Part shown: one piece after another, positions 1-64,000 of the stretch | Position numbering within the stretch: the stretch's first letter is position 1 | Layout of the letters: every line of letters begins with the position of its first letter | Assembly (NCBI GenBank): GCA_028753945.1 | Contig: JAPNXP010000002.1 | Span: forward strand, 5,518,001 to 5,582,000 | DNA length: 64,000 bases | Direction of reading: 5' to 3' | DNA from: Hexactinellida sp. DTS-2022 | Lineage: Eukaryota > Porifera > Hexactinellida | Notes under the pieces: generated by a model | Told to the model about the DNA's origin: nothing | Database searches by the model: none | The model's input: the letters and a program-made list of their open reading frames with translations, nothing else | Program-made: the position numbers and the translations under genes

Positions 1-1059
1 GCTAGGGTTATTCAGTCATAATATAAAGTCTCCGCAGTCAATGAGATGGCTGTGCTTGATGTTGCCTACATAAGTTTTCCACATCAGGCTTAAATTTTGT
101 CAAAGCTAAACGTAGATCACCACCAGATGTTACGTTAATAGCTAAAGACATATTCTGTGCGATATATCACATAGATCATCGTTATGAGCGGTTGGTGGCC
201 GGTTTAGAATTTTGATAAGATCTAAATAAAAAATATTGCGACCTTTTGAAACCAAAAAATGAATAAAAAGGTCATATTTTTATGCGAAATTTGATAAAAT
301 GTTTGATAAAAAAATTCCAAGTCATAATTCAAAAATGTAAACCGTCTACCAACCCCGTACGCTCATAATCTTCAAATATTGATTCTGATAACAAACATTG
401 ATGGCCGCATTGCCAAATTACCGCATAATATCTACCACCACTTTTGGAAATCGCCCTATGGGAGATTTGTATTAGCCAAATCTTGAAACCGACAAAAAAT
501 AAAAAGTATAATAGATAAGGACATTTTCTTTTTGGTTTATTGCTTTGTATCGTATAGGTATCTATTTCTTACAATTACAGATTAATACAAGAACTTTCAT
601 TCACGTGGAGTAATTTAACGCTAACTACGAGTACTATTTTGCTAATGGCTACAAAATCACCAAAAAATTTAATTTCGTCTATAGACGCTTGATTTAGCCC
701 CCAAGGATATGCAAAGGTCAAACGTACAATATCTCGACTAATTTGACCTCTATAAGTCGATATTTGGGGTGCTGAGTGCACTTTTTCAGTGGTTCAGCAC
801 ATTTAGATGGATTGTTTGCTGTAACTGACATGATATTTGGTGATTTTCGGTGAATATACTTAGCCCATTTGATAGTCTGTGGTAAAACACCAAAATTTTC
901 TAAAAAAATCATATAGAAAGAGAAAATTCGCAAAGTTAAGGCACATTATCAATCCTTGGGGTCCTATATAACACACCCCCTCTGAATACATTTCTCAGAC
1001 TCCCGTACACCTAGAATTAAAATTACTAGTGAAAAAGGCTCGCAATACACGACTTCCTC
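1..1059. other. Non-coding, AT-rich, with one dispersed repeat
   Basis: No coding sequence is supported here; the short open frames have no recognisable content. The stretch 142-372 matches 12033-12260 in the same orientation at high identity. Both copies run from about TTATGAGCGG to a partly inverted version of it (GGTTGGTAGACGGTTTA on the other strand), so the unit looks like a short MITE with degenerate inverted ends. I could not place its exact borders or a duplication. Confidence 0.55.
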
Positions 1060-1500
1060 TGCGTCCCTAATACATTTTGTGACCCTCAGACGCCCTGTTT
1101 TTTCAAATGACCATATATGGGCATGGAATGTGCCACATTTTGATGATTCAGCAATTTGTATCTCATAAACTAGAGAAAGCAGAACTTTGCTCTAATCGAT
1201 TATTCCCATCAATATATCATGCATATATCATTGGAATAACAAATTGGACTATTTTCCAAATAGTTACCATGCTAAGAATCCCATGCCCAAATATGGAGGT
1301 GTCATGTGACCATCACAAACCATCGATCATGAAAATCAGAGTTGTGCAAGAGCTTAGCTCTTACTTGCTAACACTATCAGTAATCGTTTTCGAGGAATAT
1401 GAACTGCTTCAATTTTCTTCAAACTATTTTCTGTCAGAAGTATTGGAGGTTTGTGCCACTATTGTGTCCTTCGAATCCCTCTTCTCCACATAAATATTTT
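1060..1500. repeat. Dispersed 'CCATATATGG' repeat, copy a
   Basis: This is one of about six copies of a non-coding repeat in the window (also near 10310, 34610, 36440, 41247 and 47390). Shared landmarks are a TTTGTGACCCT lead-in, the palindrome CCATATATGG (1111-1120) followed by GGCAT, and about 180 bp later a second, reversed and here decayed version preceded by ATGCCC. Words like AGAGCTTAGCTCT lie between or after them. The open frame over 1107-1493 is probably chance, because the other copies do not keep it open. Confidence 0.6.
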
Positions 1501-1540
1501 CTAATACCGTCTGTGGAAAACAGACGGTATTAGAAAATAT
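1494..1540. repeat. Perfect 21-bp hairpin
   Basis: Positions 1494-1514 and 1520-1540 are exact reverse complements, with a 5-base spacer (GGAAA). The core word is AATACCGTCTGT. The hairpin sits at the downstream edge of the repeat copy at 1060-1500. The equivalent edge of the copy near 35000 has only a loose version of it. Confidence 0.85.
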
Positions 1541-2029
1541 CTCTGTAATTATTTATCATATCAACTTGAAATTTCTGGGAGAAGTAGTTTATATCTATAT
1601 ATCTATATATCGTTCAGAGCGTTTCCATACTTTTTTCTATTTTCGCAAAGTTGTATTGCCACATTTCTCAAAAATAGGGAAATTCCATCTAAAAATTGAC
1701 CTAAATTTTTGAATTCCTTATAAATTTATAAATTTCGATAATATTGGGGATTTTAACGTATACCCAATTTGAATGCATATTGATTTGACTAGTAATGAAG
1801 TAAAAACAAAGTGTTTCAAGTTATCGTGATTTTCTACTAGAAATATCTATGGCTTATATTACATAGCAACGCTATATATGTTTTCATTGAATATAGGCAA
1901 GTTTAAGAATGAAATCAATGATGTTAGTTATTTTTCAAATACTCTATAGTAAGGTAAAGGAACTGATATACTAATTGAATTGACATCGTTAATAGTTTTG
2001 ATTTTACCCATTTCTTCACAGTCCTGACT

Positions 2030-2230
2030 AGTCGTAGGTAGCGTTAACTCCAGGTTTTGACTATATGTGAATGATTTGTTGTGTAGGTGCTAACTTAATT
2101 GTTTTAACCAAACATATTGGAGTTTTCTTAGAACCTCGCGTATCGGGGCACTCCCTCGTATCGGGGCACTCCCTCGTATCGGGGCGCTGAGCGCTTGGAC
2201 GGAGGTGCCCCGATACGCGGGGTTCCACTG
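2030..2230. mobile_element. pogo-like MITE, right-end fragment (CGCGTATCGGGGCA family)
   Basis: The sequence ends in GCGGGGTTCCACTG followed by TA, the typical end of pogo/Tigger-type elements. Inside are near-identical repeats of CTCGTATCGGGGCACTCC and a GCGCTGAGCGC palindrome. The last 200 bp match the right end of the complete copy at 11384-11888, including the upstream AACCAAACATATTGGAG stretch. The left end is missing. Confidence 0.7.
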
Positions 2231-2334
2231 TATAGGATTATTGTTTTAGATATGTCACTTATTCCGAAATACCACAGCTTTGGCAATATTTTATTAAATA
2301 TTAGTACTAGACATAATACGTGTTCTCAAATTCT

Positions 2335-2505
2335 AAAACGTTTCTCTTAAATAGGCAATGGATTGACAGATTACCATCTGAAGAACTTTCCATATGGGAT
2401 CAGGAAATGACAACAAATAATGGACCCGAGAGTTATCACTGTAGGCTAAAGACTTTAATTAATATCCATAATTTTTGTAATATTAAATTAGTGTTGATCA
2501 CAACG
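2335..2505 (+). pseudogene. MULE transposase C-terminal scrap
   Basis: The reading frame contains a stretch ending TTNNGPESYHCRLK. This is the conserved block near the end of the MULE transposase domain and closely resembles TNNGEESYQRCLK in the longer MULE copy at 46402-47031. The rest of the transposase is not recognisable beside it. A second short frame (2644-2829) ending ILTDYRLML may be a further decayed piece of the same gene, since the longer copy has ITDYDIELQ at a similar place. This is a fragment, not a working gene. Confidence 0.5.
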
Positions 2506-3055
2506 TATTTCTAAGATTTGCATTTGATTAATTAACAGTGGAATAATTATCTTCATTACACCAGGCAAATAGTAGTAATGGCGCATAAATATTTATACTT
2601 AGTGCATAACATGCATCCAAAATTCATTTTTATATGTTTCATGTTCTCCATACACCAAGTGGAGAAACCTGCCGAACCAATCGGTATAGGTTCCTACGCC
2701 CCTGGGGGTAAAAGGTCTTATATCCAAAATTGTTCAAAATTATTAAAATTGAAATCTCACGTATGCGAAAAAGAGGTATTCATCAAACAACAACGAGATA
2801 TTTTGACAGATTATAGATTAATGTTGTAAGAATCTATTATGTAAATCTTAGCTCTCGAAACAGTGCTCAACTTTGAATATTTTAGCGAATTCCATTGTCA
2901 CTTTTTGTTGCTATGAAAATTCACAACTAGTTATTCGTGCTATTCAGTAGAATATCTTATTCGTTACGCAAATATATGGCAAATACTGTAGAATAAGAAT
3001 AAATGAGCACTTAAATAATATGTCTGTGTCATGCGGCTCGGAAATATAACGTTGA

Positions 3056-4083
3056 TCCGAAACGAATCCGAGAGTGGCCGGACAACAAGAGAAAGCTAGA
3101 GGTAATGATTTCCCACGAAGCAGCCAAACCCTGCAAGAAGAAAAGTCTAAGTGGTGGAGGTCGGAAGCTTGCCAGCGATACAATGGAGGATATGATCGTC
3201 GAGTGGATCGCAGAGATGCGGGGGAAATTACTACGTGTGCCAAGGAAAATGTTACAAATGAAGGCCACGGAGCTGTTCAGTAACAATTCAGAAGTGGCGT
3301 TAGAGGTAGAATGTGACCGTTTTGAGGCTTCGAATGGCTGGTTACAAAGATTCTTCATCCGACATCATATCGCATAGAGGAGAAGATCGACATTGGCTCA
3401 CAAACTACCAGAGTTACTAATCCCTAAGTTGGAGTAATTTAATCTATACATCTGCTCGATGCGCATCCAGAAAATCACCTACCTGATGATCTTATCGGCA
3501 TGGACGAGATGGCTGTCTGGCTCGACATGCTAGATGATTATGTGGTCGACTTTGTGATTGAAGTTATTTTTATCTATAGGAAAACGCCTGGAACCTCATT
3601 TAGAATCTTTCAAGGGAGTGAAGTTATTGATGTAGGTTAATCGGTGATGAACCAGGACCTAAACAAAGTTTGGTTGAACGAAGTCATGGGATCTCTCTCC
3701 TTCAGTCATCGTTTCCTCGTATGGGATAGCTTTCGGTGACATATCAGCGACGCGAACAAGTCTACAATTAAGAAGTTGAGTATTTACATATCAGTCATCC
3801 CAGGTGGGTGCACCGGCATCATCCACGCACCTAACGTAAGTTGGAACGCTACTTTCAAGCAAGGATTATTGAGAAGTGGGATACTTGGATGGCTCTCGCT
3901 GAGAAGACATTTACCGTTGGAGGCAACATGCGCGAACCTTCCAGGCTTGGCCAATTCACCTGGGTTAAGAAAGTATGGTGCAGACACGATTTTCATCGGA
4001 AAAAATCCAAATCTGGCATCAATATTCGTATAATCGAAAACTCAACGGTTTTTGAACAAGCTCGAAGGGATCTCAAGGATTAG
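3056..4083 (+). pseudogene. pogo/Tigger-type transposase, decayed
   Basis: Successive frames give the usual order of a pogo/Tigger transposase. First comes a CENP-B-type helix-turn-helix region (GGGRK, EDMIVEWIAEMR, then NGWLQRFFIRHHIA near 3160-3375). Next is the first catalytic aspartate block (LIGMDEMAVW, about 3494-3523), then the second (VWDSFR, about 3720-3737), then VIPGGCT and a tail with WMALAEKTFTVGGNMR (about 3885-3930). The pieces lie in different frames with several stops and frameshifts, so the gene is dead. No inverted ends could be paired around it. A pogo-like MITE end lies about 800 bp upstream (2230), but the two cannot be linked from sequence alone. Confidence 0.8.
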
Positions 4084-4436
4084 TGTGGAAAACGATGTGT
4101 TCTAATGGAAAACTTAAACTAACCTCAGTAATAATATTCCCAAGTGATTTTTCAATATCAGATATCTTTAATTAAAAAATAGATTTTTCCATTATGTCTT
4201 TCATGGATCCTTCTACTTTATCCTGAACGTTCATTTTGAATGCTTTTACATGTGTAGCTAGAAAATAAACTCAAATTTGGATTTTCCCTGGTATTTACGG
4301 AAATTCATTTTTCTTGCAGGAATACGTTGTTATTGCATAATTCAATGGATCTTGAGCGTCCAAATCGACTCTGAAATTTTTAACAAAATCTAAACTACAC
4401 TTTTTTCGTAATTCAGGCCGGTATACACAGGCCTTA

Positions 4437-4562
4437 GGGAATATTCAACTATTTATAGATATAGTAGTAGTAACAAATTTACTTGTCATTGTGAAATTGA
4501 TATAAGAAACTTGATAAACATGATCACCATTCTGGAAAATAAATTACGGAATCGATAATTTC
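4437..4562. repeat. ~125-bp repeat flanking a TTAA element
   Basis: This block matches the reverse complement of 20505-20640 at roughly 85% by eye (shared words ATTTATAGATATAGTAGTAG and ATATAAGAAACTTGATAAAC). In both places it lies near a copy of the TTAA element starting GGCNANACTATACT, but on opposite ends of that element. Confidence 0.7.
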
Positions 4563-4566
4563 TTAA

Positions 4567-5625
4567 GGCTACACTATACTAATGAAGGGAAATTGAGTTA
4601 ATTTCGTTTTCCTGTTTGTTTCACACTGGTAGATAATCTGGAAAATATTTTTTGAATTCTGAGTAGATTTGAAGTCAGTAGGGCTCGGTGACCCAGGAAT
4701 TTTCTGTTATATAGCCAATTTCGGACGAAAGTTTAAATTCCGTCCCACAATGCTCGTCATATAAATTGAGATTCGATTGTTTTTGAATTGTACCCTATAA
4801 AGCATACATACATTTCAAATTTCAGGTGTATCTGACCAATAGTTTTGCTGTAGCGACCTTTATAAGATCCGGGAATGTGATGTACATCATAGAGGTTGAC
4901 TTTTTCAAATGGGTCAAAAAGTTTGTAGGCTCGCACTGCCATAATTTGCTTTCAATTTAGTATTTATTCATACAATAGTGTACACTAACCGGCCAAAAGT
5001 ATTTAAACAGCAAAAAATAGTATTCAGACATTTAAGGTTATACCAGGAAAATAACATTAGTAGAAACTGCAAAATGGCTATTTACATGAAACGATATGTA
5101 AAGTATAATAAAACAGCAAAATTTTCGAATTTACATTTTTATGGAGGCGTTAAACTCATTAAATATATAATTAGCTAATTAAATAATTAACTTGGGATCA
5201 TTAAGATCCAATGTTAATATATTAATTATGATAGAAGATTTGAATTCCACATGGTTAAATTACTCTAAGTGCATAATTTCAAAACAATCCGAATATTTTC
5301 TACTGTGATACAGCCACAAATCAATTTGTGCCACTTATGCCACAAGTGGCACGTGGCATAAACACTTATGCCACTTCGTCGAAATTTTCTAAATTGAATT
5401 TAAATCACAATATTTTGTAATGTATATCTATGATAAGATATTTATAGTCATTTCAGAGTAGCTTAGATAGCCGTTGATAAGTAACCAGACGAGTATTGTG
5501 TGTCCAATATTAAATTCCCTATGTTCAAATACTTTTGGCTGGTTAGTGTATTTGCATTAATACTTAGGGTGTAAACCAAAATTTTCAACATTCCAATGAA
5601 AGAATTCCGAGTTATAGTCATTTGA
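4567..5625 (+). mobile_element. TTAA non-autonomous element, GGCTACACTATACT family, copy 1
   Basis: TTAA at 4563-4566 is followed by GGCTACACTATACT. The sequence matches the reverse complement of about 20763-21252, whose outer end reads GGCCAAACTATACT after TTAA. The match resumes on both sides of the Tc1-like MITE at 4983-5548, showing a clean nested insertion. Parts also resemble the untranslated ends of the intact Kolobok element: 4590-4700 resembles 5835-5960, and 4785-4855 resembles the reverse complement of 10100-10190. It is therefore probably a Kolobok derivative. The second end was not found, and the right limit given is where similarity to copy 2 stops. Confidence 0.65.
4983..5548. 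mobile_element. Tc1/mariner-like MITE, complete (566 bp)
   Basis: The inverted ends are CACTAACCGGCCAAAAGTAT on the left and, read from the other strand, CACTAACCAGCCAAAAGTAT on the right, with TA on both sides (4981-4982, 5549-5550). There is no coding capacity. It sits inside the TTAA element that begins at 4567. A second, interrupted copy starts at 22436. Both carry a compact cluster of GCCAC/GTGGC words around CACGTG (5329-5375 here). Confidence 0.9.
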
Positions 5626-6351
5626 AGTCAGATTTGTACTGTCAATAGGCCAAGTCTGACCTCAAAGGGTTAGAACTGTGAAGGTTTGCATTGTAAAGTT
5701 TAGTTCCAGAGTCATTCCCAAATTAAATATATATTCATTAGTTTCCACTAGGTTTCAAACAATTAGGATATAAATTGTGAACGCTTTAGCAATTAAGGCC
5801 CCTCTTTGGTTAATTTGTAATTTTTAATAATATTGAGTTTATTTCGTTTTATTAGTTATGATACTCGGGAGGATAATATTGGAAAATTTGGCTTAATTCT
5901 GAGTTGATTTGAAATCAATAGAGCTTAGTGAAATCTGATACTCTATGTTTTTCTGAAATTTTAGTGTTAGTTTCAATTACAAGAATGATCTAATTGAATT
6001 TGCAAGTCTGTAACCTAATCCTTTGGGGTTATCACTATGCAATATATTATTCTAAGTAATACTAGAATGTTCTAAGATCAGATTACTATGTAATTATAAT
6101 CTTATTGTCTGATAACAGTCTCAAGGGAATTTTTTTCTTTTTCTTATTGAGTCATTTTCTAAGAACTAATTACAAAGTTCAATCTATTTTTATTCTAAGT
6201 ATTCCAGGTATATCTAATTATAAATTTCCTACTCTAAATACATCATTCATTGCTACCATTGTCAATTATATATATAATACAATTCTAAAGTTTACAATTA
6301 CACAAAACCTTTTCACATTTTGAACACCAATTCATATTTGAAATAAATTCA

Positions 6352-9300
6352 ATGGCTCGTCGGTATGTCTCCAGTTCTTCAGAAGATGAACCTGTCATAT
6401 CCGGCTACAGTTTACGTTCAACATCAGGGGGTATTCTAAAGAGGGAACAAACAAAAGACGAGTTCCGAAGCTCTACCCCCCCCTTGACCCCATTAGGTGG
6501 CCCCGAAATACCAAGAAGCAAGACAGTTTCTTTTGAGAAACCTACAAAAAATGTTGATGGGAGGTCTAAATTCCCTGGATCGGCTACTCAATATCCTCGC
6601 TCTCCATCTGATCCACTCGCTGCTAGAGGTGCTAGACGCTCGCGTATTCCTGCTCCTACTAAGCCGTCGAAGGCACCAGTGACTCGATTATTTTCAAACA
6701 TCGCTAGCAAACTCGCACCAACACACACTGTTGAGACCAAATTTATCCCTCCCATGGCTCCTAAACCTAGTACAACTGAGGTTTATTCTCAAAGATATCA
6801 ACCAGAACTCTATCCTACGCATTCAAGGGACACCAGAGTTTCGCGCGCATCCACTCCGCCCTTGGATGGACCTCAATATAGTCCTACACTTGAATCGCGA
6901 CCGTATACACCTTTGTTTTCTCAATCTAGTATACCTAATTCACCTTCATTTGAAATACAAACCCCAACCCCATTGGGATTCTCTTACACTATGACACCCG
7001 ATACACGCAGGGACTTTAGGACGCCAACTCCATTGAACCCACAGGAAAGCATACTCCCTAGTTCTCCAATTGATTTGGGTCGTTCGGCTACATTCTCTGG
7101 AGCTACCTCTCCACAACTAAGCATTCCTGAGAGTTTGAGTCCTGACTTTACTGAAAGAATGCAAAGCTTCGATTTGGAAAGAGAAGATTGGACAACCCAT
7201 CAACAGAAAAACTACAGTGGCAGTCGAAAACGTAAATTCTTCGGCAATCAATTCATACGAAAACGACAGCAACTCCCTGCAAGTCCACCAGCACCTGCCA
7301 TTCAACCACCAAGAACGGCATATTCTCCCGTCCCGGTCAATATGCCCCATTTGCAACCCCCGGCTGAAAGGAAATTGCAGTATGTGCAAGAAGAGATTGT
7401 ATTCACTCAAGCTGAAAGAGAATCTCAATTAGGAAATGAAAATTTCATCATAAACATTGCAGTCTTCCAGAAAATCTTCAACGATATGACAATGTGCAGT
7501 GTCTGTCAACGGGGTAATATAAAAATAGTCGAGAAAGATTTCAAATCGGGTTGCGCACTCTATATTGTCATGGCATGCAACCATTGCAAAGTACGAAACA
7601 GTTACTGGACTGTAAGTGGAAAATTCCAAGAAAAAATACAAATCGGCGACAAACGCATTGCAAAAAGAAACTCGCTGGTTTATAGTTCCATTTTGGGAGG
7701 CCGCCTCATTGGGATTGGGCATAATAAACTTGTGCTCTACCATTCGGCTATGAATTTACCCTTGCCCTCCTCAACCTCTAGCTTTGTCGAAGCACAAGCT
7801 GATTTGATTATAGCAGCGACTTTCATAGCTCAGCAATCAATGGATCTAGCCACACTTGAATTGAAAAGAATGCAACACCTCAGCAATAACGAATATCTCC
7901 GAACAATGGTGTCGTATGATGGGGCATACCAGCAACGGTCTGGAAAATCAGGTGGAGGCTTCAGTCGCTACTGCTTTGGTGCAGCCATCTCTGTTGAGAC
8001 AGGAAAGGTGTTATCCTACGGAGTTGCTTGTAATTCTTGCAGAATTTGCACAGATTATGCAAACCAATACCGCATTGGAGCAATTTCTTACGATGAATTG
8101 CAAGAAAAAAAGGAATTGCATGAACCAAATTGTTCTGCCAAATACTCAGCTTACGCATCTGTGCAGCTCGAATCTGCCCTAGCTCCATCAGTCGTTCGAA
8201 GTGCCCTCTCTAGAAGGATTATATTTTCCGGGATAGTAACTGATGGGGACAACAAAACCTACGATGTATTGCGACAAGCTGACCTCTATCACGACGTCGG
8301 TTGTGATATAGAAAGGTTCGAATGCTTGGCCCATGTGGCAAAACGCCTCAAAACTAATCTTTGTAAGGCACAAGAAAAGACTTTGAAATCGCATAGAACA
8401 GAAAAGGAAATTCAGAAACGTCTAATGTCTGCACAGTCAATCCCCCAGCGCCAAATTACTAAAGAACTAGGTTCATTCAAAGGAAAACTACGAAAAGATT
8501 CCACCAAACGTGCTGTCTGGGGCCTGCAGCAATCAAAAGCTATTCTAACAATTAGCGATGCTACTGCAGCACAAATAGCAAGCTATTACAAACTGGCAGT
8601 AAAAAGAAATCAAGGAAATGTACGAGCGATTATTGAAGCCGTAAATGCAATACCATTACACCTCTCTGCGAATGATACCAATGCAGATGAACACCATCGG
8701 CTCTGTCCCAAAGGTGAAAACTCTTGGTGTCGATACAAATCAGCGTTGTCAAAGGGTATTCCAGTCCCGAAGCACCCAAACTACCTAAGCCCTGATGCGG
8801 CGAAAGTAATTGAAAAAGTCTTCAAAGACTTCGGCTATAATACCCCAAAGTTCATCGAAAAAGTGCAACAAGGACATACGTCAAACCACAATGAATCTTT
8901 ACACAGCATTCTTTGGACGATGGTGCATAAAAATGAGTATGCAAGCACCGAGATGATGGCATTGGGCGCTGCATTAGCTGTCATAAGATACAATGATGGA
9001 TACCAAGGGATCAGGAACTTGTTTGAATTGATCCAAGTCCCAATTTCAACACATTTATCCCAAGTATTGCACCGAATGGACAGAAAAAGAGTGATGGAAA
9101 GTCATAGAATTATTTCCGAACAAAAGAAAAGATACGCGAAGAAGCAGCGCAGAGGGAAGAAAACAACCGAACAAGTCGAAAAACATGGTCAAGGATACGC
9201 TTCAGGAAAATATTCTGCGGCTCAATCCCAGTATAGAGGCTCGTCATCTGAATCTGATGAAGAAATGCATGGAATAATTCCTTTACGAAAAATCGCTTCA

Positions 9301-9534
9301 CCATTACCCGTTGAAAATACCGATAGTTCATGTATATTGTGTGGGGGGACTGAAGAAGACTGCATCGTTGGGATGGGGATTGGACTGCAACTAGCTTATA
9401 ACGATATCCTGTGGATTCAATGCACATCCTGTGCCAGCTGGTACCATATGGAGTGCTTGGGGATGGAAAAGGGCGACATCGGAGCAGAAGAAGACTGGGA
9501 TTGTGAAGTATGTACATGCCAAAATGACGATTGA
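6352..9534 (+). CDS. Kolobok / Mutator-like transposase with PHD finger, 1060 aa
   Basis: This is a single uninterrupted frame. Residues 1-360 are rich in Ser, Pro and Thr with a basic patch SRKRKFF near 291-297 (likely nuclear import). A zinc-ribbon-like pair follows (C382/C385 and C409/C412). Next is the RNase-H-type core with YDGAYQQR (D523), TDGDNK (D631 and D633) and SNHNESLH (E848); these are my candidates for the DDE catalytic residues. Between the second and third, CPKGENSWC and the spacing agree with the animal 'Mutator-like transposase' family that includes Kolobok. From C994 to the end is a PHD-type finger (CILC, then CTSC, WYHMEC, CEVC), a domain that commonly reads histone tails. 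Such a finger may bias target choice; that is inference. The Met at 6352 is the first in this frame close to the left end. The expected role is excision and TTAA insertion of its own and related elements. Confidence 0.85.
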   Translation: MARRYVSSSSEDEPVISGYSLRSTSGGILKREQTKDEFRSSTPPLTPLGGPEIPRSKTVSFEKPTKNVDGRSKFPGSATQYPRSPSDPLAARGARRSRIPAPTKPSKAPVTRLFSNIASKLAPTHTVETKFIPPMAPKPSTTEVYSQRYQPELYPTHSRDTRVSRASTPPLDGPQYSPTLESRPYTPLFSQSSIPNSPSFEIQTPTPLGFSYTMTPDTRRDFRTPTPLNPQESILPSSPIDLGRSATFSGATSPQLSIPESLSPDFTERMQSFDLEREDWTTHQQKNYSGSRKRKFFGNQFIRKRQQLPASPPAPAIQPPRTAYSPVPVNMPHLQPPAERKLQYVQEEIVFTQAERESQLGNENFIINIAVFQKIFNDMTMCSVCQRGNIKIVEKDFKSGCALYIVMACNHCKVRNSYWTVSGKFQEKIQIGDKRIAKRNSLVYSSILGGRLIGIGHNKLVLYHSAMNLPLPSSTSSFVEAQADLIIAATFIAQQSMDLATLELKRMQHLSNNEYLRTMVSYDGAYQQRSGKSGGGFSRYCFGAAISVETGKVLSYGVACNSCRICTDYANQYRIGAISYDELQEKKELHEPNCSAKYSAYASVQLESALAPSVVRSALSRRIIFSGIVTDGDNKTYDVLRQADLYHDVGCDIERFECLAHVAKRLKTNLCKAQEKTLKSHRTEKEIQKRLMSAQSIPQRQITKELGSFKGKLRKDSTKRAVWGLQQSKAILTISDATAAQIASYYKLAVKRNQGNVRAIIEAVNAIPLHLSANDTNADEHHRLCPKGENSWCRYKSALSKGIPVPKHPNYLSPDAAKVIEKVFKDFGYNTPKFIEKVQQGHTSNHNESLHSILWTMVHKNEYASTEMMALGAALAVIRYNDGYQGIRNLFELIQVPISTHLSQVLHRMDRKRVMESHRIISEQKKRYAKKQRRGKKTTEQVEKHGQGYASGKYSAAQSQYRGSSSESDEEMHGIIPLRKIASPLPVENTDSSCILCGGTEEDCIVGMGIGLQLAYNDILWIQCTSCASWYHMECLGMEKGDIGAEEDWDCEVCTCQNDD

Positions 9535-9689
9535 CTATGGTAAATATATGCTATTCAATTATAATATTTGTTTCTAATTCATTGTATAATCAATAATATA
9601 GCGAAACAAGTCAATATAAGTCGTTTTACAAAAATCGAATTTTTCGGGGTAAAATCGGTCAAAATAGTGTGAAAAGTAAATTAAAAATA

Positions 9690-10047
9690 TATATACATTT
9701 GGTTCAGCTTTTCTCAAATTTGGTTCAAATTGTTTGAAACCAAGTCTAAAATAATGAAGACATATGTAATTCGGGATGATTTTTCAAACTAACCTCTAGC
9801 ATACTAACTTTCAGAATTCTATATCTTTGAAGTTCGATTTGGACCACAAAATTTATTTAATTCGTCCAATAATGCAAAATTGGCGGTCGAAATGTGGCCT
9901 CAAAGGGAAGTAACTTCCAAAGTTTGTATGCTAGAGGTTAGTTTGAAAAATCATCTAGAATTACATATGTCCTCATTAGTTTAGACTTGGGTTCAAACAA
10001 TTTGGACCAAATTTGAGAAAATCTGAACCAAATGTTGATATATTATA
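9690..10047. repeat. Large foldback inside Kolobok 3' region
   Basis: Positions 9690-9812 and 9917-10047 are reverse complements with few mismatches (shared words TTTGGTTCAG, CTCAAATTTGG, GACATATGTAATTC, TTTTTCAAACTAACCTCTAG). The spacer is about 105 bp. It lies between the transposase stop and the right terminal repeat. It may be a separate foldback MITE or a structural part of the element. Confidence 0.85.
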
Positions 10048-10220
10048 TTTGAAAATTGACCTTTTCATGATGATACACACATTCCTCAGCACTAAACTGG
10101 TAGTAACAGCAAAGTTAGGGCTCAGATTCACTTGAAACTTTCAATGTATCTAAAGTTCACTGGGAACTACACAAAAACAGTCTAATCTCAATAACCAAAT
10201 TTACCAAAGAGGGGCCTTAA

Positions 10221-11383
10221 ACCTTTCTGACCTTTCAGCTCATTGTGTGGTCCTTTCACTTGTCTATTTTAAATCTCTGAAACGCGTGGACCAATTTATA
10301 AAAAAATTGCTCCCAATACCCGGTTTACTATCCCTCAATAGTACATTTTGTGACCCTAACTCGCACAATTTTTCCCAATGACCATATATGGGCATAAAAT
10401 GTGCCCATTTTTGATGATTTAGCAAATATTTTTCTCGAAAACTATAAACGCTTGAGCTTAGCAATAATTTTGTAATCACATCTATGTACTATTACAAACT
10501 CATATGAAAAACGGCCTAAATAATTTGCACAATAGTTGCAAACATATAAATTCATTTAATTTGTATCAAATTAGTGGTGTATGTAAAACCTGCCATTATA
10601 ACTTTCTGTCTAGATTCCACAAATTTCCTTCAATATGTTTGAAACCAAGTTTATATGAATGAATACATAGTATGTACCTTTATTTAATTGCGTTTTTTAA
10701 CACTTCCGACAAAAACCTTCACAGTTACAGCCCTTTGAAGTCAGTCTTCGACTGCCAAACAACAAAATGTTGTAGGTTGGCAGTAAAAATCTGACTTTAA
10801 GGTTAGACACATAGAATGTATTATTGTTAATTATGAATCATAATCAGGGAGTCTATTGGTCAAATTTGTGTTCCTTAAATGATAGTGAGACGTGAGTAAT
10901 GTGGTTTTCACACCTTTAAATACATAATAATTCCAATTCAGTTCGCTAAGCTGTTTGACAAATAAAGTATTTGTTATTTGAATAAAATAAGACTTAAATC
11001 TAATGGTATAGTATTGAATAAAGTACATCACAGTTGATTAAAATGTACATAGTTAAATAAGATGTACTTAGTTGAATAAAGATGTCATGATTAAATGAAT
11101 AAGTCATATTTGGATTTGAAATAGTAGCGGACTGAATAAAGTTGTGGATAATTTGAGAAAAACTCTGATTAAATGAAGAAGTACATGTATATAGTTGATT
11201 AACAGAAATGTTATAGTCCAGAGTAAGAACATGCAAGCATGGATTAGTTCTATCAATTACAACGATATTATTAGAAGTACTCTTAAGGTTAAAATACGAC
11301 AGATTCTTGCAAAAAAACACATAAATTTCATTTTGAAGTTAGGTGTTTGATTTTCACATATATGATGGAAGACATTGTAGCTA
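10221..11383. other. Non-coding; one CCATATATGG repeat half
   Basis: Positions 10310-10480 match the left half of the CCATATATGG repeat (palindrome at 10382-10391, followed by GGCAT and TTTGATGATT). The rest is AT-rich with no coding frame I can support. The stretch 11040-11200 is rich in loosely repeated TTGAATAAAG/TAATTGAAT words but has no clear period. Confidence 0.5.
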
Positions 11384-11888
11384 AAGTGGAATCCCGCGTA
11401 TCGGGGCACCCCTCGTATTGGGGCAGTAGGTTGGGAATTTGTTTTTTCCCCATTAAAATAATCCCGCGTACTGGGCACCATTCACTTATCGGGGCACTCC
11501 ACCGAAGATTATTTTCTCATGAGTAACATTTTTTTAACTTTTGAGCAGCTTAGTATTCTTTGTCAGCGCCGCTAACCGTTCCCACTCACGCTAGAGACTC
11601 GTGCTGAGGTAATCGAGGGTGTTTTAAAAAAAAAAATTGATGAATATCATGGATTTGTGACTCCTGGTGTAGTTAAAGTATAATGCGAAATTGTAATGTG
11701 TAGTAATGCTTAAATATCATCCTTAACTCTAGGTTTTGACTATGTGTATTATTTGTTGTGTAGATGCTAATTAATTGTTTTAACCAAACATATTGGAGTT
11801 CTCTTAGAACCCCGCGTATCGGGGCACTCCCTCGTATCGGTGCGCTGAGCGCTTGGACGGAGGTGCCCCGACACGCGGGGTTCCACTG
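11384..11888. mobile_element. pogo-like MITE, complete copy (505 bp)
   Basis: The left end is AAGTGGAATCCCGCGTATCG and the right end, read on the other strand, is CAGTGGAACCCCGCGTGTCG, with TA on both sides (11382-11383, 11889-11890). Several GTATCGGGGCA subrepeats lie near each end. The middle has no gene. Related copies are at 2030-2230 and, reversed, at 19880-20430. The copy at 19880 carries an extra 200-bp insertion that this copy lacks. Confidence 0.82.
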
Positions 11889-12032
11889 TATCTCGAAACT
11901 AAAACGAAATCCAATTATCTTCTATAAATTCGATTTTATGGGGCGTGCAGTTTTATCTTAATACAAAAGTCCCATAGGGGGATTTCTTCAGATTCAACCT
12001 GATAAGTGTGTGGTTTGCAAGATCATTATTAG

Positions 12033-12260
12033 ATAAAGACATATTCTGTGCGATGTATCAAATAGATCATCGTTATGGGCGGTTGGTGGCAGGTTTAGAA
12101 TTTTGATTTATCCTAATAAAAATTATTGCGATCTTTTGAACTCAATAAATGATAAAAAGGTCATGTTTTTATGCGATATTTGATAAAATGTTTGAAAAAA
12201 TACATTCTGAGACATAATTCAAAAGTTTTAACCGACTACCAACTCCGTACGCTTATTATC
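12033..12260. repeat. Dispersed repeat, second copy of 142-372
   Basis: It shares long words with 142-372 (GACATATTCTGTGCGAT, GCGGTTGGTGGC, TTTGATAAAATGTTTGA) in the same order and strand. There is no coding content. Confidence 0.7.
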
Positions 12261-12261
12261 T

Positions 12262-12440
12262 TTAATCGTAGACTGCCTAATCGCCACACAGTGGGCAGTG
12301 TCAAAAAACGTAGTAAATATTCTCCAAATTTCAAACCATTTCCGATTCAAACATGTTTGTATATTCTCTATCGATTTCAATCATAAATTTTTTTTTGAAA
12401 TTTCAATGTGATGACATAGCATAAATGTGTCATCTGCCAC
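12262..12440 (-). repeat. Dispersed 'GTAGACTGCCTA' repeat
   Basis: It matches the reverse complement of 48800-48985 and, more loosely, part of 59370-59965. Shared landmarks are the AGGCAGTCTAC edge, ATCGATAGAGAA and the phrase AAATTTGGAGAATRTTTACTACG. The family has no coding sequence, and I could not define both ends. Confidence 0.65.
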
Positions 12441-12989
12441 TTGAATGCCAGCTCAATTAGAAATCTTAAATGATTGAAACTCTTTCAACATATTTTGTTT
12501 TTTGGTTCCGACTTTTTCATATACTTCAGTTTCGGACAAAAAATATCATTTAGGCCGCCATGTAAAAAGCGATGAAATTTATAGTGCTGTGCCTTGCTGT
12601 GAAATCTGTATAGTTTTAAAATGTTGCTTATATACTAATATTCAAATTACAAAAGTATTTTACCCGCACGGAGGCGCACTGAACACTTTATTTTATAAAT
12701 GGATAAACCACTTCAGTAAATATATAGCATCACTTTGAATCGAGAAGCTCTTGAATTTCTCAAAATGCAACCTTTGTGAGAGAAGCTTCCAATCCAGTGA
12801 CTTTATGGATTACGATCATTTGGAATCTGACTAATATCAAAGAATTCGGTGTCAATTTGGTGAATTAAAGTTTAGCAGGGAGCTGAACTGTCGGCGAATT
12901 AGTGGAAACATACTTTTTTGCATACTAAGATGTCAATAATATTGCCAAAACTGTGTTCGACTTGTCTAAAACCTAGGTGATGCAATTTT

Positions 12990-13329
12990 TTTATAAAAAG
13001 GTATCTAAATGCGCGAAAAGGGGCGACGTGGGTCACTTAATAACTTTGAACCATATATATTAGGATTTTTGAAATAATTACACCTCGTTCAAGAAATATA
13101 ATCAATAATCATGGGTAAACAATAAAATCTTTGTTACAAATCTAAATATAATTTAGGACAGAATTAACATGAACTGTTTAGAACTATGTTTAGGAGACTA
13201 CGTACATCATTTTTGATATTGCCATTCAGTTTGCAGCTACCGATAACCTATATGTCATTAATACTTCATCAGAGTCTATCTAGCATAGTTTTCCTATTTC
13301 CACTTACACCCCTGAAAATGCCCACTGTG
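12990..13329 (+). mobile_element. Transib element, 3'-end relic
   Basis: The last ~330 bp of the complete Transib element (19015-19257) are recognisable here: ATCATGGGT, then TTGATRATTCCATTC, CCRATAACCTATA, CCTATTTCCA and the terminus GCCCACTGTG at 13320-13329. No transposase coding remains. The 5-bp words around it do not form a duplication with any upstream end, so it is a truncated copy. Confidence 0.7.
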
Positions 13330-13788
13330 CAGTGGTTTGTTAAATCGGCCGTTGTTTATTCTTTAGCCACCAGAAAAAGTGAGGTGGTGGCTTAATTAGC
13401 CACCATCAAAATTTCATTTTGTCGAGCACTGTTGTGTGGGCACATTTGTTTACAAATATAGATTTGAAATTTGCGCATTCGCAGATTTCAAAACAATACA
13501 ACCATCAAACTTGACAGACAGCATGTATAACCCATGTTATTGTAAGTAATTTCGAAAATATATAGATAGGTAGTTATATATGTATATGCCAACCGTTTTC
13601 CAATATAGTGTTGTTATTCCGATAAGTTCCTATAACTGGTGTGCTTATTTCCGGAACTACTGTATATAAATTATTATATGCACATTATAAAATTTCCTAC
13701 ATTACACAAACTAGATTATGGTTAACACAGCCCTGCGAAAAATATTTTTTCACTTGCTGATTGTTTTGGGATGAAAATTTATAGTTAA

Positions 13789-14485
13789 GGTTCAGGTATC
13801 CTCTAGAGTACTTCTACCATAAGTATTTACCCGAATTAATTAATTTTTTTACAGCGGATTTACTTGATCCTCAGGATGCCAAAAATACAATAATATTGGC
13901 AAATAAACTAATAGAGGAAAAAACTTTTTTAAATTTTACCATTTTTACGGAATAGATCAATCAGAAAAGATAAACAATACCAAGAATATTATGATAAAAT
14001 GTGTTCAGCAGGATGTAATATAACTTTTGAGTACAGGAATTGTGAATATCTACATTTTTCTGGATTTCAAATACTTTTATGTGATGTCGATTTTCAAATG
14101 AAGATTTTGCTTATCCAAAATCCAAAAAACAGATGAACTATTCATATTAGGGTAAATCGCAGCACTGAAAAGTTGTATCTTTACGAGATCTCTCCGAAAC
14201 CGTTGAGTTTTTGATTCTACGACCAAAATTGACAAAATGACTTCTTCCACAATTCTGAAAATGTTAGTTTTGAGATAGCGGCTTTTGAAAAAAAAATTTA
14301 CAGCAATTATTCCTAAATTGAGGTGACCAAAGTGTGTCAAACTGGAAAGATAATAGGAATCTTTCTTAGAAATCTCTTGAGATTACTCATTGGTATCAAT
14401 ACAATCCCAAAATGCAATAAAAGAGAAATAGACAATGATTTGGATTTTTTCTAAATATTCGAAATTTGTAGAGTATACCTGAACC
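13789..14485 (-). mobile_element. TTAA MITE, GGTTCAGGTAT family, complete copy (697 bp)
   Basis: TTAA is present on both sides (13785-13788, 14486-14489). The inverted ends are GGTTCAGGTATCCTCTA and GGTTCAGGTATACTCTA. Another near-complete copy is at 54026-54724 and partial ones at 22021-22433, 24291-24544, 44264-44866 and 62915-63327. Open frames shared by the copies (about 87 residues) are low in complexity and match no family I know, so I treat the family as non-coding. Confidence 0.9.
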
Positions 14486-14489
14486 TTAA

Positions 14490-14780
14490 TCTTATGCAGC
14501 ACTAATTTCATGTTTTCATAGCTTTCCTTCAAATGTACTGAATGTCCAATTGGGATGGAACTAAATTTGTTACCATTATGAAGTAATACACATTTCAAAC
14601 TTTGTTTTGAGCTATCAATAAAGAGTCTCCATTCATCTTGTACATATGGACACCCGAGAGCGTTAAAGAAAAAAACTTACTCTGCCCAGATACCAAATTT
14701 TATTCATACAGAAACAGAGAGATCGATTTTTTGAGATACTTTGTAATGGAAGATGATTTTGTGTTTTGTCATGATGTCTC
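14490..14780. pseudogene. Two opposed scraps of an unnamed transposase-like gene
   Basis: On the minus strand 14490-14640 reads WRLFIDSSKQSLKCVLLHNG then KFSSIPIGHSVHLKESYENM. On the plus strand 14645-14780 reads FLRYFVMEDDFVFCHDVSGL. From memory, both belong to one family of repetitive 'uncharacterised' proteins found in many invertebrate genomes, where the second block normally lies just before the first on the same strand. Here they face away from each other, so a small inversion has happened. I cannot name the superfamily. Confidence 0.45.
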
Positions 14781-15619
14781 AGGGCTAGTTAAGGCTCGAC
14801 CCACACCTTCACTAATAACGTCCCCTTTAAATCCAAACATATATCAGTTTTAGCCTTATCTATAATGATAACAAATCCGCAATCAAAATCGAATTCGAAT
14901 AATATTCGCTCGAGTAATTGATTTTAGTTCCATATTACGTAATAATAAATTACTATACCTGACTGAAAATATTCGCGCCCGTAGTTTAGAAAAACCACAG
15001 AAGTTTAATTTCTGATCTATCTATACACAGTGGGAATTTAGGTGGAAATAGGATAAAATTATCATTCTCTTGAAACTTGAATTCGTGCTTACCAGTGAAT
15101 TCAGAATATCAAATAACCAAGTAATGCATAATTTCATTCTGATCTAAGAAAATTTTTGGTTGTTATGACTATTCAAAGTACTAGATTTTTGACAATTGGA
15201 ATTTCTATTTTGCGGTTATAGAAAGTTACTAATGCTTCATTGCATATTTTGAGAACACTGTTCTTCAGAATTACTTCTCTTTTGAATATTCTGATATACA
15301 TGATTTAATTATATATATTATATATCATAATAACATCTCAGTATAAATTGATTATGTGATGTGGCTAACGGAAAATATACGATTCGGACAATAAATTCTT
15401 GCTTAGTCCCCCTCCTTCAAGATGATGGGAAATATCGTGTCCAGGTTTATGCGGTTTTTTTTGTGTTTTTAATATAAAGTATACATATTTAACTTCAATA
15501 TAAACCAAATTCCAGATGCGCAAAACTTTGCCCACAGATATTTTCTTTTATTATTAATTAATTTATTAAGATAAGTGATTCAAGTACAAATTATACTCCT
15601 TCAATTAGAATTATTTCTT

Positions 15620-15890
15620 ATGAATAACAAGGAAGCTTTTGAATTCCTAAGCTCAAAATCATCTATAAGGGATGCTGCCACCTCATTTTTAGACACATTC
15701 AGACTGAATGAAGACCAGTACCATCCCATCCGACGACTATTTGGACAGCTAGAGGTAGACAGGACTCACTCCAGAAAGAAGAATGATCTTTCTAATTGGA
15801 ATAAACTTCAATTTTATAATGATTCTACCACCACCATTGAGAGAGAACAGAAATGTGTGGATAGTGATATTCATATTAGTATAAAGTTAA
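15620..15890 (+). pseudogene. Transib transposase, N-terminal part before the insertion
   Basis: The frame from ATG at 15620 (MNNKEAFEFL; an in-frame ATG also lies at 15575) runs through IRRLFGQLEVD to HISIK and is broken by the TTAA element that starts at 15891. Counting from 15620 to the duplicated TTAA (271 nt) plus 17123-18978 (1856 nt) gives 2127 nt, exactly 709 codons with the stop. The ancestral gene was therefore in frame across the target site and read KLIKARKPFSELTIKGQ there. The KPFSEL-type motif is what Transib proteins usually show at this place. The region likely corresponds to the N-terminal part of the RAG1 core-like protein. Confidence 0.8.
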
Positions 15891-17118
15891 GGATGCTTGC
15901 CGCCAAAAGTGTATTAGCCCTATGGGTAGTTTTACGATTATTTTGGATATTGAGTTGAAATTCTCCATTATTGCCTGTAATAGCCCAACTAAGCATATAA
16001 TCATGACTTTTGAACTTTTTATGAGCAATTTTCAGAATTCCATCATATTACGTGGCGGATGGCTTCCTATCTCCGTAATACTAAATATTGTATAGGCGTA
16101 GAATATTATCATAAAAACTGTTAGAGCTCAAGTTCTAAAATTTGCTGAGTATATACAGCACTACTATAGGAAGAAAATTGACCATTTTCAGACTGATCCA
16201 TTGACAAATATTTATTTTGGATATAAATACCCTAAACATGCGGACATTAGTTCGAAAAGATCGATTTTTAGCCAATTTTTCTTGGACATGTCACGCAATA
16301 TAAGTTCGTTTTGTTCAATCAAGGTCAAATATATAGTAACCGTTATATACTAATATGTGCCAAATTTTTGGCGACTTTTGATATGTATTTTATAAAAAAC
16401 AATTGGTCAAAGGTCAGAAATCTCTGTTTTGAGTTTCTAAGGGTCAAAGTTTTTCCGAATAAAACACTCTCTAACTAAGATATTACAAGGTGTTTCATCC
16501 CTGTATGGAAGGAGTATGTAAGCTTTTATTCGTACGATAAGCTTTACATGTATTCAGTCATTGTTCGTAACTAAATGACTTGATATATATCCATTTATGC
16601 AAGTCCACTTTATTTTGGGACACCAGCTGGAAAAGGAATTTGATGTAATTGGCTATGAGAATTGTTCGAAATTCAACAGAAAGTTCATTCCAGCAATGTT
16701 TTGAACTACTATGTACATGCACCATGTATATGTGTGGAATCTTTCAATTGAATTGCTGTATATCCCAGAATAATTAAAATGATAGTCACCATAGAGATTC
16801 GAACCCATAACCTCAAATATACATTCTCCATATGCTTTCCACCGTGCCGTTGATACATATTAGTTATATATGAACTGATATTAGTATCAAAATGCACATA
16901 AATAACCATCAATGGTGATAAATGTGAGGAATGTTCACATAATCACCGATGTCATCAAAAATGACGTCACTAATAATGCACTTTTGAGCAAAAATATTCT
17001 AGATTTTTGAAAATTTGCACTTCCAACAGAATTCCGGGTTATTTTTGCATGTTATTTCACAATAATCGACACTTAATTTTTTGTAGTTAAATACCGGATA
17101 ATTTGGCGGCAAGTATCC
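15891..17118. mobile_element. TTAA element, GGATGCTTGCCGCC family, copy 1 (1228 bp)
   Basis: It sits inside the Transib transposase gene with TTAA on both sides (15887-15890, 17119-17122). The inverted ends are GGATGCTTGCCGCCAAA and GGATACTTGCCGCCAAA. It is a reverse-oriented relative of 22678-23910 (for example 16709-16912 equals the complement of 22887-23090). There is no recognisable protein. It also contains GTGACGTCATT-type palindromes near 16955 (mirror near 22830). Confidence 0.9.
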
Positions 17119-17122
17119 TTAA

Positions 17123-18978
17123 TTAAAGCTCGTAAACCATTTTCTGAATTGACCATTAAAGGTCAAAAAGCGCGACTAACCCCTCTTCTTTCCCTGATTC
17201 ATACCATTGCTGAGAAAGAAGCTGTAGACAGTATAACGATCGCTGCTCTCGCCATGCAGTTTGTTTCTAGCTCTGCAGGTGACAATAAAATTAGTGGTGC
17301 TTGTAAGGAGGTTGTTCAAAAAGGCACATTTCCAAGTGGTTCAAAGAAAAATATTTCAGTTGAGAAATCGACCTTCCTTCTCTCCCAACTTGATATTGGT
17401 AAACGGAAATATGTAGATCTAAAAAGAGTTTGCAAAACAGAAGGCGTTATTTTTCCTGGCTATAAAGATCTAACTCTATATCGTAAACATATAACTCTCG
17501 ACCATGAACTGAAGACTATTCGTAATCAATCTGAGATCTCAATCGGAATAGGAATATCGTATAAGCTTATAATAAAACAAACGATCTCTAGATTAATAGA
17601 AACTTTACCAACATTGAGTAATTCTCACTTTCCTCTAATATTTACAGCAACAGATGGTTTGGATGGATCTGGATCTCATCAAGTCTACAACCAACTATCA
17701 TGTTTATCTGACACTAAAAGTTATCTACTATTCGCTTTTAAGCCTCTTTCCATTAAAGATACCTATAACAATATTATATGGGAAAACAAAACTCCCAATT
17801 CTCACTTTCAAATCCGACCTGTTTTGTTATTATCAGTTAAGGAAAACGAAGAGAACGTCCGACACTTAATGGAAACTTTAATAAATCCCGAGGTTTCAGA
17901 ATTAAATCAGAACGGTATACACCTGGAGCAAGGTTTCGTAAATGTAGTAATAGAGCGGAGTATGTTTGATGGAAAAATGGCTGGAATACTCTCTGGAGCT
18001 GGTGGTGCTCATTGTCAGCTTTGTACAGCTAATTTTAATCAATTACACGACCTAGAATTAGTTCATACTGGATTCCCAATAAATAGGTCAATAACAGCGG
18101 CGAAAGAAATTTTCTCTGAAGTAGATAGAGATGAATTCTTATCTCTTCCTTCAGTCAAACGATTTGGATTGACACATGAACCGATTTCTGATATCAATAT
18201 TATTTGTGCATCACCTCTTCACGCATATACATGTATTTTCCGATGGTTTATGACACTTGTATACCACTTACAATCTGGACTGATAAAATGGTCTCCATCT
18301 TCAATGAAAGTTAAAGATTCCATGAAGTTTACTCGTAGCTTCTTATTTGAGAAAACAGGTCTTAAGATTGACCAACCTAGTAGTGATGGAGGTACTACAT
18401 CAACTGGAAATATAGCCCGTCAGTGTTTTTTAGATAAAAATGAATTTATTCATTGGGTTTCGACACTTCTACCAGGTAAATTTCATGGCACTCTGAAAAC
18501 TATTCATAACAATCTTTCGGTGATCCTACGGATATATAATAGCAGTTGCCAAATTAATACCGAATCTCTCGACACATTATGCAGAGATACTTATGAATCT
18601 ATCCTCATTCATTACCCTTGGGCCAATATTACGCCAACTCTGCATAAAGTCCTCGCTCATTCTTGTGAATTAATACGAGAATGTAACAACTCCCATGGTT
18701 TAAAAGATTATTCTGAAGAAGCTGTGGAGGCATGCAATAAATTGATCAGAAAGTATCGTGAGCACTTGGCCAGAAAACAATCTTTTGTTCTTAATACCCG
18801 TGATATATTTGTTCGGCTTTTATGTGGTAGCGATCCAGTCCTCAATACATTTAGAAAAACGTACAAAGATTGTGGTGGTACTGATAGTTGCTGCAAAGTA
18901 ATATCGTTGACTAGTCCATCCCTGACTAGTCAAGATGAGATATTTGCAAAGTTAACGTCGGTTGACTTGAATATTTAG
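17123..18978 (+). CDS. Transib / RAG1-like transposase, catalytic part
   Basis: The open frame runs from 17123, and its first Met is at 17149 (609 residues from there). Numbering from 17149, the features are: ATDGLDGSGSHQ (D169); MFDGKMAG (D274) followed by CQLC (C289, C292); LHKVLAH (H499, H504); and SEEAVEACNKL (E527). The C-x2-C and H-x4-H spacing and the SEE..E.xNK block match the RAG1 core, where D600, D708, E962 are catalytic and C727, C730, H937, H942 hold zinc; the assignment is by motif only. The tail RKYREHLARKQS parallels the RAG1 end. The catalytic core is undamaged, but the N-terminal end is separated by the insertion at 15891-17118, so this copy is probably inactive. No RAG2-like (Kelch) gene is seen in the element. 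Confidence 0.85.
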
Positions 18979-19545
18979 TGTATGTGAATTAACTAATTGT
19001 AAATTTCTTACCCATGGTCAATACTATTGATAACAATCATGGGTGAGTATTAAAAATTATTAACCAACCAAAATATTTGTTTTCAATGATATTCCATTCG
19101 AACGTCCAGAACTACATCTAGGAGTTAATAAATATTACTTTTGATGATTCCATTCTGTTTCTAGGTACCAATAACCTATAGGTCAATAATACTTGAAATG
19201 TGGGTACCTGCTACGGAAATGCCTATTTCCAATTACTACCCAAAAATTCCCACTGTGCTATATTTATTCAATACATATACTAGTGTAAATCGCTAAGCTA
19301 TAGGATAGTCAATTTAAATGCTTACTATAGAATTTTTAGTATTGAAAGTGAAAACTCACTATGATTCATGATTATTTTGCAATTTTTCTATTAAACGCTT
19401 ATAACAATTCTTCTGAAGCATTTGAAACTTATTCCATGGCTTCAGGTTATCAACAGGTATCCTCTGAATAATGCTCAACACTAAAATCAATATATACTTG
19501 AAATAATTTTTTGAGCTGTGGGCGCGAGTGGGTGCGACTCTACTG

Positions 19546-19880
19546 TAGAAACAAATTTTACAGATTATATATATTATAATACAGTATTCCTATCAGACAT
19601 GGGGTCAAGCCCATTCAAAAGGACTTAAGCCCTTTTTAGAAGAGCATCGAGTCCTTTTCAAGCCCTTGCATTGGAAGAGAAGAATACCAAATATGGTCGA
19701 TAATTTCTACAAACAATGAGTGTGTGTATATAGAAGACTGAAATTTAGTTAGATTTATCGGTATAACAAGCCCAAAACTAAAAAAAAAGCGCCGGGGCAC
19801 TTATTCAAATAAATACAGTGGGGATTTCTAAAGAATTAGAGTAAAGGACTTAAGTCCGGACTTAAGGTTGATATTTAAGC
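19546..19880. other. Non-coding
   Basis: AT-rich, with a loose repetition of words like AAGCCCTTTT and GGACTTAAG (about 19600-19870). No gene or clear element border is seen. Confidence 0.4.
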
Positions 19881-20430
19881 AGTACTACACATTACAATTT
19901 CACATTATACTTTACCTACACTAGGAGTCACAAATCTATGATATTCACGGAAAATATTTTTTGAAAAATTCCCCCGATTACCTCTGCACGAGTCTCTAGC
20001 ATGAGTTGGTGACGCTCATAGGCGTCGGACCCACCCAGCCACCCGGCATAGGCCGGGCAGCCCGAAGGGTCTACCCGGGTCTACCCGGCCCATGCCCGGC
20101 CCATAGTTGTGTTAGTAATGATGTGAATGTAGCGGTCCCGGAATCTATTGGGCCGGCCCCGGAGCCTTCGGGCCGTGCGGCCCGAAGGGCCGGCGGGCCC
20201 ATTTCCGACGCCTATGGTGACTCTTAGCGGCCATTACAAAGAATACTAAGCTGCTCAAAAGTAAAGCATGTTACTCAAGAGAAATAATCTTCGGTGGCGT
20301 GCCCCGATAAGTGAATGGCGCCCCGATACGCGGGGTTATTTTTAATGGGAAAAAAACAAATTCCCAACCAACTGCCCCGATACGAGGGGTGCCCCGATAC
20401 GCGAGTGCCCCGAAACGCGGGGTTCCACTC
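19880..20430 (-). mobile_element. pogo-like MITE copy with nested GC-rich MITE
   Basis: On the minus strand it starts AGTGGAACCCCGCG (20430, next to TA) and matches the first two thirds of 11384-11888. It is interrupted by 20017-20216, which the other copy lacks. The far end is not clear; similarity fades near 19880. Confidence 0.75.
20017..20216. mobile_element. GC-rich 200-bp MITE, hAT-like
   Basis: The terminal repeats are perfect: CATAGGCGTCGGA and its complement TCCGACGCCTATG. They are flanked by 8-bp words GTGACGCT and GTGACTCT (7 of 8 the same), as expected of hAT insertions. The inside is very GC-rich with repeated GGCCCGAAGGG and CCCGGC words, in sharp contrast to the surroundings. 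The open frame across it is an effect of composition. Confidence 0.8.
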
Positions 20431-20504
20431 TACGTATTTTGTATATAATAATTATATGTACGTGTTAGGATTAAACGAGAAATGTCTCTTTAATTTAATA
20501 GATT

Positions 20505-20640
20505 ATGGATTCCCTAATTTAAGTTCCAGAATGGTGAATACGTTTATCAAGTTTCTTATATCAATTTCACACTGAACAGTTAAAATTTGTCACTACTACT
20601 ATATCTATAAATAGTTGAGTATTCCATAATTTCTCAACTG
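20505..20640. repeat. ~130-bp repeat, second copy (reverse of 4437-4562)
   Basis: It is the reverse complement of the block beside the first TTAA element at 4567. Here it sits beyond the inner end of the second copy of that element, separated by about 120 bp. Confidence 0.7.
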
Positions 20641-20762
20641 ACTCACTTTATACACAAAATCTACACCAATTTACATAAATGGCAACTATCGAGAAGGGAC
20701 AAGAAATTGAATTCCATTTAATTAAAATGTATACGTAAACTAATGAATAGCGAGATTACATT

Positions 20763-21252
20763 AAATGACTATAAATCAGAATTTTTCCATTAGAATGTTG
20801 AAATTTTTGGTTTAGTTCCTAAGTATATATGCAAAGATACTATTGGATGAATAACAACGAAATTGATGGTAAATTATGGCTGTGCGAGCCTACAACCTTT
20901 TTAACCCATTTGAAAAAGTCACCCTCCATGATGTCCATCACATTCCAGGATCTTATAAAGGTCGCTACAGCAAAACTATGAGTCAGATTCACCTGAAATT
21001 TGAAATGTAGGTATACTTTACAGGGTACTATCCAAAAACAATCGAATCTCGATTTATCTGACGAGCATTGTGGGGCCGTAATTTAAACTTTCGTCCGAAA
21101 TTGGATATATAACAGGGAATTCCTGGGTCACAGAGCCCTACTGACTTCAAATCTACTCAGAATTCAAAAGAAATTTGCCAGTTTATTCACCAGTGTGAAA
21201 CAAACAGGAAAACGAATTAAACTCATTTTCCCATTTGCAGTATAGTTTGGCC
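20763..21252 (-). mobile_element. TTAA element, GGCCAAACTATACT family, copy 2
   Basis: Its outer end is GGCCAAACTATACT on the minus strand (ending 21252) beside TTAA (21253-21256). It matches 4567-4980 and 5549-5625 with the Tc1 MITE absent, giving an empty-site comparison. The sequence ATTCACCTGAAATTTG resembles ATTCACTTGAAACTTT in the right tail of the intact Kolobok (10129-10144). The other end was not identified. Confidence 0.7.
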
Positions 21253-21256
21253 TTAA

Positions 21257-22016
21257 CAAATGAATGGAAAGGAAATAGCAGCACTCTAGAAGAAAGTAGA
21301 TACCTCCCGAAAAGGTTTGAACTCCTAGAAAGGAAAGTGGAAGCATTCTTCAAAAAACTGGACTGCTTAAGGTCAGTAGTCAATAATATCTATACAGAAA
21401 ATGCCGAAATGAGCTGGCTAAGTGAATTTAGCGAAAAATAAGAGAGCACTATACTAAATATAGTCACGAAGTTGATTTAGACGTGGGAAGTGAAGTCGAA
21501 ATACAGACAAAGTAGGATTCCTTAATTTAGTTTTGTTGACTTAGTATTAACCAAATTTAGTGTAAACTCTTTATATTATATACTTCATGTTTCACCATGT
21601 ACGTTTATTATATACTAAATTTTATTCTAATCTATCTATATATTAACAAATAGCAACTGAACTGAATACGTGTAATTTACAAGCCACAGGTATTAACATA
21701 TTTATTATGAGTGATATTTAAGAGGCGTGTAAGGCCGCGAAGGGACCGTTAATTGTTTTGCGTAGTGTCTAACAAATGAGCGATCTTTGTGCGAGTGATT
21801 CGGTTCGCGTAGCGACCGAGACCGAAGGGCTCGTGTCTTAATAGATCTCTAAGGAATAGATAGTATAATTAAGTGTAACTGTATCTGATTATAAGTATAT
21901 GTTTAAATAGAACTATATGGCACCATAATACAATGTTTGTAGTTTTAAATTCACAGCCGACTCCGCTTAATAAAGTAACCTCGGGACAGGTTATTTTGAT
22001 CCGATTAAAGGAGAAA
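21257..22016. other. Non-coding, with a short GC-rich patch
   Basis: A 65-residue frame after the TTAA element (21258-21440) has no recognisable family. The patch 21720-21845 (AGGCCGCGAAGGGACCG, GCGTAGCGACCGAGACCG) is GC-rich against the AT background and has no coding frame. It could be the edge of a further element, but I see no paired ends. Confidence 0.35.
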
Positions 22017-22020
22017 TTAA

Positions 22021-22433
22021 GGTTCAGGTATACATACTCTACAAATTTCGAATATTTAGATAAAATCCAAATCATTGTCTATTTCTCTTTTATTGCATTT
22101 TGGGATTGTATTGATACCAATGAGTACTCTCAGGAGATTTTTAAGAAAGATTCCTATTATTTTTCCAGTTTGACACACTTTGGTCAACTCAATTTAGGAA
22201 TAATTGCTGTAAAATTTTTTTTCAAAAGCCGCTATCTCAAAACTAACATTTTCAGAATAGCGGAAGAAGTCATTTTGTCAATTTTGGTCGTAGAATCAAA
22301 AACACAACGGTTTCGGAGAGATCTCGTAAAGATACAACTTTTCAGTGCTGCGATTTACCCTAATATGAATAGTTCATCTGTTTTTTGGATTTTGGATAAG
22401 GAAAATCATCATTTGAAAATCGACATCACATAA
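22021..22433 (+). mobile_element. TTAA MITE, GGTTCAGGTAT family, left part
   Basis: It begins GGTTCAGGTATACATACTCT after TTAA (22017-22020) and follows the family until GACATCACATAA, where the Tc1-like MITE begins with TA at 22434. The other part of the family sequence lies reversed at 24291-24544. Confidence 0.85.
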
Positions 22434-22435
22434 TA

Positions 22436-24176
22436 CACTAACCTGCCAAAAGTATTTGAACAGCATTAATTTGTATTCATACATTTGAGGTTATACAACA
22501 TAATAACATTACTAGATGCTACAAAATGGCTATTAACATGAAACGATATATAAAGTATAATAAAACAGCAAAATCTTTGAATTTACCTTTTTATTGAGGC
22601 GTTAAACTCATTAAATATATAATTAGCTAATTAAATAATTAATTATTGATCATTAAGATGCAATGTTAATAAGTTAAGGATGCTTGACGCCAAATTATCC
22701 GGTATTTAAAAAAAAAAAAAATTTAAGTGTCGATTATTGTGAAATAACATGCAAAAATAACCTGGAATTCTGTTGGAAGTGCAAATTTTCAAAAATCAGG
22801 AATATTTTTGCTCAAAAGTGCATTATTAGTGACGTCATTATTGATGACATCGGTGATTATGTGAACATTCCTCACATTTATCACCATTGATGGTTATTTA
22901 TTGTCATTTTGATACTAATATCAGTACATATATAACTAATATGTATCAACTGCACGGTGGAAAGCATATGGAGAATGTATACTTGAGGTTATGGGTTCGA
23001 ATCTCTATGGTGACTATCTTTTTAATTATTCTGGGATATAAAGCAATTCAATTGAAAGGTTCCACAAATATACATGGTGCATGTACATAGTAGTTCAAAA
23101 CATTGCTGGAATGAACTTTCTGTTGAATTTCGAACAATTCTCACAGCCAATTACATCAAATTCCTTTTCCAGCTGGTGTCCCAAAATAAAGTGGACTTGC
23201 ATAAATGGATAAATATCAAGTCATTTAGTTACGAACAATGACTGAATACATGTAAACTTATCGTACGAATAGAAGCTTACATACTCCTTCCATACCGGGA
23301 TGAACACCAATTGAAATGTATCTATTATTAGTGGGAATAACCTGGTAAACTTTGAACGCTTGTATCTCAAAACTCATTTTTTCGACCTTCTCGGCATTAG
23401 TTGAGAAAAAATATTTAGCGGAATGAATAAAAAAACTCAGATATACTTGTATACACTATTGTCAATAAAAATGACTAGCTTGGGAGCGATTGTACAAGAA
23501 CTAAGTGTTCTTTGAACCAATTTGGTGCAAAATTGTCAAATTTTGACCGATTTTTGAGATAACAAGGGTCAAGCACCCACAGGATAGAAAGTAGGAACTC
23601 TACACTACCAAAGCTAGTCATTTTTTCATTCCTAGTTGTGGGGAATATGTACAGAACTTTTCAGAACTTGCGCCACAATATAACACTCTGGATAATGCCG
23701 AGAAGTTTTGATTCTATAGTATTGCGGGCATGAGAAGCCAAAAAAAATATTTTCACCCTCCCTGACAAAAATATAATACCAAAAAATTATCTCAATTGCT
23801 AAATATCTTAGTTAGGATAAAGGATCTTATGTTTATAGTGATTTACCATTGTTTGGACAAAACTATGGAAACTGCCCATTACAGCTAATGTTAACTCGCG
23901 TTCAGCATCCTTAATTCTGATAGCGAAATTGAATTCCACTTGGTTAAATTACTCTAAGTACATAATTTCAAATCAATACGAATATTTTCTACTGTGATTC
24001 AGCCACATTTCCATTTGTGCCACGTATGCCACAAGTGGCACGTGGCAGAAACACTTGTGCCACTTCGTGTAAATTTTCTAAATTTAACTGAAATAGCAAT
24101 ATTTTGTAATGTGTTTCTATAATAAGATATTTATAGTCATTTCAGAATAGTTTAGATAGCCGTTAAGGTAAGCTTT
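22436..24176 (+). mobile_element. Tc1/mariner-like MITE, copy 2, split by a TTAA element
   Basis: The left end CACTAACCTGCCAAAAGTAT follows TA (22434-22435). Segments 22436-22677 and 23911-24176 match the complete MITE at 4983-5548 in order, and between them sits the TTAA element 22678-23910. The right terminus is lost after GATAGCCGTTAA. A reversed right end of the same family is present at 24547-24650. Confidence 0.82.
22678..23910. mobile_element. TTAA element, GGATGCTTGACGCC family, copy 2 (1233 bp)
   Basis: TTAA on both sides (22674-22677, 23911-23914). The left end is GGATGCTTGACGCCAAA; the right end on the other strand is GGATGCTGAACGCG, more diverged. It is related in reverse to 15891-17118 over several hundred bases. 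There is no recognisable protein. Confidence 0.85.
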
Positions 24177-24290
24177 ATATCATTTATTTCAGTAGTTTAT
24201 TTAAAAACATTATTTAACTATTTTTAGATACTATGATTTATTGCAAATACAGTCGACTCAGCTTAATAAAATAGAAACAATGTTAGTTAA

Positions 24291-24650
24291 GGTTTTCACC
24301 CGAATTAATTAATTTTTTTAGAGCGGATTTACTTGATCCTCAGGATGCCAAAAATACAATAATATTGGCAAATAAACTAATAGAGGAAAAAACTTTTTTT
24401 TAAATTTACCATTTTTGCGGAATAGATCAATCAGAAAAGATAAACAATACCAAGAATATTATTGATAAATGTGTTTAGCTGGATGTAAAATAACTTTTGA
24501 GTACAGGAATTGTGAATATCTACATTTTTCTGGATTTCAAATCCTACACTAAGCAGCCAAAAGTATATGAACAATAGGAATTTTAATGCACAGACAATAC
24601 TCGCCTGGTAACTTATTAACGGTGTCCTTGACATGACTATAATTTTCCTA
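24291..24650 (-). mobile_element. Reversed half of GGTTCAGGTAT MITE joined to a reversed Tc1-like end
   Basis: Positions 24291-24544 follow the minus-strand half of the family copy at 13789-14485 from TTACCCGAATTAATT-type sequence to GGATTTCAAAT. There they meet TA and CACTAAGCAGCCAAAAGTAT (24547), the reversed right end of the Tc1-like MITE. The break is at the same point in the MITE (CACATAAAAG) as the break at 22433, which suggests both are products of one inserted and then inverted segment. Confidence 0.65.
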
Positions 24651-25689
24651 TCGGGCTATGCTAATCTCGTATTATTTCGCTCTTCTTACCCGTTCTCTGG
24701 CATTTACCCTTTGTGGTAAAACATATATAATTTCATTCTGAAAGTAAATTCTTCGTTGAGGAAATATCTTTATAAAAATAGAATAAGAGCGTCTATCCAA
24801 TATAAGACATTTTATATGGATTCGATAAGCAAATATACTTGTTCTAGAAAGTTATAATTGATAACAGAGCTTCTATTATACCTGTTCAAAAAAGTTAACG
24901 CACCCGATGTTGACTAATCACTTCTACGATTCTGGATTTAATCACACATCGTCCGGGGGGGTTTTGTTGATAATTTACAGATTTATTTGGTATTTTGCAT
25001 ACTATTCTGGTGATACTTCATTTTTGATGTAAATTACACTTGCAGATTTGAAAGTAAGAGTCACATATAGTGGTAAATCTTTTTAGAACTTAATATCACA
25101 TAACCTAATCTATAGTATTAACCGAATACTGCCTGAACGAATAGTGTGAAATTTCATATTATTATATCGATATCAATTCATAATATCTCTCTTAGATATT
25201 TTTGTATTATAACGGTTAGGTGTTGTCCTTGTATTACACCATTTTTCTTTAGTTTTGGAATGCTTCTCCACTGTCAAAATCTTTCTAATAAATTAACACT
25301 TTTATGCAAATAACTAATCAAAAAATTCCATAATCTTCTTACTAAATTGTCAGTTTGTTATTAAGTTCCTATATTTTGTAGCTAGAGATTTACAGGTGAC
25401 CAGGATTCCTATGCAAGTATCTATTCAAGGTTGCAGAACTGTCATTATTTACTGCCTAAATATAATTGACCTCACCGATCCCTAATATCCATGGTATATT
25501 TTCCTTGATTTATGTTATCATTGGTAAAACTCCAAGGGATTCATTTTTCTATGTTCAATGATTTTATCTTGGTTACCATTATTCGAATAGTGTATCAAAA
25601 CTTGTATACTATATTGGTTTATACAACATAGGTATTACATTTTGTATATTTTATCAAAATTATTATACATTTCTTTATAAATTATTGTT
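24651..25689. other. Non-coding, nothing recognised
   Basis: AT-rich sequence without coding frames, clear repeats or element ends that I can support. Confidence 0.4.
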
Positions 25690-25912
25690 GTGAGCTGAAG
25701 TCAGGGACTAGTATGGAGACTAACTGAAATCTCGGCCCCAATTCATAGGGATCATATGTGAGCGGTTTCGTTCCATTCCAGGGACTCATCAGGAGGGTAA
25801 CCGTCGACACCTTATTGCCCCGCCTCGAGGCACTGTCGTTAACAGGGTTACCAGTTCGTACTGCCGTCCTGTGAATATTCACCCGGCGTTCTACCGATCT
25901 GCCAACCTACCA
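25690..25912 (-). ncRNA. Hammerhead-like core in a GC-richer patch (candidate)
   Basis: On the minus strand 25793-25765 reads CTGATGAG, then TCCCTGGAATGGAAC, then GAAAC. These are the two invariant strings of a hammerhead ribozyme core (CUGAUGA and GAAA), bridged by a short would-be stem II (GUCCC against GGAAC, one C-A mismatch, loop UGGAAU). Metazoan hammerheads are known from Penelope-like elements and small retrozymes. I could not find a convincing stem I/stem III and cleavage triplet: the sequence after GAAAC is CGCTCACATATGATCC, and nothing downstream pairs with CCCTC. It may therefore be a decayed copy or chance. Confidence 0.35.
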
Positions 25913-26053
25913 GGGGCCGAGCGTAATGGAGGCTTGGTGAAGCTAAACCTCCCGAAATTTAATCTTATTGACCTCAAACTAAGAAGCTTTGAAGAAAGGT
26001 TATCTCATATATGGTGCTAATAGCCTCCCTATACGGAAATCTCACGCGCCGCC
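25913..26053. repeat. Left arm of a 4.3-kb-spaced inverted repeat
   Basis: It pairs with 30346-30468 in reverse at roughly 85% by eye (shared GTAATGGAGGCTTGGTGA, ATCTCATATATGGTGCTAA, CCTCCCTATACGGAAATCTC). The arms face each other across the satellite region. Confidence 0.85.
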
Positions 26054-26236
26054 TATGGTTCTTATGCATAGAAAGATTGTGCACCAAAGCTGCTGAACGG
26101 ACTTTAGTAATATTGTGTATCTATATTCCCTGACAAAACTAGGTACTATATTATAAATATAGTTTCGCGTTCCAATTGAGGAAATATTGTGTAATATTGC
26201 CCTGCCCAACTTTAGTAATATTGTATAGATATTTTC

Positions 26237-28590
26237 AAAGCAACAACGACTTACAGTATTATATGTCTATTTATCGCTCCCATTGAACCAAAATAGTCAC
26301 TTATGCCGTTGCTTTACGAACTAATATAGTGTAAGCTATTTTTATCGTTATTTCCCGCCTCCCATTGAAGGAAAATAGTCATTTGTGCCAATGCTTACGA
26401 ACTAATACAGAGAAGCCATTTTTATCGATATTTCCCTTGTGACTTTGCTCAAGAACTAATACAGAGTAGCTGTTTTTATCGTTATTTTCCGCCGTCCATT
26501 GTATCAAAGATTTCACTTGTGACTTTGCTTAGGAACTACACAGAGTAGCTGTTTTCCTCGTTATTTACCGCACCCTATTGAATAAAAAATGTCACTTGTG
26601 ACTTTGTTTACTAACTACACAGAGTAGCTTTTTTCCTCGGTATTTCCCGTCGCCCATTGAATCAAAAATGTCACTTGAGACTGTGCTTAGGAACTAGTAC
26701 AATTTTATCGGTATTTCCCGCCGACCAATTGAATGAAAAATGTCACTTGTGACTTTGCTTAGGAACTTATACAATTTTATCGTTTTTCCCGTCGCCCATT
26801 GTATCAAAAATGTTACTTGTGACTGTGCTTAGGAACTAATACAATTTTATCGTTATTTTCCGCCGCCCATTGAATCAAAAATGTCATTTGTGACTTTGCT
26901 AACGAAGTACACTGAGTAGCTGTTTTCCTCGGTAATTCCCGCCGCCCAAATGAATAATAAAGTCGCTTGTGACTTTGCTTACGAAGTACACAGAGTAGGT
27001 GTTTACCTCGTTATTTCCCGTCGGCCAAATGAATCACAAATGTTACTTGAAACTGTGCTTAGGAACTAATACAATTTTATCGATATTTCCCGATGCTCAT
27101 TTGAATGAAAGATGTCACTTGTGACTTTGCTTAGGAACAACTTAGAAGAGCTGTTTTCAATCGTAATTTCCCTCCGCCGATTGAATCAAAAATGACACAT
27201 GTGACTTTGCTTACGAACTAGACAGAGTAGCTGTTTTTCTCGTTATTTCCCGCCGCCTAATTGAATCAAAAATGTTACTTGTGAACTGTGCTCAGGAACT
27301 AATACAATTTTATCGGTATTTCCCGTCGGCCAAATGAATGACAAAAGTTACTTGAAACTGTGCTTAGGAACTAATACAATTTTATCGATATTTCCCGATG
27401 CTCATTTGAATGAAAGATGTCACTTGTGACTGTGCTTAGGAACTACTTAGAGTAGCTTTTTCCTCGTTATTTTCCACCGCCCATTGAATCAAAAATGTCA
27501 CTTGTGACTTTGCTTACGAAGTACACAGAGTAGCTGTTTGCTTCGTTATTTCCCGTAGACCAATGACTCAAAAATGCCACTTGTGTACTGTGCTTAGGAA
27601 CTAATACAATTTTATTGTTATTTCCCGGCGCCCATTGTATCAAAAATGTCACTTGTGACTATGCTTAGAAACTAATACAATTTTATCGTTATTTCCCGCA
27701 GCCCATTGTATCAAAAATGTCACTTGTGACTATGCTTAGGAACTTATACAATTTTATCGTTATTTTCCGGGGACCATAGTATGAAAAATGTTACTTGTGA
27801 CTGTGTTTAGGAACTAATACAATTTATCAATATTTCCCGCCTCAATTGAATCAAAAATGTCACTTGTGAACTGTGCTTAAGAACTAATACAATTTTATCG
27901 TTATTTCCCGCCGCCCATTGTATCAAAAATGTCACTTGTGACTATGCTTAGGAACTTATACAATTTTATCGTTATTGTCCGCCGCCCAATTGAATGAAAA
28001 ATGTCACTTGTGACTTTGCTTAGGAACTACATAGAAGAGCTGTTTTTCTCCTTATTTCCCGCCGCGCATTGAATCAAAAATGTCACTTGTGACCTTGCTT
28101 ACGAAGTACACAGAGTAGCTGTTTTTCTCTTTATTTCCCGTCGTCCATTGAATCAAAAATGTCACTTGTGAACTATGCTTATGAACTAACACAATTCTAT
28201 CGATATTTTCCGCCGCCCAATTGAATGAAAAATGTCACTTGTGACTTTGCTTAGGAACTACATAGAAGAGCTGTTTTTCTCCTTATTTCCCGCCGCGCAT
28301 TGAATCAAAAATGTCTCTTGTGACTTTGCTTAGGAACTACACAGAGTATTTTTTTTCTCGTTATTTCCCGTGTCCCATTGATTCAAAAATGTTCACATGT
28401 GACTGTGCTTGGGAACTAATATAATTTTCTCTTTATTTCCCGACGCCCATTGAATCAAAAATGTCACTTGTGCCTTTGCTTAGGAACTACACAGAGTATT
28501 TTTTTTCTCGTTATTTCCCGTGTCCCATTGAATCAAAAATGTCACTTGTGACTGTACTTAGGAACTTATACAATTTTTATCATTATTATT
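26237..28590. repeat. Satellite array, 71/79-bp units (about 30 copies)
   Basis: The shared 56-bp part contains TTTCCCGCCGCCCATTGAAT, then AAAAATGTCACTTGTGACTT, then TGCTTAGGAACT. It is followed by one of two linkers: about 23 bp with CAGAGTAGCTGTTTTCCTCG (79-bp unit) or about 15 bp ending TACAATTTTATCG (71-bp unit). The two types are interspersed rather than blocked. GTCACTTGTGAC near the centre is an almost perfect palindrome. The first units (26237-26460) are the most diverged, as is usual at an array edge. There is no coding sequence. Confidence 0.93.
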
Positions 28591-30345
28591 TGTTTCCCAT
28601 TAAGCAGAAACAATGAAATAACATATTTTCTAACATAATTACTATTAATTATTTGCTATTAATATTAACCAATTCTTCGGTTTAGGTCGCACCGTGTCCT
28701 TTTTTCGTTGGTGTTATACTATAAAACACAATTAACCTTACCAACCTCAAGAAATCACTCATAATAAAATAAGTTAAGCCTGTGAATTGTTAATTACACG
28801 TATATTATTTTATTCAGATTAGTTTGTCACAATTTGGGAGTCAAGGCAATTCAACTTATCAATTAAAATGCTATTTAATAACAAGATTTTCCTCCCCAGA
28901 CAATAGATTTTTGGATCAATATGTCATTTACAATGCAGAAGATATATGCGGGTAAATCGTTGAACATCTTTGATAGGAATATCATGCATAATTATGTGAT
29001 TGACGCATCAAAAATATATCACCAATAGAAGTAATTGATGTAAGGCAAACTGGATTAATCAAGGTATGCAATCTCGCAAAAATGTAGGGGAAGATTAAAT
29101 CTACAAAACACAATTTGAGCCATGAGGAAGCAGTTGGAGGTGAGTTTTTGATAATAACTGCGCAGATTAAAAGTGAAAATTGTTAAATTTTGAAGAGAAA
29201 TACAATACAATATATATTATAATGTGACAAAATTGTGTCGTCTGAATCAAAATACTAGGAGTCAACCAAATTAGTTCATACGTGAGGCAATAATCCCATA
29301 AATCGTACGTGTGCTTCATTTTATCCTGCCTTGTCATCTAAAATTGTGGCGATTCGGACAAAAACTAATTAGTTATTCTTAAATACACTAAACTTCCTAT
29401 ATCCGGACACTTTTAACGAAGGGTGCCAGTAACTGGGAATTTACCCGCATCTCAGAAAGTGTCTTGTCAATATTTTTATCATTAAACGTGATTATAGTAA
29501 TAAGTACTTGTTTAGTTTGAGTATCATCAATAAGGGTGCCCGTTTGGAAGGTTGATGTTATGCGCTTTTAAGATTTCAGAATGCCGATATTTTGTTTGGA
29601 AGACGTTAAGACCAATTCATCGTTGTGAACGTCTAAAATCACCCTTGCATGCCAATTTGTATTTTCTAGAGCATATTGTCTTCCATAACAATTCTAGACT
29701 AACACACACAAAAGCAGACAACAATTGTGATTTTAATATATGGATAGATAACTCTTATTGCTAAAAACTTATGTACCTGGTGTTGCTAAAATTTTATTGA
29801 AACATCGGGTTTAGCTCATCCAAACTATTCATTATATTTTGAATTTTTTTCGGCGGAAACTAGTTTCTACTCCCAAATCAATCCCATTTCCTGGCCAAGT
29901 TGACCTAAACTGGGCCTAAGAATGAAGTGGGCCTAGGGCTTTAACCCTAGCAGCCCTATGGTAAATCCGCAACTGAACGTAGTACCTTGGGATTGGGAAA
30001 TAACTACCTATAATTTGAGTATACGACTAACCAAGTTTTTTCTATATAGAAAACAAACTGGTTTATAAACTTGGTGCTAACCCAGGTAGGTATAGCCGAG
30101 TTCTAGTTAATATAACGTGATACAAATCAAAACAATTTACGAACTACTCACGGATGTAAAATAAATAATACATTAGACTCGCTTACAAAACAATGAATAA
30201 GATCCAATGGTAAGTTCACTAGAGAATAAACCAATTGAGAATATGTAATATATCTTTTAAAATATTTTTTATTACTAATAAAGATACGATTTCCCTGGTC
30301 CTCGGGAGCACTAAGGCTTGGGAGCTCTTAGTAGGTTCAGCAAAA
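28591..30345. other. Non-coding spacer inside the inverted-repeat frame
   Basis: AT-rich. A 70-residue frame at 29552-29764 has no recognisable content. No element ends or tandem repeats were seen. Confidence 0.4.
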
Positions 30346-30468
30346 GCGGCGCGTGAGATTTCCGTATAGGGAGGCTTTTAGCACCATATATGAGATCACC
30401 TATCTTCAGTCAATAAAATTAAATTTAGGGAGGGTTAGCCTCACCAAGCCTCCATTACGCGCTGCCCC
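30346..30468. repeat. Right arm of the inverted repeat
   Basis: Reverse complement of 25913-26053. Just outside it, 30485-30515 (GGTTCAATGGGAGCGGAGAAATAG) is the reverse of the first satellite unit (CTATTTATCGCTCCCATTGAACC, 26261-26283), so satellite-like sequence also lies outside this arm in opposite orientation. Confidence 0.83.
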
Positions 30469-31119
30469 TTGATAAGTACACAATATTGGTTCAATGGGAG
30501 CGGAGAAATAGGCAGGTTACGTTCTGCATAGGGTAGAGGCCTTGACCGTAATACTGAATAGTCTTATGGAGGGCCGAATCCCTAGAGTGGTTGCGACACC
30601 ACTTGGCCTTGTAACGCACGCAGTCAGGAACTGTGGCAACTTTATGAGTTCCCATAGCTTCATGACACTAAAGTTGCTACAGCAGCCTAGCTACACAATA
30701 TTACGTTGTTGAGTAGAGGGACATAAGGACATAATATTACGTCGTTCGCAAAGTGGCATAGGTACACAATATTCCTTCGGAAGGGCAGGGCATAAATACA
30801 CAATATTACCTCGTGGGGTAAGGGGCAATTTTCCTGTTAGGGTACTGTTGACTACTGATAATTCAAATATGTGGTTCATAATAATTAAATAATTTTGAAC
30901 CATGGATAACTGGTAAAAATACTATATATGTATGACATCATAGTTAAAACATTTTTCAAAAAATTTCCAAAAAATAGGTCATTAGTTGTAAATTAATCAT
31001 GTGCTTTGATTTGTCTTCAAAAAAAGTGATTAAACTAAAATCTATTTTTTAGCACATTAAATGGAACTTCATTTTGAACTTGGGGGTCGGTCCTTAAATA
31101 TCGTCACCCATAATCAATT
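30469..31119. repeat. Short tandem-like repeats with ACAATATTACGT
   Basis: TACACAATATTACGT-like words recur at intervals of roughly 25-45 bp between 30690 and 30815, and related CAATATT words lie near 30480 and at 26100-26230 on the other strand. The patch 30525-30680 is GC-richer and unrecognised. From 30840 to 31119 nothing is seen. Confidence 0.5.
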
Positions 31120-32290
31120 GAATCGATTTTTCGTTTGAAGTTACATATTGATGGAGGAAAAGATTTCTTAAAAATTTCTCTCAATACTATTTCGATCAAT
31201 CCTGGAAGCTTATATTTTCCCACTCCTAATAGTGTCCTAACTAACTTTGACATTGCCATGGGAAAGGGACCTGAGAATTATCATAATTTGAAACAGTTGC
31301 TTACATACCCATCAGTAAGTAATTATTCGCATTAGATTTCGCCATCCAAATTGCTTGTGATTTCAAAGTTGCAGCTCTGCTTGTCGGAATTCAACAAGCT
31401 TCAAGTAACTTCCCCTGTCCTTTCTGTCTATGGCGTAATCGTACATTATGTACCGGTATACCTGCAGCATCGAGGAAGCATGAAGAAATGATGACAGATC
31501 TTTCTAAAAAGCATCATAATGTCGTCAATGAACCGATTATTAGTTGGAATTATTCAGTAATGGAAAAATTGCTTTCGCTCCATTACATATTCTTTTGGGA
31601 TTGGTGAATAAATTATACAGTGATGCAAGGACCCTATTGAGAGTTCATCGAGTCGAAATGAACGCTATCTCTAGAAACTTCATTGTGCAGCACTACATTA
31701 AAGTATTCTGATCATAATATTGGAACGGTACTCTGGAGGGTAATTCATGTTCAAGGCTCTTAGACAATTTGGAAAAGATCCCATTTGCAAAGAATTCAAC
31801 TAAATTCTTAAGTGCATTAATTGCTTTAAAGCATGTGAAAGATATGTGTCTAGGTACTGTAAGAAAATTAGGATGGCAAGACAGCATTATAAATTTTCGG
31901 ATGATACATTTTTGGCATGGTCTCTGAAATCACATATTCTCTCAGACCATTATGAGGAGTATTTCTACCACTATGAAAGTATTAGTGGTGCAGGAGCTAC
32001 TATTAGTTCAGAGCAAAGTGGTGAAATGCTCCATTCTCGATTACAAAAGGTATGGGATCTTCGCTTCAAGACGAGAGAAGACAATTCTCTATACCCCCAA
32101 CGTCTTGTTGATTGTGTGGCCACATACAATTATAACTTAAAGTGGGATTGGGCTGTGAGATCAAACACAGAAAATTTAGAAAAGATAACCTGGAAATAGA
32201 TTTCGACAACGAACCGATTGAGGATACGAAGAGAGAGTAGAACTACGCAATTGGGTAACTGATTCTGAAAACTCAGATTTAAGCGATTCA
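31120..32290 (+). pseudogene. Decayed transposase-like gene of an unnamed family
   Basis: Pieces in several frames keep a recognisable order: LHIDGGKDFLKISL (31135-31180), PLHILLGLVNKLY (about 31570-31620), GNSCSRLLDNLEKIPF (about 31740-31790), then a long stretch 31846-32199 with ISGAGATISSEQSGEMLHSR and LYPQRLVDCVATYNYNLKWD. From memory, this order (IDGG, LHLLLG, GNxCRKLL, SEQxxESxH) is shared by a family of repetitive proteins in cnidarian and other invertebrate genomes. I do not know its formal superfamily name. There are multiple frameshifts and stops, so it is dead. Confidence 0.55.
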
Positions 32291-32390
32291 GATTGATTAA
32301 ATAGTCGCATAAACCAACTATACTTACTACTTTATCTTAATTACATTGTAATCATTATATTTATCTTTTACATTTGGGGTATGATGGATT

Positions 32391-32975
32391 CAGGCTTGTC
32401 AAAAGGTCAGGTCATGACCTGACCTGACCTGACCTTTGAGTGACCTGAACCTATTTTCTGAATGCCTTGACCTGACCTGACCTGACCTGAACCTAATCAT
32501 GCATAATTTTGACCTGACCTGACCTGACCTGAACTGAACTTTTTTGACCTGAATTGACCTGAAAATGACCTGAAATTGACCTGAAATTGACCTGAAATGA
32601 CCTGAAATTGAACTGAAATTGACCTAAAATTCAGGGATTTTCATTTGATTGACTCGCGAGTCACCACGAGTCATCGAGTCAGACTCGAATCACTGAATTT
32701 TGTCACGAGTCAGATTTCTCGGTGACGCGAGTCAGTTGACTCGGTGACTCATGAAAGCCAAACTGAAATTGACATGAAATTGACCTGAAATTACCTGAAA
32801 TTGACCTGAAATGAACTGAAAATGACCTGAAATTGACCTGAGATTGTGAAACACCTGACCTGACCTGACCTGTATGAATTTTTTCCACCAAGACCTGACC
32901 TGACCTGACCGTGGATATTGTATATAAGACCTGACCTGACCTGACCTGACAATGCGGGACCTTTTGACAAGCCTG
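32391..32975. mobile_element. hAT MITE with TGACC-type internal repeats (585 bp)
   Basis: The inverted ends are CAGGCTTGTCAAAAGGTC, perfect over 18 bp, flanked by a perfect 8-bp duplication GATGGATT (32383-32390, 32976-32983). The inside is mostly runs of TGACCTGACC and TGACCTGAAAT. Between them is a patch (32645-32755) of clustered GAGTCA/TGACTC words. Frames through it (RSGQVRSG-type) reflect the repeat and are not genes. Confidence 0.93.
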
Positions 32976-32983
32976 GATGGATT

Positions 32984-33997
32984 GGTATTATACGAAATAA
33001 CATATAAAACAACAATTTTATCAGATACTTCCATAATTATCATAAATCACATAGGAAACGACATGTTTTTCAATAATAATGCATTGATTATTACAGATAA
33101 TGATCTATAGTAACTATTCCTGTGATTTCGGAAAAAACTTGAATAAAGAGGGGGACGTTCAAAAAACGTCCGACATTGAGAAATGAGATGGGATATTTCT
33201 GAAGTGATATGTTAGATAGGAATAAATGTATTCAGTAATTGACACCTTATATATTATCGATATACATGTAATAAAGTTTAAAAACCCCATGTTTGATTAC
33301 TAATTACCATTTTTTCGCTAGTTTGCCAAACTATATACTAATAAAACGTGTCATAAATTAAAAGTTATTGATAATCTTTTCCCTGACGTCACAGAGGTTA
33401 GTAAATTGCATATTCTTAAATACTGAACATTGCATTACACAGTCCAGTGCTCTTTTGCGTTGATAATTTTTTAATTTTTTTCGTAAGGAAATTACAACCG
33501 TGGTCTGTGGATGATAATATACCAACTCCAAATAATTAATTAAATATATGTCACTAAGAAACTGTACCAGTGGAACCTTGACTTTGGCATATGGAGAAGT
33601 TATTCTATTAATTGATAATAATTGATATCAAATAACACTATGGAATATTATAAATGTATGGCTAGATTGACAGACAGAACACAAATTACTGATTAGATGC
33701 CTGAAAATCCTCACGACCAATTAGATTACTATATCTATTCTATAATCCGAACTTAACATTTGACATAGACTAAAGCATTCAATTATACTAATTGAATACT
33801 AGCTTCGATTTGTAAAGCCATATTTACCATGTAATTATATATAAAATTTAATATTACCAAATAGTACATTAATATTTGCCAGGCTGGGAGCTCACATGTT
33901 AACGTTAAACAGCCAAACAATAAAGAATATTATTTATACCTATTTAAAAATATAGTACAATAAATTGCATAATTTAAATTCCCTGCTCTCCAATCAG
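32984..33997. other. Non-coding, nothing recognised
   Basis: AT-rich and without supported features. Confidence 0.4.
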
Positions 33998-34141
33998 GAC
34001 AGGATCCACGCGGAGATGGACTCCCTGGTTTCCGAGAACGATACTCGTCCAATTTAAATAAATATGCTGCGCGCCGCATTGCTATTCGACACAGACTCTT
34101 TGATGCTGGCCGGCTTCAACTCCCCCAAGCTCGTTCGCACG
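33998..34141 (+). other. GC-rich exon-like island (candidate host exon)
   Basis: About 144 bp of clearly higher GC in an AT-rich region. It is bounded by a pyrimidine-rich acceptor-like string ending CAG (33995-33997) and a donor-like GTACGT (34142-34147). The length is a multiple of three. One frame reads DRIHAEMDSLVSEND and, after an in-frame TAA, MLRAALLFDTDSLMLAGF with many C/G third positions. A second frame (starting one base earlier) is open throughout: QDPRGDGLPGFRERY and KYAARRIAIRHRLFDAGRL. I do not recognise either product. It could be an exon, a decayed exon, or a captured gene piece. Confidence 0.35.
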
Positions 34142-34609
34142 GTACGTCGTATACCGATGGTCTAATTAGATATTACTAATTATACCACGTAATTAATTAT
34201 AATTAATTCAGTCAGTATATGATATAAATGCATCCAATTTGTGTATTAAAGGGTTATCGAGTGTGCGGAATTGAAATTTGATTGCCAAATTAATTAATTA
34301 ATTATTGAAATTACTTATATAGATCTCAGCTCTGTACAGTTCAGTTTTTCAGTATGTGTATTCAGGCACTGAGAAAGTTCAGTTTTCCCCAAGCTTTGAA
34401 ATTGACCTTTAGAAAGTAAGCATGGGCTTTTAGTATGGGAAAAAATCTGAACTCTACTGAGCTCAGCTCTATATAATCACTCTCATTATTATTTATGACA
34501 AAATAATTCAACTTAATAACATAGATTAGTCTAGCAATTTACCACTCTACCTAATTAAATTACAACCTATATACAGCCCAAAGGACAAAAGAATTCAACC
34601 ATGAAAACG

Positions 34610-34990
34610 CTTCCAGCTATGGATCCATGGATATGTGCCACATTTTGATGATGCAGCATTTTTGTATTTCATAAATAGCGATTGTAGATCTTAGCTCTAA
34701 ACGATTATTCACATCATTATATCATGCATATAACATTGGAATAACAAATGAGAGTATAATCCAAATATTTACCATGCTAAGAAGTCCAATACCATAAATG
34801 GAGGTGTTATGTGACCATCACAGAAAATCAATAATTAAAATCAAAGTTATACTAGAGCTTAGCTCTTTCTTGCTAACACTATTAGTGATCGTTTTCAAGG
34901 TATATGAACTACTTGAAATGGGTTCAAAAAGCTTTCCTGTAAGTATTAATGAAAGATAGTGCCACTATTGTGTCCATATAAACCCATTTC
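34610..34990. repeat. CCATATATGG repeat, copy c (decayed)
   Basis: It matches 1110-1490 over the ATGTGCCACATTTTGATGAT block, the AGAGCTTAGCTCTT block and TGTGCCACTATTGTGTCC-type sequence. Both palindromes are damaged here (CCATGGATATG and CCATAAATGG). Beyond 34990 to 35532 the sequence is non-coding. Confidence 0.65.
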
Positions 34991-36439
34991 TCCACATAAA
35001 TATTAGGAATATTGGGTGAGGCAAAATATTTATAATACCGAAAATCTTTATGAACTAACCCTGAAAATTTTTGGGACGAAGCTAAACATCGATAGAAATA
35101 ATCTTACCGCTGCAATTCCCAAATCTTTCATTGTTCCAAAGTAATTCATGAAATATTTCCAAAATTAGTCCAATTTAGGCAAATCCTGACCAAAATTCGT
35201 AAATAGCAAATATTTTAAAACTAAGGTGTTTTAGAAAGGAAAATGTCCGTTAGAAATTAAGTAAATATATCGTTGATGAGATATTGGATTATACAACAAT
35301 GGTTTCTTATGATTTATCACTTCAAACAAATCAAATGGACACTATTATCGTCAATGGGGTCCTAAAACCACATTTTACAAAAATCTTGATGCATGATGAC
35401 ATTCTCGGGCATGTTTTGAAAAGATATTGTTTACTTTAGTACCAGAGTTGGCCCACGTTTAAAATTTTAAGTTTCTAATACAGAATTTTTTTAAGCCATA
35501 CCACGTAACACTAAGGTAATGTAAGGAAGCGTCAGTGGCGGCTCTAGCATGGGGCTAGATGGGGCTAGCGCCCCATCTAATTTTTGTCAGCCCCATCAAT
35601 TAGCCCCAATCAACTAAGCTGGTGTATTACATTTATCTAACCAGCACCACACGATTATTATTACGTAGCAGTATGAATATTAACGCTAGTGCACTCGATT
35701 TTTTTTTTTGGTGTCGGAATATAAATTTTGTATCGAATTTTTTCAAATCATAATCTACGGACTGAGGATGGATCATATGTAACCCCCTGAGAAATTTTTG
35801 TCACTTTCTGATACTTATTCTTTGTGTTATAAGCATTCTAAGGCAGCGGCCTACGAATTTCCCCGGATTTCAGAATTAAATGTGGCGATAAAATTCTTCA
35901 CTGTCATATATTGAGTCCCAAAATCGAGAAATTCGGACTCGACAGGTCAAAATATTTAGGTTTACGTCAAAAAATTTAGGAATATGTCAAAGATTAGGAA
36001 ATTAGGGGCATAAAAGTAGATGAAGGCTATGGCAGTACCTGGTGATCATATATTACTGTGGGACATTGGACTACAGAATAATTCTGTTATTCTTGATATT
36101 AATGTGTAAGCTTCTTATCTATATGTAGCATTTGGTTTCAACACTTTTCCACTAATATATCATGAGTTATGACCAATTTATTACTATGGTTTTGTCGTTT
36201 TTGTCATATTTTCACACCTCAAGGCCCTCAAATATACAATAGTGTATTATATAACTTCAGATTTGTTGATACAAAGATGGAAATAGCATTTTCGCACAAA
36301 ATGAGACGTTTTATGGCCCGATCCAATTAATATTCGTTAGGTTATAGACTTTTGAACATCAGAAGGGGGCAAAAAATCTCACATTTCACACCTGTTGATA
36401 TTTCAGAAACCCTTTGAGATAAAATGATTATAGCCATCA

Positions 36440-36800
36440 GAAAATACTGTAAATACCTGACTTTATATACGTTTATAATACATTTTGGGACCCTAGGTGT
36501 CTAAAAAATTTCACATGACCATATATGGTAATTTGATGTGACCAATTTTGATGACGAAGCAAATTTTCTAACTCTTGATCTGTAGACAGCAGACACTAGC
36601 TCTAAAATTCTAATCACATCATTATACAAATTCCTACTCATTGGATGACCTTTTGGGAATATATGTTGATTCGAATGATGTATTTTGATTTCAAATGCCC
36701 ATATATGGTGGTGGCAGAGTGGCAATATCAAATATGTGACAAAAAATCCAACTTCTGAACCAAATGAGATAGAGCTTAGCTCTAAATTATTAAAAATGAT
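36440..36800. repeat. CCATATATGG repeat, copy d
   Basis: Two intact palindromes lie 180 bp apart (36519-36528 and 36699-36708), the second preceded by AAATGCCC, with AGAGCTTAGCTCT just after (36768-36784). It lies in the leader of the hAT element at 35533. Confidence 0.8.
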
Positions 36801-38674
36801 CTAATTCCATTTCAAATGACATTATCTATTTTATGCAGCTTTGGAACTCCTATAAGTCTTACTTTCACATTCTGGACTCAGCCACTTCGACACAAAAAAA
36901 CACAGGAGAATGTGAAAAGTGGCTCAGGGATAAAATTTTTCATTCAAAAACTAGCTAATTAATTTGTTAAAAAATTTAATAGAGTGTTGAGAACAAGTAA
37001 AAGGAACTTTATGTAGTTTTGATTTTTGATTGACTGTTTTTTGACAAATTTGGGACGCTTTTGTCACCTAATAAATAAAAAAACCACTGAATTCTCGTCG
37101 TTTTCTGATTATATTGCCATAAAACTATTTTTCAAAATGTAAGAGCTAAAAATGAACACTCCGTTTCTCAAGGAGATCATTTAGGTTGTTTTAAGGTGCA
37201 ATTCGGTATAATCCAAAATCGTTATGACACCTAGAAAAATTGTTTTCGTATAAAAGATTGGATTATAGGATAATTTTAGATTTTCAAAAAAAAAATTCAT
37301 AGAAGTATCGTTGGAGGAAATTTGAAATTGCTAATATGCTCGACATGTACACTCAGAATTATTTAGAGAATTACAGCTTAATTGCGTTTTTAATCTTGGC
37401 TCTATAATACACGCTTTCCATCAAAATCGAGTGCACTAGCGTTAAATTATCAAATTATTTGATTCCCCAATTGCGAATAGATTATGATGGAAAATTAGTT
37501 AATATTGATAGACTCTGGGAAGCTAGCCCATTATTGTAATGTCAGCAATTGTTGTGTCACGAATTGTAAGTGTCAAATTTCAATCATGTCAATTGTGAAT
37601 TCTTATAAGATCTATGCTGGTGAAAGGTAACCAATTAATATGCGACTATGACGCAATTATTGTTACTGTAATTAAGGAGAAAGAGGCTCAAATTTTAGAC
37701 ACCCGATAACCCCCAATTATTATTGCGTTTTTGGACAGTACAACTTATTCTAAGAAGGACTTAGAAACTCAGAATTTCTAAAATCGAAGAATTTGAATTA
37801 GATATTGATAGTCAAAGTTTAGCCTAATAGTGAATCCATACTAGATAATGTAAGAGCTAGCAATTTACTCTATTAGGCGCAAGTTCTGTAATAGTGCCAA
37901 TTTAACTCTTTACTATTAGTTACATCAGATCCGCCACGTACATTTATCAGAATCAATTTAATTATTTTTTTCTATAGATTTTCAAATAATTGCTCAAATT
38001 TTACCAATATTTGGCTCTGATTAATTATTAACTCTATAACTTTGTATTACAGTTGAAAATCGACACGGCGGATCTGGTAGCTCTACTGACAAGGATCATT
38101 TTTGAGGGATAGTTTTTTTTTCTCCGACTTATATCTTTTGAGATATCCTCTACATAAACAAGGTTACTCCCGGGAAATTCTTACGGAATGTATTTGTACA
38201 AAATGACGGTGATTTTGACCTTTAGTGACGTCAAAAATGTCAAAAGAATGTCCGAATCAACTTTTTCTTTCGGATCTGGATAGGTGGCATGTAAAAGTAT
38301 AACTAGGGGTGGCTAAACTAAATTTTTTCCTTTTTCATAAATTTACAATAATTGACTACTCTATGGCCATATTATTTTATAAAAAGATGATTGGGACCTT
38401 TCGTGGGGTCAAAAATGTAAAAAAATGTCCGAATCGAATTTTTCTTGCGGAATTGGATAGATAGTGTATAAAAGTATAGTTGGAATGCTTCAACAAGAAT
38501 TTTTGCATTATCTAATGATAGATATCAATTTGAGCCTCTATCTCCTTAATTAAACAACATCGTGTAATGATAGTAAGACACTGATTCATAACGGATTGTA
38601 TAAAGGGGATTAACATTATGCTACTAGAAATTTAACTTTATTTACAAATACTTATTACTACATTTCAAATTAAA

Positions 38675-40867
38675 ATGGATTCCTTTGTGAAGAGAAAGCG
38701 TTACGAGATTGAAGTGGAGAAGCCAGAAGCAGCTCAGGAATTCGAAGGAGAAGATATAATAATTGATTAACCTGAAGATATTTCCTCTCCCGACCCTAAA
38801 CATACAAAAACGGAGCAGGATATCTCTGTGGAGGGCGTCCCAGATATCGCACATAATCTGTCTGAGGATCCGAGACAGCCGAAGTTGATCACTTATAAGC
38901 AAACTAGGTTAGGCGGTCAGATGCGTTGCTTTCAAAAAGGGTGGTACATTGGCAGACCTTGGCTTGAGTATTCTCAAATAATCGATGCCCTATTTTGCTA
39001 TCTTTGTAGGTTATTTCAGGTAGCTGGTGCTGGTCCTGAGTCAAAGTGGACTTCCCTAGGTTTTGACAATTGGAAAATTGCGATGGAGAAGATAAAGGGC
39101 ATCAAACTTCATGAGGAGTCGTTTTCTCATCTTGATTCAATGCTCAAATGGTCAGGATACAAAGATAGTCTTCGTACCGGAAGCATTGAAGTCATTGTTA
39201 GAGCACTGAGCGTGCAAGCTCTTCGTGATAATCGGCACTATATCAGAACAGTAAGTCAGGTAATCACTCTCTGTGCTGTACAAGACCTTCCTCTCAGAGG
39301 TCACCGCGAGGGAAGATTGGTGGATGATATGGGTGAAGTCATTGACCCTGAGTTCAACTGCGGATCTCGAAACAGAGGGAATTTTCTCGAGATTCTTAGT
39401 GCGTTTTGTGTCCACGACAAAACTCAACCGACCTAGAAATGCTCAGTATATTCATCACTCCGTCCAGGATTCGATTTTGTCCATTCTTGCCAACTCTGTA
39501 CGCCAGAATATTCTAGAAGAACTCAAGACAGCGAAATATTTTCTTTGTTGGCGGACGAATCTAGAGATTGCGGGAAAATTGAACAAATATCCGTTTGTGT
39601 AAGATATATCTGCGAGGGTGTGTTGCACGAAGATTTCTTCAACTTCGTCAGAGCAGAGCGGTTGGACGCGAATTCGATCATGGAAAAGCTGAGTAATCTT
39701 CTGTCAGTTATGGGTGTCTCCTCTCGTGATCATATGGTTGCCCAATGTTATGATGGTGCTTCAACAATGAGTGGACGACTACGGGGTCTACAAGCACTTA
39801 TGAGGAGTAACGTGTGCCCGATGGCCTTATATGTGCATTGCTGGGCACACAGGCTCAACTTAGTAGTAGTTGCTTGCTGCCAAAATATCGACAAAGCCGT
39901 GTCATTTTTTGCGAGCATTCAACAGCTCTACACATTCTTCTCATCATCAGTTCCACATGATTTCTTCGAGAAAACGCAGAAAGTCCTGGGTAGACATGAG
40001 GCGCAACATCGTGAATTGAAGTCGTTATCTAAAACTCGCTGGTGCTTTCAAGCCGAGGCTTGCTCTGCTGTGGCGCTTACTTTAGGTGCAATCATTGCTG
40101 CTGCGGAGCATTTTGCTCATGATACATACGCAAATAGAAGAGCTGCAGCACAAGGTATCGTCAATTTTATCGATACTGACTTCGTAGTCTGTCTTCAATT
40201 ATTCAGAAAAGTTCTGACACTAACTTCATATTCGGCGAACTATATGCAGGATAAACACATGGATATTGGCATTGCAGTTAATCACATTGATACACTCAAG
40301 ATGTCTCTCTCTGGTGAGGATTTGTTTGATGAAATCTGGGATACCGCAAAGGCACTCTTAGATGAACACGCGATACCACAGCCAATCGAAAAACGCCGTC
40401 GAATATTTAGAGATGATGCTGCCGATGCTAGAGTGTGGGTCAAATCGGACTACAAAGTTAGATTATTCGATCCAGTTATCAGACTCTTCATAGAGGAACT
40501 TGATAGACGCTTCAGCAAGGACACGTGTTCCGTGCTTTTGGCGATGTCAGCTCTGATTCCCACATCTGAGGATTTCCTTAAGATCCATGCAATGAAGTCC
40601 TTTATTGAGCACTATCATCTGAATGAGGAAATGCTAAATAGCGAATTTACTGTGTTTTCCAATCAATATAGAAAGGCCAATCCACAGTTGAAAACGATGT
40701 TAGAGGTGATTAACTTTATCGAGCCACACAAAATGGTGTACACAGAACTCTACAAGACCTACCAGATAGCATGTACCATCCCTGTTACAACAGCTAAAAA
40801 TGAACGATCCTTCTCTTGTATGAAACATGTTAAGAAGTATCTTCGGAGCACCATGGATGATGATTGA
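38675..40867 (+). pseudogene. hAT transposase, ZMYM1/TTF-type zinc finger (broken)
   Basis: The start is ATG 38675 (MDSFVKRKRYE). An N-terminal acidic/basic linker precedes the TTF-type finger RCFQKGWYIGRPWLEYS with ALFCYLCRLF (about 38920-39015). Then comes the catalytic domain with ADESRD (first Asp, about 39548), AQCYDGASTMSG (second Asp, about 39745), HCWAHRLNL and SKTRWCFQ. The hAT dimerisation tail is IPVTTAKNERSFSCMKHVKK at 40780-40840. It has one in-frame stop near 38768 and a pair of compensating frameshifts (about 39400 and 39540); otherwise the frame is open. In intact relatives the protein cuts and pastes the element. This copy is probably inactive but not old. Confidence 0.85.
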
Positions 40868-41210
40868 CTGGGAGACCTCGCGACTTTGTCAATCAATAGG
40901 ACTCGTGCATCCAAAATAGATATGGACGAGATTGTGGACAAATTCGATAAGACTGGATATCGGAGGATTCCATTGAGCTGATTTATTTATTCATCCCTTT
41001 CACTCGTGAATTCTTTTGAAATACTTTTTAGTAAGTATTGAATAGTCAATGCTAGTAAAATGTTACTGCTTCAATTACATATATTTCTAGATACGAAAAT
41101 GTTCTTAGGTAATTATTATTATAAAATTTAAGTTCAAATTATTATTTGCTCAAAAAAAGAGCAAGCAGTCTCAGCCCCATAAAGAAAGACTCAGCCCGCT
41201 TTAGCCCCAT

Positions 41211-41238
41211 CAGTGGCGGCGCGCTAGCGCCGCCACTG
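41211..41238. repeat. Doubled right terminus of the hAT element
   Basis: The terminal ten bases occur twice, face to face: CAGTGGCGGC, then GCGCTAGC, then GCCGCCACTG. The very end of the element is thus a hairpin in itself. The left end has only one copy. Confidence 0.85.
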
Positions 41239-41246
41239 GGAAGCGT

Positions 41247-42120
41247 TAAGGAGTCAGGAAGTTAAATAAGGCCAGTTTCCAAAGAACGTCTCTACAAAGT
41301 TGATCAGAACACTCCACTTTATATATCCGCACGACTGGAAGCATATAAAAAGTCATCAAAGAATTTCTGGAAGATTATAATGTATATTCTTGTCAGGAAG
41401 TAGAAAACGTCCCAAAATAAGTCAGAAATTCGCACAAAAGTACACTAAACCACGTGACACCGGTCATTTATAACGGGTCTAAATACCTTTGTTATACGTA
41501 TAATCATAATCCTGGTAAATAAGTATAAAATCTGCCGCTGTTAGTGTACGGAAGTTAGAACTAAGCTCTAACGAAATTTTATTTTTGCTTACGTCATCAA
41601 ATTGTGCCACATGCACATCCATATATCTTATACAAAATCATAGAATGTAAACTACATGGTATGTTGTCCCATTTTGTTGCCCAGTTAATTTGTATTGATT
41701 AATTGACATCGTTACAAGGTTAGAGCTAGTCGAAACGACTTCTCATTCGTGAGATAATTAATTGCTCCGTCATGAAGATTTGCGCATCCATATGACCATA
41801 TATGGTCAATGAAATTAAAATTTAGTATCCCAACTGTTTAGAGTCATTCTAATAGGTCTAAATTCAAATTTTCTAAGCAATATGATTGAATTTGACTGAC
41901 TTATAGCTGATGGTCCATTTTCTGCCCCCTGCAGGTGATGGATTTACGACGTTTTGATCTATCCTGGCAAAAATATACATTACAATCCTCTATTTTAAAA
42001 ATTGATACAATTTATATGCTTCCAGTCATGCGGATTTATAAATTGGAGTGTTCTTATCAACTTTGTAGAGACGTTCCATAGAACCTGGCCATATTTACCT
42101 TTATGCCTCCTTAAACGCGC
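41247..42120. mobile_element. Long-palindrome element hit by the hAT (CCATATATGG family, copy e)
   Basis: The left part (about 41247-41350) and right part (about 42010-42120) are reverse complements: GAGTCAGGAAGTTAAATAAG, AGTTGATCAGAACACTCCA and ATGCTTCCAG recur inverted. Between them are an imperfect CCATATATCT (about 41630) and a perfect CCATATATGG (41796-41805). The hAT duplication GGAAGCGT lies in its left end, so the element continues upstream to about 35515 once the hAT is ignored. There is no coding capacity. Confidence 0.7.
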
Positions 42121-43199
42121 TATGAGATTTGACGCGCTTTGATTTCAGAATGGAGTGTATTTGTGCATAAAACGACGCGCTTAAGTATTGATATCTAGCC
42201 CTTAAATTGTCTCTACAAGCAAATTATGAGCGCATCGCAAAAAGTCGGTGTGAAATACTGATCAACGCCACACCAATTATTAAATTGATGATCAATATTT
42301 TAATAACCTCACCATCTACTAGTAGTATATAAATATAATATAAAGACCATGAAAACATAGTCCAACATAATAAGCTCAAAATCAGACGACAACTGAAAAA
42401 TAACAAAGAACTGAAGACAATGATGCTTTACAGAATGAGCGACACGAAGAAGAAATCATGCCTAGTCATGTTTTGATACAGAATCAAAGGATTCAAATAA
42501 CTGTACTGCAGAAGGATTACTAGAGAGTAGAGACCAAATTACAGCCGGTTCGGTATTTTCACCGGGATCACTCAATCTATTTTGAGAAATTTTGATAATC
42601 CCTTTTACTAAGGATTATTTTATCCGATTTTATATTTTCTAGTGATATAATCCCATGGGTCGAATATAATGAGTATATAGAATATATCTCAGTTCGTGTA
42701 TCACTGGATATTTAAGGTTAAATTACGTCAGATAAAGAATTTTCTTGTAGAAATCTGAAATAGTGAGACAACATCCCCATACGATAGAAAGAAATTAAAA
42801 AAAAAAAAAAATTCTATCTATTAGACGTCCACTGCCTAACTGTTACAAGATGTATCAAGAACACTGAGAAGTTTATACATTGCCAGTGGTGAATTGAGGC
42901 TATTCGTTTCTGCCAATTTGCCAAATTAAATTAAGAGGGTTGGATTCGTGTTAGGCCAGGGTGAGGAAGTTAGAAAATCATTTAAGGAAACAGGGTACCA
43001 AACTAATTCAATATGTTAAATAATGCAAAATTCTTAATTAATGCAGATACATATTATAAACGGATTAAAATATACCACTTACTTATTCAATAGGAAACGG
43101 TAGAATGTCTGTCAAAGTTCAGGCAAAACAACTTTGAGCGCCTCAGTTAAGAGAGAAAAAGCCTTTTCCTCCCACCCTTACCATGCATCCATGCTAAAA
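42121..43199. other. Non-coding, nothing recognised
   Basis: AT-rich, with a poly-A run near 42800. No supported gene or element border. Confidence 0.35.
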
Positions 43200-44142
43200 A
43201 CAAGGTATAATCATCCTAGCTCTCCTTATTCCGTAGACAGCAGGAGTGATTTTCAGAAAAATAGCATACCCTGTAGTTCTTTGTATTGAATATTTAGATT
43301 CTATTATTGTCACTAAGTTGCATGATTGTCTCTGTAACTATGTAAACTTGGTTGCCTCAAACTTTGAAAGAATTATCCTAAAGAATTTTATAGCTAAAGT
43401 CTGAGAATACATAAAATATATGATTTTAGATAAAGGGGGTTAAAAATATATTGAAATGACTATGCATTATATTCAGCAAATTTGATGAAATGAGGCTAAC
43501 TTATCTTTGATTGTGTTTTGTATAAATGTGCTTGTAATGTCTGTATTAAATAATGAAGTCAATATATATCGTTAATGGATTATCAATGGAATATGCCACC
43601 ATAAATACGTTGTCCTCGTTCTTTTCGGACATCTTTTTCCGGGAATATTTCAATGATTTGGATGAAATTGATGTTGTGTTCAATTAATGTTTTTGTCCAA
43701 TGCTAATTACAGCATAATGCATCTAATATACTTACAATGCAATAGAGTTGATAAATATGATATAGCCAATCAATAAGATGATGGTGCAATAAGTATACAA
43801 AAAGGTAGGAAGATCAGGGATTTGATCCCAAGATCAACTGATTGTTGGCCATAAATCACAACTCCCGAGATATATGTACTTAATAATGTTAGTTTATATA
43901 GTAATTGAAGTATCTAAATGCACGAAATATTGCATATAATATCAAAGAATGTCCATCGTTATAATGAAAAATGCTGATTCATCATTAATTACGATATTAA
44001 ATTGGCATTCTGAAAACTTGGAAATTTTATTCAAAAGTTTTTCATTTCTCAAATAATTCTATGTTTTATTAGCTTCACTTCAATGTATAAAAACGCTTTT
44101 CAATTTTGAGACAAAATAACCAATATATACAGTCGAAGCATC
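43200..44142. repeat. Dispersed repeat ending CGAAGCATCC, copy 1
   Basis: Blocks match 58620-60583: ATAGCATACCCTRTAGTTCTTTG, the 43900-44080 stretch (GAATGTC, CATCAATAATTACG), and the end TTTCAATTTTG to CGAAGCATCC. In copy 2 that end is followed by TTAA, so this is probably another TTAA-type element (GGATGCTTCGA). Block order differs between copies, which shows rearrangement. Confidence 0.5.
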
Positions 44143-44151
44143 CTAAATTGG

Positions 44152-44880
44152 CAGTGCCGGATTACCTTCGTGCGGACTGTGCGATCGCACAGGGCCCGGA
44201 CTGTTTTGAGGGCCCGGTGGACCACTCTTCCAGTCTATATTTGGTCAGCCCGTGACCAGGGGCATGAGTACTCTCAAGAGATTTCTAAGAAAAAATCCTA
44301 TTATTTTTCCAGTTTGACACACTTAGGTCACCTCAATTTAGGAATAATTGCTGTAAATTTTTTTTTCAAAAGCCGCTATCTCAAAACCAACATTTTCAGA
44401 ATTGCGGAAGAAGTCATTTTGTCAATTTTGGTCGTATAATCAAAAACTCAATGGTTTCGGAGAGATCTCGTAAAGATACAACTTTTCAGTGCTGCGATTT
44501 ACCATAATATGAATAGTTCATCTGTTTTTTGGATTTTGGATAAGGAAAATCTTCATTTGAAAATAGACATCACATAAAAGTATTTGAAATCCAGAAAAAT
44601 GTAAATATTCACAATTCCTGTACTCAAAAATTATATTACATCCAGCTAAACACATTTTATCAATAATATTCTTGGTATTGTTTATCTTTTCTGATTGATC
44701 TATTCCGCAAAAATCGTAAATTTAAAAAAGGTTTTTTCCTCTATTAGTTTATTTGCCAATATTATTGTATTTTTGGAATCCTGAGGACGAAGTAAATACG
44801 CTGTAAAAAAATTAATTCATTCGGGTAAATAATTATGGTAGAAGTACTCTAGAGGATACCTGAACCTTAATCCGGCCCTG
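44152..44880. mobile_element. hAT non-autonomous element with a TTAA MITE inside
   Basis: The left end is CAGTGCCGGATTA and the right end on the other strand CAGGGCCGGATTA. The flanks are TAAATTGG (44144-44151) and TAATTGGG (44881-44888), an imperfect 8-bp duplication. It contains a CGATCGCACAGGGCCCGG stretch and, at 44264-44866, a GGTTCAGGTAT-family MITE lacking about its first 100 bp. The open frame crossing the junction is chimeric and not a gene. Confidence 0.7.
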
Positions 44881-44891
44881 TAATTGGGTGT

Positions 44892-45080
44892 ACAGTGCAA
44901 CCTCTATAAGTGGGGTTTCTATAAATGGGGAACCTCTATAAGTGGGAAAATCTTTTCCATTAATCGTCTATACCAGGAGTGGGAAAACCTTTTAGGCCGC
45001 GGGCCAAAATGGATAAATGTCATGGTGTTGCGGACCTGAAAGTGAACATTTCCCATTTAAGTAACAATATTAAACGCGAA
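44892..45080. mobile_element. Fragments: pogo-like end and GGGCCAAAATGG hAT end
   Basis: TACAGTGCAACCTCTATAAG with three CTCTATAAGTGGG-type repeats (44892-44967) is a pogo-like end fragment. Next, 44974-45080 carries AGGCCGCGGGCCAAAATGG, the left end of the hAT element that is complete at 53765-55292. Confidence 0.7.
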
Positions 45081-45332
45081 GCAGAAATATCAACAACAAA
45101 TCTACGTTAAATATTTAATGACTGTTGTCGAAATTCGGAAGCAGCATCATTTGTAAACTTCAAGAGTTCAGAAAGTACCATGTGTAAGCGGAGGAGACTC
45201 CTGCAACCCAAAATACCATTGTCTGCGATTGAGTTTGATGTACTTTTACCTCAATCGAAATATTCGAAAAACCATTTAAAAACTGCGATCTTTGAGGATT
45301 AGGTAGCAATTATTTTTTGGTCAAGTTGCATG

Positions 45333-47031
45333 CTAAAAATGATTAACGATTCACTCCATATTCAATTTGACTGTAAATTTTGTGTAGTTCCTAAAATCTT
45401 TTTCCAACTTTCTACCCTATTCATTCATGTTAATGGCCCTACTCTCCCTGCACTCCATGTTTTAATGACTAGGAAAACGGAAACATTATATAGAGCTGCA
45501 ATATTATCTATTTTGGAATTAATTCCTAATTTCAATCAAACATTCGCAATTGAAGATTTTGAACTTCCCCACGATCAGCTTTGGAATTTTTTTCCCTTCA
45601 ATTCCAACTATTGTGCGCTGGTTTCACTTTACAAAAGCAATTTATGAGAAAATTCAAAAGATTGGATTATCAAAATTGCATAAAACAAACCTTACATTCA
45701 AAAATGGATTCGAAATTTATTGGCATTCCCTGTTCTTCCGGATGAGGAGATTCGTTCTGTTTATTTTTCATTAGAACTACCTTTAATTTGGATTGCAAGA
45801 TTCTGAAAAGATATGTACAGTGTACTCCGCTTAATTGGGACACCGGTTAATCGGGACAGCCGCTTTATTGGGACAACTCCCCAAGAACAGAATCCATTCC
45901 ATAGAAGCTAATAATAAAAATTTCGGTTAATCGGGACAAATTCCGCTTAATTGGGACAAACTCAATTAATTGGCTACAAAATTGTGCTCGCTTACTAGAA
46001 AATAAATATTGATCAAACAAATTTTAATAATCTTGGTAAATTCTGATTAAGGCATGACAAAATTTATAAATAGGGCCAATTATATAATTGAATTACATAA
46101 ATCGAAAATCAACAGGGATTATGAACTATGGTTCAGGCATAGTTAAAAACGGTCCACAGAATATTAGGGGTCATACTATGGGTTTTAGTATAATCATAGT
46201 GTACCCTGGCATTGGAGGAATCGTTGTAACATGTTTAAAACTTAAATTGTTATATATCGTAGGTAGATCACTATTTTACAGAATATTTTCGGTTAATTGG
46301 GATCTCCGATTAATTGGGACAAGAGGCCTGGAACAAACGTGTCTCAATTAAGCGGAGTAGACTGTACTAGTTAACATTTTTATAAGTTATTTTAATAAAA
46401 TATGGATAAATGGGAATGTTACTTGTCCGTCTTTTATTATGAAAAAGCAACTAACAATGGGGAAGAATCCTATCAAAGATGCCTAAAATCTTACCTTGAA
46501 ACCCCATCCAACATATGGAAATTTATGGGAACTTTGAATAACGTTATAACAGATTACGACATAGAACTACAACGATTGCTCGATAATCACGAAACTACCA
46601 GAGGACTTAATTCCATTACTAAATACAAAACAGCTCGAAGAAACGAATATAAAGAAAAATATTTCAATAACTCATTTAGTTCAGTTGAATTTCTTGATGC
46701 AATGGCACTAACAATTGGACATGGGAACCTTTGCTCAGGCATTACCAAAGTACCAGCCAATAGTTTGGAAATTTCTAATGACTTTTCAGACCTTTCAGCA
46801 GATGAAGAAGAAATCAATGGCGATCGATGTCATGTTTCTCTTTCACCTAGAACTCAAAACTTTGCACTCTTGCATGACCAGTGCTGCGTTCACGGAGGAT
46901 TTTGTGAATCATGTTCAACTCTTCTTTTAGAATTAAACGTAAATTGCCCAATTTGTAGAAACAAATGTATGGTGTGTTTACGGTGTCCACCCATAGAAAT
47001 AATTTGGAAATGTACTTACAAACACAACTAA
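45333..47031 (+). pseudogene. MULE transposase with C-terminal RING finger (broken)
   Basis: The first part (45333-45780) reads VNGPTLPALHVLMTRKTETL, then LIPNFNQTFAIEDFE (second catalytic Asp region), then after a frame change WFHFTKAIYEKIQKIGLSKL, and after another frame change the LPDEEIRSVYFSLELP block. A 547-bp pogo-like MITE (45818-46364) then splits the gene. The last part (46402-47031, open, 209 aa) has TNNGEESYQRCLKS and PSNIWKFM. It ends in a RING finger: CCVHGGFCESCSTLLL with NCPICRNKC. MULE transposases with a RING or similar finger are known in invertebrates. Two frameshifts plus the insertion make this copy inactive. I found no terminal repeats. Confidence 0.75.
45818..46364. 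mobile_element. pogo-like MITE, complete (547 bp)
   Basis: The left end CAGTGTACTCCGCTTAATTG and right end on the other strand CAGTCTACTCCGCTTAATTG are flanked by TA (45816-45817, 46365-46366). TTAATCGGGACA-type words repeat inside both ends. It is inserted in the MULE transposase gene. Confidence 0.92.
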
Positions 47032-48560
47032 AACAAAAAAAATTGTGTGGGGAAAGTACAGCAGAACGACCATACCTAACATTTATACATGGTTTTGAAT
47101 GTCTACAAATTGTATTTTCATTGTTATGAGCTATTTCCTTCAGAAAAACAGTGGTTTCACCACTTTAACGATTCTCAATACTGTGTTCCTCAACATTGGT
47201 AAGATTGAGGTTTTCATTACTTTATCCAACAAATCACTGACTAAATAATCAACAATTAATCAAAAAAAATTCTAAAAATGTGAAAATGTGAAACTTTATG
47301 ACCTATAATCTCATTCAAGGCTACGTTTTCTTGTGCCTTTTCTTTCTCAGACTCCCGAGTTGCTCGAAACAAAAATAAGTCTTAAAATACTCGCCATACC
47401 CGACTTACTATCCGTCAATATTACATTTCGTGACTCTAACACGCTCAGTTTTTAAAATGATCCATATATGGGCATCAAATGTGCCCATATTTGATGACTT
47501 TCCTCCAAATTCCTCTCTTCTAATGTATAGTCTCTATTTCTTAGCTCAAACCATATAATCACATCAATATCCCACTAGAAACTCATTGGAAGAACAAATG
47601 AGACCATTAATCAAATGGCTACAATTCTATAAATTCAAATGCCCATATATGGTAGTGTCATTTAAGGAGATAGAATATCAAATTGAATGTATATTATTAA
47701 ATCATGCAAAATTCATGTTTAAGCATCCCAACTACACTTTGATACACTATCTATCCAATTCCGAAAGAAAATTTCTATTCGGACATATTTTTAACCTTTT
47801 TGACGTCTCCAAAGGTCAAAAGCATAGTCTTATAAAATAATATGGCCATAGAGTGGTGAATAATTGTAAATTCATGAAAATGATATATTTTAGTTTAACC
47901 ACTGCTAGACATACTTTGACATGGTGTCTATCCAAATCCGAAAGAAAATTTTGATTTGGACATTTTTTTGCCCTTTTTGACGTCACCAGAGGTACAAATC
48001 GCCGTCATTTCTCACAAAAAATTTCGCGGTAATTTCGGAAAAGTGACCTTTGTATAACTCGCATATCTCAAAAAGTATAAGTCGGAGAGAGAAAAACTAT
48101 GCCTCAAAAATGATCCTTGTCAGTTGTTCTTGGGATTATGCCGTGTCGATTTTCAACTTTAATACAAAGTTATAGGGTTAATAATTATATAATGCCAAAT
48201 TTCTAAAAAAATCGATCGATTTTTAGAAAATCTATAGAAAAAAAGAATCAAATCGATATCGAAAATTCTGTGTGGCATAATCCCTTCTACTAATGTAGTA
48301 GAGTTAAACTTGCACTATAATAGAACTTGCGCCAAATAGAGTAAATAGCTAGAATTTATATTGACTAGTATGGATTCACTATTACGCTATTTTGAACTAT
48401 CAATATCTAATTCAAATTTTTCGATTTTTGAAATTCTGAGTATCTACGTCCTTCTTAGAATAATTAGTACTATTCAAAAACGCAATAATAATTTGGGGTC
48501 ATCGGGTGTGTAAAATTTGATATTCTATCTCCTTAAGTGATGTGACAATAAACCTTGATT
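47032..48560. repeat. Non-coding: CCATATATGG repeat (copy f) and a reversed copy of 37700-38560
   Basis: Positions 47390-47720 carry two palindromes 181 bp apart (47462-47471 and 47643-47652). Positions 47720-48550 match the complement of 37700-38560 in the leader of the ZMYM1-like hAT (shared GACAAGGATCATTTTTGAGG and GTTGAAAATCGACACGGC). The order of the two blocks differs from that in the hAT, so they move or rearrange separately. Confidence 0.7.
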
Positions 48561-49129
48561 AACATAATTGAGAATTTTCTATTCACTTTGATTTCCAGGA
48601 AAATTGGGTTGTTATCAATGCGACGTTAGTGCCAATATAGTTAGTACTGACTAGCTAGCTATACATAACAGAGCGTTTTAATTGATATCGTGTTTACTTT
48701 CAACACTGCCGGAAATATAAGTTGGAATTTCTCACGTTTGAAAAAAATTCCAGATATCAAAGTTTAAATTTTGATATTTGTAATTCAGGTGGCATTCAAG
48801 TGGCACATGTCACTTTTATGATATGTCTTCATCGTTAAATTTGAAATTTTTTTTTATGATTGAAATCGATAGAGAATATAAAAACATGTTTAAATCGAAA
48901 ATGTTTTGAAATTTGGAGAATGTTTACTACGTCTTTTGGCTTCCCACACTGTGTGGCGATTAGGCAGTCTACGGTTAATATAAAAATTTAGGTGTTCAGT
49001 AGCCTATTTCCAGAAGGTCAGAGGCCTTAATTCCCATTGAACTATCAATTATATTTCAGTCTTATTCGTTTTATTTACCAATTATATTTCAGTTTCAATA
49101 AATATACAGCAATTATATCAATCAGAAAC
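48561..49129. repeat. Dispersed 'GGCAGTCTACGGTTAA' repeat
   Basis: Positions 48770-48985 match the complement of 12262-12440 and part of 59370-59965. The rest is AT-rich without supported features. It contains CCACACTGTGTGG (about 48946-48958), a short palindrome in this family. Confidence 0.55.
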
Positions 49130-49335
49130 TGAAATTGTGTAGGACCTATTCCGAAATTAGTGTAGGACAATCTTACATCCGGAATAATATAGGACATATT
49201 CCGAAATTGGTGTAGGACATATTCCTACATCAGAAATAATGTAGGACACATTCCGAAATTGGTGTAGGACATAATACTACATTGTTTGTAGGACATTTCC
49301 CGATATTTTCGTAGGACATATTCCGATTTCCCATA
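49130..49335. repeat. Tandem GTAGGACATATTCCG repeats
   Basis: About eight copies of GTAGGACATATTCCG-like words, alternating between two spacers (AAATTGGT and an ACATC-containing one), give a compound unit of roughly 50 bp. It lies just before the integrase fossil and may belong to it. Confidence 0.7.
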
Positions 49336-49383
49336 GCTACAGGTAATATACGTAGGCTCAGTATTTCTACCGACTTATGTTTA

Positions 49384-51330
49384 CTACCTGTAGCTATTAG
49401 TGTTTATTGTTGCATGTAAGGCTACTGTGACACTTGGAGTTGCACTTGACCTGCTTCTTGTAGCACATGCAGCTTTTGGAGAGGCACGGCATCTCTCAGT
49501 GGCAAGATATGATACTAGGGCCGCCTGCTCCAACCTGGCAGCCGTTCTGACGGATAGCTCCTGGTCTGGGACATCAGTAGGCAGGAGGAGTTGACTTGTA
49601 CCACATGGAGTCAAATCTGAGCGAGTGAAAGCAGTTTTGATCGTTCCATGCTTAGTGCCTACTTGGAATGCGCCAACCTCTGAGTATACCTCAGTCACAG
49701 TGCCTCCCAGGCTGGCAGGACCAATAGGAGCTCAGTCAACACTAGGGATAGGTATCCGGACGTTGTCGCCGAGCTCTAGAGGCCTGAACCGTTTCTTACT
49801 TGACTCGATCATGCTACCAACCCTGTATCTTCAGTGCTAGCCAGCTGTTGCGGGGTCTGCGGGCGGTACCCAGAGTACCCTTGCAGAACTTGTCCAATCC
49901 ACAGAAGTACTGTTGACTTGCCTTCGCATAGGCTGCCACAGAGGCTATACACGTAAGATTCCAGCTATAAAATTCTTCCCGGCAATGACTACAGACTGAA
50001 GTTTCAATGTCGTCAGTAATGTAGCATATACCGTAGGAAGGGACGGGATCAAGGGGGTATACTACGCAGGTAGGTGGCGTATGTACCTAGTGTGCAGGAA
50101 CTATCGGAGAGTTGTCGAAGAAGGGAGTAGTCTCACATCCAATGAGTGGGCGGACATTCATGCCGTATGAATCCTTGTAATTGTCCACATTTAAGCACGA
50201 GGGTGGGTTAAGAAGGGAGACCAGTTGGTGAATCGTTATCTTGGCTACTTCCAGCTTGCTGTGAGTCTATGAGAAAAGTATCAGCTGGGAAATCAATAGC
50301 ATCTAGGTCATAGGAGCAAGTAGGCAGCGTGAAGCTGGACTCAGGTGGCGGCGCAGTAGCACCTATCATATACGCTTCACTAGGTGACTCCTGCATGGAT
50401 AGATGTGACAGTGGGATGAGACTGGGTGAAGATAGTGCTGTGGGCGTAGCAGAGTCCTGAGAAGCATACTAAATCACTTGTCTGCAATCGAGGGCTTGTT
50501 CCAATTGATCATCTGTCTCGAGTGGCTGGACTACTTCTCTGGGTAGTGACATGTCCACACTGAGATCGGAAGGCGTTCGCCAAGAATGCACAGAATAGGG
50601 AGTGGAATTAATACCACGGTGATGTGCAATATTCTTAGAGTATTGAACATAATGTAAGACACTCACTCACTGGTTCTATTCTTTGTTCTGATCCGTGAAC
50701 CGGGCGTAGAGTAGCATCTTGAAGTCGCCATTAGTACGCTCCACACTCCCCTGTGTTCCTCTGGGTGACGTGGCCTGCCGTTCACGATACATGTGATTGA
50801 CAACAGCTTGTGTAGAAGAGCGATCAGTGTCTTATTCGCGAACTCAGTGCCGTTATCTGTGTGCAGGATATGAGGCGGGCCATGCTCACAGAAGATACGC
50901 ACCAAGCACTGTGACACCTCGTATAATGTCTTGGATTTGAGTAGTCTCAGGACGACGAACTTGCTGAAGCAGTCTTGGTAATTGAGGATGAACATGAACT
51001 TGTACCCGTTATCAGTACTTACTGCAAGTCGACCAAATCAGCCTGTCCACGTACGCCAACCCCTGCTGGTATGATCGGCTTGTGAATTATTTTCTGTGTG
51101 GACTTTCTCCTTTGTTTGCCTTACAGATAGGCCAACAGCGTAGAAAGAGGAGTAATACCTCACGAGGGATGTGATACATATGCTCTAGGAAGTAGGCTTC
51201 CATCCTATCGCGTCCTCCATGACACAGGTACGTATGTGCGAGCACCAGTGTGTCCCATAGGTATTCCTTTGGGTACTACGCGTAAATGGGGTCGTGAATA
51301 CCTCGGACATCTTGTTCCCTGTAGTATAGT
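49384..51330 (-). mobile_element. Integrase-bearing element, fossil (KRBA2/Ginger- or Gypsy-like)
   Basis: Read on the minus strand, the order is a HHCC-type integrase zinc-binding region (LCHGGRDRMEAYFLEHMYHI) and an rve-type integrase core (FSKFVVLRLL, HTDNGTEFAN). A GC-rich C-terminal region follows with cysteine-bearing remnants near 49450. No reverse transcriptase, capsid or LTR pair was recognised. The domain order suits the KRBA2/Ginger integrases or the 3' part of a Gypsy-type element. It is broken, with several breaks, and is GC-richer than its surroundings. Age is moderate to old. Confidence 0.65.
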
Positions 51331-51475
51331 ACCTTACATCATTAATCGTCATTACATAATAACTTAGTCTAACCTTTTCTATTTGGGATCACTGTTAGCA
51401 TTCTTATTTACCTCAAAACCTCGACCATCGCCTCACCTTTCCTCAAACCAATAACTGCACAGGTCTATTTTAAAA

Positions 51476-51645
51476 CCATATTTACAAAACAACTAACAAC
51501 TCAGCCAACTATTAAAACAACTAACACCCAGCCAATATACCAACTATTAACTCAGCCAACTATTAATCCAACTAACAACTCAGCCAACTATTAAACCAAC
51601 TCACAAATCAGCCAGCTATTAAAACAACTAACAAGAACCAGCTTA
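51476..51645. repeat. Tandem CAACTAACAACTCAGC repeats
   Basis: Four to five imperfect units of CAACTAACAACTCAGCCAAC followed by TATTAAA-type sequence, about 30-40 bp each. It lies at the outer side of the integrase fossil. Confidence 0.75.
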
Positions 51646-52964
51646 TCAGTAAAGAATGGGTACGTTTAATTATATTCTGTTTATTTAGTGAATGTATTGA
51701 CAATGATATGTATTGAAGATCAAACTGGTGGCCTTAGTGAAATGGTTACGAATTCGCGAGTAGATTACGATAGATATTTATTACGAGCCTATAATCTCAT
51801 TCGCTTTTGCTAGGGAATGCTATTTACATTTAAACCTCGCATTATAATAAACATACACAAGGACTCGTATTCATTTTGTCAATCTTCAATATTAATCTAT
51901 ACACGTTCTATTTGATACTAGTTTGCTTACTTACTTATAATTTAAAATCTCAATCTTATTCTTAGTTATTAATTCCCAAAATTTAACAACAAACAGCCCT
52001 TAGTGCAAGTACATAATTCTAAATTCGTATTTAGTCGCCTACCTCCAATAATCGCCCCCCTAAAGTAGCAAATAAAAATTTATTACTGCTACCCGGAGTA
52101 AACATTTACATCTAATATAACTCACAATACGATTATCAACCGATTATCATAATTAAATTGTAATAAAATGTGATATTCTAGAAAATTGCTCAAAATTATT
52201 GATCGAAAAATGGAGTAAAAAACAATAATCGCCTAGGCTACTATTCGAGTAAATACGGTATATATTATATCTACATATTTCTTCAAGAATTATTAATAAC
52301 TATCATATATGGTATATATTTATGTATTTTCTAAATTCCCTTGCCAAGTTTAGGATTTGTCAACTATTAACCTCTATTTCTCTGAGAAACAAAAGTTTCT
52401 TTATTAGCTAATTATCTGGGCTATTATCACACTATATTTAAAACTCTACTTATTTAAAACTTAATATTTTAATAGAAACACATAATTAGTACAATAATAG
52501 TTATTCTTAATGCAATAAACTGTAAATTAGTGCATTTCATTTTGTAAATATTACTTTAGTTTCTGATATTGATTAGCCTTAACACCTTGGCCGTTGATGA
52601 CTTGGCGAAAAAATCCAAAATTGCAGCCTGCGCGGACTGCATGTTCGTTTGGAGGCACTATCAATAAACAACCAACAAAATATAGTGCTTTATATCGTAC
52701 TAATCTCCCATACCGCATTATCTGTGAGTGGTGCTCGTAAACTATATTTTGACTCTGTGGTTATCCATGTTTGCTCTAAAAACAAATTTAAAAAATTATA
52801 GGCCTGTTGCATGATATTATGAGACGCCTATGTGATAGACTAAATACACCATGGATGTGCTATTACAAATTATACAGTGATATTGAGACGCTATAAAATG
52901 AAATCTTTGGCTTATTTTACTTTTTAATATGAATTTAAGAATAATAAAATTTTGAGACATTGTA
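51646..52964. other. Non-coding; one local 45-bp duplication
   Basis: AT-rich, no genes. ACCATGGATGTGCTATTA with its following bases occurs at 52849-52893 and again at 53148-53190, on both sides of the pogo-like MITE. Confidence 0.4.
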
Positions 52965-53138
52965 CAGTGGAAGCCGCTTAATCGGGAGACGGTTAATCGG
53001 GAAATTCGGTTGATCGGGACGAGGCTTTGGAAACCAATTCGTATCAAGTAGTATAAAGTATATCGGTTAATCGGGATAACCGGATAAACGGGACTAAATT
53101 CCTACTCCCGAGGCGTCCCGATTAAGCGGCTTCCACTG
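52965..53138. mobile_element. pogo-like MITE, complete (174 bp)
   Basis: The inverted ends CAGTGGAAGCCGCTTAATCG match perfectly over 20 bp and are flanked by TA (52963-52964, 53139-53140). GGTTAATCGGGA-type words repeat inside. Confidence 0.93.
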
Positions 53139-53263
53139 TATTAGCAAACCATGGATGTGCTATTATAATTTATACAGTGATATTTTGAGACACTACTATA
53201 AAAGTATTAAGGCGAGATGTCCCCGGTGAATCCATTATTTCTATCGATTGTATATGTATAGGT

Positions 53264-53760
53264 TAGTGTATTAGCTATAAAATGTCGAAATGAAATCGAC
53301 TCTAGCTCTTATACCTTTCTTATTATAGAATTATTTGTGAAACTGGAACTATTGTATATTTGTATTACGATATACGCATACGGTGAATTGAAAATTTATA
53401 TCAAGATTTCAGCGAATTGGCTTGTAATGAAGTGAGTTTGGATATTTAGAATACTTCTATATACTTACACCTTGGGAACTATGATTTTTCTAAGGTGACA
53501 TCTACTTTCAATTCGATGCTAAGCCGATGACTTAGCAATTTTTTTTTTAATATTCAAATTTTAACAAGTCATCAGCATAACATCCAAACTCACTTGATTA
53601 CATGCCAATTCGCTGAAATCTTGACATCAATTTTCAATTCACCGTATGCATATACCGTAATACAAATATTTAATAGTTCCAGTTTCACAAATAATTCGAT
53701 AATAAGAAAAGTATAAGAGCTAGAGTCGATTTCTTTTCGACATTTTATAGCTAATACATT
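53264..53760. repeat. Long palindrome, ~183-bp arms
   Basis: Positions 53264-53446 and 53578-53760 are reverse complements with few mismatches (shared TAGCTATAAAATGTCGAAA, CGACTCTAGCTCTTATAC, TCAAGATTTCAGCGAATTGG). The spacer is about 130 bp. The outer edge of the right arm is interrupted by the hAT element at 53765. The continuation TAACTAAAT after that element (55301) also pairs with the left side. Confidence 0.9.
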
Positions 53761-53764
53761 AAAC

Positions 53765-55292
53765 TAGGGGTGGGGAAACCTTTAAGGCCGCGGGCCAAAA
53801 TGGATAAATGTCATAGTGTTGCGGGCCTGAGAGTGAAGATTTCTTATTTAACACATTTTTTATTATATTTCAAGTAGCATTAATGGAGAAATAAACGATG
53901 ATACTGAGGAAGTATAAACTAATCTAATCACATATTAGGAAGTAAAATAACTAGTGGATGTTGTGCAGTTAATCCTGCGTTTTTATTAGCTTATCAAAAT
54001 TTGGTTCTCTTGCTGAAGTTATTAAGGTTCAGGTATACTCTACAAATTTCGAATATTTAGATAAAATCCAAATCATTGTCTATTTCTCTTTTATTGCATT
54101 TTGGGATTGTATTGATACCAATGAGTACTCTCAAGAGATTTCTAAGAAAGATTCCTATTATTTTTCCAGTTTGACACACTTTGATCACCTCAATTTAGGA
54201 ATAATTGCTGTAAATTCTTTTTACAAAAGCCGCTATCTCAAAACTAACATTTTCAGAATTGCGGAAGAAGTCATTTTGTCAATTTTTGTCGTAGAATCAA
54301 AAACTCAATGGTTTCGGAGAGATCTCGTAAAGATACAACTTTTCAGTGCTGCGATTTACCCTAATATGAATAGTTCATCTGTTTTTTGGATTTTGGATAA
54401 GGAAAATCTTCATTTGAAAATCGACATCACATAAAAGTATTTGAAATCCAGAAAAATGTAGATATTCACAATTCCTGTACTCAAAAGTTATATTACATCC
54501 AGCTAAACACATTTTATCAATAATATTCTTGGTATTGTTTATCTTTTCTCATTGATCTATTCCGCAAAAATGGTAAAATTTGAAAAAAGATTTTTCCCCT
54601 ATTAGTTTATTTGCCAATATTATTGTATTTTTGGCATCATGAGGATGAAGTAAATCCGCTGTAAAAAAAATAATTCATTCGGGTGAATAGTTATGGTAGA
54701 AGTACTCTAGAGGATACCTGAACCTTGATACACATAAGCTGAGAAATGTACTCATTTGTCAATGCTGATCTTGACATATTTTTGATAAACTTCATCATAC
54801 CTGCCAATTAATCGTACAGGGTTCCCTGTCCTGTAAAAGAATTTTAAACATTTTGGCTATTCTGTACAGGCGTACAGGGATTTTTAATTAATAATTATTT
54901 GTAATATTGCCTAAAATGTCTACAGATGTGATAGTAATTTCTGCCATGCATTCTGCATTGACTACATAAGGCACAACTTTGTTTCTATATTTATTCAAGT
55001 GTATAATAATTCCCTGGACGAGCGAGCGAAGCGAGCGAGATATATTTGGGAGGAGATTGAACTCTAATCTCGTTTTCTGCTAGAACTCGCCATTTCAATT
55101 TAGGTTCTGCCTCCTACGTTTTCTAATAATATCTAATAATTGATAGAATTCGTAAATGCAAACTATAGTTACAAAATACTGTATTCAAACTAGGAACATT
55201 GATGCATTTGTAGAGTATATATAATTGAAAAGAAGCGAATTATCCGCGGGCCACAGCGAATGGTCTCGCGGGCCACGGTTTGAACACCCTTG
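53765..55292. mobile_element. hAT non-autonomous element (1528 bp) with nested TTAA MITE
   Basis: Left end TAGGGGTGGGGAAACC; right end on the other strand CAAGGGTGTTCAAACC. It is flanked by a perfect 8-bp duplication CATTAAAC (53757-53764, 55293-55300). GCGGGCC words lie near both ends. It contains the GGTTCAGGTAT MITE at 54026-54724. No transposase remains. Confidence 0.88.
54026..54724 (+). mobile_element. TTAA MITE, GGTTCAGGTAT family, complete copy (699 bp)
   Basis: TTAA on the left (54022-54025) and TTGA on the right (54725-54728). Ends GGTTCAGGTATACTCTA and GGTTCAGGTATCCTCTA. It closely matches 13789-14485 in reverse. Confidence 0.88.
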
Positions 55293-55300
55293 CATTAAAC

Positions 55301-55702
55301 TAACTAAATAAAATGTACTATAATCAATCGAATTGTTGTTAACCTTAATGCTATAAACTAATTAAAAAATGCAAATTGTGAATATTTTGTGTTTCCCATT
55401 GAATAATGTTGTGTAAGTGCCGCCGTCATCCCAATTTTAGCGTGACCAATATCTCCTGAATTTTATCCAAAAATATAAGACCGAATGCTCCCAAAATTGG
55501 AATAGCTAGTCATTTTAACTAGACTAAAAAATGGAAGCATTCTAGAATATGTTAGATATGTACTTATGCCATGGTGGCATGACAACAAATGTGAGGTGTA
55601 AAAGACCCCAAAATCAAGATTTTTTGTCACCTCAACATGTGTAAGGGTTTGATATATTCATTATTTTGTACCTTACATAGGTTGCGTTTGTTGGTTCTAG
55701 AC
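55301..55702. other. Non-coding, nothing recognised
   Basis: AT-rich, between two hAT elements. Positions 55695-55702 (TTCTAGAC) are the left duplication of the next element. Confidence 0.4.
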
Positions 55703-58392
55703 CAGGGTTCCGCAAACTTTTATTCATATCAGGCCACATAATCTTAACAAAATTTTCCTCAGGCCGCATCAAAATTAGTGTTGTAGGTCGGGAAATTTCT
55801 TTGGAAATTTTCCGGAAATTTCCGGAAATTTTACATGGAAATTATTATATTACCTAGTTTTTTTAATTTCATAAACCATATCAATAATGTAGAGTTGTTA
55901 CTGTGCGCTTGTTATTTTCACTCATGACAGTCTAACTTTAGTAGCACAAAAACTTTGGCTATTTCAAATAAAGTTCCTAAGCATAATTTGTAATATATAA
56001 TCTTTCCAGAAATTTCCATAAGAAATTTTTTTTTGGGAAATTTACAACACTAATCAAAATATCTAGAAATCTTTCGAAATTTATGACAAAACTATTTTGT
56101 TGTAATACTAGAACTATATTAATTGATAAGCAAAAGTGCTCAAAGGACTCTAGTCAAAAGGTAATACAGTTATGATAAAAGTAATGACAATAATATTTAA
56201 TTTTAATGAGAGGGGTGGATTTGTCCTTTTCTTGCAATTTTTTCAAATTGTGGTGAGTAAATTGTCACTGCAGCTTTTATTAGTTCGGATGTGTGATCTG
56301 GTGTAAGTTTATTCCTTGTTTTTGACTTTACTGTATTCATCACGGAAAAAGTTACCTCGCAACAGTATGTTGAGCCAAACATTGACAGTACAATTTTCGC
56401 CAGATTTCTCAGGTTTTTCTGATGCACTTGATTCCAGAATAATGTAAGATGCTCAGCGTTTCTATGTGTTCTTTTCAGCACATCATTCGACTGAATTTCA
56501 ATCAACTCCATTTGGCATTCGGCCAGGGTTTCTTTCGATATGAATAGTGTGCATTCACTTAGTTCTTCAGGAAGAATAAGCCAAGGATCTGAAACTAAAG
56601 TAAATGCAGTTTTTTGGGCTCTGAAATCACTGAAACGTTTTTCAAATTCATTTAGTAAATCTTCAATACATTTGGTGTGCAGTTCCTGCTGATTCAGTTT
56701 CCATTTCTTATCTTTTAATAATTGTAATCTCTTAAAATGAGTAAAGTCTCCCGATTTTAAGTGAGCAAGAAATAGACGAAGTTTGTTTACGAATGAAATT
56801 ACATTTGTAAACATTTCAGTTACAATTTTATGTTTCCCCTGCAGTTTCAAATTTAGGACATTAAGGTGTTCAGTTATGTCAGCTAAAAATGCCACATTTT
56901 CGATCCATGCTTTATCCTCAAATTTATTCAAGATATTACTTATTTTGTTTGGCAAAACACTACGCTCACTCAAATATGTTTTAATTGGCTCAAACAGATG
57001 GAAAAAATGATCAAGGACTAAACCTTTAGATAACCATCTCACTTGTGAATGATACACCAATTCACGATAATGTGTATCATACTCATTGAGTAGTTCCCGG
57101 AATTGGCGATGATTCAAGGCATGTGAACGAATAAAGTTGATAATATCAACAATATCTTTCATCACCTCGTCAAACATTTCTGCGTGTAAAGCCGCCAGGT
57201 TTTCTTGGTGTATGATACAGTGGTAAGATAAAATGTTATTTCGTGTCTCGTCATGCATTTTAAAGAGAGTGGTGAAACCTGCTGTTCTACCAATCATTGA
57301 AGGAGCGCCATCGGTTGTAAGAGAGTATATCTTTTCGATAGGAATATTGAACTTGTGCAGTGTTTCCATAACACAATTGAATATATCTTGTCCACGCGTT
57401 TGACCTGTCAGCGGATAAAGATGGAGAATATCTTCTGTTACTCTGAAATTGTTATCAATGAAACGAATAAATATACAACACTGTGCAATATCTCTTACAT
57501 CTGTACTTTCATCAACAGCGATTGCTATCGCATCACTACCGGCCGCATCATAAGAGATCTGTTCATTGATATTAAAAATACACGATGAGATACGGCGTGT
57601 TGCAGTATCAGCTGACAGAGGAATATCGTCTATCTTTCTAATCAACTTAGTTTCTTTGCCATCAGCTATCTCTTCAACAATAACCTTGGCGCATCGTTTT
57701 ATCAAATCCACGTCAGAATACGCCTTCTGAGCTTGAGCAACCATCCAAGATACTTTCATTGATGCAATATTCCCACAAAGATTTGCATCACCACTATACG
57801 TTCTAACCATCAGCTTCTGAGCTGCTAATTTGGCCGACTTAAGGAAAGCTACTTTGGCAAATCGGACTGAAGTATTTAATGGGTATTTGTCATTGTATAT
57901 GATCTTGTGCTTTGCTGTATAGTGTTCATTCAAATTACTTCGCTTCATAGAGGAAATCGTTGAGTCACAAATTAAACATAAACAGGCGTGATTATGTTCA
58001 ATCACAAAAAATTCATCTTCCCATCCGGGATTGAAATTCCGTGACTCATCAAGCAGCTTTCGTTTCTTCGCAATCATTTAGTTTTAGTCAAAACGAAATC
58101 ACTAGTATATTCTCTAATTTAATACGCATAAATTAAATCTTACTAAAGTATACAGGCATGTAGTATCTGTAGTTTATGGGAATATAATAAAAGTGTTATT
58201 TATAAAGCTAGTTGTGTCCATCATTTCCTGTTTACTAGTACATTAATCAGTGTGTATTTGTGTACAGCCCAGATGAAAATTAGAAATGTCTCTCAGGCCA
58301 CACATGATACAAATTTCCATTGGGCAATCAGGCCGCACATAAGGTTGTTTCAGGCCGCATGCGGCCTGAAAAACCTAGTTTGCGGAACCCTG
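55703..58392 (-). mobile_element. hAT element, GTF2IRD2/Charlie type, apparently whole (2690 bp)
   Basis: The inverted ends CAGGGTTCCGCAAACT are perfect over 16 bp and are flanked by a perfect 8-bp duplication TTCTAGAC (55695-55702, 58393-58400). CAGGCCGCAT-type words repeat near both ends (three on the right, 58317-58365; two on the left), likely transposase-binding sites. It carries one uninterrupted gene on the minus strand. All parts needed for movement appear present, which suggests a young insertion. Confidence 0.93.
56203..58077 (-). CDS. hAT transposase, GTF2IRD2/FAM200-like, 624 aa
   Basis: This is a complete frame. Residues 34-57 form a C-x2-C-x14-H-x4-H finger (C34, C37, H52, H57) for DNA binding. 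The RNase-H fold holds AIAVDESTD (D189), SLTTDGAPSMIG (D256) and YHCIIH (C287, H290), the standard hAT order with its inserted helical domain after them. The last ~70 residues carry the hATC dimerisation region (STYCCEVTFSVMN, LTPDHTSELIKAAV). Closest in style are the Charlie-type transposases that also gave rise to vertebrate GTF2IRD2, FAM200 and SCAND3. The start is the first Met after the right-end subterminal repeats. No stop or frameshift is seen. Its job would be excision and insertion of this element and of non-autonomous relatives with the same ends. Confidence 0.9.
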   Translation of the reverse strand: MIAKKRKLLDESRNFNPGWEDEFFVIEHNHACLCLICDSTISSMKRSNLNEHYTAKHKIIYNDKYPLNTSVRFAKVAFLKSAKLAAQKLMVRTYSGDANLCGNIASMKVSWMVAQAQKAYSDVDLIKRCAKVIVEEIADGKETKLIRKIDDIPLSADTATRRISSCIFNINEQISYDAAGSDAIAIAVDESTDVRDIAQCCIFIRFIDNNFRVTEDILHLYPLTGQTRGQDIFNCVMETLHKFNIPIEKIYSLTTDGAPSMIGRTAGFTTLFKMHDETRNNILSYHCIIHQENLAALHAEMFDEVMKDIVDIINFIRSHALNHRQFRELLNEYDTHYRELVYHSQVRWLSKGLVLDHFFHLFEPIKTYLSERSVLPNKISNILNKFEDKAWIENVAFLADITEHLNVLNLKLQGKHKIVTEMFTNVISFVNKLRLFLAHLKSGDFTHFKRLQLLKDKKWKLNQQELHTKCIEDLLNEFEKRFSDFRAQKTAFTLVSDPWLILPEELSECTLFISKETLAECQMELIEIQSNDVLKRTHRNAEHLTLFWNQVHQKNLRNLAKIVLSMFGSTYCCEVTFSVMNTVKSKTRNKLTPDHTSELIKAAVTIYSPQFEKIARKGQIHPSH

Positions 58393-58400
58393 TTCTAGAC

Positions 58401-60583
58401 TAAATTAGGGACTCTGAAAGTTTCAAGTACTCAGGATAAATATTTTTCGAGATTAAAGTCTGAGAGTGCTAAAAACCATGTTCTTGGATAAATGAAGTTG
58501 AAAATCTACACATATTACATAGCACTATCTTCCAGTATAGTCATTAAATATAGCAATTTGGCATTGATTATGTTAGTGTTGCAAGGCGTGGACTGCCTTA
58601 AACCAATAACAAATAATTAGCTTCAATTAATCGAATTCCATGCAAGTTTCTGTCATATTAATGGAGTCCGCTTTCTTTTGGGACATCTTTATCAGCAATT
58701 AAATCATAGCTAACCTAGTGATTATTGTTCTAATATGTATAATATGTCTACACTAGTTGGGATACAGTATGAATATACTAATATATACGACAATTGAGTT
58801 GAATTATATAACATAGTCAATTAATCTGTTGATGATGCATTAAAAAAATTAAAAAATAAAAATAAAATTCAAATCAGAAATTCAAACCCTTAACCGTAGA
58901 CTGCGGAGTTATTTTCAGGAAAATAGCATACCCTATAGTTCTTTGAATTTAATATTTAGAACCAAATAATTTGAAATCCAACAAGAGCACAATAATATAC
59001 CGACATTCTAGAATTTTTGAAAAATTTACTAAAGGATTTCGACAAAAAGTGATGTCACATACTTTCTCTTTAAATCGATATAACGCCGTTAACATGTAAG
59101 TAATCCTTTGTTTTTAAACTTGAATAATGACTACTATCTTATTAGTCATCAGATCTCAAAAATTGAACAAATCCGATTCACTAAACGAAAGTTAATCTTT
59201 TTAAAAAAATCGGCAAATTTGTTTTTGATGAACCATGGATTAAAAATTACATATATTTGAGTTATATCTATCACAACTCTGTATTAGTCTAACCAAATAT
59301 ACTAAATAGATATTATTTAGTCTAATATATTATTTCGGGTATTTCTACGGTGAAATTTTAACATATAGAATTTACAAAAGTAAGTGGCAGGCAAGTGGAG
59401 CAGTTCACTTTTATGCTACGTCATCATAACAATTTCTGAAAATTTTGATTGTTTGAATGAAATCGATAGAGAGCAGAGTATTTCTTAAGGAAAAAAATTT
59501 TTTTTTTCAAATTTTGGCGGAATAAATTTTTTTATTTTCGGAATAAAAAAATTATTTCCGCAAAATTATTATCTAGATACAGTATACAGTCGAAACCTGT
59601 ATATTCTAACTCGGGTTTTTCTAACTTATCGGTTTATTCTAACTATTAGTAATGCAATATTTTGTAAGAAATTCCAACTATACTGTATTTTCCATCGGTT
59701 TTTTCTTACTATCGATTTTTTCTTGCTATTTTTATCTGTGACGAAATGGTTCAGAAAAAAAAAATTGATTCTCGAAATTTATATGCCAGAAATTTTTTTA
59801 ATGTAATAAAAAAATTTATCTGGAATATAAAACAGTGCTTAAGAAATACCCTGATAGAGAGTACAAAACCATGTCTAAATCCCAATTTTCTTGAAATTTG
59901 AATTATTTGATCGACCTGTTTTCCTCCTGGCACAACGTGTATCAGTAGGCAGTCTACAGTTAATTAACTGATTTTTGGCAATATATGCTAAAAACGGAGA
60001 TATTTGTGCTTATTAATGTTTGTATTTATATAAAGTATTTAAGTGCACGATATAGTACATATAAAGCCAAGGAATGTCAATTGCGATATTAAAAAAGCTT
60101 AATCATCAATAATGACGTTGCCAAATTTACATTTTGAAAACTTTGCAGAATATTTTTTCAAAAATTTCACTTCTACATAATTTTATTATATATAGTACAC
60201 CCTCGCTAAACCGCACCCTGCTAATCCGAACCCTCGCTAATCCGAACAGGAGAAACAAAAATATTTTTCTAATAAATGTGGGAAAAAATCGTAAATTGCA
60301 ATGGAAGTATAATAAAATATGTCTCCGGCAAGTATTTTAAGGAGTACACTAGATGTTTAGTGCGGATTAACAATGTTTGTACAAGTTTGGTTCGGATTAT
60401 CGAGATTCTCATTTATAGATGCCCATAGAAAATGTACTACTTCACTAATCCCAACGAAAATATTTTTGAATCGGACAACCTCTGTTCGGATTAGCGAATG
60501 GTGTACTGTATTAGCTTCATTTCACAGTATTTACTCGCATTTCAATTTTGTCACAAAAACTTAAAATTTTACTCGAAGCATCC
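58401..60583. repeat. Dispersed repeats, including copy 2 of the CGAAGCATCC element
   Basis: Similar blocks to 43200-44142 lie at 58620-58860, 58895-58975 and 60005-60583, and part of the GGCAGTCTAC repeat at 59370-59965. The end CGAAGCATCC (60583) is followed by TTAA. A pogo-like end fragment starts near 59590 (CAGTCGAAACCTGTATATTC). There is no coding sequence. Confidence 0.5.
60193..60508. mobile_element. pogo-like MITE (about 316 bp)
   Basis: The left end is TAGTACACCCTCGCTAA and the right end on the other strand CAGTACACCATTCGCTAATC, with TA to the right (60509-60510). GCTAATCCGAAC words repeat inside. The related copy at 62583-62911 shares inner sequence in reverse. It interrupts the CGAAGCATCC repeat, whose other copy (about 44075) lacks it. 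Confidence 0.82.
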
Positions 60584-60587
60584 TTAA

Positions 60588-61299
60588 GGATCGACCCACA
60601 CCTCAATCAACAATGTTATATTACTTATTCCTAATTATATCAGTGAAAGCCTACTCTATACTGCTTACAAATCCACCGTCTAAATTGATTTCGAATAATA
60701 TTCGCTCGAGTGATTGAGTATAGTTCCATATTACGTAATATTAAATTCATATACCTGACTGAAAATATATGAGGCACTCTCACAAAGTAACCACACTAGT
60801 TCAAGTGTTGATTAAGCTTTATTTATTCAATACATATACTAGTGTAATACCTTCACCTTTAATATTCAGCAATTTCATGCTTACGAGAAAATTTGTAGTC
60901 AGTAAAGTGAAACCAAGGCAATGATTAATGATTATTTTGCATTTTTTTGATTCGAATTCTTATAACACTTCTATTGAAGTATTTGAAGCCTTGTTTTTAG
61001 GTGAAGGTTGAGTAACAATACTATCTAAATAATGCATTTTTCTCAGATCATCAAAAACTCATTAGAATTTTTCTGGAGACGTGTACATGTTGGAGAGTCT
61101 TTGCGACTCGAAATAATTTCTTAAATTTGTACATTTGTATTACGATTCTTTATTTCCAGTTCCATATCTCCTAAAGTATTTAATATTTCTGGATTAAATT
61201 TCCAGGGAATATACACAACATATAGACCTCTCGAAATATGCAATAATATACACTTAATCAGTTTCCCGGAAACGCCCTGTTTGAGGTGTGGGTCGAGCC
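60588..61299. mobile_element. TTAA element, GGATCGACCCACACC family, complete copy (712 bp)
   Basis: TTAA on both sides (60584-60587, 61300-61303). Ends GGATCGACCCACACCTC and GGCTCGACCCACACCTC. It is the uninterrupted relative of 14793-19545. No protein. Confidence 0.9.
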
Positions 61300-61303
61300 T
61301 TAA

Positions 61304-62582
61304 CTTTTATCCCTATGAAATTTCTTATTGGGGAATGGGAAACGGGAATTCATATTAGGGACTCAGTAGATCACATTGTTTTACCAAAGGCGTTCCCCTT
61401 AGCCTATATTATTATTTGGCACTCTCCACAGCAGGATTGCCCCGATCCTGTTTTGTAGTTTAGCTAATTCTTACCTATCAGATATCTGTATGTTGTTTAT
61501 TAAAAAAGCTTTCTTTCAAATCTATTCCTTTTTATATCTATTCCTTTGGCCTGACCGGCCTGACCTCTTCCGCCGCCCCTGCTAATGATTATGATTAATA
61601 TAGCCACGAGGCTAGTACAAATATTTGAGTAACTATATAGTATGAATTGACATTTATTGATCGCTTTTCATAAGTGAATTATTGTATAATGTGTCTTGTA
61701 CAAAGTTTGTTTGGTCTTTATATACCTTTATAGCTTTGAAAGGATTTTTTACAAGTACAGGGTTGCTATTACACAATATACGTACGGACTAATTTCAATT
61801 AAAGTTTGTACAGATATAATGATACTTCCGTCGTTAGCTACATAGGTATCACATGTGTCTTTGTAGAAACAAATTCACTCATATTGTCAAATTTGATGAG
61901 CTAGTACAGATAACAATAATTATTATTCAAGCAAAATCAATTAATATTATTTTAAACCATTATTCGTTAACAACTAGAAGGGAAATTACTCAATTAAGAT
62001 GAATGTTCAAAATTGGAAATATTGAAATACCGTCCGATAGCTTGAATAACTTTTTACTTTAGCTCGAAATATATATTTGGGCGCCTTTGGGCGGCCGTAT
62101 AAATGATTAAAATCGATTCAAAGATAAATATACTAAATATAAACGCAAACAATTCAGCTCGCAATTGTTTGCATTCTAAGATCGGACAGTTGGAATATTT
62201 GCCACAATGCAGGAAGTTATTAATAAAATAGTCCGAAAAGAAAATACATAAAAAATAATAACCTTGTTAGTTGAGTTTGAAAACTAGTTAAAATCTATCA
62301 AATGATGTATGAGAATATACAAATATGTTTTGAATTAACAAAGAATCAAGCATAATTAAATATAGCAAGGTTGGCTAACAATAGATATTTGTGGTTTTTC
62401 AGAAATTTAATTTTCAAATTTTATTGCATAACTTTGACACTTTGTGTAGGCATGATATATTTAACCAGGTAAATGACAATAACATTTTTCTTTTCGTTCA
62501 ACATTATAGAATCGAATGTACGCATTTAAATTAGCATTTGGATATGTCAAATTTTTACCTATTACCCCATAGTTCCACACTG
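61304..62582. other. Non-coding, nothing recognised
   Basis: AT-rich. A short CTGACCGGCCTGACC-like word near 61550 and a poorly conserved GGGCGCC patch near 62080 are unexplained. Confidence 0.35.
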
Positions 62583-62911
62583 TGTACACCCTCGTTAATT
62601 TGAACGGAGGTGTTCCGATTCAAAGGTTTTCTGTTCCGATTAGTAAATTCGTTCGGATTAGTGAACTAATGCATTTTCTATGGGCATCTATAAATGAGAA
62701 TCTCAATAATCAGAAACAAACTTGTACAAACCTTGTTAATCCGCACTAAACATCTAGTGTACTACTTGAAATACATTCCTGAGACTTATTTTTTATTCTT
62801 CCATTGCAATTTACAATTTTTTCAACATTTGTTAGAAGAATATTTTAGTTTCTCCTGTTCGGATTAGCGAGGGTTCGGATTAGCGGGGGTCGAATCAGCT
62901 AGGGTGTACTG
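62583..62911. mobile_element. pogo-like MITE (about 329 bp)
   Basis: The left end is about TGTACACCCTCGTTAATTTG and the right end on the other strand CAGTACACCCTAGCTGATTC, then TA. Inside, TCGGATTAGCG words repeat, and much of the middle is the complement of 60193-60508. Confidence 0.75.
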
Positions 62912-62914
62912 TAC

Positions 62915-63327
62915 TTGGATATGATGTCGACTTTCAAATGAAAGTTTTCCTGATCCAAAACCCTGAATCACATAAACTATTCAAAATAGAATAAATCGCT
63001 CCACTGATAAGTTGTATCTAAACGAGATCTATCCGAAACCGTTGAGCTTTTGATTCCGCGAGCCAAATTGACAAAATGACATCCCCCGCAAGTCTGAAAA
63101 CGTTAGTTTTGACATATAGGCTTTTGAAAAAACTTTTTTGAATTTTTTACTAGATTGACTTGACTAAAGTGTCTTAAACTGGAAAATCACTAGGAATTCT
63201 TTTTAGAATTCTATTGAGAGTGCACATCGGTATTCATACAATCCAAAGATGCAATAAAAGCGAAATAGACAATAGTTGGGATTTTATTTAAATTTTGGAA
63301 TATCTAGAGTATAACTGAACCTGAACC
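62915..63327 (-). mobile_element. TTAA MITE, GGTTCAGGTAT family, diverged right part
   Basis: It follows 14085-14485 from GATGTCGAC to the end ACTGAACCTGAACC with many differences, making it an older copy. Its other part is missing, cut off next to the pogo-like MITE at 62911. Confidence 0.7.
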
Positions 63328-64000
63328 ATTTGTGAAAATTCTAATTTTCTTCGTTCACATTTGTTTAGCCCAATTTAGTTACTTTTCGATATATTTCTTG
63401 ACTCAAGTGAAAACGGCAACCTGATATCCTGACATTAAAGACAAATATTATTTTTGTGACACTGTCATAGTATACTATACTATGAAAGTTGATATATTTT
63501 ATTGCACCTTTGGCTGTTTGTCTGCAGTGCGAAGACTCACAGAAAATTTCAAGTCATGATGTTCAGTAGTTTTGGTATAAGAGACCCCTACCGGACTCAC
63601 CCCTTAAGAATAAATACTCATTAACATATGGATATGTTGGAAAGGGTTCAGACTGAATTTCAAGATTATTCACAAAAACATTCCAAACATTGCAAAGGAG
63701 TTGAGCATCTACCAGTGTTTAGATAAATTTCCCATGAACAATGAGGAAATTTGGAAAATCCCATAGCTTCATCTTATGCTGGTATTGGACAAAGGTTATA
63801 CGGCAGAATTGTTCCATCAATGTTAGTAGACAATCTAATCATAACAACCTTCTCAAAAACAGGAATCCATTAAAGCGAGTATTTTCGAAATGCGCAAGAA
63901 GTTTACGCGGGGAACAACTTCTAATAACATGACTCTTTAAGCACTGAATACACTGATATACGAATATGGTATGTTTATTAATACGAAGTACCAAAGGTGC
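63328..64000. other. Non-coding, nothing recognised
   Basis: A 63-residue frame at 63741-63932 has no recognisable content. No element ends were seen. Confidence 0.35.

Follow-up and report, generated by a model that had tools for sequence, protein, structure and literature searches.

Transposons related to the recombinase of antibody-gene assembly have been described in several forms. Subgroup I Transib elements combine a zinc-binding region of RAG1 length with asymmetric bipartite ends and have been proposed as possible intermediates toward the 12/23 asymmetry of antibody-gene signals (PMC9435367). Asymmetric ends are not exclusive to that subgroup, as Subgroup II includes both kinds (PMC9435367). 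HzTransib (PDB 6pqn) has no RAG2, and its TIRs are called symmetric in PMC8289069, which also gives spacers of 27/31 for ProtoRAG (PDB 6b40), a RAG1L transposon with asymmetric ends that carries a RAG1L+RAG2L pair. AanRAGL of Aureococcus likewise carries RAG1L and RAG2L, and its ends comprise a 13-bp element, a 4- or 13-bp spacer, and a 10-bp element (PMC9435367).

Here, analysis of a 64,000-nucleotide stretch, with about 34% GC, of the genome of the glass sponge Hexactinellida sp. DTS-2022 (the window) and of related copies elsewhere in that genome revealed an element that resembles Subgroup I Transibs, as these are described (PMC9435367), in its single RAG1-like gene, 5-bp target site duplication, asymmetric bipartite ends, and RAG1-sized zinc region. 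It differs from that description in its C-terminal CCGHC tail (CTT1), which is degenerate in the window copy and has an x5 spacing in some relatives. As to the host, a class A GPCR suggests an animal; the cuticle domain, SL1, and let-7 gave no match in searches whose controls were also silent, and COX1 gave none although its control responded in 8 of 14.

The element and its interrupted gene

The Transib element spans positions 15026 to 19257 of the window. The original prediction of CACAGTG at both termini and a perfect 5-bp duplication was borne out: the heptamer forms the outermost bases at either tip, the tips form a 14-bp perfect inverted repeat (15026 to 15039 and 19244 to 19257), and CTATA flanks the element at 15021 to 15025 and 19258 to 19262. 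Each end could be parsed into an outer element of 13 bp, a spacer, and an inner box of 10 bp. The 5′ outer element, CACAGTGGGAATT, an RSS-type heptamer plus six bases (15026 to 15038, plus strand), is identical in register to that of the 3′ end (19245 to 19257, minus strand), while the inner box, TGGAAATAGG, lies 4 bp beyond the outer element at the 5′ end (15043 to 15052, plus strand) and 13 bp beyond it at the 3′ end (19222 to 19231, minus strand, read inwards). This 13-bp, 4/13-bp, 10-bp layout is that of AanRAGL, with element sequences that are unlike those of AanRAGL. The sibling L002 had both ends with the same tips, its own duplication (CGATG), a 3′ spacer 1 base longer than in the window element, and an additional insert, roughly 500 bp long, close to the 5′ end.

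The transposase gene is encoded on the plus strand in two pieces, an N-terminal piece of 89 codons with its ATG at 15620 (15620 to 15886) and a main piece of 619 codons plus stop (17119 to 18978), parted by a piggyBac-type nonautonomous element of 1,236 bp that ends in TTAA on both sides and has inverted repeats of 21 bp (15887 to 17122). The site is empty in the Transib siblings L002, L004, and L007. Among 29 near-full copies of the insert family, the window copy counted, 27 had TTAA at both start and end (exceptions, L030 and L037). Because this element landed in the gene, the window copy cannot make transposase as one chain; the expectation of a near-complete transposase thus held in that almost all of the coding sequence is present, but not in that it forms one frame. 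The ends are intact, so the window copy could in principle be moved by the enzyme of a relative. The only other frame of at least 80 amino acids in the Transib element (83 amino acids) lies inside the insert and had no Pfam match; the element itself has a single gene and no RAG2 partner frame.

Judged by eye, the N-terminal piece, itself outside the 16-protein alignment, looks like the beginnings of L046 and L056. The main piece weakly matches the nonamer-binding region of RAG1 at its start and comprises an RNase H DDE core, a zinc-binding region, and a degenerate C-terminal tail. Numbered in the 633-residue frame starting at 17077, the residues assigned by alignment, all on the plus strand, were catalytic D196 (17662 to 17664), D298 (17968 to 17970), and E551 (18727 to 18729), zinc ligands C313 and C316 in CQLC (18013 to 18024), and zinc ligands H523 and H528 in HKVLAH (18643 to 18660). 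All seven were invariant in the 16 aligned proteins, in accord with the RAG1-like C-x2-C and H-x4-H ligands anticipated from the window, and D193 was likewise invariant in all 16. D196 aligns with the first catalytic aspartate of RAG1 (that of DGMGDVS) and with D126 of HzTransib, whose catalytic residue numbers are as published (PMC6941560). The triad originally put forward, D169/D274/E527, corresponds by its spacing (105 and 253) to D193/D298/E551; its second and third members coincide in the alignment with the corresponding catalytic residues, whereas the first falls 3 residues before the aligned D196. A single-sequence structure model of the 633-residue frame reached a pLDDT of 34 and was set aside.

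Placement among Transib and RAG1-like transposons

Membership in the Transib/RAG1 family, as originally predicted, was supported by sequence similarity: HzTransib was the best match among solved proteins (E of 2.6e-25 with the single sequence and 1.3e-46 with a 16-row profile), Pfam RAG1 was matched with an E of 3.7e-7, and by similarity the core did not group outside Transib/RAG1. The element is genuinely related to the transposon family that underlies antibody-gene recombination. It has the RAG1-core-like DDE transposase, terminal CAC.. heptamer, 5-bp duplication, and lack of RAG2 within the element that characterize Transibs.

A place between Transib and RAG1-like families had also been suggested, which proved a fair hunch: core identity was highest to HzTransib (28.9% over 342 sites, compared with 23.3% over 399 for ProtoRAG RAG1L and 19.7% over 390 for mouse RAG1), and the zinc-region length and the ends were Subgroup I-like. 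From the second zinc cysteine to the first zinc histidine, the window protein has 207 residues, as does mouse RAG1, with 202 in ProtoRAG, which also shares the DDE residues and zinc ligands, and 165 in HzTransib. The window element probably belongs to the more RAG1-like Transib branch. We consider it likely that it is a single-gene, RAG2-free cut-and-paste transposon that belongs to the Transib superfamily and, within it, to the RAG1-like Subgroup I. The Subgroup I assignment follows characters and not a clade, namely the asymmetric ends (4/13 in the window) and a zinc region that, going only by alignment and length, is RAG1-sized; the comparison, with an unrooted tree, covered HzTransib, ProtoRAG, mouse RAG1, and 16 proteins of this genome.

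The foremost alternative is a RAG1L (RAGL) transposon that has lost RAG2L, or an early RAG1L branch, rather than a Transib. It would account for the RAG1-length zinc region, for the bipartite asymmetric ends like those of AanRAGL (PMC9435367), and for the zinc motif with which some relatives end; of the 18 proteins from this genome, none had the RAG1L-type tail with strict x4 spacing and 6 had an x5 form. The greater identity to HzTransib than to ProtoRAG or mouse RAG1 argues against it, as does the pairing of ProtoRAG with mouse RAG1 (support of 100) to the exclusion of the window family in an unrooted tree that contained one RAG1L. In that tree, which has long branches, HzTransib, RAG1L, and RAG1 formed one group (95) apart from all 16 proteins of this genome. 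The tree allows an early RAG1L branch; overall, we consider this alternative unlikely. A rooting relative was not found in 16-row profile scans of collections of genome contigs and viral contigs, in a search of viral contigs with the window protein, or by tblastn of L056 against plasmids and phages; the peptide patterns of the profile scans were highly specific to the family, and the scans do not imply an absence of bacterial Transibs. A search for RAG2 in the genome, which would also speak against a RAG1L origin, returned no match, and its positive control was silent as well.

More improbable still is a Transib of the ordinary insect type (Subgroup II), to which HzTransib belongs. HzTransib is the closest solved relative, sharing the DDE and zinc ligands, and asymmetric ends occur in part of Subgroup II as well (PMC9435367), but the zinc region of HzTransib is 42 residues shorter than that of the window protein, and the corresponding distance was 207 to 217 residues in 17 of 18 measured proteins of this genome; for the remaining one, the search pattern had misfired. 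Domestication of a Transib as a host gene, which the many paralogues with long open frames might suggest, is hardly credible against a window gene cut by an insert (which contradicts it for this copy), open frames lying between heptamer ends with exact duplications, and near-identical copies at different places.

End architecture across families

Twelve families in this genome had ends readable as 13 bp, a spacer of 3 to 4 bp (5′) or 13 bp (3′), and a 10-bp box. Here "family" is used loosely, as four pairs only were compared by DNA, and the 12 were drawn from elements with both ends located; further family members (L002, L007, L058, and L062) and nonautonomous elements (L066 to L072) were left out, and L045, which had given a shift of +14 in earlier runs, was replaced by L064, alike at both ends and 4 nt longer in the 5′ end. 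In a scan free of the spacer restriction under which the parse was fitted (3 to 4 and 13 to 14), the best shift of the inner box between ends was +9 or +10 bp in 10 of the 12 families (exceptions, L050 and L052). The box itself was family-specific. Its mean match between the two ends of one family was 8.92 of 10, compared with at most 8.5 in 100,000 between-family re-pairings of ends and at most 5.83 in 1,000 base shuffles, although agreement under the fitted parse was only 5, 5, and 6 of 10 positions for the boxes of L050, L052, and L063, respectively. From their sequences, these related copies suggest two ends built alike but spaced differently, like antibody-gene recombination signals.

With vertebrate RAG1 and its 12/23 RSS, the window element shares the heptamer CACAGTG, the catalytic core, and an unlike spacing of the signals by about one helical turn; it differs in lacking the nonamer ACAAAAACC at both 12 and 23 and in that no RAG2 was found. 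The possibility of a 12/23-type spacer with nonamer, raised with the original prediction, was not realized: no excess of ACAAAAACC was seen at spacers 22 to 24 of either end, and within 11 to 13 the 95% line was exceeded at spacer 11 of the 5′ ends alone (3.50 versus 3.25), the main 5′ excess being at spacer 20.

By analogy with characterized relatives, transposase subunits would pair one 5′ end with one 3′ end, free the element by nicking and hairpin formation at the edge of the heptamer, and integrate it elsewhere with a 5-bp stagger. The anatomy of the ends suggests that recognition of each might involve two contacts, one with the outer 13 bp and one with the inner 10-bp box, with the 3′ box about one helical turn (9 to 10 bp) farther in, such that the two ends would be built unlike, as are 12/23 RSSs. 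We tentatively propose, with less than even confidence, that RAG2-free Transibs follow a 12/23-like rule with the box coevolving at both ends. If so, the 13 + 4/13 + 10 layout would predate RAG2 capture and would have given rise to the 12/23 asymmetry. A dozen families in one genome, with both ends readable, matching boxes, and recently moved copies, offer natural test cases for RAG2-free end recognition.

Copies and recent movement

The same ends and 5-bp duplications were found in other copies. Exact duplications flanked 19 of the 24 elements with both ends located (exceptions, L007, L008, L058, L068, and L071), a count in which ends were chosen partly by duplication match, with one or two pairs of candidates for each element and more in a later run. 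It omits L003, L004, L005, L047, L053, L054, L057, L061, L065, and L073, for which an end was not credibly located; L065 had one mismatch and a poor 5′ tip. Long open frames were the basis on which most autonomous loci were selected, and the set is hence biased to young copies.

Recent movement is indicated by near-identical relatives, both autonomous and nonautonomous. Two paralogue pairs were 99.35% and 99.2% identical, and nonautonomous relatives were 99.0 to 99.8% identical. One nonautonomous Transib relative, 1,166 to 1,169 bp long, has spread recently; six of its copies matched the first 632 bp of the window element (15026 to 15657, plus strand) at 97.6 to 98.1% identity.

The split Transib element and its nested insert

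The Transib/RAG1-like element at 15026-19257 is bounded by a perfect 14-bp inverted repeat, CACAGTGGGAATTT read inwards at each tip, with the 5-bp duplication CTATA on its left and right. Of 71 candidates in the genome that holds it (112.4 Mb, 18 contigs), 40 were scored, and these gave at least seven other members of the family, which match portions of the coding sequence at 88-96% DNA identity. Among these siblings, L002 retained both ends and had its own duplication, CGATG, as well as an extra insert of about 500 bp.

The predicted transposase gene is in two pieces: a start piece at 15620-15886 (ATG at 15620, 89 open codons) and a remainder, or main piece, at 17119-18978 (619 open codons, stop at 18976-18978). 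They are separated by a nested insert of 1236 bp (15887-17122), whose ends carry 21-bp inverted repeats and TTAA. At least 29 near-full copies of this insert were cut out of the genome, the window's own included (40 of 152 candidates scored); 28 shared 97-100% identity and one 84%, and 27 of the 29 had TTAA at start and end. In siblings L002 and L004, the sequence ran uninterrupted over the same TTAA site, and a third sibling, L007, likewise lacked the insert, with about 135 bp missing directly 3' of the site. Because a TTAA-ended element recurs and these three siblings are free of it, the 1236-bp stretch is a non-autonomous element of piggyBac type that inserted in a copy of Transib. No intact gene of the window's own Transib family was found, since the siblings recovered by protein search carry stops in the coding region. 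Contig C11, to which the window belongs and which makes up 13.8% of the genome, carries 20 of the 29 near-full copies (L009-L037), at 2.66-10.25 Mb, an excess with a binomial P of 1.9e-11 for copies drawn from the 40 scored of 152 candidates; C11 may contain a poorly recombining region.

Paired boxes at the element ends

In 12 Transib families with both ends located, the outer 13 bp of the 5' and 3' ends matched at 10-13 of 13 positions and were followed by a spacer of 3-4 bp (5' end) or 13 bp (3' end) and then a 10-bp box. The window element reads TAGG and then TGGAAATAGG at its 5' end, and TTTGGGTAGTAAT and then the same box at its 3' end. When the parse was fitted within spacers of 3-4 and 13-14, seven families took 4/13 and five 3/13; nine families then had boxes agreeing at 8-10 of 10 positions, and L050, L052, and L063 at 5, 5, and 6. 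For 10 of the 12 families, an unconstrained scan of 37 shifts placed the top match at +9 or +10, the exceptions being L050 and L052; an earlier run had it there for 8 of 11 families. The inner box is family-specific, yet common to both ends of one element: the mean own box match was 8.92, against a mean of 6.88 and a maximum of 8.5 in 100,000 re-pairings of ends (earlier, with 11 families, the own match was 9.73 and 100,000 re-pairings did not exceed 9.64) and at most 5.83 in 1000 base shuffles, statistics in which the families, related to one another, are not fully independent. No canonical nonamer was found at 12 or 23 on either end. In the nonamer scan, 5' ends scored 4.17 at spacer 20, 3.75 at 19, and 3.67 at 21 (95% shuffle line for any spacer, 3.58), and 3' ends scored 3.75 at spacer 1 against a line of 3.42.

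Elements of the present kind are already known from PMC9435367. AanRAGL, a RAG1L/RAG2L element of Aureococcus, has 13 bp, a 4/13 spacer, and 10 bp (PMC9435367), a layout identical to the parse of the window element. PMC8289069 gives the terminal inverted repeats of most Transib families as symmetric, and PMC8355894, after Kapitonov and Jurka 2005, describes a small number of insect Transibs as asymmetric in the 12/23 manner. The value of the present set is that many such families occur together in one genome. By analogy with HzTransib (PMC6941560), transposition would proceed by nick and hairpin cut-and-paste. The anatomy suggests that each end would be read at two points, one end being longer by a helical turn. 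Pairing of unlike ends may be required.

Placement of the predicted transposase

Catalytic and zinc residues are present in the predicted protein. The main piece matched HzTransib first (E 2.6e-25), then ProtoRAG RAG1L (6.7e-8) and RAG1 (best 5.7e-5), with a Pfam RAG1 match at E 3.7e-7; a search with an alignment of 16 proteins of this genome gave 1.3e-46 for HzTransib, 4.5e-19 for RAG1L, and 4.1e-15 for RAG1. Identity over trimmed columns was 28.9% to HzTransib (342 sites), 23.3% to ProtoRAG (399), and 19.7% to mouse RAG1 (390). In an unrooted tree with a single reference each for Transib, RAG1L, and RAG1 and long branches between these, ProtoRAG and mouse RAG1 were paired (support 100), and these two with HzTransib were split from the 16 own-genome proteins (support 95). 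By this tree, the window family is outside the RAG1L and RAG1 pair, and the tree supports nothing beyond that.

In the window protein the first zinc histidine lies 207 residues after the second zinc cysteine, the same spacing as in mouse RAG1; ProtoRAG has 202 and HzTransib 165. The extra stretch of the window protein sits at the position of alpha11-alpha12, present in Subgroup I Transib and RAG1L and lost from Subgroup II (PMC9435367). The RAG1L tail motif, given in PMC7204232 as Cx2Cx3GHx4C, occurred in none of 18 own-genome proteins; an x5 form was found in six and a looser form in eight, and the zinc motif in the window protein's tail is degenerate. A more diverged Transib locus, L061 (G000:C2:3227200-3231400), has a 698-aa frame, lacks the C-terminal zinc tail, and gave the top Pfam RAG1 score in the search concerned.

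Recent movement and other repeats

Searching the genome with the Transib protein and scoring 70 of 1027 candidates gave at least 74 rows, 42-100% identical, a count that includes the window's own copy and certain copies in two rows; 13 rows fell in open frames that run for 711-757 codons without an internal stop. Duplications of 5 bp were exact in 19 of the 24 elements with both ends located, and two paralogue pairs were 99.35% and 99.2% identical. Six copies of a 1166-1169-bp non-autonomous relative matched the window element's first 632 bp at 97.6-98.1% identity. Eight copies of this relative were cut out (40 places scored of 140 candidates for the 5' stretch), five with exact duplications, and five of equal length were 99.0-99.8% identical to one another. 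These near-identical copies with exact duplications therefore indicate that ends of the window element's design moved recently, the enzyme presumably being supplied from elsewhere.

Four contig ends (L039 and L042-L044) have long sequence in common, by eye, and no simple telomere repeat was seen there in the viewed parts of 400 bases. Within the window, an unclassified repeat occurs as three stretches (14077-14676, minus strand; 21879-22433 and 53973-54434, plus strand) with open frames alike by eye; the one tested, at 21879, had no Pfam match. Other predicted transposases are a Mutator-like one with a C-terminal PHD finger (6289-9534, plus strand, open 1081-aa frame) and a hAT-type one with a Spin-doc zinc finger (56203-58077, minus strand, open 624-aa frame). 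A second hAT is divided between a frame at 38771-39436, which had no Pfam match, and another at 39437-40867.
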